Positions 1 through 41,778 of a DNA stretch of 41,778 nt are shown here, one piece after another. Under the pieces are notes generated by a model. That model was not told the origin of the DNA and ran no database searches. It worked only from the letters and a program-made list of their open reading frames with translations. The position numbers were made by a program, and so were the translations under genes. The DNA is from a virus. Location: the IMG/VR virus record IMGVR_UViG_3300037485_001042, positions 1 through 41,778 of that record, one strand, 5' to 3'. Numbering within the stretch: the first letter of the stretch is position 1; every line of letters begins with the position of its first letter.

Positions 1-122
1 GTCTTACCTTCGCAGAATTGTTTGATGTTGTCTTTGTGTTCTTCACTATTCCAGATTTTTTCCAGTCCTTTTCTCCGGTTATTCGTCCTGCGTGTCTCCG
101 GGCAGGTGACGGCTGATGTGGA
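1..122. repeat. Terminal direct repeat, left copy
   Basis: These 122 bases are identical to 41657-41778. A perfect repeat at both ends of a contig, lying inside one open reading frame (the HNH gene), is what an assembler leaves when it closes a circular or circularly permuted genome. The unique genome is therefore 41656 bp. A true short terminal redundancy is possible but less likely, because the repeat lies inside a gene with no boundary signal. Confidence 0.95.
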
Positions 123-128
123 TGTCAC
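1..128 (-). CDS. HNH endonuclease-like protein, N-terminal part (gene continues at the right end of the window)
   Basis: This is the start of a 193-aa gene that runs from 128 down to 1 and continues at 41656-41203 once the genome is circularised. The GTG start at 128-126 overlaps the TGA of the upstream nuclease gene (GTGA), and an AGGGTG-like ribosome site sits just upstream. This part encodes an Arg-rich leader before the zinc/HNH core. See the right-end entry for the domain description. The start is inferred from the overlap and ribosome site. Confidence 0.75.
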   Translation of the reverse strand, partial: MTSTSAVTCPETRRTNNRRKGLEKIWNSEEHKDNIKQFCEGK

Positions 129-805
129 GCCATCACCCTGGTTATACCATTTTCACCATGCTCAAAACGTGCGGATTTTGCCGTATTATATGCCAAATTT
201 AGTAATCCACCAGAGAATGAATCCCTGAGAAATCCATATATTATATCAAAATTCGCATTAGCAATGTCTACATACTGGAAACATGCCGGCAAGTTCACAA
301 TATTATGAATCGTTTGCCAATCTTCGTCCACGAAATCCCTATTACTACGGGTATCATTGATAAGAATCGTATTTTCCACATCTGTAGGGGAGATCATCTT
401 AAGTTCTGGGTTGTAAATACATCGTGTTAACCTTACGATCTCACACTCCCACGCATCACTCATTCCACCACTGGAATCTGTTACATCCATGCAATACAAT
501 TTCCCGGGTTGCTCCCCAGGAATACCAATACAAACGCAGATCGGTTTATTGGTGAGATTGTGAAATTCCTCAGGTTTATTGTCAACCTTATAAATTGTTG
601 GTTTTATCTCACAAAAACAACCCAATGTTTTAAGATAAAAATCTGGTAAATACCACCCATATTCCCCAAGATCAAATCCCTCTGGTTCATAATCCCATTC
701 GATTTCCAAGGCATCAAAAAATACCGCCCATCTCGCTTCGAGACGGCTTCTGAAACGATATCCCTTATAATGGGTTTCAATGGGTTGGATTGTTTTTGAT
801 GTCAC
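125..805 (-). CDS. PD-(D/E)XK-like nuclease
   Basis: A 226-aa protein with the nuclease-fold signature near its N-terminus: Glu23 in SRLEARWAVFF, Asp55 in YLPDFYL and the E-x-K pair Glu66/Lys68 in CEIKP. The HYKGYRFRSRLEARW segment is typical of small phage proteins assigned to this superfamily, which are thought to cut or resolve DNA. The C-terminal 150 residues are not recognised. The GTG start at 805 is chosen over an ATG at 856 because it overlaps the upstream stop (GTGA), as is usual in this operon. Its stop overlaps the HNH gene start. It probably acts on viral or host DNA in the early operon; fold assignment fair, substrate unknown. Confidence 0.7.
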   Translation of the reverse strand: MTSKTIQPIETHYKGYRFRSRLEARWAVFFDALEIEWDYEPEGFDLGEYGWYLPDFYLKTLGCFCEIKPTIYKVDNKPEEFHNLTNKPICVCIGIPGEQPGKLYCMDVTDSSGGMSDAWECEIVRLTRCIYNPELKMISPTDVENTILINDTRSNRDFVDEDWQTIHNIVNLPACFQYVDIANANFDIIYGFLRDSFSGGLLNLAYNTAKSARFEHGENGITRVMA

Positions 806-1008
806 AATCCCACCCCTGAATATATTGTTGCGGCCTTGGGCTGTTCCGGCTCCCATACAAACGGTTCATCACCTATGATGAGTTTGCAGTCTCGCGCCTT
901 TGCCGCCTTCAACAGTTCGGGCAGGCATGCGTATAGGGCGGTGAGATCCCGGCCGGTCATGTACATTTCGATTAAATAACATTGTCCGGGCTGAAGTGGT
1001 GCGTTCAA
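802..1008 (-). CDS. Hypothetical protein, 68 aa
   Basis: A small protein with no recognised domain. It looks soluble, with an alpha/beta pattern (LTALYACLPELLKAAKARDCKLIIG) and a Trp/Pro-containing tail. Its ATG overlaps the TGA of the helicase-methyltransferase gene by 4 bases and its TGA overlaps the GTG of the nuclease gene, so it is translationally coupled within the DNA-metabolism operon. Confidence 0.65.
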   Translation of the reverse strand: MNAPLQPGQCYLIEMYMTGRDLTALYACLPELLKAAKARDCKLIIGDEPFVWEPEQPKAATIYSGVGL

Positions 1009-3284
1009 GATAACTTCCCCTGAATAGTGAAGTCATCCAATCTCTGCTGCTTGGTGTTGGCATCGAGGCTTGCTTTTTTCAGGTTCTCATATGCCTGGTC
1101 GTAATAGGATTTTTTTAACTCAATCCCGTATGCTCTCCGGCCCATTCTCACGGCTTCATAGAGGGTGGACCCGATGCCGACAAAGGGATCGAATACCAAA
1201 TCTCCGGGATTCGTCCATAGTTCCAGGCATCGTTCAATCACATCAAGTTGCAACGGGCAGATGTGCTTCTCATCTTCATCTTCCCTGACGCTCTCCTTCT
1301 GAAGTGTTCGGCCTTGCTTAATGTCCATCCATACCGGGCTGGCAACGTTCTGCCATTTCTCAACGGGATAACTCCGGTTATCGTGGGTGATGGGTTCTGC
1401 ATTCTCTCCTGGTTTCCGCATGGTGATAACATAATCCGGCAGACCGTTCCTGCTCATCGAAGAATCTTTTTTAATCTGTTTGTGCAGGAGTCCTAAAGCC
1501 TTTGTTCGGGTCATTTCCACTACCGGACACTTCCAGACCGTTACCCTCGAGTGATAGATGAATCCGATTTCTTCAAACAGTCGGATGAGTTGTCCGGAGA
1601 AGTCTTTCATTCCGATAACCCCATCACGTTCTTTCATGCGTGGAATGTCCATGCAATGAAACGACATCAGCCGGCCGGGTTTAAGGATACGGTAAAACTC
1701 TGTTGATAAATACCGAAAGTGCTGGAAAAACTCTGCATCACTCCGGGAGTTTCCGAGGTCTCGTTCTGAATTAGAATAGCAATACAACTGCGAGAACGGA
1801 GGAGAATAGATAATGAAATGAACACCCTCGTCTGGAATCTCCTTAATCTTCTGACATGAATCCCCAAGGATCAGGGTGAACTTCTCATCTGCTTTGCTAT
1901 CCGTAACATATTCTTCCATTTTTCGCTCCGTCTGCCTGATATTTTTAGATGTGATCTCCTGCGTTGCTGCAATCATCTCGCTGATCATCCGGTTGAAATC
2001 GTCCTCTTTTCGCTTGATATTCCTGACAACCGGACCTTCAGCATTGGAAGAAATGATGAAAACATCCACCTGCTTATCCTGCCCAAATCTCCAGCATCTT
2101 CTTACCGCCTGGTAATACTGCTCAAACGAATCGGACAGTCCAACAAAACAGACGTTATGGCAATGCTGCCAGTTTAGACCGAATCCGGCAATGCTTGGCT
2201 TGGTAACGAGAACCTTAATCTTCCCGTCTGAAAACTCCTTTAAAGTCCTCTCTTTGTATTCCCTGTCGTGTGAACCTCTGATTTCCACTGCTCCAGGTAT
2301 GGCTTTCGTGAGTTGTTCACTTTCGGAATTAAGGTCACACCAGACTATCCATGATTCATCGAGATACGCAGATTCGTTTACAATTGCTGCCGTGGCTGCT
2401 ACCCTTAAATCAAGCGAATCCATCCGGGCCTTCCGGCGGTCTGATAACGTGGTGGACCTTACAACGAAGCCATTGTTTTGAGATACGCTTACCTGATGGA
2501 TTTCCAATGGCGGGAGTAGGAATCCTCCGGTATCTTCGTATTGAAGGTCTGAAGGCTTCGACATCATTACAGCCCATGTTGCTACCCACTCCCAGAACTT
2601 CTTAATCGAATGTCCCTTTAATCTCCATTTTGATGTTTCCCCTCCATCGTGAACGAAAAACATTGAGAGCATTTCCGTTCTACCCATTACGCCAATAAAT
2701 TCTGCATGATTCCCTAACTCCATGTAGTCGTTCGGTGCTGGCGTGGCGGTGCAGGCTAATTTGTATGGAATCTCCCGGAACATCTCAATGATTTGAGTCC
2801 TTACCTGCCCGTTGAATGATTTGAGAATTGAACTTTCATCCAGGACAATGCCGATAAATTCAGACGGTGTAAAGTGATGCAGCATATCATAGTTCGTGAT
2901 GTTGATACCTGGCTGCACATCGTCCTGTGAACGGCATAGGGTTACTCCAATACCTAACTTCTCACCCTCTCCTACCGTCTGATTGGCTACGGCTAACGGT
3001 GCAACAACGAGGACATTCTTTCCAGTATGCTGAACGATCTGGTCTGCCCATGACAACTGAATGAATGTTTTACCTAGTCCGGTTCCTAGGAATACGCAGG
3101 CTTTGCCCTTGTGCAACGCCCAAATAACTATGTCCTTCTGGAAGTCGAATAGAATCGGGTTTAATACTTCCTTTTCAATTGATATCCCACATGCCTCAAA
3201 CTGTAGTCGCTTCGATTCGATGAACTTTGCATAGGAGTTATCAATGGATGATTGCGCTCTTTCGCAGAATGCAGCGGTGTTCAT
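1005..3284 (-). CDS. Superfamily 2 helicase / DNA methyltransferase fusion
   Basis: A 759-aa two-domain protein. Residues about 45-430 form an SNF2-type ATPase: Walker A GTGLGKT (67-73), a DESS motif II (149-152), motif III-like CTATPAPND (178-186) and a motif VI-like QAVRRCWRFGQ (392-402). Residues about 465-740 form an amino-methyltransferase with the catalytic SPPF (494-497) placed before the S-adenosylmethionine-binding DPFVGIGST (699-707), the beta-class order typical of N4-C or N6-A enzymes. Such fusions are common in phages and are thought to couple DNA translocation to modification, protecting viral DNA from host restriction. No restriction partner is evident. Both neighbours overlap it by 4 bases. 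Confidence 0.93.
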   Translation of the reverse strand: MNTAAFCERAQSSIDNSYAKFIESKRLQFEACGISIEKEVLNPILFDFQKDIVIWALHKGKACVFLGTGLGKTFIQLSWADQIVQHTGKNVLVVAPLAVANQTVGEGEKLGIGVTLCRSQDDVQPGINITNYDMLHHFTPSEFIGIVLDESSILKSFNGQVRTQIIEMFREIPYKLACTATPAPNDYMELGNHAEFIGVMGRTEMLSMFFVHDGGETSKWRLKGHSIKKFWEWVATWAVMMSKPSDLQYEDTGGFLLPPLEIHQVSVSQNNGFVVRSTTLSDRRKARMDSLDLRVAATAAIVNESAYLDESWIVWCDLNSESEQLTKAIPGAVEIRGSHDREYKERTLKEFSDGKIKVLVTKPSIAGFGLNWQHCHNVCFVGLSDSFEQYYQAVRRCWRFGQDKQVDVFIISSNAEGPVVRNIKRKEDDFNRMISEMIAATQEITSKNIRQTERKMEEYVTDSKADEKFTLILGDSCQKIKEIPDEGVHFIIYSPPFSQLYCYSNSERDLGNSRSDAEFFQHFRYLSTEFYRILKPGRLMSFHCMDIPRMKERDGVIGMKDFSGQLIRLFEEIGFIYHSRVTVWKCPVVEMTRTKALGLLHKQIKKDSSMSRNGLPDYVITMRKPGENAEPITHDNRSYPVEKWQNVASPVWMDIKQGRTLQKESVREDEDEKHICPLQLDVIERCLELWTNPGDLVFDPFVGIGSTLYEAVRMGRRAYGIELKKSYYDQAYENLKKASLDANTKQQRLDDFTIQGKLS

Positions 3285-3577
3285 GAAGATACCGCCACGT
3301 ATGCCCCAATCGGCTGACCATACCGGCCTTCTACTTCTCCAATGCGTCTTACTTTACCTGCATGTTCCAGATTGGTTAACGCCCTTCTGATGCTTGTTAT
3401 CGGCGTTCGTGGTGGGAGTCCTGCCTCGCTCTGGATATCTTCGGCAGATATTCCAGTCATTCCAAATTTCGTGATAAAAGATAGGATTTTATTTTCCTGA
3501 CTTATGGCTTTTATTTCGAGTGAACGTGCATCATCATCACTAATGATTGTGGTCTGATGGTAATGGCGGCAGATCAC
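3281..3577 (-). CDS. Winged-helix DNA-binding protein
   Basis: A 98-aa protein with a winged helix over residues about 27-90: helices around KILSFITKFGMTGISAEDIQ and TSIRRALTNLEHAGKV, then a wing with GEVEGRYGQPIGAY. This fits a MarR/ArsR-like fold used in transcription control. The GTG start at 3577 overlaps the stop of the preceding gene (GTGA) and its stop overlaps the helicase start, so it may control the operon or assist the helicase. The target is unknown. Confidence 0.7.
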   Translation of the reverse strand: MICRHYHQTTIISDDDARSLEIKAISQENKILSFITKFGMTGISAEDIQSEAGLPPRTPITSIRRALTNLEHAGKVRRIGEVEGRYGQPIGAYVAVSS

Positions 3578-3960
3578 TTTCCCGCCCCCTGTGGAAACAG
3601 TTGCGGCTTATCCGCCTTCATCTGCATGAACTTTGATAATGCGTATCCATACCCAACGAATGCAACATCAATCAGGTCGGTGACTTCTTCCGGCTTCTCG
3701 AAGTTTACGTATATTTTAAGTCCCGGCGTTTTCGTGCTTCCTTCGAAGGAAATTGAGTCCGGCCTGTTCACCCCGCCTTCCTGCCGATGGATAACGATGC
3801 TGGTGTTAGGCTGCACAGACGGGCGGGCCTGCACGTTTGCTATGGGTGTTGCCGGCTGGGTGTTGCAGGGTGGTGTGTTGTATTCCACCTTGCTGCCGGT
3901 GGTGGTCTGCCCCCATCGCTGTGACAGACGGATGCTGGGATCTTCTTCCTGGTCGGTCAT
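3574..3960 (-). CDS. Hypothetical protein, 128 aa
   Basis: The first 65 residues are polar and Pro/Thr/Gln-rich, likely disordered. The second half (LKIYVNFEKPEEVTDLIDVAFV and following) looks like a small alpha/beta domain. No family recognised. It is coupled by 4-base overlaps to the winged-helix gene downstream and the zinc-ribbon gene upstream, so it belongs to the early DNA-metabolism operon. Confidence 0.65.
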   Translation of the reverse strand: MTDQEEDPSIRLSQRWGQTTTGSKVEYNTPPCNTQPATPIANVQARPSVQPNTSIVIHRQEGGVNRPDSISFEGSTKTPGLKIYVNFEKPEEVTDLIDVAFVGYGYALSKFMQMKADKPQLFPQGAGK

Positions 3961-4289
3961 TCTGCACCCTCCCGCATGGCATCCCGTAACACCCTATATC
4001 CCGCTGCGATCTCCTTCACTGCATCTTCATAGTCATGCAGTCCGGCGGCGTTGAGTTGTCTCCATGTTTCGGCGGCTTCCTTCATGCAGACTTGATTCTC
4101 TATGCTCTTGCTATCCTTCGGAGTTGCATGGTATCCACTTCCACCGTTCCCACCCTTCTTTGCATATGCTGACTTCGATGCCTCGCATTCATGCGGTGTG
4201 AGATCAGATGCGTTGTAGGGCTTGGGTTTGATGTCGCCCGTCTTCTGTACCCAGACCAGTTCTCCCTGGCAGAACTTGCAGGCTGACAT
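3957..4289 (-). CDS. Zinc-ribbon phage protein, 110 aa
   Basis: It opens with a C-x2-C knuckle (ACKFCQGELVWVQ) followed by GDIKPKPYNASDLTPHECEAS, giving a likely zinc site from Cys4, Cys7, His and Cys. This N-terminal pattern recurs in many small phage proteins of unknown role. The C-terminal half is helical (EAAETWRQLNAAGLHDYEDA). It probably binds nucleic acid or a protein partner. Its ATG overlaps the upstream stop by one base and its stop overlaps the next start (ATGA). Confidence 0.7.
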   Translation of the reverse strand: MSACKFCQGELVWVQKTGDIKPKPYNASDLTPHECEASKSAYAKKGGNGGSGYHATPKDSKSIENQVCMKEAAETWRQLNAAGLHDYEDAVKEIAAGYRVLRDAMREGAE

Positions 4290-4474
4290 CAGTATCTATC
4301 CTCCTGCATACGTTCAAGTTCTTCATCCCGCTGGCGGTCCGGGTCCGGCTGTCCAATTCCGCATTCTTCAGGGATGTGGTCATAGTGGCAGTCTTCTGAA
4401 GATTCGCAGTCATCGCAGGGTGACGGATCGTCTGCCGGGTTGTGGCTGATCCAGTTGTCGAAGGCTGTCATCAT
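4289..4474 (-). CDS. Acidic Cys-containing protein, 61 aa
   Basis: A small, very acidic protein with C-x2-C (DPSPCDDCESSEDC) and two further Cys, possibly metal-binding, and a highly charged C-terminus. No family recognised. ATGs at 4474 and 4471 both lie in the overlap with the upstream gene; the first is used here. It is part of the regulator-led operon that starts near 4960. Confidence 0.6.
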   Translation of the reverse strand: MMTAFDNWISHNPADDPSPCDDCESSEDCHYDHIPEECGIGQPDPDRQRDEELERMQEDRY

Positions 4475-4806
4475 ACCCTACCTGACCTGCATACGGCCTG
4501 ACACTCTTTTACCATGCTGGAAGGGCATTCCTCATAATCCCTATCACCACATGTCATGGACCCGAAGCATCCCGGCTTGTAATGCATTCCTAACAATGCA
4601 TCCAGGCGTTCGTATTCTTCCTGCCATGATGCAAGATCCGCTTCAAGCATTACCCGGTATTTGTTCCGGATGAAGTTCATCTTTTCAACGATTTCCCCTT
4701 TCATCGTGCAGAGTGACATGATATCGTTCTCATCTGCGTCTATTACGGGAGAAATTTCTTTATGATTGCAAGAACAATCATTACATGCACATTCGTTTTT
4801 TGTCAT
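4471..4806 (-). CDS. Cys-rich protein, 111 aa
   Basis: The protein has a Cys cluster at the start (ECACNDCSCNH), a helical middle (EKMNFIRNKYRVMLEADLASWQEEYERLDALL) and a second Cys cluster at the end (PGCFGSMTCGDRDYEECP through CRSG). Two putative metal sites flanking a coiled-coil-like segment suggest a small structural or nucleic-acid-binding protein. No named family recognised. It lies directly downstream of the ribbon-helix-helix regulator. Confidence 0.6.
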   Translation of the reverse strand: MTKNECACNDCSCNHKEISPVIDADENDIMSLCTMKGEIVEKMNFIRNKYRVMLEADLASWQEEYERLDALLGMHYKPGCFGSMTCGDRDYEECPSSMVKECQAVCRSGRV

Positions 4807-4810
4807 CTTC

Positions 4811-4960
4811 TTAACAACCCCTTGCAGGTTGACATACTATTTGTTGTGTTAATTCGTTCATCATGCGGTTCAATTGGGTATCGTGAGATTCCCCTTTCTT
4901 TCCAAATGTTTTAAACCGGGAAAGAGTTTCAGTTGATATCTGAATGGTTGTTTTTCCCAT
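4811..4960 (-). CDS. Ribbon-helix-helix regulator, 49 aa
   Basis: MGKTTIQISTETLSRFKTFG is the beta strand plus first helix of a MetJ/Arc-type fold, and SHDTQLNRMMNELTQ fits the second helix; the family binds DNA as dimers at inverted repeats. Start: the frame opens at 5074, but the ATG at 4960 places the RHH strand at the N-terminus as usual and leaves the upstream bases free as a promoter. As first gene of a leftward operon next to an inverted repeat, it is probably an autoregulator. An orphan antitoxin-like role cannot be excluded; no toxin gene is adjacent. Confidence 0.75.
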   Translation of the reverse strand: MGKTTIQISTETLSRFKTFGKKGESHDTQLNRMMNELTQQIVCQPARGC

Positions 4961-5012
4961 ACAAGTTATATACACGGTATAAGTATATATAACTATACGT
5001 CCTTTATTAAGT
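4961..5012. promoter_or_regulatory. Divergent promoter with inverted-repeat operator
   Basis: A 52-base gap separates the leftward regulator gene from the rightward HNH gene. It holds TATA-like sequence on both strands. GTTATATA (4965-4972) and TATATAAC (4986-4993) form a perfect 8-bp inverted repeat. The central AT stretch lies about 25-28 bp from both start codons, the archaeal TATA-to-start distance, so the same element may drive both directions and bind the RHH protein. Confidence 0.6.
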
Positions 5013-5576
5013 ATGGATATTGTGATAGAATTTGGTAAATTTTGTGTGATGTGTGGACAGTATAAAAGATTCAATGAATATCATGAAGAGTTGGATAAAC
5101 GAGATGGATTATCATTTCGCTGTAAATCTTGTTGCAATTTGATAAAAGAAAAACTGGATGAATATAAAAGTCAACAAAAAGTTATTCAGGTTCGGGATAT
5201 CGTAAAACAACGCAGATGGGCGAGAAGATATTATCTTACCCACAAAGAATACTTTTCAGAATACATGAAAAAATATCAGAAAACTCCAGAAGGGAAACAT
5301 GCAATGTCAAGAGCAGGACATAAAAGAAGAACAAATGGCGAAAATGTAATAAATGATTTAACCCTTGAACAGTGGAATATAATACTAAAATATCAAAGAA
5401 ACCGATGTTTGGGATGTGGAAAAAGATTCTCAATTAAACTACGCGCAGAGAAAGATCATATCATTCCCCTCTCTAAAGGTGGTGGATTAACCTTTGAAAA
5501 TGTCCAGGCGTTATGTAGGTCATGTAATGCCTCGAAACATGCGAAATTAGACTATTCAAAAATTATAACATGGTAA
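5013..5576 (+). CDS. HNH endonuclease, 187 aa
   Basis: A plus-strand gene with an N-terminal zinc site (FCVMCGQ and FRCKSCC, residues about 9-40), a basic helical linker and a C-terminal HNH core: CLGCGKRF, then EKDHIIPLSKGG, then NVQALCRSCNASKH. The order C-x2-C, DHIIPLSKGG, C-x2-C matches classical HNH nucleases of the McrA/homing type. It is more AT-rich than the structural genes beside it and points against them, which suggests a later arrival, probably a mobile free-standing homing enzyme. It has its own promoter in the gap to the left. Confidence 0.88.
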   Translation: MDIVIEFGKFCVMCGQYKRFNEYHEELDKRDGLSFRCKSCCNLIKEKLDEYKSQQKVIQVRDIVKQRRWARRYYLTHKEYFSEYMKKYQKTPEGKHAMSRAGHKRRTNGENVINDLTLEQWNIILKYQRNRCLGCGKRFSIKLRAEKDHIIPLSKGGGLTFENVQALCRSCNASKHAKLDYSKIITW

Positions 5577-5593
5577 AGTCACTCATTCCCCGC

Positions 5594-5609
5594 AACTTAT
5601 ATAAAGTAA
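5594..5609 (+). promoter_or_regulatory. Archaeal-type TATA promoter
   Basis: The sequence AACTTATATAAAG is a good archaeal TATA box. Its centre is about 27 bp before the ATG at 5630, so transcription would begin at or very close to the start codon (leaderless or very short leader). Confidence 0.6.
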
Positions 5610-5629
5610 TGGTGTAAACACTGTTAATT

Positions 5630-5788
5630 ATGATGACACTTACACAGCCAACATCACATAATGGACAGTATGGACAGTATATCTTAACACCTGGTGGAAA
5701 GGCACCCATACCAGAATGGATGAAAAATAAGAGCAAGTCCCTACCCGGCAGACGGTCTGAACGGATACGGTGGGACCCGGCTATTTGA
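5630..5788 (+). CDS. Hypothetical basic peptide, 52 aa
   Basis: A short plus-strand frame from ATG 5630 (a second ATG follows directly) to TGA 5786. The peptide begins MMTLTQPTSHNGQYGQY, where GGACAGTAT is tandemly repeated in the DNA, and ends in a basic stretch with Lys, Arg and Trp (KSKSLPGRRSERIRW). It has its own TATA box and a terminator-like palindrome after it, which together support a real gene. No family recognised. Confidence 0.5.
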   Translation: MMTLTQPTSHNGQYGQYILTPGGKAPIPEWMKNKSKSLPGRRSERIRWDPAI

Positions 5789-5819
5789 TAATAAAAAATA
5801 TATTTTTTATAATGCTGTT
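5789..5819. terminator. AT palindrome between convergent genes
   Basis: 5793-5808 is a perfect 16-base palindrome of six A, TATA and six T. It lies between the plus-strand 52-aa ORF (ends 5788) and the minus-strand beta-propeller gene (ends 5820). T-tracts in both directions fit archaeal intrinsic termination of both transcripts. Confidence 0.6.
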
Positions 5820-6857
5820 TTATTCTTTACCATAAGATCCAATCTTCTCTACAAAGGATAAATCGGAGCACAGGCGTATTATCAATCTACTCCCTGAAAC
5901 ATCTGTTACTCCCAAATACGTATTATCGGTGCATATTCCATGTTCTGAAGCAGATGGATAGTAATCAATTTTAGAGACATAGGATAAATCGGAGCATAAA
6001 TGCTTTTTAATTCTACGATTGCCAGTATCGGTAATATATAGTGTGGTATTATCGGTGCAAATATAAAATGGGCTTAAAAATTGATTGTCTCCGGTTCCCT
6101 GTAAGTTATTCTCTGAAATATAGGATAAATCGGAGCAGCGGCGTTTAACAATACCTGCATGTGCAATATAATTGTTGTCGATAGTACCATGATTAATAAT
6201 ATAAAGATTAGTTCCGTCTGTACAGATCCCAATCGGTTCAATATATTTTTGCTCGAGTGGGAAAATCTTTGCGATGAATGAGAGATCAGAACATAATCTT
6301 TTTTGAATCCGATTGTTCATAGCTTCGGTAATATAAATATAAGTCCCATCTGTGCAGATTCCTTCAGGTGTATCAAATTGGTTATCCCCTGTGCCTTCTG
6401 TTCCAATTTTAGAGACATAGGATAAATCGGAGCATAAATGCTTTTTAATCCTATGGTTAAGGGTATCCGTAATATAAATGTAAGTATTATCGGTGCATAT
6501 TCCTGTTGCATTCCAAAATTGGTTATCCCCTGACCCGTTTGTACCATATCCCCCAAAAGATGACACAAATGATAGATTGGAGCAGCGGCGTTTAACAATT
6601 CGCTGATTTAAGGTATCCATTATGTAATAATATACTCCGTCAGTGCATATTCCATATGGATTATTGAAATGATTATCCCCACATGCAGACCGCCTTATGC
6701 CAATTGGATCAACCGTTACTCTATCGCCAATTGATAGTGACGGACAGGCCCGCTGGATAACATCATTCCCCCTTACCCTGTCTCCAATCGCCATTGTTGC
6801 ACTTTTGAATATGGAAACAGAGCCTATTGTTACCCTGTCGCCTGCTGTGAATGTCAT
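5820..6857 (-). CDS. NHL-repeat beta-propeller tail protein
   Basis: A 345-aa protein. Residues 1-55 carry three copies of a GDRV motif (AGDRVTIG, IGDRVRGN, IGDRVTVD). The rest is six NHL-like blades, each with ICTD near the start, a (Y)ITDT-N-RI strand and a closing C-S-D/N-L-S strand, so nearly every blade carries two Cys. NHL propellers bind proteins or glycans. As the last gene of the tail module, after the tail-tip gene with a 4-base overlap, it is most likely a receptor-binding tail protein. Two blades are near identical in DNA (46-bp repeat), indicating recent blade duplication or conversion. Confidence 0.8.
   Translation of the reverse strand: MTFTAGDRVTIGSVSIFKSATMAIGDRVRGNDVIQRACPSLSIGDRVTVDPIGIRRSACGDNHFNNPYGICTDGVYYYIMDTLNQRIVKRRCSNLSFVSSFGGYGTNGSGDNQFWNATGICTDNTYIYITDTLNHRIKKHLCSDLSYVSKIGTEGTGDNQFDTPEGICTDGTYIYITEAMNNRIQKRLCSDLSFIAKIFPLEQKYIEPIGICTDGTNLYIINHGTIDNNYIAHAGIVKRRCSDLSYISENNLQGTGDNQFLSPFYICTDNTTLYITDTGNRRIKKHLCSDLSYVSKIDYYPSASEHGICTDNTYLGVTDVSGSRLIIRLCSDLSFVEKIGSYGKE
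5966..6011 (-). repeat. 46-bp direct repeat inside the NHL gene, copy 1
   Basis: Identical over 46 bases to 6404-6449. Both encode the same blade stretch (KKHLCSDLSYVSKI), so blade DNA has been duplicated or homogenised recently. Confidence 0.9.
6404..6449 (-). repeat. 46-bp direct repeat inside the NHL gene, copy 2
   Basis: Partner of 5966-6011; see that entry. Confidence 0.9.
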
Positions 6858-8626
6858 ATTGTTGGTTTCGTGATATACACGCCGTTATCCGTCTGTGCGA
6901 TTGCCGTCCCATTACCAGCCCATTTAATCCAGGCCGCTGTGGTGAGTTCGTTATTCGTATCTTTTAATTTCTTATCTACGATTCGTTCGATTAGATTTAC
7001 ATCTGATACCATCATGATCTCTTTCATCTGTTTTTTTATGGTGAGTGTTCTATCGAGTGTGCATTGGATATCCACAAAAATACCTTCTGGATTCTTCCGA
7101 TAGGTAATATACGTGATTCTCATGTCCTGTTCAGGAATCTTATCATATCCAACGAATTTAACTAACTGCATGAGCCGTAGGTCAGTTCTTAATTTGAGAG
7201 TTGCATGATAGATGGACGAATCCGTTTCGATTAATCCCTGGATAAGATTACAGTATTCATCAACATCATCCTGTGTGGTTAATCCAAGTTCACCAGTCCG
7301 GTCCCATACCGGAGGATACATGATTGGCTTATCTGTTCCGGCAGTTACTCCCGCCGTCTCCCAGGTTTGCTCATAATAATCCACATCCGGAAGGTATTCA
7401 ACCATCATAATATCAGATGTATCCATCCCTGTGAATGTTACCCAATCCACAGCACCGCCTGATAAATGTTCTGTAGTTGTAAATAATGGGTATTCTGTCC
7501 AGTATGATGTGTTAGTACAGACCCGCCCGGCAGTCGTTGTTTGAATACATTTGTATCGTTTGCTATTAGTATAAATAACAAATTTTCCAGGATTATAAAC
7601 TGTAGATGCACTCCAGGTATCAGTTGAATCCTCTATTTCACCACCCAATCCGTGCTGAACAGTGCCGAAACAACTATCTGCCAATCCGGGAACAGTAAGA
7701 ACCACGGAATCTGTTGCGGAGGTTGCTGTTGCTTTATCTAATAATCCAACAGGTGAACATCTAACCCTGATTTTATTGTATTTCTCACCAGATTTATCTT
7801 CACCATAAACAGGTCCAATAACGTATTCGGAAGGCCAGGTGAACGTCACCTTCGATGGGATGTGCAGGTCTGCATCGGTGGCTGTTCCCGGCACCCATAC
7901 GGCATAATCGAGATCAGTGGTGGAATTATAGAACACTTCAATAAAATAGTATCCTGTGTAATCCCTGATGATCTGAAGGGCATCCATTATGGTAATGTCA
8001 TCCCGGATGAAATCAAATGCTTTATTTTTTAATGTTCCATCGTTCCAGTCATCGTTATCCGTTACTTCATGAATCGTCAGGCCGTTTATCGTTGTAGATG
8101 CAATTCCACCAAGGAGATATTCAACGTATTTTTTAATGTTGATATAGACTGTCTCACCTGGCTGAACGGTGGTGCATCCTGCCTGAAGATTGTAAATATC
8201 AATTGCTGGTGTAGTCTCTGTTCCATCATCAGAAACGAAAAACATCGTATTCTGTGCTCCGGTATCGTCACTTTCCAGAGAGGGAAGATACTGTTTCGTC
8301 AGGAACCAGAAATACGAATACGCTGTTACCGTTGTTTTATGCCCGCCTTCCTGTGTCTTATACGTGGGTGCTGGAATGTATCCCATAAACACTAATTGAT
8401 CGGTATCGGTGTGGTCCTTCATTATCACCGAAATGTCAAGGTTATCAATGGCGGGATGTCCTTCATATTCCAGCTGACAAAGCCACATTAAATCATTGAT
8501 TCCCTTTGATACAGTGGTTGATATTGCAGATGATGATAATATTTCGGCGTTTAACTCTGTTAACGTGGCGGTTTCAATATCAGATCCGTTGATATTTGTT
8601 GCTGTAAGAGTTACCGTATAAGTCAT
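6854..8626 (-). CDS. Tail-tip / baseplate hub-like protein, 590 aa
   Basis: A large beta-rich protein in the position of the tail-tip gene, two genes after the fibre-like protein and just before the propeller. Residues 200-300 (DDITIMDALQIIRDYTGYYF, then GEKYNKIRVRC) resemble hub proteins of siphophages that form the tail-tip ring. Residues about 340-380 (STDTWSASTVYNPGKFVIYT, then a W) look like an inserted chitin-binding-type carbohydrate module. The first 22 residues (TYTVTLTATNINGSDIE) match the last strands of a PKD domain whose first half begins the preceding gene. A tail role is well supported by context; the exact subunit is inferred. Confidence 0.65.
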   Translation of the reverse strand: MTYTVTLTATNINGSDIETATLTELNAEILSSSAISTTVSKGINDLMWLCQLEYEGHPAIDNLDISVIMKDHTDTDQLVFMGYIPAPTYKTQEGGHKTTVTAYSYFWFLTKQYLPSLESDDTGAQNTMFFVSDDGTETTPAIDIYNLQAGCTTVQPGETVYINIKKYVEYLLGGIASTTINGLTIHEVTDNDDWNDGTLKNKAFDFIRDDITIMDALQIIRDYTGYYFIEVFYNSTTDLDYAVWVPGTATDADLHIPSKVTFTWPSEYVIGPVYGEDKSGEKYNKIRVRCSPVGLLDKATATSATDSVVLTVPGLADSCFGTVQHGLGGEIEDSTDTWSASTVYNPGKFVIYTNSKRYKCIQTTTAGRVCTNTSYWTEYPLFTTTEHLSGGAVDWVTFTGMDTSDIMMVEYLPDVDYYEQTWETAGVTAGTDKPIMYPPVWDRTGELGLTTQDDVDEYCNLIQGLIETDSSIYHATLKLRTDLRLMQLVKFVGYDKIPEQDMRITYITYRKNPEGIFVDIQCTLDRTLTIKKQMKEIMMVSDVNLIERIVDKKLKDTNNELTTAAWIKWAGNGTAIAQTDNGVYITKPTI

Positions 8627-8627
8627 A

Positions 8628-9383
8628 TCAATAGTACCCCTTCATGGTGATAATTCCGTTTTTAGGAACGTCTGTAGAAAAATCAGGCGTTCCCATTAAC
8701 TGACACCATCCCGCTGCATCTCCTCCTACCATTGTACCTTGTTCAATTGTTAATCCCCATAACTTACAGAGCATCCCGTCAGAATCCAGCGCATCCCCTT
8801 GAGAAATATAAATATATGATTCTGGTGTAGTTCCACAGTTAAACGTCTGTAGGTATGGGGGTTCTGATAATATGTTTACAACAGATATAGTGAATATTTC
8901 ACCTGTCCTAGAAACTTTGATATTTTCCGGTGTGGTTTGGTGGGATATTGGTGGTGATATCGAATCAACAATCCAAGAACCACCAAATAGAACTGTTGGA
9001 GAAACATTTATGATGTTCAATACATTGAAAGATCTGTTCATTACAGTCCCGGTTGCTCCCGTTGTTTGTCCGATTAATAAATCACCCCACTGAATATCAT
9101 ATGTATCCCAATTTGCAGGGAATCCCCCTGCAAGATGTATTTGTATTCCTTCAGGATGATTGATCAAATTAAACGTTCTTAATCCCGGCGTGGTTGGATT
9201 CGGATGCCCATCATCGATCAATACTTCTCTTGCATATCGATGCACTGGATTTTGCAAGGTGGAATGTGGTGATCCATCTCCGAAGTCCCAATCCCACGAT
9301 GTTGGAGTTCCGGTTGACGTATCTGTAAATTGTACCTGATCTCCAACGATTGTTTTAGTAAATGACGCAATGGGTGCCGCCAT
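8628..9383 (-). CDS. PKD-fold N-terminal tail protein, 251 aa
   Basis: Residues 5-51 match the first strands of a PKD domain: PIASFTKTIVGDQVQFTD, then SWDWDFGDGS, then NPVHRYA. PKD modules are frequent on methanogen surface proteins and here probably mediate adhesion. The usual closing strand (G-x-YTVTL-x-TN) is missing and appears at the start of the next gene. The remaining 200 residues are beta-rich (GDLLIGQTTGATGTVMNRS) and not recognised. Located between a fibre-like protein and the tail-tip protein. Confidence 0.7.
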   Translation of the reverse strand: MAAPIASFTKTIVGDQVQFTDTSTGTPTSWDWDFGDGSPHSTLQNPVHRYAREVLIDDGHPNPTTPGLRTFNLINHPEGIQIHLAGGFPANWDTYDIQWGDLLIGQTTGATGTVMNRSFNVLNIINVSPTVLFGGSWIVDSISPPISHQTTPENIKVSRTGEIFTISVVNILSEPPYLQTFNCGTTPESYIYISQGDALDSDGMLCKLWGLTIEQGTMVGGDAAGWCQLMGTPDFSTDVPKNGIITMKGYY

Positions 9384-9385
9384 CT

Positions 9386-10300
9386 TCAGGCCGCCTCGTA
9401 ACTACCGCTTACCACTACTGCAACGGCCTGCCCATCTGTTCCGGTGGTGAAAGCATAGAACTTAATCAGTTTCGATGCACTGTCCATATCGATATACGCC
9501 AATGGATCAGAGTAAGTCGCTCCACCGGCTCCCGCCTTCTGGATGGATGATACCGCCGTCCTATCGTTGTTGTCATTAGGATCAGCGGGTAATGAGATGG
9601 TAAGAGATGAGCAGGCGTTAGAATCCGCTGATGAAATATCAATGTGGAAGAATACGATTTTACCTAATTTAGTCCACCTTGAAACAGTGGTGATTGTCGC
9701 AGGATCTGCTGTTCCCCATACGAGTGTAGGTGAGTATCCCGCCCAGGACTGATGCGTGAGAGTCCCTGCACTGATATCAAGTGTTTTTCCGGAGCCTACG
9801 GTTATATCAGACGTTGCAATCGTGCATCCGTCTATAGTTCCGGCATCAATATCCACCTTCGGCAGGTTTACTTCTCCGGTTCCCTTGGGTGTGATGTTGA
9901 TGTCGATGGCGGCATCCGTCCCGTCTGCCGCCAGGGTGGTTCCGGTGAGCGTAACTCCGGATGCAGTTACATTGGTATCGAATGTTGTGCCGATGTAACT
10001 CTCGCCTGTAGGAATTGTTATAGACCCTGAATCATCAATCGTTGCCAGTGAGTTCTGGATAACTAATCCTGATGTTCCATCATGCCGGGCTATTTGATTG
10101 TTCAAGCTGGAAGGGCTAACAGGTGTTCCGACTGATCCCTGATGTGGTGTAAGGCTGCTCCATTTCGTTGAACCGTCACCGATCTTAAGTAATGCAAGCG
10201 TTGTATCGTATCCCATCTCTCCAATTGCCAGTGTGGGATCTGCTGCCGTCCATTCTGCCGTTGTTCCCCGCCGAATCTGTAAAAGACTTATTCTTGCCAT
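9386..10300 (-). CDS. Tail fibre-like protein with tropism-determinant N-terminal motif
   Basis: A 304-aa protein starting MARISLLQIRRGTTAEWTAA followed by GEMGYDTTLALLKIGDGSTKWSSL, the N-terminal motif seen in many phage tail fibres (RRGT-x-EW, then KIGDG). The middle ([18 protein letters not shown], then ITPKGTGEVNL) recurs in the 1479-aa fibre, and the two genes share a 23-bp identical stretch. The C-terminal half is a beta-rich domain. The ATG at 10300 is chosen over the longer frame from 10378 because it overlaps the upstream TAA and places the motif at the N-terminus. Probably part of the distal tail or a side fibre. Confidence 0.75.
   Translation of the reverse strand: MARISLLQIRRGTTAEWTAADPTLAIGEMGYDTTLALLKIGDGSTKWSSLTPHQGSVGTPVSPSSLNNQIARHDGTSGLVIQNSLATIDDSGSITIPTGESYIGTTFDTNVTASGVTLTGTTLAADGTDAAIDINITPKGTGEVNLPKVDIDAGTIDGCTIATSDITVGSGKTLDISAGTLTHQSWAGYSPTLVWGTADPATITTVSRWTKLGKIVFFHIDISSADSNACSSLTISLPADPNDNNDRTAVSSIQKAGAGGATYSDPLAYIDMDSASKLIKFYAFTTGTDGQAVAVVVSGSYEAA
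9930..9952 (-). repeat. 23-bp repeat shared with the large fibre gene
   Basis: Identical to 27119-27141. Both copies encode the same fibre segment ([10 protein letters not shown] region), pointing to duplication or exchange between the two fibre genes. Confidence 0.8.
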
Positions 10301-10680
10301 TATGGTGTACCTCCGTTGATTACCACAGTCCCGGCTGTGGCGATAACTCCCTGCACGAATGAAACGTAATACCACCACTGTGATGCTGCCGGGAAGACTG
10401 GCATCTCATTAATGGGCGGTTGAATCATCACGTTCGAGTAGGTGGTTGATCCTATTACCAAATCCCCAACGGTGCCGTATTTCGCAATGATATTTGTTAT
10501 ATCTGTGTGGCTGGTGGTGTAACATTTGAACGTGCATTCGAAGCCATATGTGGTGCTTCCCTGGATACCGACACCGCCACTTTCTAATTGAACCTTCCCA
10601 AAGTTGGCGGGATATTCCAGCATGCTTTCAAGGGATGGTTTTTGTAGGGTTACTCCATCGAAGGTAGTTGTTACCGTCAT
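10300..10680 (-). CDS. Tail protein, 126 aa
   Basis: A small beta-rich protein (STTYGFECTFKCYTT, then MPVFPAASQWWYYVSFVQG) between the tape measure and the fibre-like protein. Its position and size suggest a distal-tail-like component, but no motif proves it. Its TAA overlaps the downstream ATG (TAATG). Confidence 0.55.
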   Translation of the reverse strand: MTVTTTFDGVTLQKPSLESMLEYPANFGKVQLESGGVGIQGSTTYGFECTFKCYTTSHTDITNIIAKYGTVGDLVIGSTTYSNVMIQPPINEMPVFPAASQWWYYVSFVQGVIATAGTVVINGGTP

Positions 10681-10682
10681 GA

Positions 10683-12659
10683 TTAAACCCCATATAATGC
10701 AGCCTTTTGTTCATTTGATAATTTTATTACATATCTTCCTGGGGTGGTGTTTGTTCCAACAGTAATGGGAATATAAACATCTGGTTTGTAATTTGTTCCC
10801 ATTCCGGGTAATTGCTGCCCCTGCATAACATCTTTAAATAAATTAGATTTAAAAGTGCCTGTGTTTGGCCCGGCATAATATCCTCCGGGTGGTGCCATTG
10901 CAACCTGCTCCTCCAATGTATAAGCTCTTTTAGTATAAGGTGGAACAATTACCATTGCCTTTGCTGCTGGAGAACTTGGATCTTTAGTGAAAATATCATA
11001 CTGTTCCTGTGTGAGTGACTTTCCAGCCTGGTCCATTTTTAAGAAATATTCCTGAAATGATAAAACTGCTAACTGTTGATTCGTTGCCAGTTCTTCTAAT
11101 TTTAACTTCCTGATTTCTCCTTCCTGGATAATGATATCATCATTGATTTTCTTCTGTTCTGCAAGTGCATCGGTTTTCTTCTGTTCTACAGCTGCCTTTC
11201 CTCCCTGTGCATCCACTGCCTTAATAACGTCTTTTCCTGCAAGTTCTTTTGACTTTAAATCTGAAAGATTATCTAATTCACGTTGATGTGTAACTTGTAA
11301 TTCATCCCTGGCAATCTTTGCTAATGACCGTTCGTCTGCTGTTTTTGCTTCTGCAATTGCCTTATTCGCGGCTCTCATTTCAGCGGGATATTTCTTTAAA
11401 TCCAATTCAGCAGATTTTATATCAAGTGCTAATCCGGAAGCATCCTTTACAGCATCCTTATATTTATCCAGTTCTTCGGTGAGAGATTTAACTTTATCAG
11501 CGGCTTCATCTGCTTTATCATTCATTCCTTTTAATTTCTCTTCGAAGATTCCAGTTTCATAAGATTGAGTTTTCTGCACCTGTCCGAGAATACTCATTTC
11601 GTCTGATAATGATTTCAGTTGCTTCTCTAAATCTCTCGCTCCCTGCTGCGCCTTATCCCATGCGGTGTATAAGAGATATGCACCGACAATAACGGCACCT
11701 ATGACCGTTGCCGCTGCTAATACTGTCATGGCTCCCGCGAGGGTGTAGGTTGCTCCTGCAAGTGTGAATGTGACACCTGTAGCCACTACTTTACCGGCGG
11801 TATCTGCACCAAGTAATAGTGTGGATTCTCCCGTTGCGAATGAGTAGGTTGCCGTTGCTGCAATTGCGGCTATCTCTGCTTCGGTAAGTGCTGAAACGGC
11901 TGCTGTTTCTGCAATGGCTGCCATTGCAGCACCAGTGATGGTAGGTGAAAGGGTTGCCATTGCACCAGCCATGATAGCCGCTTCTCCTGCCGCTGCTGTA
12001 GTAACAGGGATACTGGCGGCGGTTGCCGCTGATGCCGCAATTGTTGCTCCTGTTACGGCCATTTTTGCAATTGTTTGTTCCCTTATTGTATTGACTTCCA
12101 CCTGTGCTGCTGTCGCGTTTAATAATGTGGCTGCTGATGCCTCTGCCTCTGCATTTTCTAATACACCTGTTATTCCAGCACTGGCAACCTTAACAGCGGT
12201 TAATTCGGTTTGTGCTGCTACCAATGCCTGATCTGCTGATATTGATGATATCTTTGCAGCGGTTGCCGCATTAATTGCCGGGATTATTGCAGTATGTGCG
12301 AATCCAATTGCCCTGATAATGGGTGGTAGCATGTTCGTTACCATCCCGAATGTTGTAAGTGTCATTCCGGCGGCTTGGATTACTTTTCCTAATTCAGAAG
12401 TATTTCCATCAGCATCCTTCATTGACATTGACAGCATCATCAGTGATCCACCTGTCATGGATGCAACAGATCCGAAAGAACGTAAACCCCTGATGTTCTT
12501 TCCGGTGGCCTGGTCGAGTATGTCGATAGATGCAGCGGTCTTCTGTCCGGCTACTTCCAGCCCGTTTATTTCAGATTTCGCTCCGGCTATATCCTCCCGA
12601 ACGGTTGACTTAACACCTAACCGCCAGAAGAATCCTCCCATTTCCGTTTCTCCAGCCAT
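10683..12659 (-). CDS. Tail tape measure protein
   Basis: A 658-aa protein directly after the tail chaperones, the standard place for the tape measure. It is Ala-rich and helical: hydrophobic segments from about 100 to 333, including a likely membrane-spanning stretch around 312-333 (AAATVIGAVIVGAYLL), then a long coiled coil from about 340 to 520 rich in Lys, Glu and Leu. Tape measures set tail length and are released into the membrane during DNA injection; at roughly 1.5 Angstrom per residue this length would give a tail of about 100 nm (inference). No lytic-enzyme motif was noticed. It starts 3 bases after the chaperone stop. Confidence 0.88.
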   Translation of the reverse strand: MAGETEMGGFFWRLGVKSTVREDIAGAKSEINGLEVAGQKTAASIDILDQATGKNIRGLRSFGSVASMTGGSLMMLSMSMKDADGNTSELGKVIQAAGMTLTTFGMVTNMLPPIIRAIGFAHTAIIPAINAATAAKISSISADQALVAAQTELTAVKVASAGITGVLENAEAEASAATLLNATAAQVEVNTIREQTIAKMAVTGATIAASAATAASIPVTTAAAGEAAIMAGAMATLSPTITGAAMAAIAETAAVSALTEAEIAAIAATATYSFATGESTLLLGADTAGKVVATGVTFTLAGATYTLAGAMTVLAAATVIGAVIVGAYLLYTAWDKAQQGARDLEKQLKSLSDEMSILGQVQKTQSYETGIFEEKLKGMNDKADEAADKVKSLTEELDKYKDAVKDASGLALDIKSAELDLKKYPAEMRAANKAIAEAKTADERSLAKIARDELQVTHQRELDNLSDLKSKELAGKDVIKAVDAQGGKAAVEQKKTDALAEQKKINDDIIIQEGEIRKLKLEELATNQQLAVLSFQEYFLKMDQAGKSLTQEQYDIFTKDPSSPAAKAMVIVPPYTKRAYTLEEQVAMAPPGGYYAGPNTGTFKSNLFKDVMQGQQLPGMGTNYKPDVYIPITVGTNTTPGRYVIKLSNEQKAALYGV

Positions 12660-12662
12660 AAT

Positions 12663-13339
12663 TTACCGTTCACCTGCCTTTAATATTGGATATACGAAGT
12701 TTTTCAAAGTGGATTCTATTTCATCATCTGACATAACGGTTCTCTCCTGTGGTTTATGTTCGGGCTGTGGATATTCCGGCATGAAGTCATACGGGCTGAT
12801 AGGTTCTGGTAACTTTGTGGTATCCCGGTATAAATTCGTGAAAATTGAGCATAGAAACGCCTCCCGATATGCATGATAATACTCAATTTTCTCAGCTCTT
12901 TTACGGGTTTTAATCGCAACAACGAGCATGAGATCGAGATCGGAAGGTGTAAGACTCTCGCATTCTCCCGGTCTGATGCCACAAAAATCATAAATATCCG
13001 TCAGATAAGTTGTTTCTGCTTCGGGTTTTTTTCGGCCACTCCTACAAAGTTCAGGACTTTATCTGCTTTAAGTGCTTCCAGAACAGTTGTTTCAAGGATG
13101 TTAAATGAATTTCCAGGTTTCTGTAGCCAATCCCAGATGATATTATCCAGTGCTCCAACTGTAAGGGCTGGATCTTCATGAATCAGTCCCATCCATAACA
13201 GGTCAACAATAACATCCGGTCCGATCATATCGGGTTTCAGCATGGATAATATTCCACATGAAAACTGACGCTTTCCCGCCCGGATAGATCCAAGCGGGTA
13301 ACTGATATTTCTGGGTTTGTCGAGATTGATTGAAATCAT
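12663..13339 (-). CDS. Tail assembly chaperone, -1 frameshift fusion (gpG-T type)
   Basis: Reading the upstream chaperone frame to codon 105 and slipping back one base at A-AAA-AAC gives an open continuation from 13025 to the stop at 12663, a fused protein of about 225 aa. The added part begins PEAETTYLTDIYDFCGIRPG and continues through a basic helix to a polar tail. Production of a short G and a frameshifted G-T protein just before the tape measure is a conserved arrangement of long-tailed phages; the fusion wraps the tape measure during tail assembly. The slip site and open frame are directly visible; shifting itself is inferred. Confidence 0.82.
13001..13339 (-). CDS. Tail assembly chaperone, unshifted product (gpG type)
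   Basis: A 112-aa helical protein starting at ATG 13339, which overlaps the stop of the second tail-tube gene (ATGA). It ends at TGA 13001, seven codons after the slippery heptamer. Size and place, between tail tube and tape measure, fit the short tail chaperone that is made in excess over the frameshifted form. Contains GLIHEDPALTVGALDNIIWD near the middle. Confidence 0.8.
   Translation of the reverse strand: MISINLDKPRNISYPLGSIRAGKRQFSCGILSMLKPDMIGPDVIVDLLWMGLIHEDPALTVGALDNIIWDWLQKPGNSFNILETTVLEALKADKVLNFVGVAEKNPKQKQLI
13025..13031 (-). promoter_or_regulatory. Programmed -1 ribosomal frameshift site
   Basis: On the minus strand the heptamer A-AAA-AAC is in exact frame of the upstream gene (codons 103-105 are GAA AAA AAC). 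It is a canonical X-XXY-YYZ slip site. The minus-one frame is open immediately after it for 120 codons. No stable downstream stem was confirmed by eye. Confidence 0.8.
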
Positions 13340-14061
13340 GCAGCGGGCCTCGATACGTAAATCCTGTATATTTTTGATGCCTTGTTTGCTTCTCTTGCTT
13401 CAACGATTAACAACGTAGTATATCCTTCAGCAACGGCGATATTTGCACTCCATGCGCCTGATACCACCGCGGTACCGTTCACATAGATCGTCCCGGCGGC
13501 AGCGGTTGGCTGGATGGCAATGTGAGTATCTCCGGTATCAAGAGTCGCATGGAAGGTATAAACCGTTCCGGCGGCTACTGGTGACGGTGTAATGGCATTG
13601 GACCCGTTATCACGAAGTGCGAAGAAGGGCGTTGTCAGGCCGGCTGCCGGAGTGGTGACGAGTGTTGTTTTCCCAGATGCCTTTAACGACATTGCAACTC
13701 CCGCCTTTCCATCGTAGGGAAGAGTAGGTTTGAATGCCTTTGCTTCTGCTGAAAACGACATCATACCTTTTCCATTCGGTAAGATGATTGCGGCTGCTCT
13801 TGGAGTCCTGCTCTGCAAGTCTCCAAGTAATGCAACCTGCCCGGCGGTATCACTGGGTAAATAATTACCTTCGAGATCAACGGTTCCCACCCTGATTAAT
13901 CCAGGGACCATCTCTTCCGTTGCATCGGCTGAATCGTTATTGCTGATATCGATTTCATCCACTGTTCCGAACGTAGGATTAATTTTCGTTAACTCTAAAA
14001 TTGGAACATCTTTCCATAATAGAGTGGAACCGAAGGGTGAGAATCCAGAACTTGCTACCAT
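13336..14061 (-). CDS. Tail tube protein paralogue with C-terminal beta-sandwich
   Basis: A 241-aa protein. Residues about 18-135 are clearly related to the neighbouring 138-aa tail tube protein (shared pattern TKIN-FGTVD-IDISNN, ADATEE, GLIR-GT-D-EGN, FKP-LP-DGKA). Residues about 145-240 add a domain ending with YVNGTAVVSG, then EGYTTLLIVEAREANKASKI, which looks like a cadherin-like beta-sandwich (PF12733 type). This suggests a second tube subunit carrying a surface decoration, perhaps for adhesion. It overlaps the chaperone start by 4 bases. Confidence 0.75.
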   Translation of the reverse strand: MVASSGFSPFGSTLLWKDVPILELTKINPTFGTVDEIDISNNDSADATEEMVPGLIRVGTVDLEGNYLPSDTAGQVALLGDLQSRTPRAAAIILPNGKGMMSFSAEAKAFKPTLPYDGKAGVAMSLKASGKTTLVTTPAAGLTTPFFALRDNGSNAITPSPVAAGTVYTFHATLDTGDTHIAIQPTAAAGTIYVNGTAVVSGAWSANIAVAEGYTTLLIVEAREANKASKIYRIYVSRPAA

Positions 14062-14075
14062 TCAGGAATCCCCCT

Positions 14076-14492
14076 TTACGCGGCGAATGTCAGTTTCCCG
14101 GTGACTTTAATACTGCATGTGAAACTTGCCTTTCCATCGAACGGTAGAGACGGTTTGAATGACTTCACCATACCAACTCCGGTAAAGGTAGCATCTCCTG
14201 AATCCGAACAGGTAACTACCACTGCAAGATCGATAGTTCTTGCCTGCAATGCGGTGATAAGTGCCGCCTGTCCTGCATCGGTGGGTACCCAGTTACCTTC
14301 GATGTCAATCGTTCCCGTCCTGATGAGTCCTGCGACTGATTCTTCAGTTGCGTCCGGGCTGTTGTTGTTCGAGATGTCGATGCTGTCAACTGTGCCAAAA
14401 TCCACGTTTATCTTCGTGGTCTCCTTAACTTCCGTGGCACCTGCTCCTACTGTGATTTTAGATGTTAGTGCTGCGAATCCTGCTGATACCAT
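14076..14492 (-). CDS. Major tail tube protein
   Basis: A 138-aa beta-rich protein directly after the tail-completion gene and before its longer paralogue. The size fits siphovirus tube subunits, which polymerise around the tape measure. It is preceded by a purine-rich GGAAGGTG ribosome site. The core is similar to the paralogue described at 13336-14061; this shorter copy is the likelier principal tube subunit. Confidence 0.75.
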   Translation of the reverse strand: MVSAGFAALTSKITVGAGATEVKETTKINVDFGTVDSIDISNNNSPDATEESVAGLIRTGTIDIEGNWVPTDAGQAALITALQARTIDLAVVVTCSDSGDATFTGVGMVKSFKPSLPFDGKASFTCSIKVTGKLTFAA

Positions 14493-14535
14493 TGTTTTTT
14501 CACCTTCCTAAATTGCTATAAATTCTGTTAAATCT

Positions 14536-14925
14536 TCAAATCGCTTTCATTACGATATAATTCTGAATCCATTCCGGACGGCCTTTCTCATCATATCCAA
14601 GATTTGAAATGCTGCCGGTGGGTGTGATTAATTTGTATGCTGTTCCCGATAAGGTGGTATTCGATAGTCCTGAAAGATGCAATTCAACATTCTTCATGCG
14701 TGCGAATCCTGCTTCATATCCATCGGGTGCACCCCGGCCCCGGACCTGAAGACCGGGCGATTCGTCCCCCATACCAGATAACAACATCTCCGGCCTGTTC
14801 CCGGCATACTGCGTAAGAATGGTGCATAGGTGTGGAGTATCAGGGACGTAATCGAGGAATATATCGGTTTCAATCGTCCCGATTCCATGTGTCTCCAGGT
14901 ATGTTCCGATATCAATCGTCATCAT
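14536..14925 (-). CDS. Tail completion / terminator protein
   Basis: A 129-aa protein of the minor capsid / tail terminator type: DIFLDYVPDTP, then TQYAGNRPEM, then PGLQVRGRG and GYEAGFARMKNVELHLSGL, ending in a WIQNYIVMK strand. Phage proteins with this pattern cap the tail tube and join it to the head. The start overlaps the stop of the gp10-like gene by 4 bases. Confidence 0.7.
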   Translation of the reverse strand: MMTIDIGTYLETHGIGTIETDIFLDYVPDTPHLCTILTQYAGNRPEMLLSGMGDESPGLQVRGRGAPDGYEAGFARMKNVELHLSGLSNTTLSGTAYKLITPTGSISNLGYDEKGRPEWIQNYIVMKAI

Positions 14926-15320
14926 GATATGGACTCCAACGCCTGCTTAATCCGTGCAGGAATAATATCTAAATCTTCACGTAGTGGGATTTCGAGATAC
15001 TTTGCATTCCCGGTGCAGTCTCGTTCTTTTCCGGTCTTTGGATCGATGTGGATAGGATGCTGAATGTTAAGATCCTCATGGATTCTCAATGCATACGCCG
15101 TATGGAATCCAATTGTGCAGAATGTCATATTCCCTTCCGTCTGTGGCGGGTCTATGCGTCCGGACCCTGCAAGAGTGCCGGTATGTTTCGGGCATTGCTC
15201 AATGGCACGGTTTATCGTTGGTTGAAGTGCAACGTATAGGGCTGAACCTGCCTGTTCTAATTTTGGCATAACTTCGAAGTCGATGTTTGCGAATGCTGCA
15301 TCCTTACCTTCAAGCACCAT
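14922..15320 (-). CDS. HK97 gp10-like head-tail/tail protein
   Basis: A 132-aa protein with the gp10-like signature: CPKHTGTLAGSGRI, a beta hairpin, YALRIHEDLNIQHP, then GNAKYLEIPL. This family sits between head-tail connectors and tail-completion proteins in siphophages and takes part in tail morphogenesis. Order of the neighbours agrees. Small 4-base overlap with the next gene. Confidence 0.8.
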   Translation of the reverse strand: MVLEGKDAAFANIDFEVMPKLEQAGSALYVALQPTINRAIEQCPKHTGTLAGSGRIDPPQTEGNMTFCTIGFHTAYALRIHEDLNIQHPIHIDPKTGKERDCTGNAKYLEIPLREDLDIIPARIKQALESIS

Positions 15321-15321
15321 T

Positions 15322-15675
15322 TCAGGGTTTCCCCCAATACCAGATTGTTACGGCAATAGTAACGATCACACCTACCGTTGCGATTACTCCTGCAACAATT
15401 CCAGCGATCTTTGCGGATTGGCGCACCTGTGCATCGTGGTCGATAACGAATCCTTCAATGACATCCACTCTGCCAGAAACAACTACCAAACCTTTGGCGT
15501 TATCCTGCGAAATCTTCGCACCGTTCTGCTCCAGGTATCGCAATCTTTCCTCTATGTTGGCGTTGAAGAATGCCTGTGCATCGTGGAATACGTTAATTGA
15601 TTCCTGCATGGACCCCTGCTTCGTTGCGATTACCACCAGGATATCGTGGTCGCTCATGCTGCCGAAGTCCTTCAT
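15322..15675 (-). CDS. Membrane-anchored small protein (holin/XhlA-like architecture)
   Basis: A 117-aa protein with a polar, helical N-terminal 85 residues (coiled-coil-like) and one C-terminal membrane segment (IAGIVAGVIATVGVIVTIAV, about 92-112) followed by a short WYWGKP tail. This resembles XhlA-type lysis accessory proteins by architecture only. Its location inside the head-tail genes is odd for lysis, so a structural or exclusion role is also possible. The start overlaps the stop of the 46-aa gene (TGATG). The preceding gene starts with a related SD-x-x-IL sequence. Confidence 0.55.
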   Translation of the reverse strand: MKDFGSMSDHDILVVIATKQGSMQESINVFHDAQAFFNANIEERLRYLEQNGAKISQDNAKGLVVVSGRVDVIEGFVIDHDAQVRQSAKIAGIVAGVIATVGVIVTIAVTIWYWGKP

Positions 15676-15815
15676 CAGGATGCTTCCCCCTGCGGTTTAT
15701 TCAGGATATCGTCTAAAAGGATGCACGGCCTGCGTTTAAGTTGAATCGTTAACTCCTCCTGCTTCTGGAGCAGGTATTCGAGTATCTCCCTGTCGCTTTT
15801 CCCTTCGCAGGTCAT
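15675..15815 (-). CDS. Small helical protein, 46 aa
   Basis: Starts MTCEGKSDREILEYLLQKQE and is strongly helical and charged, with Leu spaced for a coiled coil. The ATG overlaps the stop of the head-closure gene (ATGA) and the TGA overlaps the next ATG, so both ends are coupled. The SDREIL start parallels SDHDIL of the next protein, suggesting paired or related proteins. Confidence 0.65.
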   Translation of the reverse strand: MTCEGKSDREILEYLLQKQEELTIQLKRRPCILLDDILNKPQGEAS

Positions 15816-16165
15816 GCCGTCACCACCTGGAGAATTGCTGTTATGTGGTTCGTCCCGGTTGCCGTTGGTCTTCGATGAATCCTGATGACATCATACGTTC
15901 CGGTAAATCCCGTCTGGGTAGTTACGATTCGGTAACTCAATTTCTCAACGGTGGTTGTGGCAGGAAGAAGAACAACGGGAATATCAGAAACGACTATTCC
16001 TGAAGGTTCTGGATATCTCGTCTGTTCGGTGAGATTGGTAAACCTACAGGGAATATCCACCTGGTTATTCGTCCAGGTATTCGCTCCACCTCCATGATGA
16101 TCTGACGATCCCACGGTTTTCTTCTGGATGGTGCAGGTGTGGATGAATGTTGATATCCCGGTCAT
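15812..16165 (-). CDS. Head-tail joining (head closure) protein
   Basis: A 117-aa beta-rich protein with the typical pattern: an N-terminal FIHTCTIQKKT strand, VDIPCRFTNLTEQTRY, then VVLLPATT, YDVIRIHRRPTATGTNHITAIL. This matches head-closure/stopper proteins of siphophages by pattern and place, directly after the connector gene. ATGA overlap at both ends. Confidence 0.7.
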   Translation of the reverse strand: MTGISTFIHTCTIQKKTVGSSDHHGGGANTWTNNQVDIPCRFTNLTEQTRYPEPSGIVVSDIPVVLLPATTTVEKLSYRIVTTQTGFTGTYDVIRIHRRPTATGTNHITAILQVVTA

Positions 16166-16524
16166 AGGTATGACTCCCGGCGGGTTACTGCGAAATCAAA
16201 TCCAGAATCTCCAGACTCTTCAGAACCACCTTCATCATACTGCGTCCGTAACTCCCTGGCCCGGGTACGCAGGTCGGCTGCCATTGTTGCACCTGAAATG
16301 GAATACCCTGAATCACTCATCTGTTGTAGAATGAGTGTGCAGTTATTGGCTGCGAAATCAAGAACCTGTGCCGCTGCCAGTCTCCAGTCTCCTTCATCAT
16401 CAAGGTAAGACTGGATTTCCTCATCGGTAAGAATAGCGGTAGTGGATACCTTTTCTGTAGGTATTTCCCGCCTCACTCTTGCTATATCGGTTCCAGGTGT
16501 GTAGGTAAAAGCCAAAACAATCAT
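16162..16524 (-). CDS. Head-tail connector (adaptor) protein
   Basis: A 120-aa helical protein with LTDEEIQSYLDDEGDW then AAAQVLDFAANNCTLI and ARELRTQYDEGG, the pattern of gp6-like adaptors that bind the portal ring. It follows the major capsid gene. An AGGAGG lies directly against the ATG at 16524; a TTG three codons later would have better spacing, so the start may be slightly internal. Confidence 0.7.
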   Translation of the reverse strand: MIVLAFTYTPGTDIARVRREIPTEKVSTTAILTDEEIQSYLDDEGDWRLAAAQVLDFAANNCTLILQQMSDSGYSISGATMAADLRTRARELRTQYDEGGSEESGDSGFDFAVTRRESYL

Positions 16525-16558
16525 CCTCCTTTTATGGGATTAAAAAGGGTGGATGGTC

Positions 16559-17707
16559 TTAACTTGCGCCTGCCTGGTGATAGGTAAACCGTGGGTCTAA
16601 TGGAGTCCCGCCGAATACATGCCTTACACGGTACATGATATTGTCCGTTGAGAAGTCTCCATCGAACGGAGAAACCGAACTTCCACCAACGAGAACCTTG
16701 TCGGAACCCTTCATGACGATTTCCGGTGTCTCATGTCCACGCAGGAAACCCATCTCAAGGGCTGCACCCTGGCTTGGGTCTGCGAATAGATACCAGCCTG
16801 TGCCGCCGTGGGTGGTGTCGATGACTGGCAGGAACGGGTCAACGTGCAACTGAAGGCCCATCTGTGGGATTACGTTGGTTGTCGGGTATGGGACAGATGC
16901 TGATTCGTCATCGGATGTTGAGGTCCACATCTTCAGGCCGGAAGTAAGGATACTTCGGGCGGTGAACTCTAATGCTGGTGGAACGACTAAATGTTTAGCC
17001 ATTACGCCGATAGGTTCACCGTTCGGGTCAACCTGTGCCGTCATGAGTGCCATTGTGGTCTCAAGGTTGGCAAGTGTCAGTGGTAGAACACCAAGGTTTG
17101 TTACAGTCTGCCCGCAGTCGGATAACGAAGCACCGTATAGGCTGGTGTTCCCATGCCCGCCTGTTGCTGCATAGAGTCCGGTAACAAACCGGGATTCACT
17201 GCGGAGTGCCGCTGTTGCGAATCTCTGCGGGATGTCTGCGAATGCGTTCAACTGGTCGTTGATGAGAGACTCCCATGAGATATCGAACTGCCTGCCGTAT
17301 TTCTTCACGTTGTAGGTATACCGGCAGTTCACCGGCTTGGTTGGCAGGTATTCGCCTTTCTCCGGGACGACATCGAGATAGTTATCAGACCCGGAAAGTT
17401 TCTCTCTCCTTACGGTGTTGAAGTCCGGGACGGATGAGACACGGACGTAGGAACGCCAGTCTGCGTAAACCGCCTTGTAATTAGCAAGGAGTTGCCTGTC
17501 GATCACATGCCCGAAGAGATATGGGAAGTCTGATGTGGTGATGGCCTCTTCCAGCATTGCCTTGTGCATTGCCGGGCGGTATCCTGCACGGTTGGACAGA
17601 AGATCCTTTGCTCTGATGAGATCCGCTTCCTGTACCTGCCTGGATTTCACGCCGTGGTAGTTATCCCAGGCGTTCATTGATTCGCTTAATGTTTGTGTTT
17701 CGATCAT
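16559..17707 (-). CDS. Major capsid protein (HK97 fold, Mu gpT-like)
   Basis: A 382-aa protein with a good ribosome site (GGAGG before ATG 17707). Diagnostic stretches: YADWRSYVRVSSVPDFNTVR, then LDVVPEKGEYLPTKP, then YGRQFDISWESLINDQLNAF, the P-domain/E-loop pattern seen in gpT-type HK97-fold capsid proteins. The C-terminal part has GGSSVSPFDGDF and DPRFTYHQ. It follows the protease/scaffold and decoration genes, the expected order. No separate delta domain is apparent, which fits a scaffold carried on the protease protein. Confidence 0.88.
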   Translation of the reverse strand: MIETQTLSESMNAWDNYHGVKSRQVQEADLIRAKDLLSNRAGYRPAMHKAMLEEAITTSDFPYLFGHVIDRQLLANYKAVYADWRSYVRVSSVPDFNTVRREKLSGSDNYLDVVPEKGEYLPTKPVNCRYTYNVKKYGRQFDISWESLINDQLNAFADIPQRFATAALRSESRFVTGLYAATGGHGNTSLYGASLSDCGQTVTNLGVLPLTLANLETTMALMTAQVDPNGEPIGVMAKHLVVPPALEFTARSILTSGLKMWTSTSDDESASVPYPTTNVIPQMGLQLHVDPFLPVIDTTHGGTGWYLFADPSQGAALEMGFLRGHETPEIVMKGSDKVLVGGSSVSPFDGDFSTDNIMYRVRHVFGGTPLDPRFTYHQAGAS

Positions 17708-17776
17708 TTTAATTTCCTCCTGTTTTTGGTAAATTAAATTTTATTGTTGGGTTGTTGGATTACTGAATTTCTGGAT

Positions 17777-18799
17777 TTACGTGGAATACAACTGGATGAA
17801 GTGGATTACACCTGCAACATTCACCGCGATTGTGCCGCTTGGAGTGTTCAGGGTATCAGATGCAACTCCTCCGCATGTGGTGAAGGCATCGAGTTCGAGC
17901 AGTGCTTCCAGTGTTCCGGCGGTTCCAGAACTTCCCACCTTAATAGCAGAACGCTTCGCAGGAGTTGCGCCGGGTACGCCTTCCATCATGATATCAAGCC
18001 CACGGACATACGGCGCAATTCCACCGTTCTTATTATCAGTGTTGAGTTTCAGTGCTGTTGCAGATGAGACGCTGGCATCTGTTCCTTCGTCACGAACTAC
18101 TTTCAGTTCTCCAGCGGTGATCTCTCCACCGGTTGAGATGACGTTATCCACTACCCGGATGTTCAGGCCGTGAATCTGTTCTCCTGCGAGAAGAACCGTT
18201 GCAGGTGCGAGACATGCTTCAAGCAGTCTGTTCTTACGAAGTGCTGCATCTCCTTCCAGCAGCATGTTTCCAGTAACGGCTCCCTGCGTATACCCGGAAC
18301 CGAAGTGCAGCCTGCCGCCTTCCGGCATTGGTGCAGAGTGGACCTTCACACCTACAAGGGTTGGAGTGGATACATGCGCTGATACGGAACCCATGAGCGT
18401 CCCGAAGAACCTGAACCGGGCCGGGTCCTGCTCACCTGAAAGGAGATATACGTCGGTGCTTGGAGTTACCTGGAAGTAAACCGGGTCTCCTGCTACGAGT
18501 GCCTTTGCAATTCCGTCTTCCGTTCCGTCACTGACGCAACCCAGGACGTTTAACGCCCAGATGCCTTCTGTATCGACGGAAATATAATCCGTTGTGGCGG
18601 CGGCTGATGCCATTGCAATTCCAACAATGTTATTCCCGATAAGGACGGGATCTCCCTTGTCAACGAATCCATCTGCATGATACGGATGGACAAGTTCTGA
18701 TTCCAGGCAGTTCAGGTATCGCCCTTCAAACGTGCTTGATAGTTCCTCTCCCGCCGTTCTGGTGGGAGTTGCTACGCGGTATGCGTTTAATGCTGTCAT
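17777..18799 (-). CDS. Capsid decoration protein (DUF2190-like), long paralogue
   Basis: A 340-aa protein. Residues about 15-110 match the shorter neighbour and the DUF2190 type: EELSSTFEGRY, GFVDKGDPVLIGNNIVGIAM, TEGIWAL, then GDPVYF. The remaining 200 residues are beta-rich with Gly/Thr-rich stretches and may form an exposed domain. DUF2190 proteins stabilise capsids from the outside. Good AGGAGG ribosome site. Lies between its paralogue and the major capsid gene. Confidence 0.75.
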   Translation of the reverse strand: MTALNAYRVATPTRTAGEELSSTFEGRYLNCLESELVHPYHADGFVDKGDPVLIGNNIVGIAMASAAATTDYISVDTEGIWALNVLGCVSDGTEDGIAKALVAGDPVYFQVTPSTDVYLLSGEQDPARFRFFGTLMGSVSAHVSTPTLVGVKVHSAPMPEGGRLHFGSGYTQGAVTGNMLLEGDAALRKNRLLEACLAPATVLLAGEQIHGLNIRVVDNVISTGGEITAGELKVVRDEGTDASVSSATALKLNTDNKNGGIAPYVRGLDIMMEGVPGATPAKRSAIKVGSSGTAGTLEALLELDAFTTCGGVASDTLNTPSGTIAVNVAGVIHFIQLYST

Positions 18800-18819
18800 T
18801 TTTTAACTAACCTCCTTGA

Positions 18820-19230
18820 TTATTCCATATGGACTTTAACGGCGCAATTGGCAGCCGTTGCACTTCCTGATAATGTTGATAATGCCTTTCCGAACAGGAT
18901 GCCGGTATTTATTTTCGAGATTACACCGGTTGCAATCCATAACGTATCTCCGATTGCTACATCGGATACTCCGTTACCATCGGATGCAACTACGGGAAGC
19001 ACCCAGATACCCTCCGTATCAACTGCAACTCTGTCTGTGGCGGCTGTTGCCGTAGTAAGTGCAACCCCGACCAGTGTAGCACCGATACTTACCGGATCTC
19101 CCTTCTGCACGAATCCACTCGTTCGGGATGCATGGGTAATATCAGACTCTAATACGGTGATGTGTCTCCCTTCTCCAGTGCTGGATAGTTCGTCTCCAGA
19201 TTCTCGTAAGGTGACATCATACACTACCAT
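18820..19230 (-). CDS. Capsid decoration protein (DUF2190-like), short paralogue
   Basis: A 136-aa protein with the same core as the 340-aa protein: DELSSTGEGRHITVLESD, GFVQKGDPVSIGATLVGVAL, VAVDTEGIWVLPV, then GDTLWI. The length fits the family norm. Placed directly after the protease/scaffold gene. The pair looks like a tandem duplication with later C-terminal growth of the other copy. Confidence 0.78.
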   Translation of the reverse strand: MVVYDVTLRESGDELSSTGEGRHITVLESDITHASRTSGFVQKGDPVSIGATLVGVALTTATAATDRVAVDTEGIWVLPVVASDGNGVSDVAIGDTLWIATGVISKINTGILFGKALSTLSGSATAANCAVKVHME

Positions 19231-19232
19231 GA

Positions 19233-20882
19233 TTACCTACCTGTTGCGGCGATCTCTGCCATTTTCTCTGCTTCAGCCAGACTCTTCCCGGCCCTGATGA
19301 AGTCTTCCTTGAAGGATTCCTTCAGTGCTTTGGTGATGTCGGTTGATGTTGTTGATACAGCTCCCATGCCCCGGACCTTCCCGGACTCCATGATTTTACC
19401 GTAGTAATCCGTTTCTGTTTTGATGGACTCTTCAACGATTGTATTGAATGCATCAATATCAAGAACGCCTTCTTTTAGAACGGCTTTTCCTACCAGTGCA
19501 TCAAGGATGCGTGGCTTTGCAAGGTTCGGGACTTTGGCATCTTTTAATGCTTCGGTAGCAATGATAGCGGCTTCTCCCACGGCGGTTTTCTCTTTCAGCC
19601 TGGCGCATTCTGCTTCCAGTGCGAGAATCTTCGCCTTTGCATCTTCCAGTTCGGATTCAGATACCTTAACAGATTCTGTTTCCTGCGACTCTTTCAGGAT
19701 ATCCGCTTTGAGTTCGTCAATGATCTCCGGGCGGGTTTCCTTCAGTTCTTTAAGTGTGATTGTCATGATGTCTTCCTTGTTTTCTTCTATCGGTGCGTTG
19801 TTCGTCTCGCTGTTCTTATCTGTTTCAGGCTCTCTCCAGGACTCATACATCTGCACAAGTCCACCACCGGCTCCCGGCAGGGTAACAAAATCAACAGAAT
19901 ACGCCTTATCGAGAGATTCGATAATCGAACCACTCCGGCCTTCTGCCTGCCCTGATTTTGATTTACCTTGTGCACGGTGAGATAGCCCGATATACGGTGC
20001 CATTTCTTTCAGCATGCCGCGATACGGCTTGAATACGTGTGCATCTGCGTAAACTCCTGCACCGTCTGGATTATCCTTCTCATACCGGACGTTGCCCTCG
20101 ATCACGGCTGCCAGATCCTTGATAGACCGTTCGGGCCTGCCTTTTTCTTCGATGGATGTGGGATGATCGAGGTACATGTGCAGCCCGTAGGTGTAGACCT
20201 TCGAGGCATCACGTTCTAGCATCTGTTCAGAATAGTATCCCGAACTTCCCCATCCGGGTTTGATGATCCTTATCCGGGCGGTTCCGTTGGATTGGATTGA
20301 TTTTTCCGTAAGATTCGATGGGATTACAGCCTCATCGAACTCACATACAGTGTTTGGAACTAGGGCAGATTCATTTTTCTTTTTCTTCTTACCCCATAAT
20401 TCTTCTCCCATTTTATCAAAGGCTGCCTGTAATTCTGGTGTAATCTTTGTGTTTTTTTCTTTTCCGGATGAATAATCACTCCTGGAAAAATCATCGGATG
20501 CAGAACCTGGTTTCTTTGGTAGGGTTGTTACAACGGGAGACTTTGCATTCCTAGATTTACCGTTAATTTTAGTATTTCTAGATTTATCCCCATCTTTCCA
20601 AAAGTCACTTTGCATTTTATCAAAGGCTGCTTGGATTTCTGGAGTAACTTTGGTATCCTTCTCCTTTCCGGATGAATAAGAAGACCTTCCCAAACCCACC
20701 GTAGTCGTTGGTACCTCTTTATTATCACCGAATGCCTGGTTTAATGTTTTTCCAGAAAACTTCCCAGACGCAATTGTCCCATCGTCTTTAAGAAGAATAT
20801 GATTACCATTTTCTAATGTAATCCATCTACCTTCATCTGAAGACTCATCAAATTCGGTTTGCACTATGGTTTCATCAGTCAC
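19233..20882 (-). CDS. Prohead protease-scaffold fusion with repeat-bearing N-terminus
   Basis: A 549-aa protein from a GTG at 20882, chosen because AGGAGGAGG sits 8 bases before it; an ATG at 20912 lacks a site. N-terminus: a WIT-GNH module (about 20-53), then two copies of YSSGKEK-x-TK-x-TPE-QAAFDKM (about 69 and 137) separated by a basic linker. Middle: a protease-like domain with LDHPTS (His240), IGLSHRAQG (Ser301) and VDFVTLPGAGG (Asp331), a pattern of siphophage prohead proteases; the catalytic set is inferred. C-terminal 200 residues are coiled coil (about 405-435) and helical, as in scaffolds. It should process the capsid shell and be removed before packaging. Confidence 0.78.
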   Translation of the reverse strand: MTDETIVQTEFDESSDEGRWITLENGNHILLKDDGTIASGKFSGKTLNQAFGDNKEVPTTTVGLGRSSYSSGKEKDTKVTPEIQAAFDKMQSDFWKDGDKSRNTKINGKSRNAKSPVVTTLPKKPGSASDDFSRSDYSSGKEKNTKITPELQAAFDKMGEELWGKKKKKNESALVPNTVCEFDEAVIPSNLTEKSIQSNGTARIRIIKPGWGSSGYYSEQMLERDASKVYTYGLHMYLDHPTSIEEKGRPERSIKDLAAVIEGNVRYEKDNPDGAGVYADAHVFKPYRGMLKEMAPYIGLSHRAQGKSKSGQAEGRSGSIIESLDKAYSVDFVTLPGAGGGLVQMYESWREPETDKNSETNNAPIEENKEDIMTITLKELKETRPEIIDELKADILKESQETESVKVSESELEDAKAKILALEAECARLKEKTAVGEAAIIATEALKDAKVPNLAKPRILDALVGKAVLKEGVLDIDAFNTIVEESIKTETDYYGKIMESGKVRGMGAVSTTSTDITKALKESFKEDFIRAGKSLAEAEKMAEIAATGR

Positions 20883-21016
20883 ATTCAAAGCCTCCTCCTG
20901 GATTAAAGGCATTAAGACTATTATAAAAGAGATTTCTATTTATTACCGCGATAAAATAAGGCTAAATTGTGGAGTTTTCAATAAATTTATTATGTATTAA
21001 GTAGTAAGTATGGATT
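20883..21016. promoter_or_regulatory. Divergent AT-rich promoter region
   Basis: An intergenic stretch between the leftward protease/scaffold gene and the rightward AT-rich islet. AATAAATAG (minus strand, near 20942) and TTATAAAAG (near 20930) are TATA candidates for the left. AATAAATTTATTA (20980-20992), about 30 bp before ATG 21017, is the candidate for the right. This would give the capsid genes their own late promoter. Confidence 0.45.
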
Positions 21017-21337
21017 ATGAATAGTGTTGAGATTAATGAAGTAAATAATATCATTGATGGATTGATCGCACCTCATGAAATTTATACCATTAAAACAAGT
21101 CCATATTTTAAGATTGATGTGGAATTAAGAACTTATTATAATGGTAAAAAATATGGACAACGGTTCTCTCTTCCGAATCCAACATCAATGAAAGATTGGG
21201 ATTTGTGGATATCCCTCTGTAAACAATACACGCTTCGATCTCTCGTTGCTTTCAGAATGTTGTATTTTAGTAATGACAAATTTGGTTCATCTGATGTTAG
21301 AGGTAATTTCGATGCCGTTAGTAATATGCCCGCGTGA
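21017..21337 (+). CDS. Hypothetical protein, 106 aa (AT-rich islet)
   Basis: First gene of a four-gene plus-strand islet that is more AT-rich than the structural genes around it. Predicted alpha/beta protein (IYTIKTSPYFKIDVELRTYY, then SMKDWDLWISLCKQYT). No family recognised. Only a weak GGATT lies before the ATG, and a TATA-like box about 30 bp upstream suggests a very short leader. Confidence 0.6.
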   Translation: MNSVEINEVNNIIDGLIAPHEIYTIKTSPYFKIDVELRTYYNGKKYGQRFSLPNPTSMKDWDLWISLCKQYTLRSLVAFRMLYFSNDKFGSSDVRGNFDAVSNMPA

Positions 21338-21440
21338 AGACTGCAAACATGAATGGACCTACAAGGGAAAGGCAAGATGGATAACATGTCCCATGTGCAG
21401 GAAGTTGTTTAAAAATATCAATTGGAAGAAGGAAGGATAA
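21312..21440 (+). CDS. Zinc-ribbon protein, 42 aa
   Basis: Starts MPLVICPREDCKHEWTYKGK and has a second C-x2-C (ITCPMCRK), a compact archaeal-type zinc ribbon that probably binds nucleic acid or RNA polymerase. The ATG at 21312 is preferred over the longer frame from 21246 because the ribbon usually begins at the N-terminus. Overlaps the previous gene by 26 bases and the next one by TAATG. Confidence 0.72.
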   Translation: MPLVICPREDCKHEWTYKGKARWITCPMCRKLFKNINWKKEG

Positions 21441-21610
21441 TGTCAAAATTTATCATTGAACATATTTATGATAAAATCACAAAAAACGATGCATTCATTT
21501 TATTTTATAATGGGTTTAATATTGAGATTGCTCCTAATTCTGAAGGCAATATCTCAAAATTTCAATTATTACAGGCAATGAGAACTCTTGAACGTGCAGG
21601 TGATAAATAA
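21440..21610 (+). CDS. Hypothetical protein, 56 aa
   Basis: Begins MSKFIIEHIYDKITKNDAF, a small alpha/beta protein ending in a helix (LLQAMRTLERAGD). The ATG at 21440 overlaps the TAA of the zinc-ribbon gene and has a GGAAGGA ribosome site, so it is preferred over 21422. No family recognised. Confidence 0.6.
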   Translation: MSKFIIEHIYDKITKNDAFILFYNGFNIEIAPNSEGNISKFQLLQAMRTLERAGDK

Positions 21611-22032
21611 TGCCGTCTGAAAGTCCACATCTTGAATATCTGATGATTAAAAGAAAAACAATTGCATTTAAAATAGAAGAACTTAAAATTAAACTTTATA
21701 GAATTGATAATGAAATTGAAGAAGAACGTTTAAGGAGTCAAAAAAGGACTATCATTAAAATTGGAGAAATATATATCGCTGATTGTTATGGATTTCAGAT
21801 TATTTCATTTGATAATCCTTTCAGTAATCAATTTTTATTCTATTCTGATTGTCCTTTTCCAGAAGGGATTGATACAGTATTTGAATCTGGAGCAATACAA
21901 GATTTTAGAATATTGACACAAGATGAAGGACCTGGTATTGAAGGTAAATGTTATATCCGTAGTATGAAATGGGATAAACGGTCTGAATTTATAATTAGTG
22001 TGTTAAAAGAAGTTAAAATAATGAATTTCTAA
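21610..22032 (+). CDS. Coiled-coil protein, 140 aa
   Basis: Residues about 10-45 form a charged coiled coil (KRKTIAFKIEELKIKLYRID); the rest is alpha/beta with ADCYGFQIISFDNPF. No family recognised. Its ATG overlaps the previous TAA by one base and its stop overlaps the stop of the convergent minus-strand 45-aa gene (22029-22032), leaving no intergenic space. Confidence 0.6.
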   Translation: MPSESPHLEYLMIKRKTIAFKIEELKIKLYRIDNEIEEERLRSQKRTIIKIGEIYIADCYGFQIISFDNPFSNQFLFYSDCPFPEGIDTVFESGAIQDFRILTQDEGPGIEGKCYIRSMKWDKRSEFIISVLKEVKIMNF

Positions 22033-22166
22033 ACCGACTGAACCAACAGGAATCTTCCGGAGATATCCGGGCCTGTGATGTGGATTGTTACACTGTTGGC
22101 TATTGCCTCAATTGCGGATTCCAGTTCTTCAAGAGAATTATATTTTGTTCCCGTCCAATTTACCAT
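22029..22166 (-). CDS. Hypothetical protein, 45 aa
   Basis: Starts MVNWTGTKYNSLEELESAIE, a small alpha/beta protein (NSVTIHITGPDISGRFLLVQ). Last gene of the short minus-strand operon starting at 23525. It begins one base after the preceding TAA and converges tail to tail with the plus-strand islet. Confidence 0.55.
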   Translation of the reverse strand: MVNWTGTKYNSLEELESAIEAIANSVTIHITGPDISGRFLLVQSV

Positions 22167-22167
22167 A

Positions 22168-22398
22168 TTACACCATTACTCCAAGTTTATTTATTGCCTC
22201 AATATATCTCCTGCGATACTTTCCGATCCCTTCGTGGCTTCTACCCATTTGATTATCAGATGGATAGCAGTTAGATAGGAAATCAGCAATGCACCGATCT
22301 GATGCCATTGTTCCATCCTGGATGAGAAGATCAATTAGCCGTTTCTCACGTTCTGAAAGGATGGGTTGTGGTGGTTTGGCGTAGATGTTGCCTTTCAC
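22168..22398 (-). CDS. Hypothetical helical protein, 76 aa
   Basis: GTG start at 22398. The protein is largely helical and polar (LSEREKRLIDLLIQDGTMAS, then GKYRRRYIEAINKL), with the look of a helix-turn-helix (DRCIADFLSNCYPSDNQ). It may bind DNA, but no family could be assigned. Sits four bases after the 38-aa gene. Confidence 0.55.
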   Translation of the reverse strand: MKGNIYAKPPQPILSEREKRLIDLLIQDGTMASDRCIADFLSNCYPSDNQMGRSHEGIGKYRRRYIEAINKLGVMV

Positions 22399-22402
22399 AG
22401 CA

Positions 22403-22519
22403 TCATCCCTTTGCCTTCTTCAAATTGTCCACATCGGTTATGACGCTGGACATCTTTGTATCGGTTGCCTCTACTACGGATTTCTTGGTTTTGTCAAAGA
22501 TGGCTGTGGGGTTTGTCAT
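22403..22519 (-). CDS. Small helical protein, 38 aa
   Basis: Begins MTNPTAIFDKTKKSVVEATD and is a single amphipathic helix with an N-terminal cap. It lies in the same operon as the coiled-coil protein upstream (9-base gap). No family recognised; support is the open frame and tight spacing. Confidence 0.45.
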   Translation of the reverse strand: MTNPTAIFDKTKKSVVEATDTKMSSVITDVDNLKKAKG

Positions 22520-22528
22520 GGTTTTAGG

Positions 22529-22837
22529 TTATGTGGGAAGTTCAAAAGTCCCCGTTTCTTCTGCATCTTTCCATGCCTGTTGTAATCTCTCCATGTCGGA
22601 TTGTGCTTTGTTCCGTGCCGTCTCCACCGCAAGAATACCTGTTTGTTTCTGCTGTGCGAGTGCAACTTCTTTTGCACGGTAGAATATCGTTTGTTTATCT
22701 CGGATTTCTACAGTTTCGAGTTGTGTGGCAATTGTGAGTGTCTTTTCATCTTCCGTCATTGCGGCAATAGTTGCTTCGTGCTTCTTCACAACCGAATCAT
22801 CAATCTTGATACTTCCCGTATCGATCTTTCCTGCCAT
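22529..22837 (-). CDS. Coiled-coil protein, 102 aa
   Basis: From ATG 22837 (MAGKIDTGSIKIDDSVVKK), a highly helical, charged protein (QTIFYRAKEVALAQQKQ, then RNKAQSDMERLQQAW). It resembles small tail-associated helical proteins found next to fibre genes, but this is by context only. The ATG is one base beyond the upstream stop region (TAAAATG). Confidence 0.6.
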   Translation of the reverse strand: MAGKIDTGSIKIDDSVVKKHEATIAAMTEDEKTLTIATQLETVEIRDKQTIFYRAKEVALAQQKQTGILAVETARNKAQSDMERLQQAWKDAEETGTFELPT

Positions 22838-22838
22838 T

Positions 22839-23126
22839 TTACACCTCACCTAATCCATATGTCATTTTACTCGCCTGTGCATACCCCAGAATTACAGACT
22901 CCTGCGTGGCGAGATAGTCGATCACATCCTGCGTTGTTGGATATGCTTCGGGCAATACCCACCAGATTATAGACTCCTCGTAGTTCCAAGACTCTCTGAT
23001 TTGTTCTGTCATTGGATCAACGGTGGACACTTTGTTGATGTTCCATCGGATCAGCAATCTAGCACTTCCCCTTTCAATTCTATCTACCTGAATGGGGATT
23101 GGTTCAGAATCTCCGTTAACGGTCAT
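22839..23126 (-). CDS. Hypothetical protein, 95 aa
   Basis: Beta-rich N-terminal half (PIPIQVDRIERGSARLLIRW), then a Trp-rich middle (WNYEESIIWWVLPEAYP) and a helix (TTQDVIDYLATQE). Similar small proteins occur near phage fibre genes; no function is known to me. ATGA overlap with the zinc protein upstream. Confidence 0.6.
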   Translation of the reverse strand: MTVNGDSEPIPIQVDRIERGSARLLIRWNINKVSTVDPMTEQIRESWNYEESIIWWVLPEAYPTTQDVIDYLATQESVILGYAQASKMTYGLGEV

Positions 23127-23335
23127 TTGTTACACCTCTCTCTTTTTCCCCAATACACCATAGTCATGTACACCATACGAGATCCACATAGTTTGCATGG
23201 GGTTTCACTGATATAATCCCGTGTTCCTTGGCATATTGGGCATAGCATACTATTCCGTAACTGGTTAATTGTCAACCATTTATCAGTATTGCGGCCCTCC
23301 AATCGTGCCTTCTCCATAGCCAACGATTCCATCAT
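23123..23335 (-). CDS. Zinc-ribbon protein, 70 aa
   Basis: A basic helical N-terminus (MMESLAMEKARLEGRNTDKW) followed by a zinc ribbon with CPICQG and CKLCGS knuckles (about residues 32-52) and a basic C-terminus. It probably binds nucleic acid or a protein partner. Both ends overlap neighbours by about 4 bases. Confidence 0.65.
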   Translation of the reverse strand: MMESLAMEKARLEGRNTDKWLTINQLRNSMLCPICQGTRDYISETPCKLCGSRMVYMTMVYWGKRERCNK

Positions 23336-23403
23336 ATTGCCTCCGATCTACAATTAGGGATTCCCGTTAACCATCCCCATTTCTGTCCATTCAACGTAAT
23401 CAT
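23332..23403 (-). CDS. Possible 23-aa peptide
   Basis: MITLNGQKWGWLTGIPNC is the start of a 23-aa frame whose ATG overlaps the stop of the 41-aa zinc ribbon (ATGA) and whose stop overlaps the next ATG. Overlap at both ends is the only support. A frame reading in from 23577 without a break exists but conflicts with the zinc-ribbon gene. Confidence 0.35.
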   Translation of the reverse strand: MITLNGQKWGWLTGIPNCRSEAI

Positions 23404-23525
23404 CCTTTCACTCTCCGTTCCCGGTTCCAGTAAGGAGATTTGCAATTCGGACAGGTCAACGGTTCCTTCTTGGATCGAAGTGCCCATTCGTGAAGGCATC
23501 GTTTGCATTTTCTTATTTCTACCAT
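23400..23525 (-). CDS. Archaeal-type zinc ribbon, 41 aa
   Basis: Begins MVEIRKCKRCLHEWALRSKK and continues with CPNCKSPYWNRERR: two C-x2-C knuckles with the K-S-P-Y-W-N-R end that is characteristic of many small archaeal zinc ribbons, thought to be DNA-binding regulators. First gene of its operon, about 30 bp after a TATA box. A longer frame from 23577 covers the same bases but lacks the ribbon and starts inside the promoter. Confidence 0.75.
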   Translation of the reverse strand: MVEIRKCKRCLHEWALRSKKEPLTCPNCKSPYWNRERRVKG

Positions 23526-23586
23526 ACCTAATAGTATATGCCTTGTAAGTATATATTATTGAGTATAGTAAATTCATGATAAACCT
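23526..23586 (-). promoter_or_regulatory. Promoter of the 23.5-22.0 kb operon
   Basis: On the minus strand AATAATATATACTT lies about 23550-23563, roughly 30 bp before ATG 23525. It resembles the elements before the two ribbon-helix-helix genes (shared core TATATACTT), suggesting co-regulation. Confidence 0.55.
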
Positions 23587-26500
23587 TCACGGTGCGATAT
23601 ACGAAATCCGGGCCCCAAAGTAACGAAAGCAAAGGGATCCAGCAGCATTCAGATCAAGATTGAAGATCCCGACATTCGCGCCATGATCCCAACTGCCCCC
23701 GATAAGCACCGCCACATTGCCAATTGCTTGATAATAGTAATCTGAAATATACGTGCTCGAACTGCCACCAACGGCAGACGGGATGAACCCATAGTTCATC
23801 GTGGCATTAAATCCGATGTTTGTGACATATCCATCCGTTGCTCCGTTAGTAAGACCTGTATCCACATACGGGTGAGAGAACGTATCTGATACGTAATCGT
23901 GATCTGCAATCCAGGGATTTCTATTGGCCTTGATGTTGATGCCATCTACCCATTTCCAGATGTTCCCGTATAGGTTTTCTATGCCCCTGTAAGACATGGC
24001 CTTTGCTGCATATGCACCGGAGGTTACCAGGGGGCATTCCCCGGTTGTGTTCCCGAGTTGCACCCCGTTGGTACCGATACCAGCAGTATAGCCTGTTGGA
24101 ATTGCCATATTGGTAGAGGCATCGTCAGTTATCGCAGTAACCCCTGCACCGATTGTAGACTGCGAATCATATGAGGCATACTCTACCAGATAGAGTAACT
24201 GGATTGCAGAGATTTGGTTGAACGTCTGGAGTTCCCATCCGGACCCCCGGTTATGTGCAAGATTCCTGAAACTTGGTAACGTGATGTTGGTGTTTTTCGA
24301 GGATGCTGGTTTTACCGCCGCAACAGAGCATAGTTTATCACCAGTTGTGGCGGTTACATCGACTCCGGCGTTATCAGCAGTGAGGTACCCCCCTGCTCCA
24401 GTTGCTGTCCTAGTGTGGGTAAACGTAACACCGACGGCATTTGGAAGTGTGGTTTGTGTAACCGCCCTTGCTACGTTGCATGTCCATGTAAGGGTTGTAG
24501 AATTAGATTTTGCGGGTGTATGCGTAACTCCAGATGCATCTGTTTTTACACCGAGTGCCACAATCCGATCCACGATATTCTCAATACTATCCGCAGTTGT
24601 AACAGCGATGTTTATAGCGGGTGCTGCGTTCAAGGTAAGAACAATGTTTCCATTTGATGTTGGTACGTGAGTTACTTCTATGGTTTCAATCTCTATTTCA
24701 TCTGCGGAAACATCGTAGACCGAACCCTCGAATGCAGAAAGGTAGAAATAATCTTTTTCAACGGTATCTTTTATGAAGGCTGGATGCACCACGAACCCCG
24801 TTTGTGCAATTGCTGATATTATCCACTGATATTTCGTACCTACTTTGGTTGCTTTATACCAGAATTTTGGGTATTGCACCATTACCTGTCCGTTTGAACC
24901 ATCGTATCGGAATCCAGCATCTCCATATACAGCGTTTACCGTCCCGTTATCGGCAAGGTTAACACGCCTTATACCAGACCACGGAAGCAATGTGGAAAAA
25001 TTGGGGGTGGACATTGACGATAAGATACTCCCGTTCGCGGTTACTCTGTTTACCGCACAAGATGTTGACGCGCTAGGATCCCACTCCACTCCCGTTGGTG
25101 TCATCAATGTTAAAAGATCCATCCATTGAACTGTAGACGCATCACTCTTCATTGACATTATCTGTAGTGCGGTTCCTTTCGGTAATCGTGCAGCGGTGTT
25201 TGCACCAGTACCTACTACCAAATCCCCCGCAGCATCCCATATCGTATCGGTGGCAACATCACCACCTGCGGCGGGAGTTTCCCATGATACCGTGGTTGCT
25301 CCTGCGGTGAGGACTTTCCCAGAATCTCCCTTTGTTAACTTCCCTGCTGTGTTTGCCCCGGTTCCTATCACCAAGTCTCCGGCGGCATCCCAAATGGTAT
25401 CAGTTGCTATTCCACCATGACTATGATCTCTTCTAGCGGCTAATATTTGAGTTCCCGGTGATGCAGTTCCGTTTGGTTCAGGGTTGGTGGTGTCGAAGAT
25501 TGCCTTATGTGTTCGGGTTGTTTCTCCGTTGGCAATACCTATCACATTCAGGAGTCCGGCTGCCGGTGCTACTGGTGCTATCAGGTGGTAATACGCTCCA
25601 GACCCGCCGCCTTCTAACCCGATAAGGTTGTTATGCGATAACGAGATCGGAGTCTTAACGTAGGTATAATTTGTTGTCCCATTATGGGTGATGTAGAGAA
25701 TCCGGGTTTGCCCTCCACCCCTGTTAGATTTGGCAAAATATTTGAATACCAGGTAATCGGTTGCAAGAATTGTAAAGGCCGGCTGAACGGATGCTATCTG
25801 TGAAAGGGTATTCGTGGTACTAAGATCTGCCGTAGAAACGTTGAATAGTTCAGTTTCAGTTCCATCGGCTGCTCTTATATACACCCGAATTACAACGATA
25901 TTCGTATCAGTTGCGCTACTCGCGTAACACCATGTTTTGAAGGCCCATTCTCCACCGGCTATCACAGTGGTTCCAAGTGGTAATGCCGTTGAATAGGTAT
26001 CAATCAGTGCTTCTACGTTCCCCGTTGACTGTGCAGAATCCGTCTGCGTTGCTATTGCCGTATTCGGTGCGTTGATTAATTTCCCCGTTGAGATTGTGCC
26101 TGGGTCGGTTGCAGGGACGTAATCTCCAGCATATCCAGAAGTGTTCACCGGGATGCTGAATGAGTTCACGTTGATATAGGTAATCTTATGGAAGACGTTT
26201 GCGGCTCCTGCCGGGCTGTTTAATGCCGTCCATCCCGCTTGAGTAATGCCTTCAAATTTAACGTATGCTCCGGTTGCCAGTCCATGCCCCGTCCACGTTA
26301 CTACGCAGGCCACCGCCCGGGTCATTCCTTCGATGTCTTCATCCGTATCGTCCAAGTAGAGATCCGTTCCACCGGCTGAACTTACTACCGCTGAATCCGC
26401 TGCTACCCACGAAACCCCATCGAATTTTAATAACTGGTTGGCAACGGGTGAAGGTACTGAAACATCAGATAACCCGTTAAGGTTGTAAATCATTGTCAGG

Positions 26501-28026
26501 CGGACGTTGTATTTACCAGTTGCATGTTTTACTATGCACCTGCCAAGTCTAACTTCAAAGTTAGGTGCAACGGGTATAACCGATGTTATTGCACCGGGGG
26601 TTGCGGCGGATAGGTAGAACGAATCCCCTTCCGCACCATCAAAGGCAGATGTGTCCATGTGAACATGACCGCGAGTTGTAACAAATCCCGTTTCATGGGT
26701 GAGGATGTCTTCAGATGCCAGTCCAAGCACCTGACAGGTAGTGACGGAATTAGCCTGTGCAAGTGCAATTGATACCACTTGTGGAGTGCCGCCCACCCCT
26801 ACCGTATAAACCGCACTCCCTTTCGGGATGGTAATTGCAGACTGGTTGTAACATCTGCGATACTCCCGTAATCCCAGCGGGAGGGAAGTCGTTGCATCCA
26901 GTTGTATTCTTGCCGTTCCATCATCCGGACTCCAATACATTGAACTTACATCAGGAGAGCCTGGAACAGTTGGAGTTAAACCGAATTTTACAGGTGAATC
27001 CGTTGAAAGGGTGGTTCCGTCTATGGTTCCTGCATTTATGTCAACCTTTGAGATTACAACTGAACCTGTGCCTTTCGGTGTGATGGTAATCGGGATTGCT
27101 GCATCTGTTCCGTCCGCTGCCAGGGTGGTTCCGGTGAGCGTGACTCCCGCCGCTGCCACTCCGGTATCAAGGGTTGGTGCTGTTACTACTCCGGTAAACG
27201 TGGGTGATGCGATAGGTGCATAATATGAACCGTGTTGTCCATCCAACTTATCAGAATCGGCTGCGGTTCCTGCGACAGGTAAGAAATCTGATGTCTTTTT
27301 ACCGGAGTCTTTTATTATTTTTCCAGTTGCACCGTTGAAGATTGCAATATCATCTGCTGTTGCTCCGGCTGGCCCTACCACATCACCTGTTCCCGCTACC
27401 GCTGCATTGATCCATTTACCTGTTCCGTCATCATACTTCAGAACCTGGTCATCTACCAGTGGAGCAGTAATGACAACATCTGACAGGTCATCTAATGCAG
27501 ATGCTCCACCGCCGCCGCCGGGACCGGATGCAAGGACAACGCCACCGGATGGATACTCCCATTTCGTATCGTAGTCTTCCTTTGACTTCTTCACCGGCAC
27601 TTGACCGGGTTCTCCTCCGGGTGGCAGGCCGGGTCCGGGTTCCCCTTTCTCACCTGGTATGGATTCTCCGTCCTGCCCGTCTTTACCAGGTGGTCCCTTC
27701 GGGCCGGGAGATCCGTTTATCCCATCTCTGCCGTTTATCCCGTATGCTCCACGTTTACCAGGTTCACCCGTTTCTCCCTGTGGTCCTGGCTCACCTGGAA
27801 TACCGGGTTTACCTTGTGGCCCGGTATCTCCCGGAAGGCCATGAAAGATTAACAGGTCATTCCAAGGTGTCTTTCCATCGCCTATTTTAGAATACGATGC
27901 TGCACCGTCAACAAAGACAACGCCTTCTTCACCTTCTGCCAGGATTGGATTTGCATCTGACCATTCCTGCTCTGTTCCTCTTGCCAACTGGAACCGGGTA
28001 TCCTCGAACACTGTTTTTATCGTCAT
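23587..28026 (-). CDS. Large tail fibre: collagen-like region and C-type-lectin-like tip
   Basis: A 1479-aa protein. N-terminus (1-60) has the fibre motif [10 protein letters not shown], then [13 protein letters not shown]. Residues 63-122 are 20 uninterrupted Gly-X-Y triplets, followed by a broken collagen-like stretch. Next come beta-rich segments with repeats ([15 protein letters not shown] twice near 930-990). The last 400 residues carry the pattern of C-type-lectin-like tips of diversity-generating retroelement targets: [27 protein letters not shown], and [17 protein letters not shown], then FGARIS. It probably trimerises and carries host recognition. Start overlaps the MuF stop (ATGA). 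No template repeat or reverse transcriptase is present. Confidence 0.88.
27661..27840 (-). repeat. Collagen-like Gly-X-Y coding repeat
   Basis: Sixty codons encode 20 consecutive Gly-X-Y triplets rich in Pro, Lys, Glu and Asp (for example [18 protein letters not shown]). Such tracts form triple helices in phage fibres and act as rigid, trimeric spacers. Confidence 0.95.
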
Positions 28027-29702
28027 GTTTTACCTCCGTCAAGGACTGTAACCGCAATCCTTCCCGGTCTTCCGCAGTCTACGATTGTTCCCGCAACGTT
28101 CCCGATGGGTGCAGGGTGAAAGTGATATGAATATGGACTTGCCTGTAGGATTTCTCTTTCCCTGATGCTGATGACTTCCGCTGCTGATGCTGACTCTACC
28201 ATACTGACGTTTAATGCAAAGTCTCCTTTCGGGCCGGATGCATCGGGTAAATCGGCTTTGTAGAGCTCTGGGCACCTGCAATTGCTACTTATAAGCCCGT
28301 TGCCGATGTACAAAGTTGATAAGGTTTGACAATCATATACATAACCATGGTACGAAAGGATATTGATCTCGACAATCTCCGCAAGATCTATGAGTCCGGA
28401 GAATCGGTTAAGCATATGTCCCAGATTCTTGGTGTCTCCCGTCATTTTATTGTAGATCGTCTGATCGAGACGGGAATCACACCTCGGGGAAGAAGCGATT
28501 CCATGTATTTGCGGATGTCCAAGACGACTCCTGAAGAACGGGCTCGGTTGTCTGATGCCGCTCATACAGCCGTCCGTGGAAAGAGCCAGACCGAAGAGTA
28601 TAGATGTAAGGTTTCTTTGGGTGTTGAGAGATCCGGCGTGGTTTCCAGAGTTGAAAAGATCTGTATGGATTCTCTCATCCAACGTGGATTCAATTGTATT
28701 CCCCAAAAATCTATTGGGAGATATAATGTCGATATCGCCATTACAGAACCTCCCATCGCCGTGGAGATCTTCGGTGGAAAGTGGCATAGTAGAGGACGTG
28801 CTGCTGATCGTTTCAGAAAAAGATTTGATTATATCATCAATGCGGGATGGACACCCGTTATTATTTGGGTTTGTCGTGATTTCCCGTACGAGATCGGTGC
28901 AACAGAGTATATTATCTCCCTTGCGGAGCAGATTCGCAGAGGCGAATCCGTTCGGTGTGAGGAACATATGATTAGGGGTGATGGTCGTCTTCTTACCGCG
29001 AGAATCGAAAATCTCGATAACGGGACCAGAATACGGTATCACCATACCGGAAAGCGGGTCCGGCACTGTGCATAATGTTTCTGGAACAAAACATCCTGGA
29101 TGTCCCTTGCTCCTCATATGGCCTGATGAATGTGGCTGGTCAATTGGTATCCAGCCGTCATCCATGTTCATCCTGCATAGTTCACAGACCTTCTCATCCT
29201 TCAGGGTGAGCCAATATTTGAGCATCTTAAATCCGGCCTGTGCAATCTGCCGTGTCATTGCCTCCTTCGTGCCTTCGTGTGCATTGCCTATTTCCGTAAC
29301 TGCAATGAGTTTCGCACGTGGCCCTCCTCCGGGAATGGAATACTCTGCAAAATCTTTCTTCAGGTCTCTGGCGATCTGGTTGTAAGTCTTGCCTTCACCG
29401 TATCCTTTCTCAACGATTGTATTGAGTCTCTTCCTGGTTGTTTCGTCAATGCCTGCTATCTGTTCGGCGGCTTTCGCTTGAAGGTATGCGTGAGTGGCGG
29501 GATCAACGGGATTAAAGGAGAGTTTTATCCCTAACTGTGCTGATAGGGTTTGCCCGCCTAACGTGGATGCAATGGTCATCGGGCCGATAAGGGCATCAAT
29601 GAACTGTTGGCGGGTTGCGATCTGGGCGATTGATATGGCGGTATTGAGATTGTCTTTCTTCACTTCTTCCTGCAAGAGTTTGAAGTTGGATTTAGGAGAC
29701 AT
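28023..29702 (-). CDS. MuF-like minor head protein interrupted by an intein
   Basis: A 559-aa frame. Exteins: 1-203 and 475-559. The N-extein holds the MuF core ([20 protein letters not shown], then [21 protein letters not shown] and [12 protein letters not shown]). The C-extein starts CRCPELYKA. Joining the two gives GHPG-CRC, the conserved tail motif of MuF proteins, so the intein sits exactly in that motif. The spliced protein would be about 288 aa. MuF-type proteins lie on the inner face of the portal region and help package or inject DNA. It follows a 42-aa gene and precedes the fibre gene by a 4-base overlap. Confidence 0.88.
28281..29093 (-). other. Intein in the MuF gene (271 aa)
   Basis: Residues 204-474 of the MuF frame. 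Splice features: Cys204 as first residue (block [11 protein letters not shown]), block B with [11 protein letters not shown] (the TxxH residues), block F-like [15 protein letters not shown], and block G-like ISSN with terminal Asn474 and +1 Cys475. The penultimate residue is Ser rather than His, seen in some active inteins. The middle (about 268-440) is larger than in mini-inteins but has no LAGLIDADG or HNH motif in this frame. The opposite strand encodes a nuclease over residues about 210-453. Confidence 0.88.
28347..29075 (+). CDS. Antisense homing endonuclease (Vsr/EDxHD-like) nested in the intein
   Basis: A 242-aa plus-strand frame entirely inside the minus-strand intein (ATG 28347; the frame opens at TTG 28326). 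Order: an N-terminal HTH ([20 protein letters not shown], 20-40), a NUMOD3-like segment ([20 protein letters not shown], 64-83), then a Vsr/EDxHD-type nuclease core with candidate catalytic residues Glu103 ([10 protein letters not shown]), Asp129 (RYNVDIAI), Glu140, His147 ([10 protein letters not shown]) and Asp154, then the GW-x-PVIIW strand. This family includes homing enzymes associated with inteins and introns. Codons match the sense codons in exact register. A TTATAA lies about 30 bp before the TTG; expression is unproven. Confidence 0.85.
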   Translation: MVRKDIDLDNLRKIYESGESVKHMSQILGVSRHFIVDRLIETGITPRGRSDSMYLRMSKTTPEERARLSDAAHTAVRGKSQTEEYRCKVSLGVERSGVVSRVEKICMDSLIQRGFNCIPQKSIGRYNVDIAITEPPIAVEIFGGKWHSRGRAADRFRKRFDYIINAGWTPVIIWVCRDFPYEIGATEYIISLAEQIRRGESVRCEEHMIRGDGRLLTARIENLDNGTRIRYHHTGKRVRHCA

Positions 29703-29704
29703 TT

Positions 29705-29833
29705 TTATTCGCCAGATGATTCTTTTTTATCTGATGATGTTCTTTCCTTCTTTGGTAGGGTTTTTACAATTGTAAAATCCTCTTCATCCAATACAAACCG
29801 CTTTTCTGCGGAGTCTTCATATGTTTTTGTCAT
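29705..29833 (-). CDS. Small charged protein, 42 aa
   Basis: Begins MTKTYEDSAEKRFVLDEEDF and contains TIVKTLPKKER, then a Ser/Lys-rich tail. The TLPKK stretch echoes VVTTLPKKPG in the linker of the protease/scaffold protein, which may mark a shared processing or binding site. ATGA overlap with the ADP-ribosyltransferase gene and two bases from the MuF start. Confidence 0.6.
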   Translation of the reverse strand: MTKTYEDSAEKRFVLDEEDFTIVKTLPKKERTSSDKKESSGE

Positions 29834-31263
29834 TTTACCGGCTCCATAATATAGAAATATCTTCCTGCACCATTCGCCTGTTTTAATCCTTCTACGCCAT
29901 CGGGTGTTGGGCTGTTAATATGAGATTTATAAACGATGTTCGTTACCTGGTACTTATTGGCTTTAGGTAAGACGACTTCGCTTTCCGACATTCCCCCCTG
30001 CGGGTTGCCTATGTATAGTCCTTTATCGCCTTCGTTCTGTTTGGTAACCATGATATGATTACTACCCGAATATTCTGGGAGTCTCATGTTTTTCTCTATA
30101 CGTGTCTGTGAATAATATTCATCATATGGAATTACTGATGCATCTGGGAGTTTGGACGCCATTGCGTCCCATTTTTCTTTTCCAACACGGGCCATCATTG
30201 ATTTGGTGGCTGGAATGGTCATTCTTGGGATATCGGAATCCGGGTCATCTAACCGTTCCATTACTGAATCGTATTTTTCCCCACCGAAATTTTCCACGGT
30301 TTTAAACAATTCACTGTTTTTATACATGGACCTCCCGGCAAATGACTCTGCGGATGTAGCACTCGTAGTCCAAGAAGAATGATCTTTCTGCTGAATAACA
30401 ATTGGGTTCTCCTTGAGGTAATTTTCTAGGTCTGGTCGTTGTGCTAATTCGTATATTCCTCTTGCACTTCCGGTATTTGTAGCAGAAATCATCGCATCGA
30501 CAGAGCAACCACGTTGGAGATATAAATCCTGGTGCAGTGTTGACTTTTCCATTATAGTATCTAGATTTTCAGAGTGAGTTCTTAATGCCTGCATTACAAC
30601 TCCGTTTGGATCTGCCTGTAAATCTTTTGCACTAACGAACTTCGTTTCTCCGTCTAAAAATATTGCAAATTCTTCGCTCGGGCTGACTCCGATCCATGGT
30701 TGACCATCGGTTTTGCGGTATTGCTGAAGAGCCTCGTTTGACATACTTCGCCAGAACCTGACGGATTCCCCTTGTTTTTCAGTCAGTTGGTTGGTTTCAC
30801 CGTCCGGTCCCTCGTTTATCGGCTGGATAACTTCCTTGTATTTTTTGCCAAATATGGTATCGATATCTTCAGGTGATTTAATACCAATAGTGGGAGTAAT
30901 TTTTTTGGGTTGATCTTTGATTTTATTATCACTGCTTTTTTTATCCCCAAATTTACCCGCCAGTGTCTTACCAGTTGGCCCGGTTTTCAACTCTCCCGCT
31001 CCGGTAAGGTATAGATGGTTCCCATCATCCGTAGTAATCCAATGCCCATCATCTTCGGCTTCTTCGAATATTTTTTCCAGCCTTAAAAACTCCCTGATGG
31101 TAATATCACCCTGGCGTTTTATTATACGGGCTATACGTTGCGCAGTTGCCTTCTCTAATGCCTGCAATTTTATATCTGTCTGTTTGATGTTGTCTGCAAT
31201 GAGATAGTTGTCAACTACCCTTCTGATTGTTTTTAAGTCCGTGGGTAGTTGTGGCGGTGTCAT
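29830..31263 (-). CDS. ADP-ribosyltransferase-domain head protein
   Basis: A 477-aa protein. Residues about 1-70 are helical. Residues about 75-107 repeat the module found in the protease/scaffold protein (WITTDDGNHLYL, then GKTLAGKFGD). Residues about 240-475 have the R-S-E ADP-ribosyltransferase pattern: Arg251 in LYLQRG, the STS-like WTTSATSAESF (298-308), and ExE as Glu427-Ser-Glu429 in GGMSESEVVLP. The family moves ADP-ribose from NAD to protein or RNA. Its place between portal and MuF genes suggests it is packed in the head and injected, as T4 Alt is (inference). Four-base overlaps at both ends. Confidence 0.82.
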   Translation of the reverse strand: MTPPQLPTDLKTIRRVVDNYLIADNIKQTDIKLQALEKATAQRIARIIKRQGDITIREFLRLEKIFEEAEDDGHWITTDDGNHLYLTGAGELKTGPTGKTLAGKFGDKKSSDNKIKDQPKKITPTIGIKSPEDIDTIFGKKYKEVIQPINEGPDGETNQLTEKQGESVRFWRSMSNEALQQYRKTDGQPWIGVSPSEEFAIFLDGETKFVSAKDLQADPNGVVMQALRTHSENLDTIMEKSTLHQDLYLQRGCSVDAMISATNTGSARGIYELAQRPDLENYLKENPIVIQQKDHSSWTTSATSAESFAGRSMYKNSELFKTVENFGGEKYDSVMERLDDPDSDIPRMTIPATKSMMARVGKEKWDAMASKLPDASVIPYDEYYSQTRIEKNMRLPEYSGSNHIMVTKQNEGDKGLYIGNPQGGMSESEVVLPKANKYQVTNIVYKSHINSPTPDGVEGLKQANGAGRYFYIMEPVK

Positions 31264-31511
31264 GCTGGAACCTTTCTGGGCTTCCGGGTTTTCTTTTCAA
31301 CTGGTAGGATGATTTCGGCATTATATCCAACAATTTCAGTAATGCCGTTATCGCCGTATAATGGTGTTTGAACCTGTGGATTCTCCATTACTGCTACCCT
31401 CTGCCGTAATACAAGGTTGTCGTTTTCCAGGGCTTTACATCGGAGTTCAACGGCTCTTATTCTGGCATCGAGTTTGTCCTTTTCCCTGACGTAGATATCA
31501 GACAGTTCCAT
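31260..31511 (-). CDS. Coiled-coil protein, 83 aa
   Basis: A charged coiled coil over residues 1-45 (KDKLDARIRAVELRCKALEN) followed by a short beta segment and a basic tail (EKKTRKPRKVP). Located between portal and ADP-ribosyltransferase genes; probably a small head-associated protein. No family recognised. It starts directly after the portal stop. Confidence 0.6.
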   Translation of the reverse strand: MELSDIYVREKDKLDARIRAVELRCKALENDNLVLRQRVAVMENPQVQTPLYGDNGITEIVGYNAEIILPVEKKTRKPRKVPA

Positions 31512-33221
31512 TCATTTACCTCCATTTATCCTCGAGACAACTTCCTTCAACTCCCTTGCTGCCTCGTTTGCCATCTGGTTTATCGTTGCATCTGCCTGAA
31601 TCTGGCTGTTGATATCACCCTGCGCTTGCATGGCCTGCGCCTGGGCCGCTGCATTATCAGATGATTGCTGTGCATACGGTGTCTGCATCAGCCTTTCTGC
31701 GCCTTCAGGGAATATCTCGCCTAGTATTTCTTCGGAGTTCGGGATGTTCAACGCTCTGAATATCTGATCTGCAAGGGTTTTCAGGTCGAAGATTCCTGCT
31801 AACGGCTGCCCGTCTAACGTGGCGGCTGTCTTCAGGGCGGTGATGGTTGCCATTACATCGTGCTCCAGAATGGGTGGGAAGACAACGGATACTTTCTTCG
31901 TGAGTTCTTCGCCGTTTTCATCCAGGGCGGTTAAGGTGTAGATTTCCCGGCCTTCGTCATCGGTGGTAACGGTTCCCATGCTGTGAAGTTTGCCTAACGG
32001 TGCTGCAATGGACTGGTTGATTACATATTCCAGAATATCCATCCAGACATCAGCCCATAGAGTCTGCCGGTCCCTGAACTGCAACTCTAATGGCCTTTCC
32101 ATTGCCTTCGCCGTAGCAAGGTTCCCGGTTGACGGGTCTGCCGATAGCATCTGATCGGGTATTCCACTTCCGGACCCTACCATCAGCCTTAACGGTATTC
32201 CATCTGATACGGATGTTGTGCTGCCGGCTGTTCTGTAGGGTTCTACCTTCACGCTTTCTGATGCCGTGAACGTGGTACCTACCGGCCTGCCAACATCAAG
32301 GTTATCACCTGATAGTCTGGATGATTCCCCCATTACGGATTCGTATTTGGCTTTTGCCGCTGCGACTGCACGCGGGCCGCCGGATGTGGTGATGACTTGT
32401 GCAATCCGGGCTTGTGCTTCCCATACGGTAGCAAGGTTCTCCAGGAATCTTTTATACGCCTTCGCCCAATCGGTGATGCTCAATGTTTCTGGGATGCCGA
32501 ACGTCATATCTTCAAGGCAGTTCGTCTTCACGTGGTAGACGGGATTATCCCACATGATCGGCTTCCCGCCAATGGTAGACGGCTTATCATCAGGGATATA
32601 CTGCCAGTCTGGATAATAGGCCGTCTCAATCTTCATCGAGATTGCACCACTGCCGAAGTCAATCGGTGTTACGGTGTAGTCTCTCCGATAGAACCACGGC
32701 TCTGCTGAATCTTCAGGATTCTTAATAACTTCTCGGATCTCGCTGAACGGTATCGTCCGGACCCTTACTATTCCAGTGCTTTCATTGGTGAAGAAGACAA
32801 AGAAACGATTGCCTGATGTGAAGAGTGCACGTTCGTTCTGTTTCCATGCCTGGTGACTGGTAAGAGATGCGTAATTCTTCGGGTCTTCAAGAAAAGCCTG
32901 AACGACTGCATCCACTTCTTCAGATTCAGCCTTAATTACCATTCCCTGCGCAAAGACATACAGAGCCTGTAATTCTATGGCCCTTCTTACCAGCGGATTC
33001 TTTATCCAGTATGCCCTGCCCCATCCTTCAGCAATATCCAGAGCCTGTTTTGTTAACTCTTTGCCGGATGTTGCTGATATCTGCATCCATCCTTCCTGCA
33101 TGAGTTGCTGTTCAACTGCGTATAGTGCTTCTTCCAGCATCTCGCGGTTGGATTCTCCCGCCTGCACCTGGATCTGTAGTTGCTGAACGGTTTCTTTTAT
33201 GCTTGGTTTTTTAGTTGCCAT
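31512..33221 (-). CDS. Portal protein
   Basis: A 569-aa protein from ATG 33221 (MATKKPSIKETVQQLQIQ), preferred over a TTG at 33242 because AGGAGG sits between them. Portal-type features: AEGWGRAYWIKNPLVRRAIE, SGNRFFVFFTNESTGIVRVR, then TRTIPFSEI-type strands, MLSADPSTGNLATAKAMERP (the strand common to SPP1/Mu-like portals) and a helical C-terminus rich in Gln and Ala. It forms the ring through which DNA enters. Directly follows the terminase and precedes the head genes. Confidence 0.85.
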   Translation of the reverse strand: MATKKPSIKETVQQLQIQVQAGESNREMLEEALYAVEQQLMQEGWMQISATSGKELTKQALDIAEGWGRAYWIKNPLVRRAIELQALYVFAQGMVIKAESEEVDAVVQAFLEDPKNYASLTSHQAWKQNERALFTSGNRFFVFFTNESTGIVRVRTIPFSEIREVIKNPEDSAEPWFYRRDYTVTPIDFGSGAISMKIETAYYPDWQYIPDDKPSTIGGKPIMWDNPVYHVKTNCLEDMTFGIPETLSITDWAKAYKRFLENLATVWEAQARIAQVITTSGGPRAVAAAKAKYESVMGESSRLSGDNLDVGRPVGTTFTASESVKVEPYRTAGSTTSVSDGIPLRLMVGSGSGIPDQMLSADPSTGNLATAKAMERPLELQFRDRQTLWADVWMDILEYVINQSIAAPLGKLHSMGTVTTDDEGREIYTLTALDENGEELTKKVSVVFPPILEHDVMATITALKTAATLDGQPLAGIFDLKTLADQIFRALNIPNSEEILGEIFPEGAERLMQTPYAQQSSDNAAAQAQAMQAQGDINSQIQADATINQMANEAARELKEVVSRINGGK

Positions 33222-33238
33222 GTTGTGTAATCCTCCTA

Positions 33239-34711
33239 TCAAATCGGGCTGATTGAATACTCGCCTGGATAATGGCTGATGATCTCCTGCATTTCCTGAC
33301 CCATTTTATTAAACTGGCTTAATGCCTGCGTGAGTGCATCTACCTGATCGTCATACTTTCCAGATGGGAAGGCCGATAGCTCTTCAATTAAATCATGGAC
33401 TCTTGGATTAAGTTCAGGAGATGGAAGAAACACATTACCGGCTTCTACTTCGGCGGTAACGGCCCTGGCTCGAACAATTTTACCTCCGAACGGTTCAACC
33501 GGGATTAGTCCGGGTATCCTGTTTTTCATTACCTGTATAACGGCTGTTCCATTCGCCTTATCTTCAATCAGTTTATAATGTGCTTCGGGCCATTTCGCGG
33601 ATAATGTTGTGAGTGCCTGAATGGTACCCGGGAAGTCTAATCTTGCATGGACCCAATCTAGCAGATACCGATTCGCTCCGGAAATACCCCATACCTGACC
33701 CGCTACATAATCGCTTCCATCGGTATCTTTGAATGAACAATCCCATGATTGAATGATTTCGTCCATCTTCGGTGCTTTATCGTAGAACTTCCACCATGTT
33801 CGTTTGAACATTGCGCCTTCTTCAGGTGTTGGATTCTGTTGATAGAGTGCCTGCCATTGATATGAACCTAAAAGGGTTTTAATTTGAGAGAGTTTTTGTA
33901 AATCATATTTGTTTTCCCATAATGGGAGTCCTTCATTCCGGATATCATCAGGATGCCGTTCTCGTTCTGCAATTGCGGGTAGCCGTAGGATCGTCCACTC
34001 TTCCGATCCTTCTGTCTTCTGTTGCTCCTGGATACGTCCTGCTAAATCATCTTCATGCCAACGGGTAAGGGTGATTAAGAGTTTGGCATCCTTCTCTAAT
34101 CGGGTGTAAAAGGTAGAAGTGTACCATTCCCATAGTTTATCGCGGTATGTGGTTGAGTTGGCTTCTTCCCGGTTCTTGATTGGGTCATCGATGATTCCAA
34201 CCGTCATGCCCATACCAGTAATCCCGCCGCCAACACCTGCCGATCTGTAAACTCCTGAATGCCCGATAATCTCAAAAATATCAGAATTTCGTAAATACGA
34301 TCCTTGTGAATCTGCCCGGATATTCTTCTGATTAAGAGAAGTTCCGGGAAAAAGTGCTCCGAATTGTTGAGAGTCAATAATTCTTTGGACATCCCGGTTC
34401 ATCCGGCTGGCAAGGTCCGATGAATATGAACATGATATGATTGATGCATCTGGAGATTTACCCAAAATATAGGCTGGTAATCTACGCGATACTAACTCGC
34501 TTTTACCGTGGCGAGGCGGCATGAAAACCATTAGCCGCTTTATATCGCCTGAAATGAACCGATCAAGGTATTGGCATAAAAGAGCATGGTGCCAGTTTAA
34601 TTCGTAATCTGGCTTGGTGTAAAGTGTGAACTCCTGCAATGATTCCCGCGCTATTCTACGCGATAATAATTCACTTGCCGCCGCTTGTGGCGATACTTGC
34701 GAGTTCATCAT
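33239..34711 (-). CDS. terL: Terminase large subunit
   Basis: A 490-aa packaging motor. ATPase: Walker A MPPRHGKSE (64-72) and Walker B VGIIDDP (171-177). Nuclease (RNase H fold): Asp324 in SWDCSFKD, Glu383 in LIEDKANG, Asp454/455 in YDDQVDA. All key residues are present. It overlaps the small subunit by 41 bases and is followed by the portal gene, the classical order. It cuts concatemeric DNA and pumps it into the prohead. Confidence 0.95.
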   Translation of the reverse strand: MMNSQVSPQAAASELLSRRIARESLQEFTLYTKPDYELNWHHALLCQYLDRFISGDIKRLMVFMPPRHGKSELVSRRLPAYILGKSPDASIISCSYSSDLASRMNRDVQRIIDSQQFGALFPGTSLNQKNIRADSQGSYLRNSDIFEIIGHSGVYRSAGVGGGITGMGMTVGIIDDPIKNREEANSTTYRDKLWEWYTSTFYTRLEKDAKLLITLTRWHEDDLAGRIQEQQKTEGSEEWTILRLPAIAERERHPDDIRNEGLPLWENKYDLQKLSQIKTLLGSYQWQALYQQNPTPEEGAMFKRTWWKFYDKAPKMDEIIQSWDCSFKDTDGSDYVAGQVWGISGANRYLLDWVHARLDFPGTIQALTTLSAKWPEAHYKLIEDKANGTAVIQVMKNRIPGLIPVEPFGGKIVRARAVTAEVEAGNVFLPSPELNPRVHDLIEELSAFPSGKYDDQVDALTQALSQFNKMGQEMQEIISHYPGEYSISPI

Positions 34712-35153
34712 CAGATAGTTCCTCTGCCTTCACTACACGGATCGGGCCGCCGTCCTTCCCGGTATGCTCTATTTCCTTGCGGTCCCGCCATTCTACCGGA
34801 TTTCTATTCTTTAACCAGTATATCTGGGCGGTAGTATCAGGTGGGATATGCTTCTTACTACGTTTGATTTGGATTGATCCATCTGGATATTCCGTTGTTT
34901 CTTCAATGTCGATATCATACCCGTTTGCCCGTTTGTATAGCGATTTCTCTACCTTTGCATCTGATACTGCTTTCCCTTCTTTTAAGGCAGCGGAAAAGTC
35001 AGGATATGTTTTTCTCCATTGTTTTAAAGTATCGATATTTATTCCCAATTCCGCTGCAACTTCGAGATTAGTGGCTCCTTTTCTTGATAAGGATAAGGCT
35101 ACTTCGGGACATCGTTCTGCATCGTATTTAGTTGGCCTTCCCATCTGTGCCAT
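34671..35153 (-). CDS. terS: Terminase small subunit
   Basis: A 160-aa protein starting MAQMGRPTKYDAERCPEVAL, with an N-terminal helix-turn-helix (TNLEVAAELGINIDTLKQWR, about 28-47) followed by PDFSAALKEGK and a helical oligomerisation part with WLKNRNPVEWRDR. This is the usual pattern of small terminase subunits, which recognise the packaging site and regulate the motor. An AGGTGG lies before the ATG. The structured gap 280 bases upstream is a candidate target. Confidence 0.9.
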   Translation of the reverse strand: MAQMGRPTKYDAERCPEVALSLSRKGATNLEVAAELGINIDTLKQWRKTYPDFSAALKEGKAVSDAKVEKSLYKRANGYDIDIEETTEYPDGSIQIKRSKKHIPPDTTAQIYWLKNRNPVEWRDRKEIEHTGKDGGPIRVVKAEELSDDELASIATSGGK

Positions 35154-35156
35154 TAC

Positions 35157-35252
35157 CTACCACCTCACTATCCACATAACAAAATTTACCACTATGAAAA
35201 CGATGATTGTTCCAAATGCTGCTAATAGGATGCCTTCAATGGTGGTTGTCAT
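35157..35252 (-). CDS. Single-pass membrane peptide, 31 aa
   Basis: Begins MTTTIEGILLAAFGTIIVFI and is nearly all one hydrophobic helix ending in WIVRW. The ATG overlaps the stop of the 62-aa gene (ATGA) and the TAG lies three bases before the terminase small-subunit ATG. It could be a small holin-like or membrane regulatory peptide; nothing more can be said from sequence. Confidence 0.5.
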   Translation of the reverse strand: MTTTIEGILLAAFGTIIVFIVVNFVMWIVRW

Positions 35253-35437
35253 CCGTTCAGCCTTCCACTGTTAATCTCCTGGAGCACTACCATGAATGCA
35301 GCGTTGCATTTGGGATCGGATGTGCCGGATATTTTTTCTAATAAGAATTTTATTGTGTTTATTTTATGCAAATTTTCGCCATCGTTGGGTACCAGATACG
35401 CAGATGATGGCGGTTTGGGTATTGGTGCTTTTACCAT
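35249..35437 (-). CDS. Hypothetical protein, 62 aa
   Basis: Begins MVKAPIPKPPSSAYLVPND; the second half is helical (INTIKFLLEKISG, then CNAAFMVVLQEINSGR). AAAGGAAAT is the ribosome site before ATG 35437. It opens the packaging operon directly after the structured gap. No family recognised. Confidence 0.55.
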   Translation of the reverse strand: MVKAPIPKPPSSAYLVPNDGENLHKINTIKFLLEKISGTSDPKCNAAFMVVLQEINSGRLNG

Positions 35438-35793
35438 GATATTTCCTTTTTTAAATGCCGGGTGAAGAGCTGACCTTCATACAAGCAACTTATCGTATCA
35501 ATTTTTGTTTCTGGGTTCCAATGACGCTGGTGACGCTTTTGAAATCATGAGGGTAACGAATGCAAAGACTTGATGAACTCATACCGAACGAAAGTTGGCG
35601 ATACACGGACCCGGCCTCTTGTTTTTCTTTTTCTACATAACCAGACGAAAGCCAGTGATAAGGGGGCTTTCAACTCCTGTGTGTTGTTTCTCGTCTGGTT
35701 GTTATCTTCCCCGAGAAGGCGATCAAGGTGGTATGTGTTCTTACCTTCTGCGGGGTAATCTCCCTGACAGGAACAGTGAACCTGCCAAAAAGA
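35438..35793. other. Structured non-coding stretch upstream of the terminase operon
   Basis: About 355 bases without a convincing gene in a genome that is otherwise packed. It holds a 10-bp inverted repeat AACCAGACGA (35639-35648) / TCGTCTGGTT (35691-35700) enclosing a hairpin GAAAGCC (35647-35653) / GGCTTTC (35665-35671); an 11-bp stem with one bulge, CCCCGAGAAGG (35709-35719) / CCTTCTGCGGGG (35744-35755); and a short TGACGCT direct repeat (35522-35528, 35531-35537). Candidate packaging site, replication element, or structured leader/small RNA. Confidence 0.5.
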
Positions 35794-35813
35794 ACAGGGT
35801 GGATTAACCCTGT
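35787..35813 (-). terminator. Stem-loop terminator
   Basis: On the minus strand ACAGGGT-TAATCC-ACCCTGT is followed by TCTTTTT. The stem includes the TAA of the 125-aa gene. It likely ends the mini-gene operon before the terminase genes. Confidence 0.7.
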
Positions 35814-36181
35814 GATGTTGAGCCTTTGATAAGCCCGTATTCAATCCAATATACCTGATTTGGCAGGACAATTGTGTATTCAATCCGTCCAGCCGCTTCA
35901 GCCGCTTCAACCTGTGCGAGTGCCATTGCCTTATTTTCAGGTGTGAGATCGGTAGTGAGCCATGATTTCGTGGACTCGCTCATCTGCCATGAACGTCCTT
36001 CAACTCCTTCGGGTACCGCTACTACGGTATTATCTTTAGGATCGAAGAAGGCGATAACTTCCTTTTTCTGGATGTTCTGTATCCAGGCAATACCAAATCC
36101 AATAACTGCAAGGACAAGCGCCCACCACGCATCAAATACCGTTGTGGGAATTGTTGAGATGATGTCTACCATGTTTTTCAA
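35804..36181 (-). CDS. N-terminally membrane-anchored protein, 125 aa
   Basis: Residues about 12-34 (FDAWWALVLAVIGFGIAWIQ) form one membrane helix. The rest is soluble and predicted alpha/beta (VIAFFDPKDNTVVAVPEG, then NKAMALAQVEAAEAAGRIEY). No family recognised. Together with the secreted protein upstream it forms the membrane/surface end of the early operon; its stop lies in the terminator. Confidence 0.6.
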   Translation of the reverse strand: MKNMVDIISTIPTTVFDAWWALVLAVIGFGIAWIQNIQKKEVIAFFDPKDNTVVAVPEGVEGRSWQMSESTKSWLTTDLTPENKAMALAQVEAAEAAGRIEYTIVLPNQVYWIEYGLIKGSTSQG

Positions 36182-36211
36182 ATCTCCAAAATTTCTAGAA
36201 ATTAGATTTGT

Positions 36212-37000
36212 TCACCCGGTTGTCTCCGGGAAATCCCACGTCTGTGAAAAACTGCTCCATTGCAGGTTCATGCTCATCTGCCCTTCTCCAAAGGATGACT
36301 GTGACTGGTGCCAGTTGTTCTGATACCCTAGGGTTGTCGTGTTCTCCAGCCCGGCCTGACTCCAGCCTGCCGCCGACATGGACCCGAACGTATTACCTGT
36401 TGATAGTGCCTGGAACTGAACTGCATCGGGTGTGATATCCAGCACCTGCATGTGGCCTTCACTCTGATAGTTGAGCATTCCATTACCGAATTGGTTGTTG
36501 ACAAAAACTAACTCTTGAAATGCCGTTGCGGTGATGTTTGAGTTTGAAGCAATTGATTCATCGAACTGCCCGCATACTATACCGGGATTGCCAGACTGCC
36601 CGAACGACTGATATAAACTTTCCTCCTGGTATGCGCCGTTGGAGAAACTTACCAGCCTGGCGGTATCCTGCTGGATGATTTCGGTATTATTGAGTTTCGT
36701 TGATGCCAGATACTTGACGTTCTGCCCGATCAGTGTCTCTGAATACCCGCCTTGGAATTGCTGTGCTCCCGGTGTGGACAAGTTGCAGAGCAGGCCGTTA
36801 TTGCTGATTTGCCATGTGAGATCGGTATTTACTATCATCCCGTCCGCTGCACCCTGCATCTGGATGTCAAGGGTGGCAGCTCTTGCGAATCCACCAGCAC
36901 CGAAAACACATCCTACTGCTACAAGGGCGGCAGTGCAATAAGTTACAAATTTTCTTTGATTCGATGGCGTTAATTTGAGCCACCGATTAGAAAATGCCAT
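36212..37000 (-). CDS. Secreted or surface-anchored protein, 262 aa
   Basis: An N-terminal signal segment: basic start (MAFSNRWLKLTPSNQRK), hydrophobic core (AALVAVGCVFGAGGFA) and a signal-peptidase-like ARA-A site near residue 41. The remaining 220 residues are Gln/Asn/Ser-rich, beta-predicted and end with Trp-rich strands (LQWSSFSQTWDFP). No known domain recognised. An exported protein made from an early-type operon might modify the host surface or block superinfection, but this is inference; a virion surface role is also possible. Confidence 0.65.
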   Translation of the reverse strand: MAFSNRWLKLTPSNQRKFVTYCTAALVAVGCVFGAGGFARAATLDIQMQGAADGMIVNTDLTWQISNNGLLCNLSTPGAQQFQGGYSETLIGQNVKYLASTKLNNTEIIQQDTARLVSFSNGAYQEESLYQSFGQSGNPGIVCGQFDESIASNSNITATAFQELVFVNNQFGNGMLNYQSEGHMQVLDITPDAVQFQALSTGNTFGSMSAAGWSQAGLENTTTLGYQNNWHQSQSSFGEGQMSMNLQWSSFSQTWDFPETTG

Positions 37001-37035
37001 GTATTAGAAAAAGAGAAGAGATATGATATTGTTTA

Positions 37036-37302
37036 TTACCGTTCAACTGATGCGATTACTTCAATTGGTATATTATGCTCATCTAATACCTTTCCTGCGT
37101 AAAACAACAGATACCATGCCTTACAACTCTTGCAGGTATGGTGATTGTTGATATCCCACGGTGTGCCGTCTATGGTAGGTTCCCTGGTATGCTTCAGTTC
37201 TCTTCCACATAGTGCCGTTTCTGGAGATGTTTGATAGTGAACGGTATGTCCATGTGTTCGGCGGCTTACGTGGTTGGCTGCCCGCCATTGCCCGGCTGTC
37301 AT
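37036..37302 (-). CDS. Zinc-finger-like protein, 88 aa
   Basis: From ATG 37302 (MTAGQWRAANHVSRRTHGH), which overlaps the upstream TGA (ATGA); an ATG at 37341 would overlap it by 43 bases. Contains TALCGREL, then HHTCKSCKAWY, a Cys/His-rich zinc site, and a helical C-terminus. The HVSRRTHGH-to-CGREL pattern recurs in small actinophage proteins, where function is unknown. Confidence 0.62.
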   Translation of the reverse strand: MTAGQWRAANHVSRRTHGHTVHYQTSPETALCGRELKHTREPTIDGTPWDINNHHTCKSCKAWYLLFYAGKVLDEHNIPIEVIASVER

Positions 37303-37454
37303 TGAAAACCACCATGTCTCTGTATCCGTGATCCTACCCATTCAGTAGATATTTTGATATATTCAATAACTTCTGATAGGGTTGCATCATCCCCATCTGG
37401 AATTGTTCCGAACGTTCCATCATCGCGTTGGTAAACCCCTCTATGTGATGTCAT
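37299..37454 (-). CDS. Hypothetical protein, 51 aa
   Basis: Begins MTSHRGVYQRDDGTFGTIPD, acidic middle, helical C-terminus (SEVIEYIKISTEWVGSRIQ). ATG 37454 chosen for its ATGA overlap with the upstream gene; a longer start at 37526 would overlap by 76 bases. No family recognised. Confidence 0.58.
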   Translation of the reverse strand: MTSHRGVYQRDDGTFGTIPDGDDATLSEVIEYIKISTEWVGSRIQRHGGFQ

Positions 37455-37657
37455 GCCTGTAACCTTCCCGGTTTGATTTTGGATAACTTGCAGACCATTT
37501 CTGATGATTTCTTGCAGTAGTGACATTTCATATGGATGACATCACCACACATTGGGACATCTACGTAATCCCATGAAAACTTATTATCACTCTTGCATTG
37601 CGGGCACTTCCAGTAGAAAGTATATTTTTCCAGGGTAGGATGTTCATTGAGACTCAT
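37451..37657 (-). CDS. Zinc-ribbon protein, 68 aa
   Basis: Has CPQCKS and CHYCKKS knuckles (about residues 18 and 45) separated by NKFSWDYVDVPMCGDVIHMK, a classic four-Cys zinc ribbon. Basic C-terminus. ATGA overlaps at both ends. Likely nucleic-acid-binding. Confidence 0.7.
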   Translation of the reverse strand: MSLNEHPTLEKYTFYWKCPQCKSDNKFSWDYVDVPMCGDVIHMKCHYCKKSSEMVCKLSKIKPGRLQA

Positions 37658-37881
37658 GGCTCCTTCACCTTCCCGTAATTGCCACGTGGTAACTTATCGG
37701 CGGTAACAAACTCCGGCACTGGAAAACATGACTGCCTTACAATGTGCTTCTGTTCTGGATGGAATGTTTTACCGCATCCTTCGTTCCGGCATGCTGCCGT
37801 ATGGGTTGCTGCACTTGTGAACGGCTGGCCGCAATGGGGGCAACGAAGAAGTTTTAATACTCCTGGTTCGAGTGACTTCAT
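37654..37881 (-). CDS. Zinc-ribbon protein, 75 aa
   Basis: Contains RCPHCGQPF (about 13-21) and ACRNEGCGKTF (about 31-41), a zinc ribbon with C-x2-C and C-x4-C, followed by a basic tail. Part of the ATGA-coupled mini-gene chain. Confidence 0.7.
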   Translation of the reverse strand: MKSLEPGVLKLLRCPHCGQPFTSAATHTAACRNEGCGKTFHPEQKHIVRQSCFPVPEFVTADKLPRGNYGKVKEP

Positions 37882-38039
37882 GCAGACATCCTCTTGTGTA
37901 TTTCTTCTATGAGTTGTTCATTGGTATAACGGGCCAGAGATGTGCATTGATTTACAATCGTTGTCTCTTCGTCTGCCCCGCAATCATATCCGCTGCACTT
38001 ATCACATAAACAGTGTTCACTAAGATCGTTCCTCATCAT
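37878..38039 (-). CDS. Cys-rich mini-protein, 53 aa
   Basis: Begins MMRNDLSEHCLCDKCSGYDC with a dense Cys cluster, likely metal-binding, then a helical half (ARYTNEQLIEEIHKRM). ATGs at 38039 and 38036 both touch the upstream stop; the first is used. Its stop overlaps the next gene (ATGA). Confidence 0.6.
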   Translation of the reverse strand: MMRNDLSEHCLCDKCSGYDCGADEETTIVNQCTSLARYTNEQLIEEIHKRMSA

Positions 38040-38188
38040 TTCAACGCCACCATTGATTCCATTCTGTTATCACAGTTTAAGCAATGCCAGATAATTTTTA
38101 GAGTATATCCATCTACATCCATGAAAATTTTAAAGATCGTGCAATTGCAGATTACGCATTTCTGTGGATCGTTCAAATCGTAAGTCAT
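38036..38188 (-). CDS. Zinc-ribbon mini-protein, 50 aa
   Basis: Begins MTYDLNDPQKCVICNCTIFK and has a second knuckle WHCLNCDNR, forming a short zinc ribbon with a beta hairpin between. ATGA overlaps at both ends. Not assigned to a named family. Confidence 0.62.
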   Translation of the reverse strand: MTYDLNDPQKCVICNCTIFKIFMDVDGYTLKIIWHCLNCDNRMESMVALK

Positions 38189-38325
38189 TTCTTCACCACC
38201 TTACACCAATTCACATTCGTATAAAGTGTGAATGGGCATCTATACGGCCTGGTGGATTCTTCGGGAAATGTAAGAACGCAGGGAACTTCATTATGGCAGA
38301 AGTTGCATGCGTATTTGGTTTTCAT
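38185..38325 (-). CDS. Zinc-ribbon mini-protein, 46 aa (paralogue pair, member 1)
   Basis: Begins MKTKYACNFCHNEVPCVLTF with C-x2-C, PC and RCPF, then a Trp/Lys tail. It aligns with the next gene upstream (MK-x2-Y-x-C-x2-C, PC, CPF), so the two are diverged duplicates. ATGA overlaps at both ends. Confidence 0.62.
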   Translation of the reverse strand: MKTKYACNFCHNEVPCVLTFPEESTRPYRCPFTLYTNVNWCKVVKK

Positions 38326-38489
38326 TCGTCACCGTCCGATGTTGATACCCAAACAGATATCCAACTGGAGAAAGCCGCCTGACTAAACGGGCAATGTAAT
38401 GGTGAATTTTCTGAAAGCGCAGGGAATACCGATATCAATCTACACGGATTTTGATCGTCACATACCCGGCATATATATTCAAATTTCAT
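38322..38489 (-). CDS. Zinc-ribbon mini-protein, 55 aa (paralogue pair, member 2)
   Basis: Begins MKFEYICRVCDDQNPCRLIS and contains HCPFSQ, matching its 46-aa neighbour over the first 40 residues. A strong GAGGAGG lies before ATG 38489. The C-terminus is Ser/Trp-rich. Confidence 0.65.
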   Translation of the reverse strand: MKFEYICRVCDDQNPCRLISVFPALSENSPLHCPFSQAAFSSWISVWVSTSDGDE

Positions 38490-38626
38490 TCTCTCTCCTC
38501 CTCGAATCTCCTTCTAAAATATTTATCGAAGAGTGTATGGTGTTCTTCTTCCGTTATTTCGCGTGTGTCAACATCGGGTGAGCCGGGGAAATACCCGTCT
38601 AATACCAATTTGATATAGTATTTCAT
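38486..38626 (-). CDS. Acidic mini-protein, 46 aa
   Basis: Begins MKYYIKLVLDGYFPGSPDVD and ends in a long charged helix (EEEHHTLFDKYFRRRFEEE). No Cys. No family recognised. ATGA overlaps at both ends support it as a gene. The last codons double as the ribosome site of the next gene. Confidence 0.58.
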   Translation of the reverse strand: MKYYIKLVLDGYFPGSPDVDTREITEEEHHTLFDKYFRRRFEEERE

Positions 38627-38760
38627 TTGTTCACCTTACGATTGAGAATTTCCCGCCATTCTATGAGATCCTTATTCCAGTCTTTATCTGGGAATGCAAC
38701 AGATAGAGAAAATAAAAGGTATTCAATTTTTTTATATTCTGTATCATAGATTTGAATCAT
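38623..38760 (-). CDS. Helical mini-protein, 45 aa
   Basis: Begins MIQIYDTEYKKIEYLLFSLS and continues with PDKDWNKDLIEWREI; helical with several Trp. No family recognised. ATGA overlaps at both ends. Confidence 0.55.
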   Translation of the reverse strand: MIQIYDTEYKKIEYLLFSLSVAFPDKDWNKDLIEWREILNRKVNK

Positions 38761-38927
38761 CCCTGCACCTCCTGCCAGACATGAGTTATCCCGCAATCTC
38801 CACAGGTGTAGAAATGTTTCCTATCGTGTGTTGTTCTGTCCTCCCACATGGAACCATTGCAAAAGTTGCATACCAGGCACCACGGATCTTTTTCAGCAAT
38901 GATTATTATTCCCGGACCTTCTCTCAT
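38757..38927 (-). CDS. Zinc-ribbon protein, 56 aa
   Basis: From ATG 38927 (MREGPGIIIIAEKDPWC), which overlaps the upstream stop. Has CLVCNFC and YTCGDCGITH, with HDRKHF between, a zinc ribbon with possible extra Cys/His ligands. ATGA overlaps at both ends. Confidence 0.65.
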   Translation of the reverse strand: MREGPGIIIIAEKDPWCLVCNFCNGSMWEDRTTHDRKHFYTCGDCGITHVWQEVQG

Positions 38928-39076
38928 TCTTCCACCATTCCGCATTTTCTTAATTCAAATTCAAGGTCTTCTTCATATTTTCCTTTTCCACTGATTCTGA
39001 TTTTAAGACCGTTCTTATTCGGCTTTACCTTGCCTTCAATCGTCCTTTGTGGATCGGCTTCGTAGAGCCATGTCAT
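38924..39076 (-). CDS. Hypothetical protein, 50 aa
   Basis: From ATG 39076 (MTWLYEADPQRTIEGKVKPN), overlapping the upstream TGA; a longer frame from 39217 would overlap the upstream gene by 145 bases. Small beta-rich, basic then acidic protein. No family recognised. Confidence 0.58.
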   Translation of the reverse strand: MTWLYEADPQRTIEGKVKPNKNGLKIRISGKGKYEEDLEFELRKCGMVEE

Positions 39077-39459
39077 AGGATCAACGTCCTCTGACTGGAT
39101 GTATGTGGCCTGTTCTGGATGCGTTGTCGTTCCTGGCAATGTGCACAGATGATTTTGAAAGATTTTACATCCTGATACTTCCATCCTTCCGCTGCCGGCC
39201 CACCACATACGGAGCACTGTTTTGATATGATTGGTGGGATTGAATTGTTACCCATCTGCTCCAGTTCATGCGAGAGTTCTTCATCCTTGTCGTAAATTAC
39301 ATTCCTGACGAATGCTTGGAATATGGCACTTTTTTCTCCCTGCGTAAATTCCGTTTCCCGTTGAAGGTCCAGGAATCGCTGCGTGATCTGGTCGGTCTGT
39401 TCCGGTGTCAGGTGGTGAGTGCAGTTGTTGAGTGCTGCGAATAGTTGATCTCCTGTCAA
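39073..39459 (-). CDS. Zinc-site protein, 128 aa
   Basis: TTG start at 39459, supported by GAGGTGG five bases upstream and by overlap with the TGA of the membrane peptide (TTGA); a frame from 39588 reads through two other coupled genes. The N-terminal half is helical (GDQLFAALNNCTHHLTPEQT). The C-terminal half has CSVCGGPAAEGW and ICAHCQER, a zinc ribbon with a basic tail. Possibly a nucleic-acid-binding regulator. Confidence 0.62.
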   Translation of the reverse strand: MTGDQLFAALNNCTHHLTPEQTDQITQRFLDLQRETEFTQGEKSAIFQAFVRNVIYDKDEELSHELEQMGNNSIPPIISKQCSVCGGPAAEGWKYQDVKSFKIICAHCQERQRIQNRPHTSSQRTLIL

Positions 39460-39566
39460 TTCTTCCACCTCGCTAAAATGGTGAATATTAAAATGATTAT
39501 TCCCGTTGTCAGTGCCGCCATGAGTAGGGCCAGCGGATATGTGATGATGTCGGAAGGAAGAATCAT
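39456..39566 (-). CDS. Single-pass membrane peptide, 36 aa
   Basis: Begins MILPSDIITYPLALLMAALT and is one long hydrophobic helix ending ARWKN. Both ends overlap neighbours (ATGA, TTGA). Only membrane-only gene of the mini-gene chain apart from its end; role unknown. Confidence 0.58.
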   Translation of the reverse strand: MILPSDIITYPLALLMAALTTGIIILIFTILARWKN

Positions 39567-39700
39567 TCCCCCACCACCTCGCGGTCATGGTCCTCGAGCA
39601 TGTTCATCCAGTGGTTAGGACAGTAGGACCGGTATGCCGGGTGAGCCTGTTCGGAGATGGAATACTCCAGGTGACATACGGAGCATTTGCACGTGATCAT
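39563..39700 (-). CDS. Zinc-finger mini-protein, 45 aa
   Basis: Begins MITCKCSVCHLEYSISEQAH and continues AYRSYCPNHW, giving a Cys/Cys/Cys-His zinc site, then a charged helix. ATGA overlap with the membrane peptide downstream. Confidence 0.6.
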   Translation of the reverse strand: MITCKCSVCHLEYSISEQAHPAYRSYCPNHWMNMLEDHDREVVGE

Positions 39701-39702
39701 TT

Positions 39703-39966
39703 TCACAGTTCCACCTCTTCATTCTTATAATTACGGCCTCGATAGATGCACTTCTTTACATCCATGTTCGTTCCACAGTAGGAACAACGATAATATGAGT
39801 GGCTTCCGGTGACTGCCAGTTGCTTGCATTTCTGATTAGGGCAGATGACAGATACCTGGCCCGGCATGATATGAACGAAATCACTCATCTGGATCTTCTC
39901 CTTCAAAGTCTGCTTCTTCTTGTGGTATTCCTTTCCGACAATCAATACAGGCCCAATATCCACCAT
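39703..39966 (-). CDS. Zinc-ribbon protein, 87 aa
   Basis: Contains CPNQKCKQL and YRCSYCGTN (zinc ribbon, about residues 42-67) before a basic, Asn-rich tail. Start: ATG 39966 (MVDIGPVLIVGKEYHKKK) has a GGAGAG site 8 bases upstream; ATG 39996, which lies closer to the regulator gene, would add ten residues. Second gene of the operon. Confidence 0.65.
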   Translation of the reverse strand: MVDIGPVLIVGKEYHKKKQTLKEKIQMSDFVHIMPGQVSVICPNQKCKQLAVTGSHSYYRCSYCGTNMDVKKCIYRGRNYKNEEVEL

Positions 39967-40004
39967 CTGATTCTCTCCAGACAGGATATGATCCATCTTT
40001 GCAT

Positions 40005-40244
40005 TTAGGCGGTGGTGTTGTTGCTGTCATTTAATTCCTCATTTTTACGAAGTTCTGATTCTGTAACGATTTCTCTATGTGCTTCAAATTCCTTATAGAA
40101 AAGTCCCTTCTTTAAGAGAGATTCGTATAATTGAGACCTGTTACAGGAAGTCTGAATAGATTCGATTCGTTGGATTAGATGCATCGGGATTGTGATAATC
40201 ACCGGTTGCCTCCGTTTTTCAAGTGGCAGTTTAGTTCTAGCCAT
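40005..40244 (-). CDS. Ribbon-helix-helix transcription regulator, 79 aa
   Basis: Begins MARTKLPLEKRRQPVIITIP, where the strand RQPVIITIP and the helix MHLIQRIESI, then NRSQLYESLLKKGLF match a CopG/Arc-type fold. It heads the mini-gene operon, about 28 bp after a TATA-like box, and probably autoregulates it through the inverted repeat at 40311-40341. A second, unrelated RHH gene heads the other early operon. Confidence 0.78.
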   Translation of the reverse strand: MARTKLPLEKRRQPVIITIPMHLIQRIESIQTSCNRSQLYESLLKKGLFYKEFEAHREIVTESELRKNEELNDSNNTTA

Positions 40245-40489
40245 GTATTGATATTAGAATAGAAAGTATATATATTATACTATTTTGGGTATTGGTGTAT
40301 TATTTCCACTTCTCTTTTTAAAATTCGTTATTAAAAAGAGATATATTCTCTCTTGTTGTTAAGGTATGAAATTAATATTATATATACCTAACTAAAGTGT
40401 CATTTTAGCGGTTGGATTGTTGAAAAATGGGTGATACTCAAATACCAATATAATATATAATTTCTATTTTGAAAAATGGAATAATGGGA
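40245..40489. promoter_or_regulatory. AT-rich control region of the early operon
   Basis: A 245-base gap with no gene. On the minus strand ATAATATATATACTTTC (about 40263-40279) is a TATA element about 28 bp before ATG 40244. TCTCTTTTTAA (40311-40321) and TTAAAAAGAGA (40331-40341) are an 11-bp perfect inverted repeat, and AGAGA-TATAT-TCTCT (40337-40351) overlaps its right arm. TTGAAAAATGG is repeated at 40420-40430 and 40469-40479. Candidate operator and/or origin. Confidence 0.55.
40311..40341. repeat. 11-bp inverted repeat (candidate operator)
   Basis: Perfect arms of 11 bases with a 9-base spacer. No T-run follows on the minus strand, so it is more likely a protein-binding site than a terminator. 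Confidence 0.65.
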
Positions 40490-40990
40490 TTATCCTTCAG
40501 TAGTCAAGCAATCCTTGACAACTGGAAATCCACCATTCTCAACAACAACCAATCCGGAATAGGCTTCCCGGTAACGGATAAGACGTTCTGACCACGGCTC
40601 CATACCGTAATCCCATATCCAGGTAGAATGAAATTTGTTGATTTTTCCCATCAGTCGCATATCAATGGTGACGGTCCCGGTACCCTTCCGTTCAATAAGT
40701 CTCTCTGATGGTTGGATGGGATTCGTTCTTCGTATCCATGCCTTCGGTGCACCCAGGGATTTAGGACTGTATTGCTCCCACTGTTCGAGCATCTCATCAG
40801 TCCTGAAATAAATCCCAACTTGCTGTTTGACTTTGGCCCATACCTTGAAGTCTGGATGGTGCTTTCTCATTCCTACTCTTTCAGGAAATGAGTATGCCAC
40901 ATCATCTGCGGTGACGATGGATTTACCACATGATGCCAGATACTCACGGGATTGTTGCCGGATTTCTGCAACGGAAAAATTGAGTGCCAT
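40490..40990 (-). CDS. Hypothetical protein, 166 aa
   Basis: Starts MALNFSVAEIRQQSREYLAS. Residues about 20-70 look like a helical DNA-binding-like segment (SIVTADDVAYSFPERVGMRK, then HPDFKVWAKVKQQVGIYF). The second half has conserved-looking Trp and Arg (STWIWDYGMEPWSERLIRYR). No family recognised. Last gene of the leftward early operon that begins near 4960 and crosses the origin of the numbering; its stop lies at the edge of the AT-rich control region. Confidence 0.65.
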   Translation of the reverse strand: MALNFSVAEIRQQSREYLASCGKSIVTADDVAYSFPERVGMRKHHPDFKVWAKVKQQVGIYFRTDEMLEQWEQYSPKSLGAPKAWIRRTNPIQPSERLIERKGTGTVTIDMRLMGKINKFHSTWIWDYGMEPWSERLIRYREAYSGLVVVENGGFPVVKDCLTTEG

Positions 40991-41206
40991 CTATTCCACC
41001 CGCTGGTATATCCTGCATCCTGTTGTTTGCCTGCCGACTACTTCGCAGACCTCACTTCTACCGAGAATTGCGCCGATCTTACGTGGTGATATCTGGCGGT
41101 GGGTAATGGCAATATCTGATGATGAGAACTTTGTTCCTGGTGGACGGGATGAGATCCATTTCTCAACTTTTACAACGTCTCGCCCCAACATGCGGTAGGA
41201 AGTCAC
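40991..41206 (-). CDS. Winged-helix-like protein, 71 aa
   Basis: A small winged helix: helices around DVVKVEKWISSRPPG and FSSSDIAITHRQISPRKIGA, then ILGRSEVCEV and a strand CRIYQRV. Likely DNA-binding. ATGA overlap with the HNH gene and a TAG-ATG junction with the 166-aa gene. Confidence 0.65.
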   Translation of the reverse strand: MTSYRMLGRDVVKVEKWISSRPPGTKFSSSDIAITHRQISPRKIGAILGRSEVCEVVGRQTTGCRIYQRVE

Positions 41207-41778
41207 GATTTCACCGCCTTGAGATGAAACGAAGGGCAGTTCTTTTTTGCATTCCTAATTGAATACTGACATATTCCACTAAAGGAAGTATATCGGCACT
41301 TCTGGTTTACACCGTGAAATTTACATGGGTGTTTCTGTGCCTTTAACTTCCTATCGAATGCAAGTTGTCTTTTCCTGATGCGTTCTTTCTCTTCCATCTC
41401 TTCGATGAACTTCTCGCGGGCCTTCACAATCTCCGGATTCAGGCGCATGAAACATGCCTTGCACATCTCTCCGCCTACTCTGTAGTAATGTTCCTTGCAG
41501 ATGCCACATAGGACCATACCACGATGTAATGAGAAGTGGCAACGATTACACAGGACGATACATCCGGATAATTCCAGGTTGGTATATGCGCCTTTGTATG
41601 ATTCTATGTAAGGATGATGGGCGGTGAGTTTGTCGTTACTTCCGCACCACTGGCAGGTCTTACCTTCGCAGAATTGTTTGATGTTGTCTTTGTGTTCTTC
41701 ACTATTCCAGATTTTTTCCAGTCCTTTTCTCCGGTTATTCGTCCTGCGTGTCTCCGGGCAGGTGACGGCTGATGTGGA
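41203..41778 (-). CDS. HNH endonuclease-like protein with zinc knuckles (5' end at the left of the window)
   Basis: Codons 3-193 of the gene that starts at 128 after circularisation. Core: CQWCGSNDKLTAHHPYI (zinc knuckle plus His-His), then CIVLCNRCHFSLH, the C-x2-C, HH, C-x2-CH pattern of compact HNH nucleases. Further Cys pairs follow (CGICKEHYYR, then CKACFMRL), a charged helix and a C-terminal Cys/His-rich stretch (HPCKFHGVNQKC). Read alone, the right end would give only a 104-aa frame from 41517 that lacks the nuclease core. It is part of the DNA-metabolism operon and might nick or cut DNA during packaging or replication. Confidence 0.8.
   Translation of the reverse strand, partial: STSAVTCPETRRTNNRRKGLEKIWNSEEHKDNIKQFCEGKTCQWCGSNDKLTAHHPYIESYKGAYTNLELSGCIVLCNRCHFSLHRGMVLCGICKEHYYRVGGEMCKACFMRLNPEIVKAREKFIEEMEEKERIRKRQLAFDRKLKAQKHPCKFHGVNQKCRYTSFSGICQYSIRNAKKNCPSFHLKAVKS
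41657..41778. repeat. Terminal direct repeat, right copy
   Basis: Identical to 1-122; see the left copy. Confidence 0.95.

Follow-up and report, generated by a model that had tools for sequence, protein, structure and literature searches.

How can one stretch of DNA serve a splicing domain on one strand and a nuclease on the other? To our knowledge, the nuclease of an intein had so far been placed either within its reading frame or next to it. A sequence-only reading of a 41,778-base virus record (the window, meaning the whole stretch of DNA that was analysed) had proposed a different design, in which a minus-strand intein is overlapped by a homing endonuclease gene on the plus strand, antisense to the splicing domain itself. 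The terminase, portal, MuF, and tail genes of this virus all lie on the minus strand, and a methanogenic archaeon is its probable host, because the closest relatives of its portal protein are those of the Methanoculleus viruses L4768 and Blf4 (40% identity). The intein interrupts a minus-strand open reading frame (ORF) of 559 amino acids that matches Phage_Mu_F (E 4e-6, slightly under the Pfam cut-off). Next to this gene, positions 29830 to 31263 (minus strand) encode an ADP-ribosyltransferase-type domain (PF03496, E 6e-7), like other phage head operons.

An intein and a nuclease frame in the MuF gene

The minus-strand intein with splice blocks was borne out, and its boundaries lie exactly at 28281 and 29093 (Table 1). 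The intein matches the Pfam family Intein_splicing (E 1e-5, slightly under the cut-off, and E 4e-8 in a single-genome search), and its predicted Hint fold gave Foldseek matches to the RecA, RadA, and VMA inteins with a probability of about 1. The class 1 Hint residues C1, TPNH, N271, and Cys+1 are all present in the window copy; C1 and TxxH are conserved in relatives, and the C-terminal Asn and Cys+1 are kept in all 179 aligned copies. The intein is an in-frame insertion, and uninterrupted homologues exist (the MuF gene of Methanoculleus virus L4768 and the empty sites of Jersey-type phages). From the conserved splice residues and the intact host frame, we infer that the two MuF parts would be joined by protein splicing. 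In the structural model, the Hint strands are confidently predicted, and a linker (residues 128 to 230) that faces nuclease residues 1 to 120 is disordered; an in-frame endonuclease between blocks B and F was not found in this linker by Pfam matching.

Table 1 Features of the MuF gene, its intein, and the antisense nuclease ORF in the window
Feature	Positions	Strand	Basis
MuF-like minor head protein gene with intein, 559 aa	28023..29702	-	Phage_Mu_F, residues 94-204; PHROG head proteins
MuF N-extein, ends HPG	29094..29702	-	intein-less homologue of Methanoculleus virus L4768 reads FPG/CRC at the junction
MuF C-extein, starts CRCPELYK	28023..28280	-	L4768 homologue, FPG/CRC
Intein, Cys204-Asn474 of the 559-aa frame, 271 aa; +1 Cys at 28278-28280	28281..29093	-	Pfam Intein_splicing; conserved splice residues; Foldseek
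Intein block B, TPNH	28968..28979	-	T39 and H42 of the intein, (nearly) invariant in relatives
Intein block F region, HGYVYDCQ; nuclease start region antisense to it	28326..28349	-	alignment of 179 C-terminal Hint regions
TATA-like ACTTATAAG, at the place of the extended -10 TGNTATAAT of many bacterial copies	28287..28295	+	sequence only
Antisense nuclease ORF, 242 aa from ATG 28347	28347..29075	+	MTES_1575, HTH_58; profile match E 7e-90
Helix-turn-helix DNA-binding part	28371..28493	+	Pfam HTH_58; model helices 8-16, 21-28, 32-41
PD-(D/E)XK Vsr/MTES_1575 core	28662..28871	+	Pfam; Foldseek 1vsr, 1cw0, 3r3p
Glu103, conserved acidic residue	28653..28655	+	kept in 173/177 copies
Asp129, invariant	28731..28733	+	178/178 copies
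Motif constrained on both strands: IAVEI of the nuclease (137-141, including Glu140) facing DLHGD of the intein (relatives: DFHGD)	28755..28769	both	low entropy at both outer codon positions
Nuclease C-terminal tail facing intein blocks A/B, predicted disordered	29001..29072	+	pLDDT <50, residues 219-242

The plus-strand ORF has an in-frame TTG at 28326, an ATG at 28347, and a stop codon at 29073 to 29075. As had been proposed, it lies wholly inside the intein, antisense to the splicing domain itself and codon on codon, so that position 1 of one frame stands opposite position 3 of the other. Pfam gave matches to the restriction endonuclease family MTES_1575 (E 8e-9, slightly under the cut-off) and to HTH_58 (E 9e-4); a PDB sequence search with the nuclease gave no match. 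Structure prediction, one of the checks suggested by the sequence-only reading, confidently gave a nuclease fold (AF2, pLDDT 88), with Vsr and the catalytic domain of the homing endonuclease I-Bth0305I as best PDB matches (Foldseek E values of only ~0.01, probabilities of 0.98 to 1.0). Of the parts read into this protein beforehand, the helix-turn-helix and the Vsr-type core stand, but the NUMOD3-like segment, which had no Pfam match, was rejected.

Five catalytic residues had also been proposed. Glu103, Asp129, and Glu140 belong, with Y126, N127, and R159, to the residues that are near invariant in 178 copies, and His147 is found in about 77% of copies, but Asp154 is not conserved and was rejected as a catalytic residue. 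With respect to the E-D-x-H-D pattern, E103, D129, and mostly H147 are present, whereas the last Asp is not conserved and E140 and R159 are.

Related elements in viruses and bacterial genomes

A tblastn search with the plus-strand protein found 146 phage records, and in the annotated phage loci fetched, the nuclease is encoded antisense within a gene for MuF or a minor head protein, except for one free-standing copy. Collection scans, which used sub-alignments (the 26-row nuclease alignment being too diverse), brought the number to about 258 loci, which come from contigs of viruses and from genomes of bacteria (e.g., Lamprocystis, Micromonospora, Streptomyces, Chloroflexi, and Scytonema). Because the nuclease served as the query for all of these, relatives that lack it are under-sampled. 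Of the 264 nuclease ORFs, 248 are entirely antisense to one uninterrupted frame that holds the two Hint halves, always in the same phase, and reduction at 90% identity leaves 179 of them. Many of the other ORFs lie at contig ends, and none of the 264 is on the strand of a Hint domain. The antisense frame thus stays open among homologues and its main catalytic residues are conserved, as the earlier reading required of a real gene.

This two-strand design is common to about 250 related elements, found in archaeal and bacterial viruses. Their carriers include phages of Salmonella, Escherichia coli, Pseudomonas, and Gordonia, and prior annotation called them mostly head proteins or hypothetical proteins. 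Apart from MuF, the host genes include head genes of the VG15 type and genes for uracil-DNA glycosylase, some of which form a fusion with DNA polymerase A. The element was seen within uracil-DNA-glycosylase genes at three loci (L188, L190, and L210), two of them with this fusion.

At two loci (L009 and L044), a deletion takes out the Glu103 region of the nuclease and the intein is intact; these copies likely represent the decay stage of a homing cycle. The nuclease of UPWr_S5, which was suspected of being broken, proved intact. The free-standing homologue, in Acinetobacter phage P1068 (L021, 2833 to 3726), is convergent with an intein-less MuF gene and touches its 3' end. Overlap is therefore not required for the nuclease, and the arrangement suggests that a free HEG may have joined an intein.

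Two frames and their start signals

From extein codon usage, 17.8 antisense stops are predicted in the window stretch and none is seen (log10 P -9.6). Across 165 loci, 1345 antisense stops are expected from the exteins and none is seen, an expectation that is conditional on open frames, for which 248 of 264 hits qualify. Both frames are under selection, with dN/dS-type ratios of about 0.2 to 0.3, because the wobble switches strand, from the nuclease strand in the linker to the intein strand in blocks A/B. In linker columns 5 to 134 of 178 copies, it falls on nuclease position 3 (mean entropy, 1.76 versus 1.43 at position 1), and in block A/B columns 189 to 228 the pattern is reversed (1.23 at nuclease position 3 versus 1.63 at position 1). 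Likewise, in 20 independent pairs, the nuclease NN/NS ratio in the linker was 0.26 (CI, 0.20 to 0.32) versus a sense NN/SN ratio of 0.57, and the intein frame was the better protected one in blocks A/B, with 0.25 versus 0.33 for the nuclease.

For the most part, each protein has its own share of the DNA: in the models, the nuclease core and helix-turn-helix mostly stand opposite the disordered intein linker, and the last ~50 nuclease codons, which face blocks A/B, encode a weakly structured tail. The earlier idea that each protein constrains the other therefore holds only in part, and VAVE/DFHGD is the only clearly doubly constrained short motif. That DFHGD is a mere mirror of the nuclease VAVE is disfavoured, with nuclease position 3 constrained beyond the need of Val and Ala and the motif kept in the two decayed copies that are without the Glu103 region; the intein strand is probably also selected here.

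Codon choice in the C-terminal blocks differs from that in block B. The block F His opposite the nuclease start is encoded by CAT (antisense ATG) in 120 copies versus CAC in 17, compared with 51 versus 126 for the block B His (p 6e-27), and the block F Leu is encoded by CTC (antisense GAG, part of a Shine-Dalgarno sequence) in 74% versus 30% in block B (p 3e-14). Antisense to block G, about 50 nt upstream of the start, lies the extended -10 motif TGNTATAAT, which is perfect (8/8) in 16 of 173 loci versus 0.8 expected from synonymous resampling and matches in at least 7 of 8 positions in 33 of 173 loci versus 7.1 expected; the Jersey-type copy reads gcagttatgTGCTATAATtccatttgcaagataccagttctgttcattttcGAGGttataaacATG at this place. 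These statistics support the view that, in many bacterial copies, the C-terminal intein blocks also encode an antisense promoter, Shine-Dalgarno sequence, and start codon, beyond codon-usage expectation. The nuclease gene would presumably use this promoter, in which case the plus-strand transcript is predicted to start a few bases after TGCTATAAT. In 153 of 168 loci, the nuclease stop codon falls within the intein, and its median distance from the intein 5' end is 15 nt. In some copies (L010, L025, and L040), TATAAT stands closer to the start (block G/F columns 32 to 34 of the intein C-terminus) in place of the block G site, perhaps as an alternative promoter place.

The bacterial signals need not apply to the window copy, given the probable methanogen host of the virus. 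A clear Shine-Dalgarno sequence was not found before the ATG at 28347, and a sigma-70 scan of the window gave no promoter.

Mobility, alternative explanations, and known systems

The element is mobile, as its transfer and its presence and absence among relatives show. The Jersey-type MuF gene is matched by 349 records, 58 of them over at least 80% of its length and most of the others in two adjoining pieces, which are empty sites; most Jersey-type Salmonella phages have such an empty site. The inteins of the phages sam and dunkel are 100% identical and their exteins 77.9%, and the corresponding values for sam and E. coli phage Snoke are 95.7% and 70.9%. Compared with the empty-site phage TUMS_E15, sam is 100% identical far from the site and 64 to 68% identical in the 100 nt directly upstream of the junction, a pattern as would be expected of co-conversion from a divergent donor. 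E. coli genomes held no near copy of the Jersey-type element, and the element is confined to few insertion sites. Because of the empty sites, the mismatch between intein and extein divergence, and the flank tracts, we infer that homing by the antisense nuclease caused the transfer.

Taken as a whole, the element is very likely a mobile intein whose homing nuclease is encoded on the opposite strand. Reading of the late (minus) strand would yield MuF with the intein, which the Hint blocks would excise, joining MuF; reading of the plus strand would yield a separate helix-turn-helix and Vsr/EDxHD-like nuclease, expressed in bacterial copies from the promoter, ribosome-binding site, and start that lie antisense in the intein C-terminal blocks. 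The nuclease would probably cut intein-less MuF genes, and double-strand-break repair would then copy the whole element in. Nuclease function would be placed opposite the disordered linker of the intein, and splicing function opposite the ribosome-binding site, start, and C-terminal tail of the nuclease.

The antisense ORF might instead be no gene at all, a by-product mirrored by conserved intein codons or codon bias: codon on codon is the phase most prone to spurious long ORFs and mirrored similarity, and many copies are GC rich (median, 56%). However, the core wobble falls on nuclease position 3, contrary to what mirroring of intein codons would produce, and of the two frames there the intein frame is the more variable (2.95 versus 2.39 bits). 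Several loci of 40 to 45% GC, moreover, have zero antisense stops versus 20 to 32 expected. With the Pfam match to a restriction endonuclease family, the confident Vsr-like fold, and the selected start and Shine-Dalgarno codons, this leaves the by-product only a negligible chance.

A real nuclease could also have lost its function, most copies being inactive relics whose frame stays open only through the needs of the intein, much as L009 and L044 keep an intein without the Glu103 part. The nuclease-specific purifying selection in the 20 independent pairs, the near invariance of active-site residues in 178 copies, and the recent transfer indicated by intein versus extein divergence make this very improbable. 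Homing endonucleases of phages can mediate interference when phages co-infect a cell, and nuclease domains of the MTES_1575 family are found in anti-phage proteins (weak matches to ProA and Hhe), which would suit a nuclease whose main role is attack on competing phage or host DNA, with the intein as mere shelter. Such a main role is unlikely: a gene wholly within the intein, empty sites, conversion-like flanks, and few insertion sites fit homing, and the two roles are not exclusive.

In kind, the element is a mobile intein, with a new architecture. With canonical mobile inteins (VMA and PI-PfuI type), it shares the Hint domain, Cys1, TxxH, the C-terminal Asn, Cys+1, insertion at a conserved motif, and a patchy distribution with empty sites. 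Those inteins carry a fused LAGLIDADG or HNH domain, whereas the nuclease here is a separate Vsr/EDxHD-like gene on the opposite strand that has start signals of its own within the splicing blocks. The predicted catalytic-core fold is shared with I-Bth0305I (PDB 3r3p) and Vsr (1vsr and 1cw0), but the former is a group I RNA intron endonuclease and the latter a mismatch-repair enzyme, and in the present nuclease the final Asp of the EDxHD pattern is not conserved. Fractured genes, in which split inteins go with a free-standing EDxHD endonuclease, were reportedly described by Dassa et al. in 2009. They likewise tie a related nuclease class to inteins in phage-type genes, but their nuclease gene lies between the split halves, whereas here the intein is contiguous, one continuous frame with both Hint halves at 248 loci, and the nuclease overlaps it antisense.

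The earlier reading knew of no described element of this design, and a literature search likewise gave, among the papers that it covered, no report of a nuclease encoded antisense inside an intein. Nearest among these is the ShiLan element, an HNH endonuclease encoded out of frame within a phage methylase (PMC11855218); it too hides a homing nuclease in a different frame from the host gene, whose own frame stays open, but it is on the same strand, of the HNH type, and without a detectable intein or intron, whereas ours is on the opposite strand and in a genuine Hint intein. A 2025 preprint on "non-canonical" actinophage inteins (10.1101/2025.01.02.630785) may cover part of this class, possibly its Gordonia and Mycobacterium phage members.

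It is likely that these loci form a widespread, unrecognised class of two-strand elements, with a wall-to-wall antisense homing nuclease, start signals in splicing motifs, and doubly coded DFHGD/VAVE at the active site. If so, one DNA stretch read in both directions provides splicing and homing, and a seemingly nuclease-less phage intein can be fully mobile. The element would also lend itself to the study of antisense overlapping genes, because its codon register separates selection on each strand, and it is directly testable in culturable phages. For annotation it serves as a warning: antisense genes inside inteins are discarded by default.

One further locus carries two such inteins. Upstream in the same MuF gene of L007 (ORF 3752 to 6763, minus strand), a second intein has a different antisense nuclease (4997 to 5863, plus strand), with zinc-finger repeats and a DUF559/Vsr core (E 2.6e-13). 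Among relatives of this nuclease (L271 to L276), no further antisense case was found, and the 50% relative L271 is not overlapped. The second L007 nuclease keeps the same codon-on-codon phase, and this intein suggests that the antisense design may have arisen more than once.

What the first reader, a model, noticed from the sequence alone, without database searches (positions are those of the whole stretch)
29830..31263. Putative virion ADP-ribosyltransferase in an archaeal virus
The protein has Arg251, an STS-like WTTS segment and an ExE motif (427-429), the R-S-E signature of toxin-type ADP-ribosyltransferases. It is encoded between portal and MuF genes, suggesting that it is packaged and injected. 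In phage T4, injected ADP-ribosyltransferases modify host RNA polymerase and other targets. A similar injected effector acting on an archaeal transcription or translation machinery would be new to my knowledge.
Basis: partly seen in the sequence, partly recalled or inferred. Interest (0 to 1): 0.78.

Follow-up and report, generated by a model that had tools for sequence, protein, structure and literature searches.

The report
Head-anchored ADP-ribosyltransferase in archaeal virus
A tailed virus that probably infects a methane-producing archaeon carries a gene of the ADP-ribosyltransferase enzyme family inserted inside a capsid-protein gene, which suggests that the enzyme travels in the virus particle and is delivered with the viral DNA; nothing has been tested in the laboratory.

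Summary
ORF 29830-31263 (minus strand, 477 aa) matches Pfam ADPrib_exo_Tox above the curated cut-off and a profile of eight other ARTs as two collinear blocks, far above 2000 shuffles. Arg251 and Glu427/Glu429 sit where expected; the STS motif is degenerate or displaced, and there is an 85-residue insertion. AlphaFold gave no usable fold. New here: the gene is not a free neighbour of MuF. Its first ~67 residues are the N-terminus of MuF, and the next MuF ORF begins where they stop. A short linker joins them to the ART. The nearest relative (portal 90-91% identical) carries the same linker plus a distantly related ART on the end of its PORTAL protein. Another linker copy sits on this virus's prohead protease. 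So an effector cassette lies at different head proteins in sister viruses. This strengthens the packaged-and-injected reading without proving it. A methanogen host is likely, not certain. Precedents: phage MuF-ART fusions, and halovirus HVTV-1 gp115 with an ART in its head cluster. Activity, target and virion presence are unknown.

The parts
29830..31263 (-). ART effector gene, 477 aa
31054..31263 (-). residues 1-70: N-terminal segment of the MuF minor head protein
   Evidence: residues 1-74 are 77% identical to the start of L004 MuF; columns 4-60 of a 24-sequence MuF HMM, 12-15 bits
30940..31068 (-). linker FEEAEDDGHWITTDDGNHLYL..GKTLAGKFG, residues ~66-108
29926..30591 (-). ART profile match, residues 225-446, with an 85-residue insertion (311-395)
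   Evidence: Pfam two stretches
30511..30513 (-). codon of Arg251 (NAD-binding Arg position)
30367..30375 (-). codons of S297-W298-T299, STS-equivalent by the HMM, degenerate; an alternative lies near residues 385-388
29977..29985 (-). codons of E427-S428-E429 (ExE)
29705..29833 (-). 42-aa ORF, ATGA overlap with the ART stop; candidate immunity or coupling ORF
28023..29702 (-). rest of MuF (columns 59-262 of the MuF HMM), interrupted by an intein
31260..31511 (-). 83-aa ORF between portal and ART; conserved in L004
31512..33242 (-). portal protein, without C-terminal extension here
20727..20852 (-). second copy of the linker, at the N-terminus of the prohead protease (gene 19233-20912)

Best explanation
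The gene encodes an ADP-ribosyltransferase of the R-S-E (ExE) class built as virion cargo of a tailed virus, probably of a methanogenic archaeon. SHOWN from sequence: an ART-family domain; fused behind the N-terminal ~67 residues of the MuF minor head protein; MuF split at that point; a short linker at the junction that recurs on the prohead protease of this virus and at the portal-ART junction of its closest relative; a tiny ORF overlapping the ART stop. INFERRED: the MuF-N segment docks the ART at the portal side of the head interior, alongside the rest of MuF made from a downstream ORF; a few copies enter the head and leave with the DNA; in the cytoplasm the enzyme ADP-ribosylates a host protein early in infection. 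The tiny ORF may restrain the enzyme in the producing cell. Target unknown; likely a protein, by analogy with phage Alt and MuF-ART proteins.
For: ART. hhalign against the eight other ARTs: whole fragment 63.8%, E 6.6e-5, C-terminal block only; C-terminal part alone 78%, E 1.8e-5; Arg part alone 31%, E 5e-4. Head anchoring: split MuF, ART protein columns 4-60 (15.4 bits as a 68-aa piece, 12.3 in the full protein) and next MuF ORF columns 59-262 (189.8 bits) of an HMM from 24 relatives. Sister virus L004: portal + linker + ART, 866 aa, PF03496 above cut-off; its ART weakly resembles the Alt of phage VR5 (29.8%, E 3e-3); its MuF is whole, 345 aa. Recurrence in genomes of the phylum of Methanoculleus: MuF-ART of 766 aa beside TerL and portal (L075); 1071-aa portal with the linker and an ART-like domain (L074). 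Archaeal virus isolate HVTV-1: gp115 with a C-terminal ART, after gp114 (MuF match just under the cut-off) and before protease gp119. Host. Literature for the class: PMC9503650 and PMC5576092 (passages read; one section of the latter).
Against: No usable fold: mean pLDDT 34.3 and 32.3. STS motif degenerate or displaced, and an 85-residue insertion, so activity is not assured. The ART is rare among relatives: 1 of 48 related records, L004 alone, has PF03496, so it is no core virion part. Of seven ART-bearing genomes among 392 of the phylum I saw a head-gene context in two (L075, and L078 less clearly). In L122, an archaeal relative without an ART there, the MuF ORF is also short (212 aa), so a shortened MuF need not mean an inserted cassette. 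The tiny ORFs of window and L004 do not resemble each other. Host: MCP matches occur in 2 of 392 archaeal-phylum genomes but 5 of 398 genomes of the Bacillota MAG's phylum, though at lower identity. No virion data.
Confidence: 0.63

Rival explanations
1. MuF-type polymorphic toxin: the ART with its tiny downstream ORF is a toxin-immunity pair that harms competing or superinfected cells, or guards a lysogen, rather than reprogramming a productive host.
For: Small ORF overlapping the ART end in both window and L004; [quoted passage not shown] a relative sits in a 3.17 Mb contig of a genome of that phylum, so relatives can be proviruses.
Against: The 42-aa ORF has no relative in the phage collection and the two tiny ORFs are unalike; L004's rests on a TTG start. 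Whether the window virus is temperate was not established (the proteins scanned gave no integrase, but not all ORFs were scanned).
Confidence: 0.3
2. Inactive ART-like domain kept as a structural filler of the head.
For: Degenerate STS, 85-residue insertion, no confident model.
Against: Arg and both Glu of ExE are kept although no close relative was found; the sister virus has a distantly related ART at another head protein behind the same linker, which suggests gain of ARTs more than one relic.
Confidence: 0.15
3. Ordinary cytoplasmic late or defence (moron) protein that sits in the head operon by chance and never enters the virion.
For: ARTs for which a limited look showed no head context exist in archaeal-phylum genomes (five of the seven: L076, L077, L079, L080, L081).
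Against: N-terminal fusion to MuF with a matching loss in the next MuF ORF and portal fusion in L004 are not explained.
Confidence: 0.1

Closest known systems
[quoted passage not shown] MuF polymorphic toxins, PMC5576092, which mentions the Enterococcus prophage EFV toxin)
   Same: ART tied to MuF, next to portal and terminase; small ORF downstream; proposed head packaging and injection
   Different: Here the ART follows only the first ~67 residues of MuF and precedes the PF04233 domain, which is made from a separate ORF; probable archaeal virus; linker shared with the protease and with a portal-ART of the sister virus. The find in PMC5576092 gave no occurrence of 'archaea' in the main text
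Phage T4 Alt (known to me from PMC5512222 passages, and recall)
   Same: ART packaged in the head and injected; L004's ART weakly matches the Alt of a T4-like phage
   Different: Alt is a free-standing head protein of a bacterial myovirus; the window ART has no match in the phage collection at E up to 1
HVTV-1 gp115 (Haloarcula virus; annotated 'zeta toxin')
   Same: Archaeal tailed virus; PF03496 domain (residues 1148-1297) in a gene after gp114 (PF04233, 27.3 bits, cut-off 29.6) and upstream of the prohead protease; an ART in HVTV-1 and HCTV-5 is listed in PMC8651126 (passage read)
   Different: 1313-aa protein with an N-terminal zeta-toxin domain; Pfam shows no MuF or portal part in it
Methanoculleus virus Blf4 (Pungoviridae)
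   Same: Portal 40%, MCP 40% identical, same portal-MuF-protease-MCP order
   Different: MuF whole (269 aa); no ART; no linker by the motif scan

Membership tests
R-S-E (ExE) ADP-ribosyltransferases, PF03496 | profile match above curated cut-off | tested here: met
   29.5 bits vs 23.4; the six-frame version of the same search, which scores stretches apart, stayed below it
R-S-E (ExE) ADP-ribosyltransferases, PF03496 | Arg on the first strand and ExE on the last | tested here: met
   R251, E427, E429 in the matching profile columns
R-S-E (ExE) ADP-ribosyltransferases, PF03496 | S-T-S motif | tested here: inconclusive
   S-W-T at 297-299 by HMM; alternative placement near 385-388
R-S-E (ExE) ADP-ribosyltransferases, PF03496 | ART fold | tested here: inconclusive
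   AlphaFold mean pLDDT 34.3 and 32.3; no fold search was run on such models
R-S-E (ExE) ADP-ribosyltransferases, PF03496 | NAD-dependent transfer | not testable with these tools
   no bench data
MuF polymorphic toxins | complete MuF domain followed by a C-terminal toxin in one polypeptide | tested here: not met
   only the N-terminal ~67 residues of MuF precede the ART; PF04233 lies in a separate ORF
MuF polymorphic toxins | gene close downstream of portal/terminase | tested here: met
MuF polymorphic toxins | small immunity ORF downstream | tested here: inconclusive
   42-aa ORF overlaps the stop; no relative found in the phage collection
MuF polymorphic toxins | temperate phage | not tested
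   not all window ORFs were scanned for an integrase
Virion-packaged, injected effectors | presence in virions and delivery into the cell | not testable with these tools
   no proteomics

The most novel reading that the evidence does not exclude
The short W-[IV]-T-x-x-x-G-N-H linker is a portable head-targeting or processing tag of tailed viruses: whatever is placed behind it is carried inside the head. It sits on portals, on a fragment of MuF and on prohead proteases, and in archaeal viruses it lets different effectors (two distantly related ARTs, an ART-PolyVal-like domain with a JAB-like tail, an unknown domain) be swapped between head proteins. In this virus the swap even cut MuF in two, so that the ART chain has become a needed half of a head protein.
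Probability: 0.27. Interest if true: 0.68.

Novelty: new variant of a known kind. Interest (0 to 1): 0.52.

Why it matters
If the ART is packaged, it would be a testable case of a virus delivering a protein-modifying enzyme into an archaeal cell, whose transcription and translation machines are of the eukaryote-like type. [quoted passage not shown] the loci here (window, L004, L074, L075, HVTV-1 gp115) argue that head-linked effectors do occur in archaeal viruses. The sister-virus comparison also gives a handle on how effectors are attached to heads: same linker, different head protein.

Tried and rejected
Relatives of the ART itself: the whole protein, its last 256 codons and a two-sequence alignment of its C-terminus gave no confirmed relative in viral contigs; none in the phage collection at E up to 1. 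Structure prediction of residues 116-477, alone and with two distant homologs (L004, L092), failed; no fold search was made on those models. PDB phmmer hits to NOB1, 4qpv, Drp35 and Prp8 were taken as chance. The profile match of A5 to solved ARTs was not counted as evidence for the window protein, since eight of its nine members are other ARTs; likewise A8, which only shows that the eight are ARTs. Linker: the 48-aa linker of L004 found nothing in phages; alignment A1 found L004 alone; a degenerate DNA pattern gave 32 stretches, of which I judged 5 genuine (L082, L084, L092, L100, L106) from frame and sequence and dropped the other 27. The linker HMM was built from nine instances and finds those again by construction, and L084, a copy of L074; no further match below E 0.09 in 10291 frames, and none in shuffles. 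Pfam on ten enlarged or extra proteins of the portal-to-protease stretch of relatives gave no ART. For the MuF HMM I chose 24 MuF ORFs by hand from the 44. In some searches I gave 48 records: Blf4, L004-L009 and 41 of the 47 loci (L038, L051, L053, L059, L060, L062 left out, because the tool takes at most 50). Base composition as a sign of insertion: ART part 42.5% G+C, portal 50%, but the MuF-N part is 41.4% too, so I do not use it. Idea that the tiny ORFs of window and L004 are homologous: rejected. L074's ART-like and JAB-like parts: Pfam found nothing; the ART-like call rests on 34% identity to L078's C-terminus, itself only a sub-threshold ART-PolyVal match (E 0.15); the JAB-like motif is by eye.

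Full report
WHAT IS THERE. The ORF at 29830-31263 lies on the minus strand and encodes 477 aa. The window is a linear IMG/VR record of 41778 bases. Around it, read in the direction of transcription: terminase small and large subunits, portal (31512-33242), an 83-aa ORF, the ART ORF, a 42-aa ORF (29705-29833) whose ATG overlaps the ART stop as ATGA, the MuF ORF (28023-29702), a 1479-aa fibre-like gene, the prohead protease (19233-20912) and the MCP (16559-17707).

IS IT AN ART? Pfam PF03496 matches above its curated cut-off (E 5.8e-7, 29.5 bits, cut-off 23.4), in two stretches. As a second test I built a profile from eight other ARTs, six from genomes of the phylum of Methanoculleus, one from L004 and one from HVTV-1 (A8; the profile finds solved ARTs). 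It does not contain the window protein, but seven of its members were located with PF03496 and one of these also with P0001, so it is not fully independent. The window protein matches it as two collinear blocks, model 71-136 at residues 225-310 (11.5 bits) and 137-187 at 396-446 (21.5 bits), 35.4 bits for the sequence; the best of 2000 shuffles of residues 116-477 scored 8.7. R251 and E427/E429 fall in the right columns. The STS position holds S297-W298-T299 in this alignment, so the motif is degenerate, and residues 311-395 are an insertion. Two other alignments place the STS strand near residues 385-388; I prefer the first because both blocks of the profile are then in order, but this is open. 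Against: PHROGs and NCBIfam see it weakly or not at all, single-sequence PDB matches are not significant, and AlphaFold failed. I give about 0.9 that the domain belongs to the ART superfamily and about 0.75 that it is active.

THE MUF GENE HAS BEEN CUT. Residues 1-74 of the ART protein are 77% identical to the start of MuF in L004. L004 (IMGVR_UViG_3300027899_000648) is the closest relative found, with a portal 90-91% identical and a whole 345-aa MuF. A profile from 24 relatives' MuF proteins shows the break: residues 11-67 of the ART protein are columns 4-60 (12-15 bits) and the separate MuF ORF of the window covers columns 59-262 (189.8 bits). Of the 44 MuF ORFs listed, 36 have 266-305 aa. 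So a cassette appears to have been inserted into MuF, leaving its N-terminal part on the ART chain and the remainder on a new start codon. A caution: in the archaeal relative L122 the MuF ORF is also short, 212 aa, with no ART beside it seen.

THE SAME CASSETTE SITS ELSEWHERE IN THE SISTER VIRUS. In L004 the portal is 866 aa: portal, then a linker (EADEEGRWITTDSGNKLLIGGDGKIAGGRNKGKTLEQAFG), then an ART that passes the Pfam cut-off. BLAST between the two ART-bearing proteins gives only the linker as a significant piece (28 of 61 residues identical); a looser match runs from residue 52 to 258 at 30%, so the two ARTs are distantly related, not copies. A 54-aa ORF (TTG start) overlaps the end of the L004 fusion; it does not resemble the 42-aa ORF of the window. 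The linker occurs a second time in the window, at the N-terminus of the prohead protease. It also ends the portal part of a 1071-aa portal protein in a genome of the order of Methanoculleus UBA77 (L074; viral copy L084) and of an 882-aa portal in a 3.17 Mb contig of the same phylum (L122, 50% identical to the window portal), where the following part has no significant Pfam match. It is on a protease-like protein of L100 by my reading.

HOW COMMON. PF03496 was found in 1 of 48 related virus records (L004), and in 7 of 392 genomes of the phylum sampled. Of those seven, L075 is a MuF-ART beside TerL and portal (PF04233 and PF03496 in one 766-aa protein). L078 has a strong solo ART (E 3.5e-29) next to a 958-aa protein whose only structural hit is weak. 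For the other five a limited look (BLAST with window proteins; Pfam on some neighbours of two of them) showed no head context. HVTV-1, an isolated archaeal virus, has PF03496 in gp115, after gp114 (PF04233 just under the cut-off) and upstream of the prohead protease gp119; PMC8651126 lists an ART in HVTV-1 and HCTV-5 (passage read), and PMC4284463 says that the role of the zeta toxins is not known (passage read). An ART gene in a biogas virome genome (MAVG 6) is described in PMC8879888 (passage read).

HOST. Best portal match in 50,697 phage records is Methanoculleus virus Blf4, 40%; most of the 60 records with a match are phages of Actinobacteria at lower identity. MCP is 60% identical to that of a Euryarchaeota MAG (L011) and 51% to a copy in a genome of the phylum of Methanoculleus, against 41% for the best of 398 genomes of the phylum of the Bacillota MAG. 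The host is likely, not certainly, a methanogenic archaeon.

HOW IT LIKELY WORKS. The MuF-N segment would dock the ART at the portal end of the head, with the MuF rest supplied by a downstream ORF; the head then carries a few copies, which leave with the DNA and modify a host protein. [quoted passage not shown] Docking, packaging, ejection, activity and target are inferred.

NOVELTY. Searches for archaeal-virus ARTs, MuF and toxins in archaeal viruses, methanogen viruses with ART and portal, and injected ADP-ribosylation in archaeal viruses (open-licence PMC papers only) returned no paper whose listing describes a MuF- or portal-linked ART in a methanogen virus; I read passages of seven papers and one section of one of them. 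The kind is known from phages; the archaeal setting has at least one precedent (HVTV-1); the split MuF and the shared linker are the new variant.

Noticed in passing
28281-29090 (-) and 28326-29075 (+): MuF carries an intein at its conserved HPGC motif (flanks match L004 MuF; PF14890 E 1.1e-5, under its cut-off; ends by my reading). Inside it, on the opposite strand, lies a 249-aa ORF with a Vsr-like nuclease domain (PF18741 E 8.2e-9, just under the cut-off) and an HTH: an antisense endonuclease gene nested in an intein. A distant virus (L008) has an intein-like insert at the same site with a related antisense ORF, which bears one stop. One paper search listed nothing plainly on this.
   Followed up: partly
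L074:9894-13106 (-): 1071-aa portal protein in a genome of the order of Methanoculleus UBA77: PF04860 portal, the linker, an ART-PolyVal-like domain, a second linker-like stretch, and by eye a JAB-like HxHP...SxxD motif.
   Followed up: partly
19233-20912 (-): Between the linker and the protease domain the prohead protease has two copies of a stretch like SSGKEK[DN]TK[VI]TPE[IL]QAAFDKM (by eye).
   Followed up: no
23587-28026 (-): A 1479-aa fibre-like gene (collagen repeats, tail PHROG 5302) lies between MuF and the prohead protease; L004 has a similar gene just after MuF.
   Followed up: no
L042:9662-13143 and L020:5733-7464: Two other relatives have extra ORFs between portal and MuF (790 and 353 aa; 314 and 277 aa, the last with a Laminin_G_3 match), so this slot takes insertions repeatedly.
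   Followed up: partly
1005-3284 (-): Helicase and DNA methyltransferase matches in one 759-aa protein.
   Followed up: no
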